From a virus, in the IMG/VR virus record IMGVR_UViG_3300043410_002455, positions 1-31,118 of that record: DNA of 31,118 bases; one strand, 5' to 3'. The notes below the pieces were generated by a model. The model had not been told where the DNA came from and did not search any database. It saw nothing but the letters and a program-made list of their open reading frames with translations. A program made the translations under genes and the position numbers. The first letter of the stretch is position 1. Each line of letters starts with the position of its first letter. Shown here in pieces: positions 1-31,118 of this stretch.

Positions 1-51
1 TATCACGGAATTCTATAGATATTTGTAGACATTTAATGCCTAGTATGATAG

Positions 52-59
52 TATTTATA
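52..59 (-). promoter_or_regulatory. T4-type late promoter box (TATAAATA)
   Basis: Read on the minus strand this is an exact TATAAATA, the -10 element used by T4-type late sigma factors (gp55 class). It lies just past the stop codon of the 553-aa fibre gene and points left, out of the window, where the next gene should begin. An ATG at 32-30 opens only nine codons before a stop, so no gene start is visible inside the window. An exact 8-mer can occur by chance in AT-rich DNA; the position between genes is the supporting argument. Confidence 0.55.
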
Positions 60-65
60 ATTATT

Positions 66-1727
66 TTATATATAGACCAAAGTTAATGTTAAGTTTTCTC
101 CGCCAGTAGATAACAAATCAGCAGTTATATAATCATTAGCTGTTAATGAAATTGGGGTAGCAAATTGAATAGTATTCGATTTATATGTATTAGATGGCAA
201 ACTAATTGTATTTGCTAATGCGCCATTTTTATTTATATTTAATATTGTTGTTGTAGATGACACAACTCCAATAGTTAAATAAGCAGAAGTAATTGTTATT
301 GATTTATGTGGATAAAATCTTGCTGTTCCAGTTGTTGGAACTAATTGACCAAATAAATTAAAGTTTTTTGTAGATTGTACGTCAGACCAAGCAGTATCAT
401 AATTAGTGCTACTATTTTTTATCAATACTTGCCCAGTTGTTCCACCTGTAGCAATACCTTGTCCAGCTGGACCTGTTGCGCCTGTAGTTCCTTTAGGACC
501 TTGCGGACCTTGATATGATTGCTCTAAAGAAATATAATCAATATTTGTTTGGTGTGATACATTTCCTGAATTACTGTGATATAATCTTAATTGAACTCTA
601 CCTGATGAAATGTACTGAGTAGAATCAATAACATCAAGAGCAAACCCATAATACGATCCTAATCCAGTATAAGTTCCTATTGAATCCCATGTGCTGTTTG
701 TTATATTATATAACTGAACATAAACTGTATGTCCGGAAGATTGAGTATAGTTAATACTCATCACAACTCGGTTAAACTTAATTACATCTAAGAAATCAAA
801 ATCCAATTCCCAAGCAGGAGCTGTATTGGCTCCATCAGTTAAAACATATGACCCACTACTAACTCCATAATCGCCAAATGTTTGTATACTTGATAAATTA
901 CCGCTAACATAAACTCCATTAGTTTGAATAATAGAATTTGCTAGGTAAACTTGAGTCGTCGGAGTTGGAAAATCAATGAAATTTAAGTTACCTGATCCAT
1001 CAGTAACTAAAAATTGATCAGAAGTTCCGCCATATATATGAACATTAGAAATATTTCCTAATGTTGCATTTGATGTTATTACTGAACCAACTTTAAGCGT
1101 ATCATAAACTGCATTATTAAAATCGATTGTTGTTGATGGTTCAGCTGCAACATTTGAAAATAATTTCCAAACGCCATCGCTAGCATCTCTAACTAATCCA
1201 GTATGTTGATAATGGTCTGAAGTAAAATGACCGACAATACCAATATCTTGTAAATTAGCAGGATTATCCTGCGCCATATAAATTAATGGATCGCTAATAG
1301 AAAGATTATTTGAACTTAATGTTGTTACATTACCGCCAAGATAAACATTCCCGCTAACAGATAAATCAGTTGTTATTGTAACTGAACCTACAACCGTCCC
1401 ACCATAACTAGAAAATTTTGAACTTGCTGTGTTATATGCCGATTGTGCAGCAAATAATGCTGTATTGGCTTGATCAAAAGCAGATTCTGCAATAGATAAT
1501 GCTGTGTTAGCTGCACTTCCAGATTGAGCTACTGCTAATGCTGTATTAGCTTGGTTAAAAGCAGATTCTGCAATAGAAGTCGGAAATATACAATTTACCA
1601 AATTTCCGCTTGCTGGAGTACCAAGGTGCGGGTTTACTAAAGTTGGACTATCCGAAAAAACAATGTTTCCATTACCAGTTATGGCAACTAAATTCGTTAA
1701 TGCAGCAGATAAATTTCTTGATGCCAT
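66..1727 (-). CDS. Modular tail fibre protein with collagen-like stretch (553 aa)
   Basis: This is a probable trimeric tail-fibre protein. Residues 18-43 carry a phage-fibre motif (GNIVFSDSPTLVNPHLGTP). Residues 52-102 hold heptad-like SAFxQANTA repeats. Residues 109-224 form a module (VTITTDLSVSGNVYL, then GHFTSDHYQHTGLVR) that recurs in the 721- and 1091-aa fibre proteins of this cluster. Residues 407-424 are a collagen-like Gly-X-Y run, GPQGPKGTTGATGPAGQG, expected to form a triple helix. The C-terminal 100 residues look beta-rich. The ATG at 1727 follows AGG about ten bases upstream, and a TAATAAATA late-type box lies 38 bases upstream, so the gene probably has its own promoter. The receptor-binding part cannot be assigned. 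The structural role is inferred from the repeats and the neighbours. Confidence 0.8.
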   Translation of the reverse strand: MASRNLSAALTNLVAITGNGNIVFSDSPTLVNPHLGTPASGNLVNCIFPTSIAESAFNQANTALAVAQSGSAANTALSIAESAFDQANTALFAAQSAYNTASSKFSSYGGTVVGSVTITTDLSVSGNVYLGGNVTTLSSNNLSISDPLIYMAQDNPANLQDIGIVGHFTSDHYQHTGLVRDASDGVWKLFSNVAAEPSTTIDFNNAVYDTLKVGSVITSNATLGNISNVHIYGGTSDQFLVTDGSGNLNFIDFPTPTTQVYLANSIIQTNGVYVSGNLSSIQTFGDYGVSSGSYVLTDGANTAPAWELDFDFLDVIKFNRVVMSINYTQSSGHTVYVQLYNITNSTWDSIGTYTGLGSYYGFALDVIDSTQYISSGRVQLRLYHSNSGNVSHQTNIDYISLEQSYQGPQGPKGTTGATGPAGQGIATGGTTGQVLIKNSSTNYDTAWSDVQSTKNFNLFGQLVPTTGTARFYPHKSITITSAYLTIGVVSSTTTILNINKNGALANTISLPSNTYKSNTIQFATPISLTANDYITADLLSTGGENLTLTLVYI

Positions 1728-1764
1728 TAATTTTATACCTAAATTGATTGCGTTTTATTACTTC

Positions 1765-1773
1765 TATTTATTA
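1765..1773 (-). promoter_or_regulatory. Late-type promoter box TAATAAATA before the 553-aa fibre gene
   Basis: Minus-strand TAATAAATA lies in the 72-bp gap before the 553-aa fibre gene, with 38 bases to the ATG. The same nine bases occur twice, divergently, in the 17248-17269 palindrome, which supports a shared late-promoter consensus in this phage. It differs from the T4 consensus TATAAATA by one base in the eight-base core (AATAAATA). Confidence 0.5.
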
Positions 1774-1799
1774 TTTGTTTTGGTAAATAAAATTTCTAT

Positions 1800-3194
1800 T
1801 TATTGAATATCAATTCGAGTACCAGCTGCAACATATGTCGACGTTGTTGTTCCAAGCCCAGAAGAAAATGTATCAGAAAAAGTTCCTATACTAGAAGCTA
1901 CTGAGGTAAAACTTGAAGCTCCAGACCCAGAAGAAGTATATGATGAAGTGGCAATAGTATAATTACCAAAAGTTCCAGTTATAGAACCATCAGTTGGAAG
2001 CCTAAAATAAACGCAAGGAGATAATGCAACAATTATAGCTGAGTTATTATCGTCAACCGCAATTGATCGTGGTGCGCCTCCAGTTATTGATAATTGCCAT
2101 AAAATAGTACCAGAAGAATTAAATTTTATTAGCACAGATTTTAGTATGTTTATGTCACTATCTCTAGAAAGAAGATAAACATTATTAGATGCATCAGTTG
2201 TAACATATCCAGTACCGTAATACAAAGTAGAAAAAGTGTAACTCCATATCACGCCAGTACCATTTGTAGCAGAAATTTTGTATATATTAAATGTTCCTGT
2301 AGAAGTTGTTGAGTAACCAACAAATATAAAATTCGCTTTATTTTGTTCCATAGCAAAACCTATACAAGTCCCGCCACCGGACGCTGTTGGACCAAGGCAA
2401 GTAGATATTTGAGCTGTGCCAGAAGAATCTAGTTTTAAATATGCGCCTTCATATATCGATGAACCTCCTAAATATGAATTACCACTACTATCAACAGAAA
2501 TATAACTTGGACTAAAATAACCTCTTGCATTTAATCCTATACTACTTTTTGCCGCTGCTATATTTCCAGAACTATCAAATTTTATCCAAAAACCCGATGT
2601 AGATGATGTAGTACCAGTACAATAAATATTATTACTTGTATCTGCACCAAGATTCGTTATTGGTCCAGTAGTAGCAGTCGAAGATGTTATTTCTTTAGTA
2701 AACACTACATTCCCATTTGCTGAATGTAGTTTATTATATATTGCGGTATATGTCGATCCATATCCAGTATAATAAACATAAGTTGAATCTAATAAAATGC
2801 TATATCCAGTTCCATCATACATTTTACCATCGGAATATGAATATGTGTGATTCCAACTAATTTCCCCATTTGCTGTTATTTTATTACAACAAATTCCACT
2901 AGTATATGGACCATAAGTTGGTCCATATACAGATAAACAATATAAATTTCCTTGTGCATCAATAACTACAAAATTACCATTACCATGACTAACATTTGTC
3001 CAATCTTGCGTTGAAGATGATAAGTTAAGAAACCAATATTTTGGTAAAGATTTAGTAGATGGCCATAAATTAATAGTTTGGTATTGAAGTTGTTCATTTA
3101 ATTTCCAAATTCCATTAGCTTTATTTGTATTATATTTACCAGTTGGGTTTGTTTTATTGCTAGTTATAAACCCACCAATATATTGACTACTCAT
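1800..3194 (-). CDS. Tail fibre tip-like protein with propeller-type repeats (464 aa)
   Basis: This is a probable virion adhesin. After a short N-terminal adaptor (MSSQYIGGFITSN, then NGIWKLNEQLQ), most of the protein consists of repeats of the form VDSSGNSYLGGSS / TTDASNNVYLLS / GADTSNNIYCTG. These resemble SBBP-type beta-propeller blades. The C-terminal 60 residues are Ser/Thr/Gly-rich. I chose the ATG at 3194 (MSSQYIGG) over a TTG 18 bases upstream for two reasons: AGAGGA sits six bases before it, and its A is shared with the TAA of the preceding gene (TAATG), a typical coupled start. The adaptor is shared with the Gly-rich protein at 3622-4509, so both may dock on the same fibre. No enzymatic residues are recognised. 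Confidence 0.7.
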   Translation of the reverse strand: MSSQYIGGFITSNKTNPTGKYNTNKANGIWKLNEQLQYQTINLWPSTKSLPKYWFLNLSSSTQDWTNVSHGNGNFVVIDAQGNLYCLSVYGPTYGPYTSGICCNKITANGEISWNHTYSYSDGKMYDGTGYSILLDSTYVYYTGYGSTYTAIYNKLHSANGNVVFTKEITSSTATTGPITNLGADTSNNIYCTGTTSSTSGFWIKFDSSGNIAAAKSSIGLNARGYFSPSYISVDSSGNSYLGGSSIYEGAYLKLDSSGTAQISTCLGPTASGGGTCIGFAMEQNKANFIFVGYSTTSTGTFNIYKISATNGTGVIWSYTFSTLYYGTGYVTTDASNNVYLLSRDSDINILKSVLIKFNSSGTILWQLSITGGAPRSIAVDDNNSAIIVALSPCVYFRLPTDGSITGTFGNYTIATSSYTSSGSGASSFTSVASSIGTFSDTFSSGLGTTTSTYVAAGTRIDIQ

Positions 3195-3607
3195 TATAAT
3201 TCCTCTACCCAAGATATTGTAGATTCATCCCAATAATAATGTTTGCCATCTTCTGGGCGATTTACTGGAGATTTAAATTGACATAAAACTTCATCAAAAA
3301 TCCACGATACAGGAAAATTATTTTCCCTCCACCAAGTTTTCATCTCATTCTGTTTGTTTATTTTTTCTTCATCAGTCATTTGTCTGATGTTATGTACATC
3401 TACATATCCACCATCAATTATCTCATAAGATACGCCATTATATATTTCATAAACCCCAATTTGTGGGGTATGAACTCGCGTAAATTTTGCAAAATTATCA
3501 GGTAAATTATCTAAATCTATATCAGGAAATGCTAAACGCATATTATCTTCAGTTATTGGATGCTCGAATGGTTTTCCATCTCTTATTTGTATAAATAAAT
3601 TTTCCAT
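3194..3607 (-). CDS. Small fibre-associated protein, possible chaperone (137 aa)
   Basis: I cannot assign a firm family. The protein is charged and soluble, with no signal peptide or membrane segment. It ends in HYYWDESTISWVEEL, a Trp-rich ending often seen in small proteins encoded beside phage tail fibres. The central region MTDEEKINKQNEMKTWWREN looks helical. It lies between two tip-like proteins with tight spacing, and its stop codon overlaps the next start (TAATG). AGGA lies seven bases before the ATG. By position it could be an assembly chaperone for one of the tip proteins, but this is inference. Confidence 0.6.
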   Translation of the reverse strand: MENLFIQIRDGKPFEHPITEDNMRLAFPDIDLDNLPDNFAKFTRVHTPQIGVYEIYNGVSYEIIDGGYVDVHNIRQMTDEEKINKQNEMKTWWRENNFPVSWIFDEVLCQFKSPVNRPEDGKHYYWDESTISWVEEL

Positions 3608-3621
3608 ATATTCCTACGTAT

Positions 3622-4509
3622 CTAATACATATTAAAAGTATTTGTTGCTGGGAATGACCTTCCTGGACCCCAAATAATACGAACACCGCCAGGAGCAGTT
3701 CCTCCACCACTTACCTGTGCACTAGTTCCTGCATACCCCCCGCCTAATGGTGGAGAATATCCTCCACCAGTATTACTCATAGTACCAACTTTACCATAAG
3801 ATCCGAAATTACCTGCGGCAGCGAGATTATTAGTTGCCGCACCATATACCCCTCCCGAACCTGTAGAACCTATACCAAAAAGGTGTACTCCTCCTCCGCC
3901 TCCACCAAAAGCTCCACTAGTTCCACCAGCGCCTCCTCCTCCGCCTCCAGAATTAGTTGCAGCTGCAGCACCGTTGTTTGCTCCTTGTGCCCCACCATTA
4001 CCTCCATTCCCGCTATATCCACCGGCACCTCCGCCTCCTGCGCCGGATGTTGTATTTACAGCAGCACCTCCTGTTCCACCATTACCGCCTCCATCTCCAG
4101 TATAAGTTCCTCCTGCAGTTGTACCTGTACCAGTACCACCACGGACAGTTGATGTGTTAATAAAATACGAATCTGTTGGTGAAACGTCTCCATTTGATAC
4201 TACTACAGTATAAGAAGTTCCAGGAACTACAGTTATATTATTTTTCCACCCTAAACCCGCTCCACCTCGACCATAATATAAATTACTAGCCCATTTTAAT
4301 GATGAACCAACGCAAACAACGCAAACAGAAGTAACTCCTGCTGGCGCAACCCAAGTATATGTTCCTGATGTAAGATATATTGATTGGCCAACCGGAGGAG
4401 AAGAACTAATTTTAGGAGTTTGTAATTGTTGCCTAATTGTCCATATTCCAGATGCATATTGCGTCACATTATTAGATGATAATAAACCGCCATTATATCT
4501 CATTGACAT
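3622..4509 (-). CDS. Glycine-rich tail fibre tip protein (295 aa)
   Basis: This is a probable host-recognition tip. Residues 1-30 (MSMRYNGGLLSSN, then ASGIWTIRQQLQ) match the adaptor of the propeller-type protein at 1800-3194. Residues about 43-75 (YLTSGTYTWVAPAGVTSVCV) are a common phage lead-in to Gly-rich domains. Residues about 120-270 are dominated by runs such as GGGGAGGYSGNGGNGG, resembling the polyglycine sandwich of some gp38-like adhesins. The end, GGVRIIWGPGRSFPATNT, is a frequent ending of environmental phage fibre proteins. AGGA lies nine bases before the first ATG; a second ATG two codons later is less well placed. Antisense ORFs over the Gly-rich part are artefacts. Which receptor it binds cannot be told. 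Confidence 0.75.
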   Translation of the reverse strand: MSMRYNGGLLSSNNVTQYASGIWTIRQQLQTPKISSSPPVGQSIYLTSGTYTWVAPAGVTSVCVVCVGSSLKWASNLYYGRGGAGLGWKNNITVVPGTSYTVVVSNGDVSPTDSYFINTSTVRGGTGTGTTAGGTYTGDGGGNGGTGGAAVNTTSGAGGGGAGGYSGNGGNGGAQGANNGAAAATNSGGGGGGAGGTSGAFGGGGGGVHLFGIGSTGSGGVYGAATNNLAAAGNFGSYGKVGTMSNTGGGYSPPLGGGYAGTSAQVSGGGTAPGGVRIIWGPGRSFPATNTFNMY

Positions 4510-4519
4510 AAAAATTATC

Positions 4520-4894
4520 CTATGCAGTTATAGCATCATAACTCGCTACCAATTCAATAGCAGAACCAGTCCCAGAAGTAACAACAATCGATTGCGCCTC
4601 GCCAACATAAAATGCTGTAGTTTTATCAGTAATAATTAATGATGCATTAATCGGAACTGAAATTTGATACGCTAATCTATAAGCTGTACCTCCTCCAGAA
4701 ATAGCGCTATTAATAGAAACAGTAACATTCGCAGCAGTACCAGTAACATTTGATGCAGAAATAGTATTAATTTTATGAACTGTACCTGTGGGTGGAGTTA
4801 ATGCAGTCCATGTTGTCGCAGAAGTATTGCTTGGAATAAGATAAGTAGTATTACCATAAATGCTTGTGACAGCCGTAATATTTGGATTTGCCAT
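4520..4894 (-). CDS. Small virion structural protein (124 aa)
   Basis: This small Thr/Ser/Ala-rich protein begins MANPNITAVTSIYGNTTYL and is beta-rich throughout, without signal peptide, cysteines or membrane segments. Proteins with this type of N-terminus occur among structural genes of T4-like environmental phages, but I cannot name its role. The likely fold is a small beta-sandwich, perhaps a decoration or fibre-attachment subunit. It lies 10 bases upstream of the Gly-rich tip gene and 23 bases downstream of the 80-aa gene, so it is almost certainly cotranscribed with them. The ribosome site is weak (AGAG). Confidence 0.6.
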   Translation of the reverse strand: MANPNITAVTSIYGNTTYLIPSNTSATTWTALTPPTGTVHKINTISASNVTGTAANVTVSINSAISGGGTAYRLAYQISVPINASLIITDKTTAFYVGEAQSIVVTSGTGSAIELVASYDAITA

Positions 4895-4917
4895 ATTTCT
4901 CTATTATATAATTGCGT

Positions 4918-5160
4918 TTAAAATCCCATCACCATAGCAAGAGCTATAGCTTTTCCAGCAGTTAATGATGGGGAGCTGCTAACTACTTGCTGAGATGATA
5001 CCGTTGTAACTGGAGTAATATCTAACCAACCAACAGATCCATTAATTATAGTTTGTTTATTTAATCTACCTGTTTTTGGATTTAACCATTCATCTCCTAA
5101 GACCGCCCCGATTGGGGCGTCTGTAGAAACATACTGTTGGATATATAAATTTGAAGCCAT
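4918..5160 (-). CDS. Small structural protein with GDEWLNPKTGRL motif (80 aa)
   Basis: The protein contains APIGAVLGDEWLNPKTGRL followed by GSVGWLDI. This motif is common in phage fibre-associated proteins, where it usually forms a short beta domain. The C-terminal third is Ser/Val/Ala-rich and ends in AMVMGF. AAGGA lies about six bases before the ATG, and only nine bases separate the gene from the stop of the 954-aa protein gene. It is part of the same leftward late operon. The role is probably structural or assembly-related, with no specific assignment. Confidence 0.55.
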   Translation of the reverse strand: MASNLYIQQYVSTDAPIGAVLGDEWLNPKTGRLNKQTIINGSVGWLDITPVTTVSSQQVVSSSPSLTAGKAIALAMVMGF

Positions 5161-5169
5161 AGGATTTCC

Positions 5170-8034
5170 TTATGCTTGAGCTTCAGTCCAAGAGATACGA
5201 GCATTAATATTACCGCCATTTGTTAATGCAGTTGCAACAACAGTAATAATATCTGGACCATCTGGGTAAATGTTATTTACAGTAGTAGGAACACTCAAAG
5301 AAGTTCCGCCACCTAAAATACTAGTACCAATATCACGAACTAAACTTAAATCTTGTGAAGTAGCTGCAGCAGAATTAGTAAAGAACCCATAAATACTTTC
5401 ACCGCCAGTAATTGTTTGCGTATTTGTATGTAAGGCAACTTGAGCTAAACTAGAACCACCGACTTGAGTAAACGTTCCACCGGAAACTCTACCATTTAAA
5501 ATTAATTCAATTCTAAACGCACTTGAAGATGTATAACAATCCATTCCGCGTAAAGTTAATTGCATTCTATTGATAATTTCTCTAACGCCAAGAACCCCTG
5601 TAGTACCATTATCAACCGAAGGTCCTAAACGAATAGACATTAATGGATATCTTACATATTGTGTTGTGGCAACATATGGAGTTTGCATACCATAGTTAAA
5701 TACAAAAGATTTATCATCGTCATATTTACCATCCATAATAACCGATGAACCCCAATGACTTAATGTACTTGCAAATTGAGGAGAATAAGCCTCAACTTGA
5801 ATCGGAGCAGTATTAGAATAAGTAAATTGTTGAGCGGCAGTATTTCCACCAACTACTGCTCTTGATGCAATAGTAAATGAATTTGCTGCTTTAGCAGTAT
5901 ATGAAACTAATTCAACCGTACCATTATTTCCTGGATTAGATAATATCAAAGTTCCATTATTAGCAAAATTTGTTGTATCTGCAACAGAAATAGTTGCGCC
6001 TGTAGTTGCTGAACTAGACAATGTTTGAGTTAAATATGTCCATGGTGGAATTGTATTTGTTTCGTATCTAGCAGGTAAATTGCCAGAACGCATATATGCT
6101 TCTGTATTTACATTGCTATTAGGAATACGATGACAATAAACAACTTCACCGCGATTATTTTTAAATCCAAAACGAATAGCACCTGCTCCATACCATGTAT
6201 AATCCATATAGAACATTTGCATTTTAGTTAGATCTAAATTAAATCTACTTGCTCCAGTTCCATCACATTTATCAATATTCCATGAACTTTGTGGATATCT
6301 TGTATTAACTGTTTTACTAACAACAGCACTGCTTGCATTAACGCCTCTATATTCTGGACAAATCATTAATTGTGTATCACTAGTTATTGATTGCACAATA
6401 TAACTTTGTCCGCGAATTACAATAAAATCTCCAGGTTTTAATTGCGAAGAATATTTTGTATTTGTTCCAGTAACTATATTACTACCAATACTTACAGCAG
6501 AAGATCCAGCTATTTGTAAAGTGCTACTACGTTTTACTGCATATAATGTTTGACCATCAAATTCATAATAGAATCCGTTTTGCGAATCAAACATACCAAC
6601 TCTATTTGTAGAACCATACCAACTAGATGGAGAAACAGTAATAGGGAATCCGTTTGCAGTTGGTGCTGCTGGAGTAGATAAAGCTGTATATGTAAAAGTA
6701 TTTGCAGTTGCAGATGTCACAGCAAAAGTACCGTTATATGCAGTTTCTACTGCACCAGATACAGCAACATTTGCATTAGATAATAAACCGTGTGGATATT
6801 TAGTTGCAACGGTAACAGTTGTTCCACTAGAAGTAACGTTTTCCACAGATAAAGATGGTTTTAAAATTGAACCTGTAGAGAATTGAATACCTTTACCTGA
6901 TTGATATCTAAAGTATCTACGAGTTTGTCTAATTACTTGATATCCTTGATATGGACTAACATTACTAAATTGAACACCACCGTCAAATGCTCTGTGTTGA
7001 ACATATCCAGCTGGGCGAGTAAATATTGAGTTATTTAATTGAGTTGTTACTGTTCCGCCTGTAGCCAAACCAGTTAAATTATAAGTAAATACATTTTGAT
7101 TCGGAACAGAGGCTACCAAAAAACTACCGTTAGCTGTAGCTGTACCGCCAGTTGCACCAGTTGTATTGATAACATAAATAGCATTATTAACTTGTAATCC
7201 ATGCGCGTTTGCTGTTGTTACAGTAGCAACACTACCAGCCGATATTGTGATAACGCCAGAAGTTCCAGCTGGAATAGCAGCAGCAGTATAAAAATCACCC
7301 ATAAAAATATAACTTTTAAGAGGATCAAATAATGCTGTCACAAAAGGAGTATTAATTACAGTAAATGTAAAACTTGTATTTGAGGTAACAGCCTCAACGA
7401 CCCACCAACCATCAACATTAAATGCGTCAAGAGTTCCTTGAATAAAAAATGGTTTCCCAATAACAATACCAGCAGTGTTATTTATTGAAACAGTAACAAC
7501 TTTACCTGATGAAGTAATATTAGTAACCCAATATGTACCAGAAGAACCTGTAAATACAGTATTTGCCGCTGTATTTGCCAACGGCTGAGTATAATCAACA
7601 AAAGCACTAGGTCTATTATTACATAAAGAAATACTTTCCCATTTAGTTGGTTGAATACCATATTCAAAGTCAGTATCAATTAACGCTTGTGGGTTACTAA
7701 CACGCAATTTATCAACTGGATCTCGCATCACTTCTGATGGGATAATTTCCTGATACGTTTCTTCAACTAAAATAGATAGCGTTGCTGATGCGCTCATTGC
7801 CGAGGTGTTATATGCTAATATAATTGTAGTTGTTTCTTGCCCAGTAACTGGATCAACTGCATTAGTATAACTTGTTGAGTTTAATGATGGATCAGAAAAA
7901 TTATAAATTACAGTACCCGTGCTGGTATTAGTAATTAACAATAATTGTTCTTTTCTAATGTTTTTACCAGTTATAACAACTGTTCTTGTCGAAGGCGTAA
8001 AAGTATAGCTTTCTAGTATAACGTGTTTAGCCAT
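5170..8034 (-). CDS. Large virion structural protein (954 aa)
   Basis: This is a large beta-rich protein. Residues 1-95 resemble an Ig-like domain. They are followed near residue 105 by a motif familiar from virion proteins of T4-like environmental phages: DPVDKLRVSNPQALIDTDFE and then YGIQPTKWE. Three related beta units follow, each with a TVTTAxxHGL or similar opening and a TFTYT-type ending (NAHGL, KYPHGL, and a more divergent copy near residue 180). The C-terminal half contains further beta domains, without an enzymatic motif I recognise. The start is ATG at 8034, with AGGAG about eleven bases upstream. Its size and position suggest a baseplate or fibre-base component. The exact counterpart in T4 cannot be stated from sequence alone. 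Confidence 0.7.
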   Translation of the reverse strand: MAKHVILESYTFTPSTRTVVITGKNIRKEQLLLITNTSTGTVIYNFSDPSLNSTSYTNAVDPVTGQETTTIILAYNTSAMSASATLSILVEETYQEIIPSEVMRDPVDKLRVSNPQALIDTDFEYGIQPTKWESISLCNNRPSAFVDYTQPLANTAANTVFTGSSGTYWVTNITSSGKVVTVSINNTAGIVIGKPFFIQGTLDAFNVDGWWVVEAVTSNTSFTFTVINTPFVTALFDPLKSYIFMGDFYTAAAIPAGTSGVITISAGSVATVTTANAHGLQVNNAIYVINTTGATGGTATANGSFLVASVPNQNVFTYNLTGLATGGTVTTQLNNSIFTRPAGYVQHRAFDGGVQFSNVSPYQGYQVIRQTRRYFRYQSGKGIQFSTGSILKPSLSVENVTSSGTTVTVATKYPHGLLSNANVAVSGAVETAYNGTFAVTSATANTFTYTALSTPAAPTANGFPITVSPSSWYGSTNRVGMFDSQNGFYYEFDGQTLYAVKRSSTLQIAGSSAVSIGSNIVTGTNTKYSSQLKPGDFIVIRGQSYIVQSITSDTQLMICPEYRGVNASSAVVSKTVNTRYPQSSWNIDKCDGTGASRFNLDLTKMQMFYMDYTWYGAGAIRFGFKNNRGEVVYCHRIPNSNVNTEAYMRSGNLPARYETNTIPPWTYLTQTLSSSATTGATISVADTTNFANNGTLILSNPGNNGTVELVSYTAKAANSFTIASRAVVGGNTAAQQFTYSNTAPIQVEAYSPQFASTLSHWGSSVIMDGKYDDDKSFVFNYGMQTPYVATTQYVRYPLMSIRLGPSVDNGTTGVLGVREIINRMQLTLRGMDCYTSSSAFRIELILNGRVSGGTFTQVGGSSLAQVALHTNTQTITGGESIYGFFTNSAAATSQDLSLVRDIGTSILGGGTSLSVPTTVNNIYPDGPDIITVVATALTNGGNINARISWTEAQA

Positions 8035-8040
8035 TTTAAA

Positions 8041-8535
8041 TTAATCTCCTAATGCAATCGTAGTTGCAGAATATGGGTATTGTTTTGTTTGTTTTGATGT
8101 TGATATATTTCTGGTAATAAGTGTTATTGTACTTCCGATAAATGGAGCTTTGTAAATAATTAAATTATTTGCACTTACTCTAAATCCATTAGCAGAATCA
8201 TATGGCGTTATCCACGGATAAGTTATTGTACTTACATAGGGAGATAATTTTAATCCATTAATAAAAACATCTAAATCTTTTGAATCTACTAAAGTATTTA
8301 GTGGTTGTTGGTTTATTGTTAATGGAAAAACTGATGTTACTCCATCAAAATAATTTGATATATCATCTACGACTATTGGTGCATAAGGAGGCGTAGTAGA
8401 AATCCAATTTGTTCCATCACTGATTAGCACATTTCCGGCATTTCCGGATGCAGTTAACCCAGTTCCTCCGAAAGAAGTCGGTAATGGTGTATTCGCGCTA
8501 CCGGATCTTATTAAATTTGAAAGACTTTTAGCCAT
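8041..8535 (-). CDS. Small fibre structural protein (164 aa)
   Basis: The N-terminus (MAKSLSNLIRSGS, then FGGTGLTASGNAGNVLISDG) is a phage-fibre type linker, related to the GGTG-SG-N-L-SDG motifs also seen in the large fibres here. The middle part, NYFDGVTSVFPLTINQQP, and the segment DLDVFINGLKLSP match a recurrent phage structural pattern (a variable small beta domain). There is no membrane segment. AAGGA lies eight bases before the ATG. The gene lies six bases upstream of the 954-aa protein gene, suggesting that the two products are made and perhaps assembled together. Confidence 0.6.
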   Translation of the reverse strand: MAKSLSNLIRSGSANTPLPTSFGGTGLTASGNAGNVLISDGTNWISTTPPYAPIVVDDISNYFDGVTSVFPLTINQQPLNTLVDSKDLDVFINGLKLSPYVSTITYPWITPYDSANGFRVSANNLIIYKAPFIGSTITLITRNISTSKQTKQYPYSATTIALGD

Positions 8536-8546
8536 TCGTTATTTCC

Positions 8547-9026
8547 TTATGGTTGGGTTGGCCAAGTTATATTAAATGGAAACCCTTCTTGAAGAGTAAT
8601 GTCTCTTAATGCTTGTCTGTATATTAACCAAACTTCCTTGTTAACTGTAGCATCTGGAATCTGAGTCCAATCACTATCTTTTAATAATTGATTTCTTGTA
8701 TTTCTAATAGAAATAGCTTGTTGTTCATCAATTCTAGCTCGATATTCAGTTTCTTGTTCTGCAGCAGTTTTATCTTCAGTATCAACAAATACAGGTCCTA
8801 AACTGTATTTAGTAAAATATTTGCCATTTACCTCTTGAATTCCATCGCGGAATGAATATTCATATGGAGAGCTTGAAGTTGCTTGCGGTCCGTCAAGAAT
8901 TGCAACAGCACCAAAATCTGTTAATATATCTTCTGAAAGAATAACAGGAAAACTTGTATTAAAATAAAGATTTCTAAATTCTTGTTCAGAAATTACTTGA
9001 TTAGTTTCTTTTATTAAAATTTCCAT
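8547..9026 (-). CDS. Phage tail fibre assembly chaperone-like protein (159 aa)
   Basis: The C-terminal half reads RNQLLKDSDWTQIPDATV, then WLIYRQALRDI, then FPFNITWPTQP. This is the hallmark of the phage tail assembly chaperone family (Phage_tail_APC, Pfam PF16778), found next to fibre genes and thought to help fold or assemble fibres. The N-terminal half (EVNGKYFTKYSLGPVF) fits the usual variable partner-binding part. It sits directly downstream of the 641-aa repeat protein gene, eight bases away, so that protein is the likely client. AGGA lies six bases before the ATG. The family call is strong; the client is inferred. Confidence 0.8.
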   Translation of the reverse strand: MEILIKETNQVISEQEFRNLYFNTSFPVILSEDILTDFGAVAILDGPQATSSSPYEYSFRDGIQEVNGKYFTKYSLGPVFVDTEDKTAAEQETEYRARIDEQQAISIRNTRNQLLKDSDWTQIPDATVNKEVWLIYRQALRDITLQEGFPFNITWPTQP

Positions 9027-9033
9027 TTTGTTC

Positions 9034-10959
9034 CTATGCTATTGCCAAAAAGATATAAGTTGCTGAAGTGATATTAATACTGGTTGTACTATTTTGGTTA
9101 ACGATAAAGCCTGAATTATCTGGATCAATACTGTCATCAGTAGTTACTTCGGCTGCTGTGGTATTTAAGCTTAAATGTGGATCATTTGCTGCAACTATAC
9201 CTCTTACGCTATCCCAAACGTACCAGTCTCCAATTCCGCTTATACATTTTATCATAATAAATCTAGCTCCAGCTGCAAATCCACAAGCAATTGTTTGTGA
9301 ACTACCATTACCTGTATAAGAACCAACTTTACTTATTCCATCAAGCGTGGCAAATAGATACATAATATAAGTCCGAGAAGCTGAATTATGTCCTGCATAA
9401 TTAGTTAATGGAATTACCGAACTACTTGGTCTAGAAGAAAAATACATAGACACATCATATGTATTACCAAATCCAAACGCGTTCACTTGATTTAAATATC
9501 CATTATTATGAGTTGTGTTAGTAAAATCGGAAAAAACAAACCAATCACCTCCTGTAAAATTTCGCAATTTAGTAATTATTAAACTAGGAACAGCCAATAA
9601 ATTATGGTTTATATTTTGTGCAGCACCATTTCCAGTATAACAAATAATATCCATAAACCCTGGAGCGCGTTTGAAAAAATGATTAATATATGTTCTGCCT
9701 GAAACATTGGTAATTTGAACTAAATCATTTGTACCAATAGTAACCCCATCCATGTCAAATGAAGTTACATTCGTTGCGTCATTATAATCTCCTCCAGTAT
9801 TAGAACAAACTAACACAAGATTAGGTCCACGCATTTTATCAAAAATTCCATTACCTGATATAGCAGATCTACCCATTACATTAACAAAATCTGGCGCAAA
9901 CCCTACTCCACTAACAGTAGCTAGAGCACGAGTACCAGTTCTAGCAATCGCATTATAAACCTGCGTCCCACTTGTAGGCGGCTTGTTTGGGCGACGGATT
10001 GCCATGTAGATGTAGGTTGAACTGGAGGTGTTAACTTCCGCAGAAGTTGATGTAACTTGAAACCCAGTAGCAGTTGGACTTACATAATCAACAGAATTTT
10101 CTGCAGTAGATGCATTGGCTTGTAAAGTAGCATCTGCTCCACCTACAGACATTCCGCGCATGTTATCAATAATTTGCCATGATCCAGTCCCAGTAGCATT
10201 TTTAATCATTAACCATTGTGGTTCCCATCCCAAAGAAACAATAGGTCCAGTTGCACTACCATTACCTGTATATGAACCACACTGAATAATCCCAGTTGAT
10301 GACGTGTCGTGGGCGAATAGGTAAGTGACGTATGTTGCACCACTTACATTATACACAGCAGAACCAAAATCCGAAGGGTAAAATACAGTTGATGATTGAA
10401 ACTCACCATACAGTTGAGTATAAGCCGCAGTGGTATTAAACACTAGTCTCCAAAAACTACCGCTTGAGTCACGAGCATATACTCCCCAATCACTTGTTGA
10501 ATCAGTACGTTTAATTAATACAAGTCCATACCCAATACCAAGTGAATGCGGTATAGCTCTAATAGTAGTTCCATCACCTGTATAAGTAACTATATCAAAA
10601 AATTTAGGAGCTTTGCGGAATGTCCATGAGGCGTAGGTATCATTTAACTTATTAATACCTTGATCGTTACCAAATGTAAAACCGTTATTATTAAAACTAT
10701 TTACATATTGAGAACCAGTAAATTCACCACCATTATAATCAGTAAGTATAGCTCTATTAATACCCCTAGCTGTGTCACTTAATGTATGATCGCCAACATT
10801 GTTTCTGCGTTTTTGCCAAACCAATCCACCTTTCCCAGCTAAGTCAATGCCGTTAGTGATGGTCTGAGTTGAGCCGTTGCCGGTGTAGAGATACATACTG
10901 AAGACCGAATCGGAATAAAGAGTTTCATCATCAGAATTAGAATTTAACATTAAACTCAT
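9034..10959 (-). CDS. Six-repeat virion/tail fibre protein (641 aa)
   Basis: The protein consists almost wholly of six diverged copies of a roughly 105-residue unit, beginning near residues 25, 126, 230, 340, 441 and 548. Most copies open with YTGNGS/YTGDG, continue with a hydrophobic strand and IK/WxxxD-RG segments, and close with YIxYLFA, TYIYMAIRRP or TFRKAPKFFDI. Copy four has lost the YTGNG opening (ARTGTRALATVSG). This pattern occurs in phage fibre proteins of unknown fold. AAGGAG lies eight bases before the ATG, inside the end of the homing endonuclease gene. The start codon overlaps that gene's stop (ATGA), so translation is probably coupled. A receptor-binding or fibre-shaft role is inferred. 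Confidence 0.7.
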   Translation of the reverse strand: MSLMLNSNSDDETLYSDSVFSMYLYTGNGSTQTITNGIDLAGKGGLVWQKRRNNVGDHTLSDTARGINRAILTDYNGGEFTGSQYVNSFNNNGFTFGNDQGINKLNDTYASWTFRKAPKFFDIVTYTGDGTTIRAIPHSLGIGYGLVLIKRTDSTSDWGVYARDSSGSFWRLVFNTTAAYTQLYGEFQSSTVFYPSDFGSAVYNVSGATYVTYLFAHDTSSTGIIQCGSYTGNGSATGPIVSLGWEPQWLMIKNATGTGSWQIIDNMRGMSVGGADATLQANASTAENSVDYVSPTATGFQVTSTSAEVNTSSSTYIYMAIRRPNKPPTSGTQVYNAIARTGTRALATVSGVGFAPDFVNVMGRSAISGNGIFDKMRGPNLVLVCSNTGGDYNDATNVTSFDMDGVTIGTNDLVQITNVSGRTYINHFFKRAPGFMDIICYTGNGAAQNINHNLLAVPSLIITKLRNFTGGDWFVFSDFTNTTHNNGYLNQVNAFGFGNTYDVSMYFSSRPSSSVIPLTNYAGHNSASRTYIMYLFATLDGISKVGSYTGNGSSQTIACGFAAGARFIMIKCISGIGDWYVWDSVRGIVAANDPHLSLNTTAAEVTTDDSIDPDNSGFIVNQNSTTSINITSATYIFLAIA

Positions 10960-11699
10960 ATTACTAACTCCTTACAGTTATCAAAATGCCATCTTTTCAT
11001 AATTCCAATACCACCTATTTTAGTGCAATGTGGACATTTTACTTTTTCTTTAGGAACACCAATTAAGGCTTTGGATATCTTTAAACTGTGTTCTTGTGTT
11101 TTAGGTATATCTTTTAAAGCAAGTGATGTTTTTCTTTTTGTTTCTTCAGATGGTCTATAATCCGATTCCATTCTTACCTTTGTAATATTAAGTCTACCTT
11201 GTTCCGATTTAGGTTTTCTCATATTTTGCTTGTGTTCTTCGCTGATTGTTTTTCCTTTCTGTTTTTCTGACTGCTTACGCTTAGTTTCTTTGGTATGGTG
11301 TCTTCCCCACCATATAGAATCTTCTCCGCGTTTTCCGTAGTTTGGATTATTTTTTCCAGATAAATTTCTATTTAAGCCAGACAATCCTTCACCACCATCA
11401 GTTAAATTGGTAAGTATTCCAGTTTTATTATCACGTCTACCAAGCAATTCTATTACAAACATTTCTAATTCAAAGGCAAGTTTTTCTGTCAAATTTGTAT
11501 CAATATACTTTATAATGACTTCACCATTTTTGGATACAATTTCTCTAATAGTGTTAAGTTTATGCTTATTTGATTTCTTAGTATTTGGGTAAACCGCTTC
11601 ATTTATATGATCCATTGCTCTATTTTTCTTACCTTTACCAATATAGAATGGTTGATTAGTAAATGGATTTATTAAAGCGTATGTATAATAATTATTCAT
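10956..11699 (-). CDS. GIY-YIG homing endonuclease with NUMOD3 motifs (247 aa)
   Basis: This is a free-standing homing endonuclease of the Seg type. The N-terminal GIY-YIG nuclease domain shows YTYAL at 5-9, FYIGKGK at 18-24, the conserved Arg27 (KKNRAMDH) and a Glu in AFELEMFVIELLGR (75-88). Residues about 107-200 hold NUMOD3-type DNA-binding segments (SGKNNPNYGKRG, WWGRHHTKETKRK, ISEEHKQNM, SEETKRKTSLA). The C-terminus has a putative zinc site, CPHC (222-225) plus H238 and C242. I chose ATG 11699 because AGGA lies eight bases before it; a TTG two codons upstream is too close to that site. The gene lies between two fibre genes and overlaps the next start by ATGA, so it is a mobile insertion that keeps the operon translated. 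All visible catalytic positions look intact. Confidence 0.9.
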   Translation of the reverse strand: MNNYYTYALINPFTNQPFYIGKGKKNRAMDHINEAVYPNTKKSNKHKLNTIREIVSKNGEVIIKYIDTNLTEKLAFELEMFVIELLGRRDNKTGILTNLTDGGEGLSGLNRNLSGKNNPNYGKRGEDSIWWGRHHTKETKRKQSEKQKGKTISEEHKQNMRKPKSEQGRLNITKVRMESDYRPSEETKRKTSLALKDIPKTQEHSLKISKALIGVPKEKVKCPHCTKIGGIGIMKRWHFDNCKELVI

Positions 11700-11727
11700 A
11701 TTCAATTCCTGCTATTGGAAACATAAT

Positions 11728-13893
11728 TTAACCAACGTTTAATTTAATACCAGTGTTAACCAAATAATAATTGGTTCCATCTGTGCTTGCTACGACAAAA
11801 GTTAATACATCAATCTTACCACTAGTTCCAGTTAAAGTCGGAGCAGTAGCAGCTGTCCATTTCATATTAGAATTCCAAGTAACTGTAGATCCGCCATTAT
11901 ATCTAATAATAACTTCATATTGATTACCGATTAAACTGCTTAATGTTCCAGTTAAATTAAATGTAGTAATATTTGCATTTAAATTAATTCTAAAAATTTG
12001 ATTAGTCGTTAAATCCCATGTTATAGCATTAGTTGATGGAGCAGTTTCTGCAGAAGTAGAAGGTGTTTGCGGTTTTGTAAAAGTTGTTGCAGTATTAGCA
12101 AAAACGTAATCTACACCAGCAACTGCATTAACTAATGCTCCGCTAGAATTGGCTTTTAGGATTGAAGTTCCAGAAGGAGGAGTTAAATAATCTACGTTAG
12201 CAACTGCATTAACTAATGCTCCGCTAGAATTGGCTTTTAGGATTGAAGTTCCAGATGGAGGAGCTAAGTAATCTACGCCAGCAACTGCATTGGCTAATAC
12301 AGTTCCAGAAATTTTTACCATACCCCCCAATGATGTATTAGCAGTGACATTTCCCAATGAACCGATAGGCGTTTCCAATAACCGCCAATTAGCAGTTCCA
12401 TAATTATACATAAATGTTGTATAAGCATTATTGATATCCAATATTACTGCGGTATCTCCCTCAATAGTATTGGTTCCACCACGATTAATTGTTAGATTAT
12501 TTGTATAGAATGTTCCAAAAACATCGACAATAGCAATCGTTGATCCATCAGGCGGAGACGTCGGGAATGTTACAGAAAATGCACCTGCTGCTGTATTACA
12601 TCTCACCAAATCATTAACTACTGCAGTATAATTTGCAGTTTGAATACTAGTTGGAAGTAACCCACCACCGCCAGTATTTGCCTTATTATAAGCAGAATTA
12701 GCTAATCCTAATGCAGTATTGGCTTGGTTAAATGCGTTTTGTGCAATTGTTACTCCAGTATTTGCTTGTCCATAAGCAGTATTAGCCTGAGTGAACGCAG
12801 AGTTAGCTTGAGAGAATGCAGAGTTAGCTTGAGAGAATGCAGCTTGACCTATTGTTATTCCAGTATTAGCCTGAGTGAACGCAGAGTTAGCTTGAGAGAA
12901 TCCAGAGTTAGCTTGAGAGAATGCAGAGTTAGCTTGAGAGAATGCAGAGTTAGCTTGAGAGAATGCAGAGTTAGCTTGAGAGAATGCAGCTTGACCTATT
13001 GTTACGCCAGTATTAGCTTGAGCATATGCGGCATTGGCTTGAACATAAGCAGTATTAGATAATCCACTATAATATGCTCCATGTTGTCCGTCAAGTAAGT
13101 CAGAGTTAAGATTAGCTACTAATGTATTAGATGCGACAACAAATGGTGCAAAGCCATTTCCAATTGAAAAAATAGCATTGGCTGCTAATATTGACCCAAT
13201 TTGAAGCGTGTCATAAATTGCTCCAGTAAAATCTACTGTAGAAGTTGGCTCAGCCGCAACATTTGAAAATAATTTCCAAACACCATCAGTAGCATCTCTA
13301 ACAAACCCAGTATGTTGATAATGATCTGAAGTAAAATGCCCTACTAATCCTATATCTTGAATGTTTGCAGGATTATCCTGCGCCAAATAAATTAATGGAT
13401 CATTAATAGATAAATTATTTGAACTTAATGTTGTTACATTACCTCCAAGATAAACGTTTCCAGTTACAGATAAATCAGTTGTTATTGTAACCGATCCGGA
13501 AATTGTTCCACCAGAGGAAGAAAATTTAGTATTAGCAGTATTATATGCTACATTAGCTTGCGTAAATGCGCTCTGACCTATTGTTATTCCACTATTGGCA
13601 GCTGTGTAAGCAGCATTGGCTTGCGTAAATGCACTTTGTCCTATTGCAACCCCAGAATTAGCCTGACTGTATGCAGCATTAGCTTGAGTGAATGCGCTCT
13701 GACCTATTGTTATTCCGCTATTAGCGGCAACATAAGCAGCATTAGCTTGCGTAAATGCAGATATAGCAGTATTTAATATAGGGGAAGTGTTAGCTGTAAC
13801 CAAATCCCATGCATATCCATTATAAACCCATGTTTTTGACCCAACCGTATGTGTTTGATTTAAAGTCGCTGGATTTGGAAAATTTATTGCCAT
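11728..13893 (-). CDS. Long tail fibre protein with heptad repeats (721 aa)
   Basis: Residues 1-35 (MAINFPNPATLNQTHTVGSK, then TWVYNGYAWDL) are a common N-terminal domain of environmental phage fibres. Residues 42-122 and 272-395 hold SAFSQAN/NAAYAQAN heptad-like repeats, probably a trimeric helical shaft. Residues 128-245 are the module shared with the 553- and 1091-aa fibres. A segment with NLNSDLLDGQHGAYY follows. Residues about 406-500 (TANYTAVVNDLVRCNTAAGA) are shared with the 1091-aa protein. Residues about 540-595 are a 27-residue repeat (ILKANSSGALVNAV). The last 110 residues form a beta-rich tip domain. AAGGA lies eight bases before the ATG. It is cotranscribed with the upstream 1091-aa gene, 16 bases away. 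The two fibres may form different segments of one fibre or alternative fibres. Confidence 0.8.
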   Translation of the reverse strand: MAINFPNPATLNQTHTVGSKTWVYNGYAWDLVTANTSPILNTAISAFTQANAAYVAANSGITIGQSAFTQANAAYSQANSGVAIGQSAFTQANAAYTAANSGITIGQSAFTQANVAYNTANTKFSSSGGTISGSVTITTDLSVTGNVYLGGNVTTLSSNNLSINDPLIYLAQDNPANIQDIGLVGHFTSDHYQHTGFVRDATDGVWKLFSNVAAEPTSTVDFTGAIYDTLQIGSILAANAIFSIGNGFAPFVVASNTLVANLNSDLLDGQHGAYYSGLSNTAYVQANAAYAQANTGVTIGQAAFSQANSAFSQANSAFSQANSAFSQANSGFSQANSAFTQANTGITIGQAAFSQANSAFSQANSAFTQANTAYGQANTGVTIAQNAFNQANTALGLANSAYNKANTGGGGLLPTSIQTANYTAVVNDLVRCNTAAGAFSVTFPTSPPDGSTIAIVDVFGTFYTNNLTINRGGTNTIEGDTAVILDINNAYTTFMYNYGTANWRLLETPIGSLGNVTANTSLGGMVKISGTVLANAVAGVDYLAPPSGTSILKANSSGALVNAVANVDYLTPPSGTSILKANSSGALVNAVAGVDYVFANTATTFTKPQTPSTSAETAPSTNAITWDLTTNQIFRINLNANITTFNLTGTLSSLIGNQYEVIIRYNGGSTVTWNSNMKWTAATAPTLTGTSGKIDVLTFVVASTDGTNYYLVNTGIKLNVG
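12121..12282 (-). repeat. 81-bp tandem duplication in the 721-aa fibre gene
   Basis: Two adjacent 81-bp units (12121-12201 and 12202-12282) are nearly identical, and a third, partial copy begins at 12283. They encode a 27-residue unit with ANSSGALVNAVA and PPSGTSILK. The low divergence points to recent duplication within the gene. Confidence 0.8.
12779..12990 (-). repeat. 21-bp tandem repeats encoding SAFSQAN heptads
   Basis: A 21-bp unit (on the plus strand GAGTTAGCTTGAGAGAATGC plus one base) recurs almost without change, five times in a row between about 12885 and 12990 and again near 12795-12840. Each unit encodes one heptad. Near-identity at silent positions is a sign of recent expansion by slippage or recombination. 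Confidence 0.85.
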
Positions 13894-13909
13894 TAATAAT
13901 ATCCTTTTA

Positions 13910-16900
13910 TTATCCTATGTATGCTACTGACCAGTTATCATTACCATCAAAACTTATTGTTCCGGCAGAAACTATAAATTTAAGCGTATCCCCAACTGCC
14001 ATCTTAACAATAGCACTACCTCCTGCATGATTCATTGATGTATTATTACCAAATTCTACCATAATTTGCGTAGAAGTAGCTCCACCACTATAAGCTGTTT
14101 TTTGTATAATAATCTGAGAAATAGCATTTAAACTATTACTATTTGTTCTTACTATAACATTAACTTGATACAAACCTTGAACTGGAGCAGTAAATATACC
14201 TGTTGAACTATTTAGATAATTACCTTGGTTAAAATCAACAGTCCAATTAGTACTGGTCATAGTAGTTGTTGCGCTAACTGCTCCTCCATTACCAACCACT
14301 TTAAATGCTGGGCGATTTGTTGTTAATAAACCAAAACCACTTGTTATTATGTGCCCAGAATTATCCATAAGAAACAACGTATTTCCATAGGCATTATCTA
14401 TAATTTCTAACCCACCAGTTACATTTAAACGTATTGTCTTAGATGGATTGGTTGCTCCAGGAGCATTATTTGTTACTTTTAAGAAATCAAAATAACCAGA
14501 ACCTCCGATAGTATTATTACCAGAGAGCATTAATGTTGCTCCAGCATTAGCTCCAGTATAATTTGAATAAATTTGACCAGCTGGAGAAATTGTTAGGAGA
14601 GTATTTGCCCCAGTACCGCTATTATAAAACGTTAATCCATCATTTCCACCAACAGAAATTCTACCATTGCCATTAACATAATCTAATACAATTCCATCAG
14701 TATATGATCCAGTATATGTTCCTGTAGAATACACTCCATTAGAAGATAATACAGAAGTACCGGAAACAATTCCAGGAAGTAAATTTCCGGAAATTGCAGA
14801 TGGACCACATTCTATCCAAACAGGATTAGAAGTATTACCAACATTTTCATATTTAACGCCAGTATCACTATGAATCCATGTATCTTTAGTATTAGAAGTT
14901 ACCGGAGATAAATTTTGAAAAAAACTTGTTACTTTAGATTGACTAGCTGTTAATGCTGTATTTGCTTGACTAAATGCAGAATTAGCTTGAGCGTAACTAG
15001 AGTTTGCTTGAGAAAATGCAGAATTTCCTTGATTAAACGCAGATTGACCAGTAGTTAATGCTACATTCGCCTGACTAAATGCTGAATTTCCTTGATTAAA
15101 CGCAGAATTTGCTTGAGCATAACTAGAGTTTGCTTGCGTAAATGCAGATTGACCAGTAGTTAATGCTACATTCGCCTGAGCGTAACTAGAGTTTGCTTGC
15201 GTAAATCCAGAATTTGCTTGATTAAACGCAGATTGACCAGCAGTTAATGCTATATTCGCCTGAGCATAACTAGAATTTGCTTGATTAAACGCAAATTCAC
15301 CAGTAGTTAATGCAGAATTAGCTTGAGCGTAACTAGAGTTTGCTTGATTAAACGCAGATTGACCAGTAGTTAATGCTATATTCGCCTGACTAAATGCAGA
15401 ATTAGCTTGAGCGTAACTAGAGTTTGCTTGCGTAAATGCAGAATTACTTAATGTAGTATAATATGTTCCATGTTGACCATCAAGTAAATCAGCATTAAGG
15501 TTTGCTACTGTTGTATTGGAAATAACCGTAAATGGCGAATTTCCCATTAAAGTAGTAAATGTAGCATTTGACGTTATTAATGTCCCTATTTGTAAAGAAT
15601 CATAATTAACATCAGTAAAATCTATAGTAGAAGAAGGTTCGCTAGATACATTAGAAAATAATCTCCAAATACCATCAGAAGCTTTTCTAACTAAACCAGT
15701 ATGTTGATATTTTGTATCAGTAAAATGACCAACAAACCCTATATCTTGTACATTTCCTACATTATTATTAGCCAAATAAATTATTGGGTCATTAATTATA
15801 ATATTATTTGAACTTATTGTTGTGACATTTCCACTTAAATATACATTTCCACTAACAGATAAATCATTAGTAATCGTTACTGAACCGGAAATTGTTCCGC
15901 CAGAAGATGAATATTTTGTGTTAGCTTGCGTAAATGCTGCATTAGCTTGGGTAAATGCAGATTGACCAGTTGTTAATGCTGTATTCGCTTGATCATAACT
16001 AGAATTTGCTTGCGTATATATTGATGTTAATGGCAAATCAACCCATGTAGCAAAAGATCCATCAGTTTTTAAATATTTACCATCATTTCCTGTTTGAGAA
16101 GGCAAAGAAATAGGAGCAGGTCTAGAAACCCAAGTTCCGTTGTTTGAAGTTAAAAGATTACCTTCAGTTCCAGGAGAAACAACTTGAACTTCTGAAGTTC
16201 CATTTCCTAATAAAACGCTATTAGCCTGTAAACTATTAGATCCAGTACCTCCTTGAGATACAGGCACTGTTGTAATAGCGTCAATTAATGTAACAGGTGA
16301 TTCTAATAATTTCCAATTAGTTGTTACTTCATTATAGATAAATGAAGCATATGCGCCATCTAAGTCAAGAATATAAGGGGACATATCATATTCAATATAT
16401 TCTGTATTAGGTAATAAAATTAAATTATTTGACCTGAATGTTTCACCCAAATCAAGTATTGCTACTATATCTCCATCTATTGGATTTGATGGAAACGTAA
16501 CTGAAAATGATCCAGCTGCTGTATTACATCTAACTAATTCATTACTAGATGCAGTATAATTTGAAGTTTTAATACTTGTTGTAACTAAACCGCTGGCACT
16601 AGTATTTGCTTTATCATAAGCAGCTGTAGCGTGCAAATACGCAGAATTGCTTAATGCAGTATAATATGTTCCATGCTGACCATCAAGTAAATCGGCATTA
16701 AGATTTGTTACAAGTATATTATTAGTAACTGTAAAAGGTGATATTTGTGAATTAGAACTACCAAATACTGCATTATTTGCAAATACTAAATTACCTGAAC
16801 CAGTTTTATCAGAAATAATTGCTGCTAACTCAGCACTTGTTGTAGTTGCAAATTGCCCCAAACCTTTTGCCGTTAATGGTGCATATGCAGCTGGAATAGA

Positions 16901-17185
16901 TATGAATACGTTTTTAGTTCCAGCACTAAAATTAACTATATGCCCCGTATTAGAACTGTTTATTATTTGAGTTCTAAGTATAGAATTATTTGAACTAACG
17001 TATTGACCAATACCAATTTCCCATTCAGAACCGCCAATTAATTCTACAACATACGGAAATGTATTGCCTGATGAAATACTTGATGATATTGTCTGATAAC
17101 CAACAGATGTGCCACCCAATACAATAGGTATGACGCCTGTGGTAATACTAGTTTCTTTTACTCTATCATTTATTTGTAAAGACAT
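13910..17185 (-). CDS. Long tail fibre with C1q-like tip (1091 aa)
   Basis: This is the largest protein of the window and the first gene of the late leftward operon. Residues 1-100 (MSLQINDRVKETSITTG, WEIGIGQY, FSAGTKNVFISIPAAYAP) form a typical phage fibre N-terminal domain, likely the attachment point to the tail. NLNADLLDGQHGTYY occurs twice (about 161 and 562). Residues about 203-300 match a block in the 721-aa fibre. Residues 429-545 are the module shared by three fibres. Residues 582-750 are heptad repeats (SAFNQAN, SSYAQAN) interrupted by ALTTGQ units. Residues about 975-1091 (WTVDFNQGNY, TGIFTAPVQGLYQVNV, DNWSVAYIG) look like a C1q-type trimeric head. The ATG at 17185 follows AGAG. 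The promoter is the divergent palindrome at 17248-17269. Confidence 0.85.
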   Translation of the reverse strand: MSLQINDRVKETSITTGVIPIVLGGTSVGYQTISSSISSGNTFPYVVELIGGSEWEIGIGQYVSSNNSILRTQIINSSNTGHIVNFSAGTKNVFISIPAAYAPLTAKGLGQFATTTSAELAAIISDKTGSGNLVFANNAVFGSSNSQISPFTVTNNILVTNLNADLLDGQHGTYYTALSNSAYLHATAAYDKANTSASGLVTTSIKTSNYTASSNELVRCNTAAGSFSVTFPSNPIDGDIVAILDLGETFRSNNLILLPNTEYIEYDMSPYILDLDGAYASFIYNEVTTNWKLLESPVTLIDAITTVPVSQGGTGSNSLQANSVLLGNGTSEVQVVSPGTEGNLLTSNNGTWVSRPAPISLPSQTGNDGKYLKTDGSFATWVDLPLTSIYTQANSSYDQANTALTTGQSAFTQANAAFTQANTKYSSSGGTISGSVTITNDLSVSGNVYLSGNVTTISSNNIIINDPIIYLANNNVGNVQDIGFVGHFTDTKYQHTGLVRKASDGIWRLFSNVSSEPSSTIDFTDVNYDSLQIGTLITSNATFTTLMGNSPFTVISNTTVANLNADLLDGQHGTYYTTLSNSAFTQANSSYAQANSAFSQANIALTTGQSAFNQANSSYAQANSALTTGEFAFNQANSSYAQANIALTAGQSAFNQANSGFTQANSSYAQANVALTTGQSAFTQANSSYAQANSAFNQGNSAFSQANVALTTGQSAFNQGNSAFSQANSSYAQANSAFSQANTALTASQSKVTSFFQNLSPVTSNTKDTWIHSDTGVKYENVGNTSNPVWIECGPSAISGNLLPGIVSGTSVLSSNGVYSTGTYTGSYTDGIVLDYVNGNGRISVGGNDGLTFYNSGTGANTLLTISPAGQIYSNYTGANAGATLMLSGNNTIGGSGYFDFLKVTNNAPGATNPSKTIRLNVTGGLEIIDNAYGNTLFLMDNSGHIITSGFGLLTTNRPAFKVVGNGGAVSATTTMTSTNWTVDFNQGNYLNSSTGIFTAPVQGLYQVNVIVRTNSNSLNAISQIIIQKTAYSGGATSTQIMVEFGNNTSMNHAGGSAIVKMAVGDTLKFIVSAGTISFDGNDNWSVAYIG
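14935..15440 (-). repeat. Heptad-coding repeat block in the 1091-aa fibre gene
   Basis: This block of about 500 bp is built from reused 21-bp and longer units such as GCGTAACTAGAGTTTGCTTG and GATTGACCAGTAGTTAATGC. They encode SSYAQAN, SAFNQAN and ALTTGQ in changing order. The same units recur with few silent differences, indicating recent rearrangement. Confidence 0.8.
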
Positions 17186-17247
17186 TGTAATCTCTTTAAG
17201 TAAATATAATTCATCAGTTTTCCTCTAACCAACACCTAAATATAAAC

Positions 17248-17269
17248 TATTTATTATTAATAATAAATA
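17248..17269. promoter_or_regulatory. Perfect 22-bp palindrome with divergent late-type promoter boxes
   Basis: A perfect palindrome centred between 17258 and 17259 lies in the 118-bp gap between the divergent 1091-aa (minus) and 846-aa (plus) genes. Each strand reads TAATAAATA facing outward (plus 17261-17269; minus 17256-17248), the same box found at 1765-1773 and close to the T4 late consensus TATAAATA. The arrangement suggests a compact bidirectional late promoter. All bases are A or T, so the palindrome alone is weaker evidence than its position. Confidence 0.6.
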
Positions 17270-17303
17270 ATCAAATAAACAACAATATTAATGCTGAGAG
17301 AAT

Positions 17304-19844
17304 ATGCTAGGATTTTTTCCAATAAGTTCCGGTCCAATATCTTCTTTAGGGATAGGAATAACAGCAAATGAATTTCAAAGTACAGCATCAGTAAGAAGTC
17401 AATCTTCAGCAAATATCTCTACTCAAATAAAATTTGAATCAGCAATCTCAGTAACAATAGCAATTTCTACTGTTCCATTAAATACTAATATAAAAATAGC
17501 TTCATCTATTACTGATATATTAGTATTAGGAACAGCTTCAATTAACACACGAATAAATCTTGCAGCACATGCTTCTTCTTTAGCTGTAAGTGGCGCGGCT
17601 TTAGCAACAAAAGTTAAACTTAATACTACAATAGTAGATACAGTTAATGTAACTGCTAGCCTAGGAACACGTGTCAAACTTAATGCAACAGTTTCATGTA
17701 ATATATCTAGCCATAGTTCGCTAACCAAAGATAATTATCTAATTGGAACATTAGTAGATGTAGTGAAGGCTACATCTACTATGACAACAAGAATTCAACT
17801 ACGCTCCACAGATTCTTGCGTTGTATCCAATTCAGCTAGATTAAATACTGGAGTTGTTCTTCTTGGAACACTATCAGATAGAGTTTCAGCTAATTCTACA
17901 TTATCAACTACAGTTAAACTAGTTGGAAGATTAACAGACACAGTTACCACTACATCTGCTCTTGTAACTAATATCAAAGTTGCAGGTTCATTATCAGATA
18001 GAGTTACAGCTAATTCAGCGTTATCAACTACTGTTAAACTTGCTGGAGCTATCGCATCCAGAACAACCGCTACATCTGCTCTTGTAACTAATATTAAAGT
18101 TGCAGGTTCATTATCAGATAGAGTTACAGCTAATTCAGCATTATCAACTACTGTTAAACTTGCTGGAGCTATTACATCTAGAACAACTGCTACATCTGCA
18201 TTATCAACTACAGTTAAACTTGCTAGTCCATTAATAGATAGAGTTACAGCTAATTCTACTCTGTTAACAAGAATTAAACTAAATTCAACAGACTATTGTA
18301 TTGTTACCAATTCATCTCAATTAAATTCTGGTATAGTTCTTATCGGAAGATTAACGGATAGAACTACTGCTAATGCAAATACGCTACAAACTACAGTTAA
18401 ATTAGTTGGAAGATTAACAGATACAGTTACTACAACGTCTGCTCTAAAAACTAATATTAAACTAACTGGAGCTATTACATCTAGAACTACTGCTAATGTA
18501 AATACCATACAAACAAATGTTAAACTTGCTGCTGCTCTAGTAAGTAGAACTACAGCTCAAGCAACTACACTAGTAACAAAAGTTAAACTAAGCTCAACTG
18601 ATTCTTGTGTTGTTACTAATGCTGCTCAACTGAATACTGGTATTGTTCTTATCGGAAGATTAACGGATAGAACTACTGCTAATGTAAATACCCTACAAAC
18701 CAATGTTAAACTAGTTGGAAGATTAACAGATACAGTTACTACTACATCTGCTCTTGTAACTAATATTAAACTAACTGGAGCATGTAAATCTAATACTTCT
18801 GTTTCTTGTGCGTTAACAACTGCATCTGTATTATTAGGTACAATCTCAAGTAGAACTACAGCTCAAGCAACTACACTAGTAACAAAAGTTAAACTAAATT
18901 CAACTGATTCTTGTGTTGTTACTAATGCTGCTCAACTGAATACTGGTATAGTTTTAATTGGTTCAATTATAGATAGAACTACTGCTAATTCTACATTATC
19001 AACTACAGTTAAACTAGTTGGAAGGTTATCAGATACAGTTACTACAACAGCATCTACTCTTAATACCAATATTACCGCAGCGGCAGCAATATCAACTAGA
19101 GTTACTGCAACATCTGCTCTAAAAACGCAAATTAAAGCTGCAAGTTCTATTGTAGATGCAGTTACTGCAACATCTGCTCTAAAAACACAAATTAAAGTTG
19201 CTGCTACAATAACCAATCAAGTATCTGTTGTTACAAATTTAATAACAAATATTAATCTAAATTCAACTGATTCTTGTGTTGTTACTAATGCTGCTCAACT
19301 GAATACTGGCGTTGTTCTGGTAGGTTCTATCACAGATACAGTTACAACTACAGCAAACCTGATAACAAATATTAATCTAGAATCAGTAGATTCTTGTATT
19401 GTTACTAATGCTGCTGAACTAAATTCTGGTATTGTTCTTGCATCTGATACCTTAACTGCTGTAGTATCTGCTCAAGCAACTACTCTGCAAACTTCGGTTA
19501 AAGTATCAGCTAATTTAGTTAATACTATTGCTACTGATGCGCTACTAGGTGTTAAAGTATATCTAGAAGCTCATATAGTTGCTAATAATTCTTGCTCTAT
19601 TATTTCTTCTAATCTAACGGCAAGAAAATTAAATTCTGAACTTAATACCTTTGTTGTAACTATTCCTACTCAACAATATCTAATACAAACTGTTGTTAAT
19701 TCTACTTGTATTCAAACTGCGCTTAATGCTAAAAATACTGTAGAATATCTAATGCAACCTAATGATACTAGCAATATTGTTAATGTGATGAATAATGATA
19801 ATCTTATACATATTAATCCAAATATCTTCTTAATTACTAAGTAA
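17304..19844 (+). CDS. Long repeat protein, probable fibre-like virion protein (846 aa)
   Basis: The N-terminus MLGFFPISSGPISSLG resembles the short leader of other phage structural proteins. From about residue 50 to 790 the protein is a chain of roughly 20-residue repeats, for example ALVTNIKVAGSLSDRVTANS and ALSTTVKLAGAITSRTTATS. Other units contain cysteine (STDSCVVTNAAQLNTGIVL). Alternating small/hydrophobic residues and regular T/S/N/D turns suggest a beta-solenoid or similar rigid rod. No membrane segment or catalytic motif is visible. The last 50 residues are non-repetitive (QQYLIQTVVNSTCIQTALN). It is the first of two plus-strand genes, read away from the fibre operon from the divergent palindrome at 17248-17269. 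GAGAG precedes the ATG. The role as a fibre or whisker-like rod is inferred; I do not recognise a named family. Confidence 0.65.
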   Translation: MLGFFPISSGPISSLGIGITANEFQSTASVRSQSSANISTQIKFESAISVTIAISTVPLNTNIKIASSITDILVLGTASINTRINLAAHASSLAVSGAALATKVKLNTTIVDTVNVTASLGTRVKLNATVSCNISSHSSLTKDNYLIGTLVDVVKATSTMTTRIQLRSTDSCVVSNSARLNTGVVLLGTLSDRVSANSTLSTTVKLVGRLTDTVTTTSALVTNIKVAGSLSDRVTANSALSTTVKLAGAIASRTTATSALVTNIKVAGSLSDRVTANSALSTTVKLAGAITSRTTATSALSTTVKLASPLIDRVTANSTLLTRIKLNSTDYCIVTNSSQLNSGIVLIGRLTDRTTANANTLQTTVKLVGRLTDTVTTTSALKTNIKLTGAITSRTTANVNTIQTNVKLAAALVSRTTAQATTLVTKVKLSSTDSCVVTNAAQLNTGIVLIGRLTDRTTANVNTLQTNVKLVGRLTDTVTTTSALVTNIKLTGACKSNTSVSCALTTASVLLGTISSRTTAQATTLVTKVKLNSTDSCVVTNAAQLNTGIVLIGSIIDRTTANSTLSTTVKLVGRLSDTVTTTASTLNTNITAAAAISTRVTATSALKTQIKAASSIVDAVTATSALKTQIKVAATITNQVSVVTNLITNINLNSTDSCVVTNAAQLNTGVVLVGSITDTVTTTANLITNINLESVDSCIVTNAAELNSGIVLASDTLTAVVSAQATTLQTSVKVSANLVNTIATDALLGVKVYLEAHIVANNSCSIISSNLTARKLNSELNTFVVTIPTQQYLIQTVVNSTCIQTALNAKNTVEYLMQPNDTSNIVNVMNNDNLIHINPNIFLITK
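17958..18197 (+). repeat. 120-bp tandem duplication in the 846-aa repeat gene
   Basis: Two adjacent 120-bp units (17958-18077 and 18078-18197) differ at only a handful of positions and encode two 20-residue repeats each. The next stretch continues with half a unit. This marks recent lengthening of the rod by whole repeats. Confidence 0.85.
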
Positions 19845-19860
19845 AAAAAGGTAACGCAAA

Positions 19861-20349
19861 ATGCAAATATATTCTCCTACTACTAAAGGTCCTATGAAAA
19901 CAGCGGGGTTTATTGATCCTGATGATAATACCAAAATATCTGTCTTTTGGGGTGCTCCAACTTTCTCTGAACTTACTGTCTATAGGCTAGGTGATATTGC
20001 TCGTCCAACTACTGATAATGGCTACTACTATCAATGTACCACTAATGGTGTTACTGGCTCTATTGAACCTACTTGGAATCAAGAGGAAACTATCTCTGGC
20101 TCTGTAACCTTTACTGCTGTTCCTTGGAATCTCTGGATTCTTCCTAATGAACAAATTACTGAGTCTACTTGGGTTGCAAATAATCCTGATATTATTCTGC
20201 ATGATGAATCCTTTAGTGACTATAAATCTAATATCTATGTTTCTAATGTTCCTGCAACTCTTACTGAGTTCCAATTGACAAATCAAGTTACTAAAGGTAA
20301 TGGTGAAATGATGTCTAGAAGCTTTCTCTATAAAGTAAATCAACAATAA
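19861..20349 (+). CDS. Small virion protein with carbohydrate-binding-like and Ig-like halves (162 aa)
   Basis: The first half contains VYRLGDIARPTTDNGYYYQC, then GSIEPTWNQEE and SVTFTAVPW. This pattern resembles the small carbohydrate-binding-like modules often present in phage structural proteins. The second half (WVANNPDIILHDESFSDYKS, then EFQLTNQVTKGNGEMMSRSF and LYKV) fits a beta-sandwich domain seen in phage head-tail or fibre-adaptor proteins. The gene begins 16 bases after the 846-aa gene, with AAGG about nine bases before the ATG. The two are probably coexpressed, and the product might attach the repeat rod to the virion. That pairing is inference. Transcription then meets the hairpins at 20359-20470. 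Confidence 0.6.
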   Translation: MQIYSPTTKGPMKTAGFIDPDDNTKISVFWGAPTFSELTVYRLGDIARPTTDNGYYYQCTTNGVTGSIEPTWNQEETISGSVTFTAVPWNLWILPNEQITESTWVANNPDIILHDESFSDYKSNIYVSNVPATLTEFQLTNQVTKGNGEMMSRSFLYKVNQQ

Positions 20350-20358
20350 TGATAATTC

Positions 20359-20396
20359 TCGCCCTATATTAAAGCGATCGCTCTATATTAGGGCGA
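20359..20396. terminator. GC-rich hairpin 1 of the convergent junction
   Basis: Perfect 8-bp arms TCGCCCTA (20359-20366) and TAGGGCGA (20389-20396) enclose 22 bases holding a 10-bp palindrome, AGCGATCGCT, with the octamer GCGATCGC. It starts ten bases after the stop of the 162-aa gene. A long T-run is missing, so it may work as a bidirectional transcript end or 3' stabiliser rather than a classic terminator. Confidence 0.55.
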
Positions 20397-20422
20397 TTGA
20401 TATTCGTGAATTCTTAGTCTAT

Positions 20423-20441
20423 TCGCCCCATTATAGGGCGA
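20423..20441. terminator. GC-rich hairpin 2 of the convergent junction
   Basis: Arms TCGCCC and GGGCGA with a seven-base loop CATTATA. The arms are the same sequence as the outer arms of hairpin 1, so the left arm here could also pair with the right arm of hairpin 1 (20391-20396), giving two exclusive folds. Confidence 0.5.
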
Positions 20442-20448
20442 TCTGAAA

Positions 20449-20470
20449 TTGCGCGTTAGTTATGGCGCAA
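20449..20470. terminator. Hairpin 3 of the convergent junction
   Basis: Perfect 6-bp arms TTGCGC and GCGCAA enclose a ten-base loop. On the plus strand a T-rich stretch (AAATTTATTTTATTG) follows after six bases. It is probably part of the transcript end for the two plus-strand genes. Confidence 0.45.
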
Positions 20471-20540
20471 CAGTGAAATTTATTTTATTGATTCTGAATG
20501 TATTTGGAATGGTAATAGGGGGATTATAATGAATATTATT

Positions 20541-20620
20541 GGAGTCTATGGAAGGTGTCTGGTAATTACTGAAGTCTACTGAGGTCTACTGAGGTCTACT
20601 GAGGTCTACTGAGGGTGTCT
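20541..20620. repeat. Non-coding array in strict 10-bp register (GAGGTCTACT)
   Basis: Three exact GAGGTCTACT units (20581-20610) are preceded by GAAGTCTACT. In the same 10-bp phase lie GGAGTCTATG, GAAGGTGTCT, GGTAATTACT and, after the exact copies, GAGGGTGTCT. The phase equals one DNA helix turn, as expected for side-by-side protein binding. Stops in the frames argue against coding. A regulatory or origin-like role is possible but unproven. Confidence 0.75.
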
Positions 20621-20678
20621 GAATCGATCTTTTTTGACTTAGACTACTTAGTAATTTCTGTAATTGTAAAATTCCCAT

Positions 20679-20727
20679 CATCTCAACAGAGCAAGCATCT
20701 CAACAGAGCATCATTAGAGCATCTCAA
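20679..20727. repeat. Direct repeat CATCTCAACAGAGCA (two full, one partial copy)
   Basis: Identical 15-bp copies lie at 20679-20693 and 20696-20710, and a shortened copy (CATCTCAA) at 20720-20727. The last copy contains the stop codon of the 53-aa minus-strand ORF. Together with the 10-bp array, this fills most of the gap between the convergent genes. No further feature was seen at 20621-20678. Confidence 0.7.
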
Positions 20728-20885
20728 GACCCGACAATAAGAGCAGCAGCGAGAGCAAGAGCAGCGAACCAAACAACAGCATAGACCGCGAGACCAATAA
20801 TAGTAACAGAGAGAAGAATATCTAGGAGATTATTATTGGATTTTGGCAGTAGCAGAATAATAATTAGTAGAAGAACGATTTCCAT
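20724..20885 (-). CDS. Putative small two-helix membrane protein (53 aa)
   Basis: The reading frame encodes MEIVLLLIIILLLPKSNNN, a short polar turn, then LLDILLSVTIIGLAVYAVVW and FAALALAAALIVGS. It therefore has one hydrophobic segment at about 2-14 and a long one at about 25-51. It starts 42 bases after the stop of the GIY-YIG nuclease gene, in the same direction, and would be the last gene of the operon. Against it are the weak ribosome site and a C-rich leucine codon use unlike its neighbours. A small phage protein with two hydrophobic segments could be a holin or an inhibitor of a membrane process, but nothing here decides. Confidence 0.45.
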   Translation of the reverse strand: MEIVLLLIIILLLPKSNNNLLDILLSVTIIGLAVYAVVWFAALALAAALIVGS

Positions 20886-20927
20886 ATAGAGTAATAGAGT
20901 AGTAGATTTAGAATTTACTTTATTATA

Positions 20928-21350
20928 CTATACAGAGATCGATTCGTCAAGTTGTTTTTTATATTTTGTTAGGTGTTTTCTTGTTACTCTCACTGAAATC
21001 CAGTTATTATAATAACTTGTATCTAATATACAATTGGTTTGAAACTGATATCTTGCCTCGACGTATGAAAGTGAAGACTTGCTGTAACAAATTTCTAAAA
21101 TTTCTTTTTTTAGCGTAGGATTTGTTGTTTTAATATCGTGATTTAAATCATCATTAGATCCAGTATAGGTTTGCCAGTCAGATTCAACTTTGATTTTTTT
21201 CTTTTTGAGATTTTTTTGAACAGTTTTTTGGAAATGAAAAATTTTCTTACCAATATATTTTTTGTTATTGGTTTCATTAGTAATAAGATAAACAAACCCA
21301 ATTGCTTTTTCTGGAATTTGCGTTAAGGGTTCATTATTATAGATCCACAT
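20928..21350 (-). CDS. GIY-YIG-like phage nuclease (140 aa)
   Basis: Residues 19-36 read FVYLITNETNNKKYIGKK, which holds both halves of a GIY-YIG core (VYLI and KYIG). Downstream come ESDWQTYTGSNDDL, a Glu in YVEARYQFQ and Asn residues in SYYNNWISVRV. Proteins of this length and pattern, starting MWIYN, are common in tailed phages and are annotated as putative endonucleases. They lack the NUMOD tails of homing endonucleases. It could process DNA or recombination intermediates; the substrate is unknown. AGGT lies eight bases before the ATG. It is followed by the 53-aa hydrophobic ORF and preceded by the zinc-ribbon gene, 41 bases away. Confidence 0.75.
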   Translation of the reverse strand: MWIYNNEPLTQIPEKAIGFVYLITNETNNKKYIGKKIFHFQKTVQKNLKKKKIKVESDWQTYTGSNDDLNHDIKTTNPTLKKEILEICYSKSSLSYVEARYQFQTNCILDTSYYNNWISVRVTRKHLTKYKKQLDESISV

Positions 21351-21391
21351 CAGTTTTTACCTGTTCAAGTTTAAGATAACTTTACTTAGGA

Positions 21392-21547
21392 TTAATCTTC
21401 ATCATCAATTTCTTCTTCATCATCAACTTCGGTTTCTATTTCACTACCACAAACAATACAATACCTAATATCATCAGTTAGGCATCCCTGTTGAGAGTGG
21501 ATTTGATATTCTGAGTCGCATTCAAAACAAGTTATTTTCGTTATCAT
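21392..21547 (-). CDS. Small zinc-ribbon protein with acidic tail (51 aa)
   Basis: Two CxxC pairs (CFEC near residue 7 and CIVC near 31) make a zinc ribbon, followed by a strongly acidic tail (EVDDEEEIDDED). I chose the ATG at 21547 because AAGGAAG lies about five bases before it. A further ATG at 21601 would overlap the preceding gene and has no clear ribosome site. Similar mini zinc ribbons occur in T4-like phages with unknown roles, possibly binding nucleic acid or a host protein. The gene begins 20 bases beyond the stop of the FmdB-type gene. Confidence 0.7.
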   Translation of the reverse strand: MITKITCFECDSEYQIHSQQGCLTDDIRYCIVCGSEIETEVDDEEEIDDED

Positions 21548-21566
21548 AGACTTCCTTGTCCTCTTT

Positions 21567-21749
21567 TTATTTGTGTTTAAAGTCTGTTTTATACCATCCA
21601 TTACCTTTTAACGCAAAATTTGTACGAGCAATTAATCTTTTAGGAGATTCAGCCTCGCAGTATTTACATTTTTCGGGGTCAGATTGGTCTTTTCTTAATT
21701 CTTCCCAAACTTCTTTACAGCTTGGGCATTCGTAATCGCGCAATGGCAT
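21567..21749 (-). CDS. FmdB-family zinc-ribbon protein (60 aa)
   Basis: MPLRDYECPSCKEVWEELRK, then PEKCKYCEAESPKRL and NFALKGNGWYKTDF, match the FmdB / Zn_ribbon_8 family in length and order: two CxxC pairs and the terminal GxGWYKTD motif. Bacterial members are called putative regulators and phage members are of unknown function. AGGA lies eight bases before the ATG. The first 35 bases overlap the end of a 50-aa membrane ORF in another frame. Confidence 0.85.
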   Translation of the reverse strand: MPLRDYECPSCKEVWEELRKDQSDPEKCKYCEAESPKRLIARTNFALKGNGWYKTDFKHK

Positions 21750-21867
21750 AGTATAATCCTATTATCAACAGTAGAGCATAATAAAAAATAGTTGTTGTAA
21801 AAATTACTGGGATTAATAATAACCCCAGTAACCAGATAAAATTTAATTTCTTAACTCTATTTAGCAT
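21715..21867 (-). CDS. Putative small two-helix membrane protein (50 aa)
   Basis: The ORF begins at the base next to the stop of the 91-aa gene (TAA then ATG) and reads MLNRVKKLNFIWLLGLLLIP, then VIFTTTIFYYALLLIIGLYY and AIARLRMPKL. There are two hydrophobic segments (about 10-23 and 27-43) with basic residues at both ends, so both termini are probably cytoplasmic. No strong ribosome site is seen; the direct stop-start junction would allow reinitiation. It fills an otherwise empty 118-base gap and overlaps the FmdB-type gene by 35 bases. A stem-loop followed by five U sits inside the ORF (21799-21831), so the DNA could be a terminator instead. The function is unknown. Confidence 0.55.
   Translation of the reverse strand: MLNRVKKLNFIWLLGLLLIPVIFTTTIFYYALLLIIGLYYAIARLRMPKL
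21799..21831 (-). terminator. Possible rho-independent terminator inside a small ORF
   Basis: On the minus strand the 8-bp arms TTACTGGG and CCCAGTAA enclose a 12-base loop and are followed directly by TTTTT. This is terminator-like and lies downstream of the nrdB-nrdA-91-aa group. The same bases encode part of the 50-aa membrane ORF, so only one of the two functions may be real, or the hairpin may attenuate. Confidence 0.45.
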
Positions 21868-22143
21868 TTATAATTGCAATGCAGCAGTTCCACTCCAAGC
21901 ACCAGTATAATTAGGTTTTATACTAGAACCATCCCAACCATATGGGCGTTGATTAATAGAACTTGGTATTGAAATTGTATCTGAATCCAGCGAAGTTCCA
22001 GTGTAACAACGACCAACAGATACTGGCGTTTTTGTACCAAAAATTTTATCCAACTCATTATATAATTCTAATGCATCAACATCAGATAAACTTATTTCTT
22101 TTTTATCAGAAAGTATAAAAACCAATTTACTTAATTTAGCCAT
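21868..22143 (-). CDS. Hypothetical protein after nrdA (91 aa)
   Basis: I do not recognise this protein. The first 45 residues (MAKLSKLVFILSDKKEISLS, then DVDALELYNELDKIFG) look like a small alpha/beta domain. The rest is Ser/Gly/Pro-rich, with INQRPYGWDGSSIKPNYTG and SGTAALQL. I chose the ATG at 22143, with AGGA eight bases before it, rather than an ATG 51 bases upstream that lies inside nrdA. The gene begins 13 bases after the nrdA stop, so it is cotranscribed with the reductase genes. Confidence 0.6.
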   Translation of the reverse strand: MAKLSKLVFILSDKKEISLSDVDALELYNELDKIFGTKTPVSVGRCYTGTSLDSDTISIPSSINQRPYGWDGSSIKPNYTGAWSGTAALQL

Positions 22144-22156
22144 AATAATTTTCCTA

Positions 22157-23866
22157 TTAACCGTGACAAGCAACACATTCGCCTTTAGTAACATTTACTC
22201 CATTTTCAGATCTAACATAATACAATGATTTAATCCATGGATCTTTAAATGCCATTTTATGAACTTCACTAATATATTCTTCATCTTCATCAGCTGAAAA
22301 GAAGAAATTAATGCTCTGAGCTTGATCAATATAACGTTGACGAGCAGAGGCTAATCTAACAATTTGTTTTTGATCAATTTCAAATGCAGTTTTAAATACT
22401 GCTTTTTCATTATTATCTAACCAAGTAACATGTTGAACTGAACCGTTATTACTTATAATGTCTTTTACCACTGCATCTGTATAAACACCTTTGTTTTTCA
22501 TCACTGTTAATAATGAAGGATTAACTCTATCCATTTTACCAGCACTGGTATTTTGAACATAGGCATTTTTATAAATTGGTTCGATGCCCTGACTAACAGA
22601 ACCACAAATTAAAGCTGAACTAAGATTAGGAGCAATAGCAATTCTATGAGTATTTCTTACGCCATAACCTACACACCATTCTGGTTCGCCCCAATTTTCT
22701 GCCATCCATTTACTAGCACGTAATGATTCAGAATCTAGGTGTTTGAAGATCTCAGCATTTTTAAGACTAGCATCAAATGATTCAAATGGAATTAAATTAT
22801 CTTGTAAATAAGTATGGAATCCCAATAAACCTAAACCAAGAGCTCTTGACGCTGTAGCAAAAGCAACAACTTTTTCCATTCCAGGAGTTGTTTTACCAAT
22901 CTCAATTAAATCTTGATTTACGCAATCCAGGAATACTGTTGCATTAAACACAGCATCAGTGTCTTTCCATTCATCATAAAGCGATGCGTTCATAGATGAT
23001 AATACACATGAAAACGTATAATTTTCGCTGGAGTGTAATGTAATTTCAGTACAAAGATTAGATGCATTAACTCGCAGACCTTTATCTTTATACATTTGAG
23101 GACTTAATTGATTAACTCTATCAACAAAAAAGAAATAACCTTTTCCAGTAATCATTTTAGTTTTTAATGCTAACTGATAACGTAGAATGGATTCATTATC
23201 TCTAGCATCTAATCGAGCAATAAATTCATCAGTAACAACCCAACCTAAATTAGCATCATCTGGATTTTTACTAATATAATTAACAATCTCATAAAAATCT
23301 GGATGATCAATTTCAATATATCCAGCCCAAGCGCCACGACGTTGACTGCCCTGTGAAATATCTCTGGACATTTGAATAAAATCTTTGAATACTGGTAGTA
23401 CCCCTGATGCTCCTCCTTTTACCCCGTTAATAGGAGCGCCACGAGGTCTAATCTTTCCTAGGTAGCCACTAGTACCGAATCCATTTTTGCTTAGTACAGC
23501 AGCCTCCTGTTGAGCTCCATAGAATCCAAAAACAGAGTCTTGAATTTCTCCTCCACTACAACTAACAGGGCAACCAAATCCAGTTCCCATATTAGATAAA
23601 ACTGGAGTAGAAGCAGCCAGCCAACCGTTCCATAACAATTCAAAAAATTTAGGTTGCCATTCAGCAGGATTTGGAGTATATTTTGCAGCATGTTTAGTAA
23701 TCCTAGTATAAACTGATTTTAAATCTGGATATTCTGGAGATAAATTTTTTTCTTTAAGCATTTGCCAAGCAATAGTTGTACACCATTTAGGCAACTGACC
23801 AGTTTCCTGCAAATATTTTCTTTCATCACTCAATTCTTCGTAAATTGATTTTTCTTGTTTTACCAT
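22157..23866 (-). CDS. nrdA: Ribonucleotide reductase class I, large subunit (569 aa)
   Basis: NrdA reduces ribonucleoside diphosphates to deoxyribonucleotides in complex with NrdB. Visible class I landmarks are the NLCTEI active site (N270, C272, E274) and the redox cysteine pair C103 (GCPVSCSGG) and C287 (FSCVLSS). The YY radical-transfer pair is at 549-550 (SLYYVRS), and the C-terminal shuttle cysteines are C564 and C567 (ECVACHG). With 569 residues it is much shorter than the roughly 750 of E. coli or T4 NrdA. The N-terminal ATP cone that senses dATP is absent, so overall activity is probably not switched off by dATP. The ATG overlaps the end of nrdB by seven bases; the ribosome site is weak, consistent with coupling. 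Confidence 0.95.
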   Translation of the reverse strand: MVKQEKSIYEELSDERKYLQETGQLPKWCTTIAWQMLKEKNLSPEYPDLKSVYTRITKHAAKYTPNPAEWQPKFFELLWNGWLAASTPVLSNMGTGFGCPVSCSGGEIQDSVFGFYGAQQEAAVLSKNGFGTSGYLGKIRPRGAPINGVKGGASGVLPVFKDFIQMSRDISQGSQRRGAWAGYIEIDHPDFYEIVNYISKNPDDANLGWVVTDEFIARLDARDNESILRYQLALKTKMITGKGYFFFVDRVNQLSPQMYKDKGLRVNASNLCTEITLHSSENYTFSCVLSSMNASLYDEWKDTDAVFNATVFLDCVNQDLIEIGKTTPGMEKVVAFATASRALGLGLLGFHTYLQDNLIPFESFDASLKNAEIFKHLDSESLRASKWMAENWGEPEWCVGYGVRNTHRIAIAPNLSSALICGSVSQGIEPIYKNAYVQNTSAGKMDRVNPSLLTVMKNKGVYTDAVVKDIISNNGSVQHVTWLDNNEKAVFKTAFEIDQKQIVRLASARQRYIDQAQSINFFFSADEDEEYISEVHKMAFKDPWIKSLYYVRSENGVNVTKGECVACHG

Positions 23867-24849
23867 ACAAATCTCGCTTCTTTCCAGTTTCTGTTATAAT
23901 CGCTTCCTGTTGAACTAAAGAAATCATGTAGTGTAGTCGACTCTAAATCTTTATAAAACCAATCAGCAATTGGATTATAACTTGGTTTAAAGATCGGTTT
24001 ATAACCCAATTCTTTTAAACACATATCTAATCTAGATTCAGTAAAATGATTTAACTGATTTTCAGTAATACCTTTAATATGACCTCGTTCAAACGTTTTA
24101 CCATTAATGAATCCATCATGTTCTCTGATTACTCTTGCAGTTTCTTCTAATTCTGCACGTAAATGCGCTTCATCTTCTTCTGAAATTTGACCATCGGCTT
24201 TTGCTTCAGCTAATAATGTTCTAAATAACCAAGCGCCACCTTGTGAATGTAAAGATTCATCAATAGCAGAAAAATTAATTCCTGCATTTACATTAATTGC
24301 TTTATTTTTACCATTTGAATTAAAATGTTTAATAAAAGCAAACTGACCAAATAACACAGCTCCCTCAACCATAGAAAAAATACCAACAGATTTTAATTTA
24401 TCCATTACCGTTTCTCTTTTGGATAAGCGTTTACCGATCCATTTCATTCTGTTGACTAGAATTTCATCATCTAGGTATGACAAATAAAATTCATCTGTAT
24501 CTAAACCTAAAACTTGATTAATTTTATTGTAAAAAGGGGCATGGACATTAGTTTCCATGAAAGCAAAGGCATCAGCCATTCTTTGAATATCAGGTCTCGG
24601 GAAAACCTGAGATACATAATTTTTCCAGTATTCGTTTACTGAAATCTCATATTTGGTAAATAATTTTAAAGTAGAAGTTAATCCATAAGTTTCCGGTTCA
24701 TTAAAATTAGTTTTTATATCATGTACGTCTTTTTCAACTTCAATCTCAAATTCAAACCACATTATTTCTTGCTGTTTTTTAGCAAATTCAATAGCCACAG
24801 GGTAATCAACAGTATATGTTTCCTTTGGCGTCAGTAATCTAATAGCCAT
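23860..24849 (-). CDS. nrdB: Ribonucleotide reductase class I, small subunit (329 aa)
   Basis: NrdB holds the metal-radical cofactor for NrdA. Likely metal ligands are E68 (FTKYEISVN), E99/H103 (FMETNVHAPFY), E162 (MVEGAVLF), E198 and H201 (AIDESLHSQGG). Tyr107, four residues after H103, matches the radical tyrosine of E. coli (Y122). Trp31 and the C-terminal Tyr (SDYNRNW) fit the electron-transfer path and the NrdA-binding tail. The glutamate-histidine pair is spaced ExxxH, not the usual ExxH, although the codons are clear. The start at 24849 (MAIRLL) has AAGGA five bases upstream and is preferred over a TTG 15 bases earlier. The order nrdB-nrdA is reversed relative to T4. A hairpin lies in its leader. 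Confidence 0.93.
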   Translation of the reverse strand: MAIRLLTPKETYTVDYPVAIEFAKKQQEIMWFEFEIEVEKDVHDIKTNFNEPETYGLTSTLKLFTKYEISVNEYWKNYVSQVFPRPDIQRMADAFAFMETNVHAPFYNKINQVLGLDTDEFYLSYLDDEILVNRMKWIGKRLSKRETVMDKLKSVGIFSMVEGAVLFGQFAFIKHFNSNGKNKAINVNAGINFSAIDESLHSQGGAWLFRTLLAEAKADGQISEEDEAHLRAELEETARVIREHDGFINGKTFERGHIKGITENQLNHFTESRLDMCLKELGYKPIFKPSYNPIADWFYKDLESTTLHDFFSSTGSDYNRNWKEARFVW

Positions 24850-24860
24850 ATTAGTCCTTT

Positions 24861-24895
24861 TCAATAAAAATTAAAATAGCTGCATCCCTGCAGCT
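24861..24895 (-). terminator. Hairpin with GGGA loop and U-rich tail before nrdB
   Basis: On the minus strand perfect 7-bp arms AGCTGCA and TGCAGCT enclose the tetraloop GGGA (GNRA type), followed by ATTTTAATTTTTATTG. It lies between the SPFH lipoprotein gene and nrdB. It may end upstream transcripts partially or protect the nrdBA message; the uridine run is interrupted. Confidence 0.55.
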
Positions 24896-24923
24896 CATTA
24901 TCCATATTACTAATTATATAATT

Positions 24924-25769
24924 TTATTTTGTAAAATTCAACATTGGAACTGGACCAGTCATATACTGAGGCAATTCCCCATTCCATTTATCGATTTTAT
25001 TTAGTTCAAGCACGCTTGGGTTATTTCTCAATGCAGCACCCTTAATCTCAATCGCCTCAGCTTCTGCTTTAGCAATAGCAATCTTGGATTCAGCTACACC
25101 TCTAGCCTCGGCAATAGTTTTATCTGCTTCAGCTTTTGATTGAGCCACTTCATTTTCTCGCTGTTGAGTTTTTTGTAATGCTTGAATTTTAGCATTAATA
25201 GATTCAACAATAGATTCTGGTAAACGCATATCGCCAACCAAATAAATGCTTTCGATTTTAATACCAACTGGATCCATATCATGACGAACTAAATTTGTTA
25301 CATCATCAATTAAAGCACTTTTACCCTCGCCATAAACAGATTCAATATCTCTAGATGAAGCAGCTTTGTTAAACGCATCTCGCACGCTATTACGCAATAC
25401 AACATGAGTAATTTCATTAACGCCTTTGCGATATTTCTGGAAAATATCAGTTACTTTATCTGGTTCGATATGATAACTAATACCAACATCAGTATTTACA
25501 GTTAAACCTTGTCTGGTTTGAAATGTAAACGAATCATCGTTTGGGCTGCCTTCTGTTGAAGCTTTAGTCCAAACATGGTTTTGAGTAAATGTTGGGAATA
25601 AGAATAAATCCTCATTAACACCTATCCAATAACGCCCAACACCTAATACTTGACTATCCACACCCTTGTCGCCGCCATTTAAAAATACCTTGATTCCAGT
25701 ATAACCTGGAGGAACATTAGAACAAGCAACAAGGAATGGAATCACTAACAACCATAATAATTTTTTCAT
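24924..25769 (-). CDS. SPFH/Band 7 (prohibitin-like) lipoprotein (281 aa)
   Basis: The N-terminus MKKLLWLLVIPFLVAC is a lipoprotein signal with the lipid-carrying Cys16, followed by SNVPPGYTGIKVFL, the usual opening of Band 7 domains. Residues about 20-190 form the SPFH domain (TFQTRQGLTVNTDVGISYHI, then VLRNSVRDAFN). Residues about 190-255 are an Ala/Glu/Lys-rich coiled coil (AQSKAEADKTIAEARGVAES) for oligomer formation. Prohibitin-like proteins build membrane rings that protect or control proteases. A phage-coded lipidated form could act at the host inner or outer membrane. It shares an operon with an exported barrel protein upstream. AAGGA lies about nine bases before the ATG. The domain call is strong; the role in infection is unknown. 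Confidence 0.9.
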   Translation of the reverse strand: MKKLLWLLVIPFLVACSNVPPGYTGIKVFLNGGDKGVDSQVLGVGRYWIGVNEDLFLFPTFTQNHVWTKASTEGSPNDDSFTFQTRQGLTVNTDVGISYHIEPDKVTDIFQKYRKGVNEITHVVLRNSVRDAFNKAASSRDIESVYGEGKSALIDDVTNLVRHDMDPVGIKIESIYLVGDMRLPESIVESINAKIQALQKTQQRENEVAQSKAEADKTIAEARGVAESKIAIAKAEAEAIEIKGAALRNNPSVLELNKIDKWNGELPQYMTGPVPMLNFTK

Positions 25770-25773
25770 TTTT

Positions 25774-25968
25774 TTATTCCTTAATCAATTTTTTCATATA
25801 ATCAGCATAAGCTGTTTCCCAGTTACTTAAAAACTTTTCAGCTAATTGTTCTCTGGGTAATACTGCAGTAGCATCCATTAATGATTCAATATTTAAAACA
25901 TAAGTAACTCTAACTTTTGGCTCGAACGTATCTGTATCAACAAAATTTTCAATATTTTCAATTAACAT
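25774..25968 (-). CDS. Hypothetical small acidic protein (64 aa)
   Basis: The sequence (MLIENIENFVDTDTFEPKVR, then REQLAEKFLSNWETAYADYM) is soluble, with a probable beta start and a helical C-terminal half; no family is recognised. AAGGA lies five bases before the ATG. The gene sits eight bases after the barrel-protein gene and four before the SPFH lipoprotein gene, so it may serve one of these envelope proteins. It has no export signal itself. Confidence 0.6.
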   Translation of the reverse strand: MLIENIENFVDTDTFEPKVRVTYVLNIESLMDATAVLPREQLAEKFLSNWETAYADYMKKLIKE

Positions 25969-25976
25969 AAAATTCC

Positions 25977-26687
25977 TTAGATATAATCGCCAATTAAAGA
26001 AATATTAAAGATATGAACCATACGGTCATAATTATTTTCTCTATTTAAATACTGATTCATATAACCAATCTCAGTTTTATAATGATCAGATAATTTATAA
26101 CCAACACCAACAAAACCACGATTTTGATCAAAACCAGATACTGGACCCCAATTAGCTTTATTTACATTAGCAAAAATTTCTTCTGAGGCAACTAATGATA
26201 ATCGGTCAGTTAAAACGTGATTATATTTAACTTGTTCACGAAATCTTACTGCAGTATCATCGCTAACATCAACAGTTCTTTCTTCTAAACGAGTTCTAAA
26301 ATTTAATGAATCTTTATTAGCAAATGTATGTTTGAATTCATGTTGTTCCCAAGCTCGTTGTTCAGCTAATGCAACTTTACTATATGGAGCCTCTGATTCC
26401 TGATATGCATAACCAACTAATAATTTTTGACTATCAGATAATTTATAACCTAATCCAACTCTACCAACTAATCCATGAACATCAAATTCTTGACCAGTGG
26501 GGGATTTAGCTGTTTTTACCGAGTCAGTTGCTCGTGCAGATCCTTCACCGTACCAAAGAAAGTTCGAGTCGGCTACCCTACCTGTAAAGGTTGCCGTGCC
26601 CCATGCACCAAATAAATCCTCTGTAGGACCACCCTTAGCAAACACTAATGCAGGAAGTAATAATAAAATAGCTAATAATTTTTTCAT
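25977..26687 (-). CDS. DUF2490-like outer-membrane barrel protein (236 aa)
   Basis: The first 17 residues, MKKLLAILLLLPALVFA, are a Sec signal peptide. The mature part shows the DUF2490 pattern: ADSNFLWYGEGSARATDSV near the start, VGRVGLGYKLSDSQKLLVGY, RTRLEERTVD, SLVASEEIFANVN, GFDQNRGFVGVGYKLSDHYK and EIGYMNQYL. Alternating hydrophobic residues and length suggest an eight- to twelve-strand barrel ending ISLIGDYI. Such proteins are bacterial outer-membrane proteins of unknown function. In a phage the product could alter the infected cell surface, for example to exclude other phages. The ATG overlaps the stop of the 61-aa gene (ATGA), and AGAGGT lies six bases before it. It may have come from a bacterial host. 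Confidence 0.82.
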   Translation of the reverse strand: MKKLLAILLLLPALVFAKGGPTEDLFGAWGTATFTGRVADSNFLWYGEGSARATDSVKTAKSPTGQEFDVHGLVGRVGLGYKLSDSQKLLVGYAYQESEAPYSKVALAEQRAWEQHEFKHTFANKDSLNFRTRLEERTVDVSDDTAVRFREQVKYNHVLTDRLSLVASEEIFANVNKANWGPVSGFDQNRGFVGVGYKLSDHYKTEIGYMNQYLNRENNYDRMVHIFNISLIGDYI

Positions 26688-26869
26688 TCAACACCTCTAA
26701 AAATAAATTTTACAACAGATGGTACTGTTGCAGCAGTTAATATAATTAAAACAAAACCGGAAATTACTTCTAAATCATCTCTAGCAGAAACTAGATATGG
26801 ACAAACAATTCCGATAATTAAAAAATACAATATTAAAACAAAACCAGCTTTAATGATTGTTTTGCCCAT
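26684..26869 (-). CDS. Small two-helix membrane protein (61 aa)
   Basis: Two membrane helices are evident (about 8-27, AGFVLILYFLIIGIVCPYLV; and about 36-55, ISGFVLIILTAATVPSVVKF), joined by an acidic turn (SARDDLEV). The start is coupled to mazG (TAATG) and the stop to the barrel-protein gene (ATGA), so it is firmly inside the operon. Size and topology are compatible with a holin-like or membrane-modulating protein. No family is recognised, and the position beside an exported barrel protein suggests an envelope role. Confidence 0.65.
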   Translation of the reverse strand: MGKTIIKAGFVLILYFLIIGIVCPYLVSARDDLEVISGFVLIILTAATVPSVVKFIFRGVE

Positions 26870-27279
26870 TACACATCACCCTCTTGCCTAACCTCTGATT
26901 TGATAATTTCAAATCCTTGAGGATAACGAGCTGATAATTTTTCAACATTCATTACAATAGCATCTTCTAATGAAATATTTAATGCTTTACAAGCAACAAC
27001 GGCATACCATAAAATATCACCTAACTCGCGTTTCAAATGAAAGATATTATCTTCATCTAGCGGTTTACCTTGAAAGACAATTTTTTTAACAACCTCAGCA
27101 AATTCACCTGCCTCAGCAGTTAAACCAAACCCAGCAGTTAACAACTCAGGGATTAAAATTCCTAATTTGTTACCATCCAATTCACTTAATCTTGATTCTA
27201 AAATACCAAAAATTGTTGATGGTTGTGAAATTGTTGATTGTACAAATGCTTCATAATCTTTTAATTCAACTTTACTCAT
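26869..27279 (-). CDS. mazG: MazG-like nucleotide pyrophosphohydrolase (136 aa)
   Basis: The MazG metal-binding signature is visible: E56 and E59 (LTAEAGEFAEVVKK), then E85 and D88 (KRELGDILWYAV), matching ExxE...ExxD. The length fits a single-domain phage MazG. These enzymes hydrolyse NTPs or dNTPs to monophosphates and pyrophosphate; in phages a role in cleaning the nucleotide pool or lowering (p)ppGpp has been suggested. The location between thyX and the envelope genes, in the nucleotide-metabolism operon, fits. AGAGGA precedes the ATG closely, and the stop is shared with the next start (TAATG). Confidence 0.88.
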   Translation of the reverse strand: MSKVELKDYEAFVQSTISQPSTIFGILESRLSELDGNKLGILIPELLTAGFGLTAEAGEFAEVVKKIVFQGKPLDEDNIFHLKRELGDILWYAVVACKALNISLEDAIVMNVEKLSARYPQGFEIIKSEVRQEGDV

Positions 27280-27287
27280 AATTTCCT

Positions 27288-27506
27288 CTATCTAATGTAA
27301 TTGTGTCTACTTAATGACGCATGATAATTTACTCCATTAATCCAGTATGGATCGTATGCTAAATTATCATTATGACATTTATTTTGTAATTGAACTTCTT
27401 TAAACTCTTGTTGTTCAACCATTTTTTTATCCAACTCAGCTTTAAAATTTAAGTCACGGACGCAGTGCGCGTGAATATTAATCTCCGAAGCGTAATTCAA
27501 ATTCAT
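27288..27506 (-). CDS. Hypothetical protein overlapping thyX (72 aa)
   Basis: This charged, His- and Asn-rich protein (NIHAHCVRDLNFKAELDKKM, then YDPYWINGVNYHASLSRHNY) has no recognised family. I prefer the ATG at 27506 because GAGG lies about ten bases before it; the ATG at 27524 lacks a ribosome site. Its first 29 bases overlap the end of thyX in another frame. Its histidines and two cysteines could bind a metal, which is speculation. Confidence 0.55.
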   Translation of the reverse strand: MNLNYASEINIHAHCVRDLNFKAELDKKMVEQQEFKEVQLQNKCHNDNLAYDPYWINGVNYHASLSRHNYIR

Positions 27507-28356
27507 ATTGATGATCCTCTGCATTAAATTTATTTAATTTTTGTTCTACTCTATCGCGATACTGAATCCAACCTCTAAAGTTACGATACCAATATGTTGG
27601 GTCTCCTGGAGTAGCCTGATGTTCAGCTGGACTTGCGTGAATTGGAACTGAACCAACTAATCTATCGTGTAACTTAATATCATTCGCTAAATTAGCAGCA
27701 GTACCATCATGATTACTGTAACTAACTCTAGCGCAACGAGCTGTTGAAGCTTTTAACAAATCTTCAATATCATAATATTTACGTTCTTCATCAGTAATGT
27801 ACGGTAAATGCCATTCAGTATGCTCGCGTTCTATTGTTACGCTAGATTCCATTTCATCATAAATAGCTTTTGCTAATGCTTGAATTTCCGGTTGAGCATC
27901 TGGATGAATCCTTAATTCAAAGAAATTATCCCATTCAGTTGAAGTAACAATAACATTAATATATTGCCATGGTTCTAAAATTCTATTACCGATTTGTTTA
28001 TGTAATCCAATTTTACTAAATCCATAAGCAAAAATACAAGCAACTTTAGCTGAAGTTTTCCAAATAAATTTAGCCAAAGATAATTTTAATCCAGTTAATT
28101 CAGCTTTGGCTTGCATACCAGATTCATTAGCACCCCAATAAATTGGCATAGCTGGATCATTCCAAACTTGAGAAATAATTTTACCAATAGGAATTGCTCT
28201 AGAACTAGATGCAGATCTAGAAAATACTCTATGAGTCATAAATTCTGCATGAATAAATCTAGGGTATCTTAATTGTAATGTACAAATTCTGCAATCATCT
28301 CCATCTTTATCATCATCATAAAAGAAAGAATCTGCAATCATTTTAGCTGTAATCAT
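27478..28356 (-). CDS. thyX: Flavin-dependent thymidylate synthase ThyX (292 aa)
   Basis: ThyX converts dUMP to dTMP using methylenetetrahydrofolate and FAD. The signature region is THRVFSRSASSSRAIP at residues 41-56, the RHRxxSxxxxSxR motif in the form common to long phage ThyX proteins. Later come EWDNFFELRIH, the ASTARCARVSYSN segment and SPAEHQATPGD, all usual for this family. Length fits the longer ThyX subgroup. The start codon overlaps the stop of the 56-aa gene (ATGA), so translation is coupled to primase and that small gene. With NrdAB it gives the phage its own route to dTTP. Confidence 0.93.
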   Translation of the reverse strand: MITAKMIADSFFYDDDKDGDDCRICTLQLRYPRFIHAEFMTHRVFSRSASSSRAIPIGKIISQVWNDPAMPIYWGANESGMQAKAELTGLKLSLAKFIWKTSAKVACIFAYGFSKIGLHKQIGNRILEPWQYINVIVTSTEWDNFFELRIHPDAQPEIQALAKAIYDEMESSVTIEREHTEWHLPYITDEERKYYDIEDLLKASTARCARVSYSNHDGTAANLANDIKLHDRLVGSVPIHASPAEHQATPGDPTYWYRNFRGWIQYRDRVEQKLNKFNAEDHQYEFELRFGD

Positions 28357-28523
28357 CGTCCAAAAGTCTCCATATATAAAGTTTCGTACTCCGGTTTATC
28401 TTCAGGAACATATTTTACTTGATATTTATCCCATCTAAACCAAACACCCTCCACGCGCATATATTCTACGCCATCAATAAGGAATTTAGTATCTGTTCCA
28501 AGTTTTTCTATTTTATGTGTCAT
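28353..28523 (-). CDS. Small coupled gene between primase and thyX (56 aa)
   Basis: This short ORF reads MTHKIEKLGTDTKFLIDGVE, then YMRVEGVWFRWDKYQVKYVP and EDKPEYETLYMETFGR. It is aromatic-rich and probably a small beta protein of unknown family. Three facts support it: ATGA overlap with the primase stop, ATGA overlap with the thyX start, and GGAAG about five bases before its ATG. It exactly fills the interval between the two enzymes, so translation would run through all three. Confidence 0.8.
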   Translation of the reverse strand: MTHKIEKLGTDTKFLIDGVEYMRVEGVWFRWDKYQVKYVPEDKPEYETLYMETFGR

Positions 28524-29521
28524 ATTTTCTTCCAGTTTAAATATTCTAGTTCGGCTCGTAACCCCGAGAAGGTGTTATTACTTATTATACCTAATAATTC
28601 CTCCTGCGTCAAGCCATTTTTTATTGCATCATTAATATCTTTAGCTCCAAAGGTTTCTGGTAACAAACAAACTGTGAACCCATTCTTAATAAACTTCCCG
28701 ATATTTTTAACGATATTCGCGTTTCTAGGCTCACAGTCGGGAACTAATATCAACTTACTCTTATCAAACACATTAGCTGCAGCGGACAAATTTGAGTCTG
28801 CAGTTGCGATCGCATTAGGAAGGAATAAAGAATCAAATGGACCCTCTACAACATAAATTGGTTTCATTGGGTCAACTTTATCCAAGCCAAAAATCTTTTC
28901 TTGCTCCCTATCAATCTTTACTGTGATATATCTCATAGAATAACTATCAAGAGCTCTTCCCTGAAATGCAACTAAATCTCCTGACCTAGAATAAAAAGGA
29001 ATAATAACTCTTGGTCCAGTTTGATCTAACTTTTTATCAGAAACAGATTCAACAAAAGCTTTAAAATCTTCAGTAAAATACAAGTCTTTTAATGCTTTTT
29101 CTGGTATTTTGCGGTCTAAGATATACTTTTTAGCAAAATGATCATCATCTAAAGAAGCAACAGTAGGTAAATCTATCTTTTTTTCTACAGTTTTAAATAC
29201 AGGAATAGCAGGTTTATCGATAACTTCACGTTTATTTCCAGTAAATCGTTGCTGGAAATTTTCCATAATATATTCTTGTTCTAGATGTTGGTCTAGAAAA
29301 CCAATCAAAGATCGGAGAGTTGTACCTTTATCACAATTAAAACACGTGTAGAAATAGTTATCGTTCTTTGAATAAACGAATCCACGGGTTTTTGATTTCA
29401 TTTTTTGAGAGTCGCCGCAATAGGGGCAACGCATTGTATACAAGTTGGTGTTCTTTTGTTTAAAGAGTTCCAGCTTAGGGGACAATAATAAAATATATTT
29501 TCTATCTATCCAAATACTCAT
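28520..29521 (-). CDS. 61: DNA primase, T4 gp61-type (333 aa)
   Basis: The primase makes RNA primers for lagging-strand synthesis together with the replicative helicase. It aligns by eye with T4 gp61: WIDRKYILL at the start and a zinc ribbon with C32/C35 (RCPYCGDS) and C60/C63 (TCFNCD). The PRVIIPFYSRSGDLVAFQGR segment is followed by a TOPRIM core with VVEGPFDSLFL (E226), VPDCEPRN (D262) and AKDINDAI. The ending GLRAELEYLNWKKI also fits. Length matches T4 (342). I chose the ATG at 29521 (MSIWIDRK); a TTG 51 bases upstream would start inside the leader hairpin. The AGG ribosome site lies within the stem of that hairpin. Confidence 0.92.
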   Translation of the reverse strand: MSIWIDRKYILLLSPKLELFKQKNTNLYTMRCPYCGDSQKMKSKTRGFVYSKNDNYFYTCFNCDKGTTLRSLIGFLDQHLEQEYIMENFQQRFTGNKREVIDKPAIPVFKTVEKKIDLPTVASLDDDHFAKKYILDRKIPEKALKDLYFTEDFKAFVESVSDKKLDQTGPRVIIPFYSRSGDLVAFQGRALDSYSMRYITVKIDREQEKIFGLDKVDPMKPIYVVEGPFDSLFLPNAIATADSNLSAAANVFDKSKLILVPDCEPRNANIVKNIGKFIKNGFTVCLLPETFGAKDINDAIKNGLTQEELLGIISNNTFSGLRAELEYLNWKKI

Positions 29522-29524
29522 AAT

Positions 29525-29552
29525 AAAAAGCCTGAAATTTATAGTCAGGCTT
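29525..29552 (-). terminator. Hairpin with U5 tail in the primase leader
   Basis: On the minus strand perfect 8-bp arms AAGCCTGA and TCAGGCTT enclose nine bases and are followed by TTTTTATT and then the primase ATG. It looks like a rho-independent terminator separating the 151-aa gene from primase. Its 3' arm contains AGG, the only ribosome-site candidate for primase, so it could also control translation. Confidence 0.7.
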
Positions 29553-29584
29553 ATTATACTACGAAAAGACAAAAAAGTAAAGTA

Positions 29585-30040
29585 TTATTTTATGGAAAAT
29601 AATTTTTTAATTAATTCTATGTTTGAAATTAACCACATAGCAACGCCAGCGCCACCCCAAAGCAACCATTTTGATTGCATCAAGTCATTAGTGGTTTTTT
29701 CGTTTTTTTCAACTCTAGTTGATAAGTTTTTGTTTATAGAATTAATCTCATCGGATAATAATTTCTCAATAGAATTAATTCTACTTGAAATATTTTTTTC
29801 CGAAGTTTCTAATATTTTATATAAATCAGATAATTCGTCTTTGGTGTTAATAAGGTTAAATTCTATTTTTGCAGTTTTATCTAAAACCACAGCATGTTGG
29901 TTATCAATTTTATCAATAACATCTTCTATTCTAGTAAAAAGCCTATTAATAAAACTAACTTCTTGTTTTAAAACAGCAACTTCAACTTTTAATTCAGATA
30001 ACGTTTCTACTTTTACATCATGTAATGTTGGCTCTGCCAT
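29585..30040 (-). CDS. Coiled-coil protein with C-terminal membrane anchor (151 aa)
   Basis: Residues about 10-120 are a long coiled coil (ELKVEVAVLKQEVSFINRLF, NSIEKLLSDEINSINKNLS), followed by one membrane helix at about 125-143 (WLLWGGAGVAMWLISNIELI) and a basic tail. The layout resembles XhlA-type phage proteins that work with holins, but similar designs occur in other phage membrane proteins. AGGA lies five bases before the ATG, whose A is shared with the stop of the preceding 50-aa gene (TAATG). A hairpin after the gene likely ends many transcripts. Confidence 0.65.
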   Translation of the reverse strand: MAEPTLHDVKVETLSELKVEVAVLKQEVSFINRLFTRIEDVIDKIDNQHAVVLDKTAKIEFNLINTKDELSDLYKILETSEKNISSRINSIEKLLSDEINSINKNLSTRVEKNEKTTNDLMQSKWLLWGGAGVAMWLISNIELIKKLFSIK

Positions 30041-30192
30041 TATTTTCCTGCCTTTAGAGAAAGTTGTTCTATATTTGATGTTTTTTCTATTAATTTATCC
30101 AATTTACTAGAATACTTCTCTAAAGATCGAATTAATTGCATTTTTCTTTTGAAACTATCATAAGAAAAAATTTGTTCTTGGTTATCTGACAT
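30040..30192 (-). CDS. Small coiled-coil protein (50 aa)
   Basis: The ORF reads MSDNQEQIFSYDSFKRKMQL, then IRSLEKYSSKLDKLIEKTSN and IEQLSLKAGK: a charged helix with heptad-like hydrophobics. AGAGG lies eight bases before the ATG, and its stop overlaps the start of the 151-aa coiled-coil gene (TAATG), which supports a real, coupled gene. Its product may pair with that membrane-anchored coiled coil; this is inference. It fills an otherwise empty 150-base interval. Confidence 0.72.
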   Translation of the reverse strand: MSDNQEQIFSYDSFKRKMQLIRSLEKYSSKLDKLIEKTSNIEQLSLKAGK

Positions 30193-30231
30193 TACTTGCG
30201 CCTCTTTGACGATTATCACGGTAAATACCAG

Positions 30232-30753
30232 CTATTTTAATTTTTGTAATTTATAAATCGTAGTATTACATAATTCTACAGATTCATCAATAATATTTTG
30301 CATAGAAGTATCATCAGTAATTAGATTTCTATTTTTAGCAATCCAATCACGCATTTCTATAATCGCATCAACAGCAACTTTCATTTCCGCGCTAATAGGA
30401 GGTAAGGTAATAAATTTTCCATACAATCCAATATATGCTTCACAGAATTTATCTACAGTTTCAACAATTTCTTCATAAAATGTTGCTAGGGCAGAATGTT
30501 CAGAAAAAGAATCTGTACTTAAATGTGCAAAATGAGTTGTTGTAGCTAAAGCTCTACTACGAGCAAAAAACTCAGAAGCAATTGCATTAGAAATTCCTTC
30601 TTTAGTGCTTGGATCTTGAGCTTCTTCAGGTGGATATCCAGGTTTTGTTGCTTCAAATAAAGCGCGTTCCATTTCTTCTTTATTTAATTTACGCTTTCTG
30701 TCAAAACCACAGTCTTCTATAATTGAAGTTAATTTATTTTTATATTTATCCAT
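30232..30753 (-). CDS. DUF5856-like phage protein (173 aa)
   Basis: The central part, SRALATTTHFAHLSTDSFSE and HSALATFYEEIVETVDKFCE, then AYIGLYGKF, has the H-x2-H-L-x-T-x-S-x-x-E-H pattern of a phage family I recall as DUF5856. That family is four-helix in character and reminiscent of Dps/ferritin proteins, with unknown function. The N-terminal 55 residues are a charged extension. I chose the ATG at 30753 (MDKYKNK), with GAGG about eight bases before it, over a GTG nine bases upstream. It overlaps the end of the 60-aa gene by eight bases. A metal-binding role is possible but unproven. Confidence 0.65.
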   Translation of the reverse strand: MDKYKNKLTSIIEDCGFDRKRKLNKEEMERALFEATKPGYPPEEAQDPSTKEGISNAIASEFFARSRALATTTHFAHLSTDSFSEHSALATFYEEIVETVDKFCEAYIGLYGKFITLPPISAEMKVAVDAIIEMRDWIAKNRNLITDDTSMQNIIDESVELCNTTIYKLQKLK

Positions 30754-30928
30754 TACATCCACCTCTTGCCATCGGTAATTTAGTTAATACAATAGATGGC
30801 TTTTTTCTGGGCATTTTAACTCCAGGTTCCCCTGCTACACCACCAGTTCCAGCAACACCACCAACTACATTTGTTGGAGCTGCACTAACTGCTCCAGCGT
30901 CTTCTAAAAATTGTTTAAATGTTTTCAT
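30746..30928 (-). CDS. Short MKTFKQFLED-type phage protein (60 aa)
   Basis: The N-terminus MKTFKQFLEDAG is a leader shared by many small proteins of T4-like phages. It is followed by a low-complexity stretch APTNVVGGVAGTGGVAGEPG and a basic segment VKMPRKKPSIVLTKLPM. No fold or family function is known to me. The start overlaps the stop of the truncated upstream gene (ATGA); AAGAG lies a few bases before it. The antisense frame is a shadow. Confidence 0.65.
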   Translation of the reverse strand: MKTFKQFLEDAGAVSAAPTNVVGGVAGTGGVAGEPGVKMPRKKPSIVLTKLPMARGGCNG

Positions 30929-31118
30929 AATTCTCTTAATATTTTTGCGATTTCCATATCCAAAGGAATATCTGAGGAAATTATTTTAATTCCATTAAAT
31001 TGAATTTCATTTGGCATTCTATTTAAATAAACTAAAAAAGTTTTTAATGCGCTATAACAATTTTCATCTAATTTAAAAAATAACATTTTATTTACTGCTA
31101 TAGTAGGCTCAAATACAT
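30925..31118 (-). CDS. Truncated gene at the window edge (C-terminal about 63 aa seen)
   Basis: An open frame runs in from the right edge: VFEPTIAVNKMLFFKLDENC, then YSALKTFLVYLNRMPNEIQF and NGIKIISSDIPLDMEIAKIL, ending REL. The frame is open to the last base, so the start lies outside the window; an inner ATG at 31086 is possible but has no clear ribosome site. The stop overlaps the next start (ATGA). The family is not recognised. Confidence 0.65.
   Translation of the reverse strand, partial: VFEPTIAVNKMLFFKLDENCYSALKTFLVYLNRMPNEIQFNGIKIISSDIPLDMEIAKILREL

Follow-up and report, generated by a model that had tools for sequence, protein, structure and literature searches.

What is the product of a phage gene that consists almost entirely of 20-residue repeats and is read against the strand of its neighbors, and does it belong to the virion? 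The gene lies in the 31,118-base IMG/VR virus record IMGVR_UViG_3300043410_002455 (positions 1 to 31,118), which was analyzed over its whole length and is referred to here as the window. An ORF survey found an open, intact reading frame of 846 aa at 17304-19844 (+) and a second, encoding a 162-aa partner, at 19861-20349 (+). As an earlier note on this DNA had claimed, these are the sole plus-strand genes of the window; the remaining plus-strand ORFs overlap longer minus-strand genes, and all other genes are on the minus strand. The window also encodes a 954-aa protein that shares 42% identity with virion structural proteins from Synechococcus phage S-PM2 and its relatives, ribonucleotide reductase genes, and a SegE-type GIY-YIG nuclease, which, together with the AATAAATA promoter boxes described below, indirectly point to a T4-like (cyanophage-like) tailed myophage.

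Repeat architecture and the conserved cassette

Self-identity of the 846-aa protein was maximal at lags of 20 (0.262) and 40 (0.264) residues, about 16 standard deviations above shuffled sequences (0.099 ± 0.010), and iterated profile segmentation gave 37 scored windows over residues 38 to 727, approximately 36 of them good, at a spacing of 20 (26 times) or 21 (8 times) residues; both results bear out the periodicity reported for this protein. It is made up of an N-terminal motif, MLGFFPISSGPISSLG (17304..17351, plus strand), an array of ∼36 units of 20 to 21 residues with the core L-x-T-x-(I/V)-x-L (residues 38-727; 17415..19484, plus strand), and a C-terminal tail of ∼9- to 10-residue repeats, (N/D)-N-x-L-I-x-I (19614..19841, plus strand). 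The start consensus ahead of the array, MLGF-[FY]-x-I-[SG]-S-x-PISS-[LS]-G, is near-invariant among relatives, and the tail, judged by eye, occupies a place analogous to that of the ENR/EDR repeats that other proteins linked to Gp77 carry.

Unit statistics were drawn from 260 units, obtained by the same segmentation from six proteins (the window protein and five relatives). Position 1 is Leu or Ile in 99% of units, position 3 is Thr or Ser in 96%, position 5 is Ile or Val in 97%, and position 7 is hydrophobic in 98%; these positions, which face inward in the model described below, are almost never charged, whereas positions 2, 4, and 6 are variable and charge-bearing. The interspersed Cys-bearing units that had been pointed out are present in ∼6 to 7 copies (STDSCVVTNAAQ, followed by LNTGIVLIG), or about one in five to six units, with LNTG or LNSG opening the next unit. 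The spacing of these units (S-x-D-x-C-V-V-x-N, then an L-N-(T/S)-G unit) varies from 2 to 8 units. The composition of the protein is Ser/Thr-rich, and at the DNA level the gene contains 120-bp and 309-bp tandem arrays, 81 to 85% matched.

Relatives of the locus were found in the IMG/VR contigs L002/L009, L003-L006/L010-L014, L008, and L012, and in part in L007. The full cassette, consisting of a divergent fiber gene, a promoter pair, the repeat gene, and the partner gene, recurs with its orientation kept. Full-length repeat proteins of the relatives have 1165, 1230-1231, 1304, and 1154 aa and 51 to 55 units, against ∼36 in the window; with lengths from 846 to 1304 aa, unit number varies widely, and the repeat-number variants that the earlier note had suggested looking for do exist. 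Two further candidates, L015 and L016 (24% identity), were chance matches in a high-GC contig. Other repeat proteins are encoded near the cassette in two contigs: a minus-strand protein with SMFxSCYSLQTVPLFNLGALTNAT repeats of BspA-like leucine-rich type in L002 (3-1478), and, in L012 (908-5665), several proteins on the minus strand that carry RCC1-like GLWxWGYNxYGxLGDNTVTNKSSPVQT repeats.

Ahead of the repeat gene, a perfect 22-bp palindrome (17248-17269) places AATAAATA on each strand, in agreement with the divergent palindromic promoter proposed earlier. The late promoter box of T4 is TATAAATA, which the AATAAATA boxes resemble. The plus-strand T4-type box (17262..17269) lies 42 nt before the start codon of the repeat gene; the minus-strand box (17248..17255) lies 70 nt before the start of the divergent fiber-like gene (1091 aa; 13910..17185, minus strand), a conserved neighbor of the cassette whose product has MSLQINDRVKETS at its N-terminus, QANSAFTQAN repeats, and a C1q-like end. 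In each of the six loci tested, the two boxes persist at a nearly fixed distance to the start codons (the minus-strand box of L012 reads TATAAATA), while the palindrome center does not, which argues for selection on two promoters rather than on a palindrome. Because the motif is not rare in the AT-rich window (14 found versus ∼27 expected from shuffles), the promoter argument rests on positional conservation. T4-late-type boxes would fit a structural role for the cassette, and we infer that the repeat gene, the partner gene, and the divergent fiber gene are turned on late from a common control region.

The DNA past the partner gene carries repeats of its own. The noncoding stretch 20350-20480 contains several GCCCTATA-type inverted repeats around GCGATCGC (HIP1-like) sites, as does L002 at 8500-8640, and 4.8 copies of a 10-bp unit, TACTGAGGTC, are found at 20567-20614. 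A different 10-bp array (unit AGGTCTCCGA) occupies the equivalent gap in L002, so the gap seems to be home to fast-changing short repeats.

The Gp77 domain of the partner protein

The 162-aa partner (19861..20349, plus strand) consists of a small N-terminal domain and a C-terminal Gp77 adaptor domain. The C-terminal domain (residues 86-156; 20116..20328, plus strand) was identified by a profile match to Pfam PF23148, Gp77, the fiber-tail adaptor of phage GP4. All six members of the partner family matched PF23148, with a best E value of 3.3e-6; the window partner itself matched with an E value of 6e-4 and 20.7 bits, below the curated cutoff of 27 bits. GP4 gp77 itself, in PDB entry 8jou, was recovered (4.5e-23) with a wider profile built on 15 Gp77 domains, of which three come from the partner family, although closer Gp77 members are in that profile as well. 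Judged by these profiles, the C-terminal half of the partner is a member of Pfam Gp77. It resembles GP4 gp77 (PF23148; PDB 8jou, chain D), which comes from a Ralstonia podophage and is encoded beside fiber genes; unlike GP4 gp77, the partner has 162 rather than 93 residues, carries an extra N-terminal domain, and belongs to a T4-like phage. The N-terminus of the divergent fiber-like protein was also compared with the GP4 fiber, and no match was found. In the partner family and related loci, Gp77 genes adjoin fiber or putative rod genes in tail regions.

The small domain of the partner (residues 30-89; 19948..20127, plus strand) matched phrog_20658 (1.9e-9), a family annotated as head decoration and found in several phage virion proteins. 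Matches of the partner to Fab chains were dropped as chance.

Repeat proteins beside Gp77 in other phages

Gp77 was carried by 15 of 398 sampled Pseudomonadota genomes. In one carrier, G103, the protein adjoining Gp77 holds a unit of the window type (LTTGIQL, LTTQIPL). When the repeat profile was run against ∼800 genomes, matches were obtained in G103, G485, and G454: only G103 matched in the first genome set, with a profile that contained a G103 row, and G103, G454, and G485 matched in the second (n = 399). The blind cases are G485 and G454, because G103 was first found through Gp77. Each of the three genomes has one Gp77 gene, which lies 15 bp after the repeat gene or overlaps it; both features that define the L-x-T-x-I-x-L repeat family, 20-residue units recognized by profile and an adjacent Gp77 gene, are present.

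The proteobacterial prophage members of this family (L080, L089, and L090) share with the window protein a 20-residue unit, as judged by profile, and a Gp77 gene immediately downstream; they differ in having a globular domain N-terminal to the repeats, a length of 507 to 659 aa, and a siphophage-type or Mu-like context. The repeat/Gp77 pair is flanked by tail tube and tape measure genes in L080 and L090, which lie in prophage tail modules, and lies near a Mu-type portal gene in L089; tail tube, tape measure, tail chaperone, capsid, and portal genes make up the surroundings of the three loci.

Across 29 Gp77 loci, proteins with an 18- to 25-residue periodicity were more frequent near Gp77 (8 of 70) than among other genes (2 of 233; Fisher P = 1.7e-4), although most sampled Gp77 loci have no repeat neighbor, which counts against reading the pair as a rod and its adaptor. 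Gp77-linked periodic proteins were found in Ochrobactrum phage POI1126 (gp16), Microcystis phages Mae-JY22 and Mae-JY28, and Gordonia phages Moosehead and GodonK; the repeats of these cultured-phage neighbors differ in sequence from the window units. The actinophage minor tail proteins (Moosehead gp28 and GodonK gp95-96) have ∼21- to 24-residue repeats beside Gp77, as in the window pair, but the repeats are unrelated in sequence, and those of ENR type in Moosehead are at the N-terminus.

The earlier note, which recognized no described phage family for the repeat protein, was not entirely right, in that the protein is no isolated case: its architecture is also seen in siphophages and in podophages of the Bcep22 type. 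BcepIL02 gp56, BcepMigl gp57, and JC1 gp54 show a 20- to 22-residue periodicity (z scores of 7.8, 4.3, and 4.5, respectively), begin with M-x-(F/L)-YALN-x-TPINGWAT, and have ENR-type repeats toward the C-terminus. Their genes immediately precede Gp77 (in BcepMigl the distance is one gene), and tail fiber genes then follow. The Bcep22-like proteins thus resemble the window protein in a ∼20-residue periodicity, an N-terminal (F/L)YA-x-x-x-x-P-I motif, C-terminal short repeats, and an adjoining Gp77 gene, with the likeness of the two ends, including the (F/L)YALNETPIN start, judged by eye; they differ in their length of 246 to 291 aa and their Gly-rich repeats, and they give no significant sequence match. 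The PHROGs family of the Bcep repeat protein, phrog_19041, likewise failed to match the window repeat protein or its relatives, and only the architecture is held in common. BcepIL02 gp56 (the repeat protein) and gp57 (Gp77) are both recorded as virion-associated. Mass spectrometry on purified JC1 virions picked up the Gp77 homologue gp55; the repeat protein gp54, which occupies the equivalent place, is absent from the list of virion-detected proteins (PMC9144972), a point against a rod in the virion.

Predicted fold and probable virion role of the repeat protein

No described phage family had been recognized for the repeat protein, and none emerged here: no matching family was found in Pfam or NCBIfam, and PDB chains gave no sequence match at E values up to 1. 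Weak Pfam matches, among them NOA36 and DASH_Dad4, reflected composition and were dropped. A tblastn search of 50,697 phage records returned nothing even at an E value of 10, which is not evidence of absence because BLAST most likely masks low-complexity sequence of this kind. Repeat-rich phage proteins are usually left hypothetical since similarity searches mask them.

The suggestion that the protein forms a β-solenoid rod fared well at the level of a fragment and less well at full length, where AF2 reached a pLDDT of only 37. For a seven-unit fragment (residues 200-339 in the numbering of the segmentation, beginning LSTTVKLVGRL; 18 in-register alignment rows), the best of five models had a pLDDT of 87 and a pTM of 0.83 and was all β, with two strands to every 20 residues; of the other four, one scored 85 and three stayed at 50 to 65. 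VIA-align superposed the fragment model on the antifreeze protein 3p4g (Z score of 13.3, root mean square deviation [RMSD] of 1.6 Å over 134 residues) and on bactofilin 6rib (Z score of 12.2, RMSD of 1.6 Å over 92 residues). Foldseek gave no significant match in the PDB or a viral library (all E values above 0.02); a Bcep22 virion-associated protein came up with an E value of 0.56 and was given no weight. For perfect repeats, AF2 has a documented tendency toward solenoid models that score well but are unrealistic (PMC11795689). The window units are imperfect and were modeled from a natural alignment; this and their charge-free core set the fragment model apart from the artifacts described. The β-solenoid with one coil per unit is a prediction, favored by the fragment model and the uncharged core but not by the full-length score. 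With about one coil per ∼20 residues, the predicted fold resembles those of the RTX-like, Ca2+-dependent antifreeze solenoid 3p4g and the bactofilins; this is a resemblance of fold only, as the window protein has no sequence relation to them and no RTX Ca2+ motif was seen in it. An ice-binding function, to which the 3p4g match might point, was rejected, because the position-3 Thr ladder is on the side of the hydrophobic core and not on the outward face.

We consider it probable that the repeat protein is a variable-length β-solenoid rod in the virion, mounted on the tail through its Gp77 partner. The strongest alternative keeps the virion fiber and changes its fold: the two short strands contributed by each unit would be shared between chains, as in many phage fiber shafts, so that the units form an intertwined multimeric (e.g., trimeric) β-fiber instead of a single-chain solenoid. 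Most known phage fibers are trimers, GP4 gp77 is present as three chains in 8jou, and the failure of AF2 on the full-length monomer is what an intertwined fiber would be expected to give. The fragment, however, is modeled with high confidence by itself and superposes closely on single-chain solenoids, and the residues that point inward make up a clean core free of charge; we regard the multimeric fiber as unlikely.

From the Gp77 partner, the prophage tail modules, and the late-type promoters, we infer that the repeat protein and the partner are located in the virion. The idea of an undescribed virion structure accordingly stands in its first half, a likely virion role, but is weakened in its second, as PHROGs already lists the Bcep counterpart as a virion structural protein. 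That entry is filed under head and packaging, and with the phrog_20658 match it would fit a pair that decorates the head, the N-terminal domain of the partner being of head-decoration type and the repeat protein a capsid fiber or whisker. PHROG category labels are coarse, however, the Gp77 half of the partner is of the GP4 fiber-tail adaptor family, and related pairs adjoin tail tube, tape measure, and tail fiber genes, all of which makes attachment to the head improbable. Least credible of all is a low-complexity, largely disordered or nonvirion product whose repeats are a structureless by-product of recombination: the Ser/Thr-rich composition, the low full-length pLDDT, and the DNA-level tandem repeats would suit it, but four unit positions are held in 96 to 99% of 260 units, and conservation extends to the N-terminus, the synteny, and the promoter boxes.

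On the tail-mounted solenoid reading, each 20-residue unit would be one coil of the rod. The rise of a solenoid is 4.8 Å per coil, so that ∼36 coils would give a rod of roughly 17 nm, and the longest relative one of up to about 26 nm. The partner would act as an adaptor, its Gp77 domain docking on the tail and tying it to the rod and/or the neighboring fiber; for the additional N-terminal domain of the partner, binding of a surface glycan is a possible role. Either the conserved N-terminal motif or the short-repeat tail could be the anchored end of the rod; the globular N-terminal domain of the prophage relatives would suit an exposed N-terminus. Rod length would shift among relatives by gain or loss of units, helped by the tandem repeats in the DNA, and the tie between the repeat family and Gp77 suggests that phages tune rod length in this way.

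More tentatively, and a little short of an even call, single-chain β-solenoid rods of freely variable length, with ∼20-residue units, an N-terminal motif, a short-repeat tail, and a Gp77 mount, may constitute an undescribed appendage class common to myo-, sipho-, and podophages with differing repeats. The tie to the Gp77 adaptor would supply a gene-order rule for recognizing such rods, and many unannotated tail genes become testable through Gp77 linkage.

Two other features of the window were observed. The region 11728-17185, which includes the divergent fiber-like gene, holds two large minus-strand genes with many 21-bp repeats coding for QANSAFTQANTAY-like segments, likely a coiled or fiber shaft. 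At 24924-25769, the phage encodes a prohibitin/SPFH-like lipoprotein with a lipobox-like start (phrog_200 match, 5e-81).
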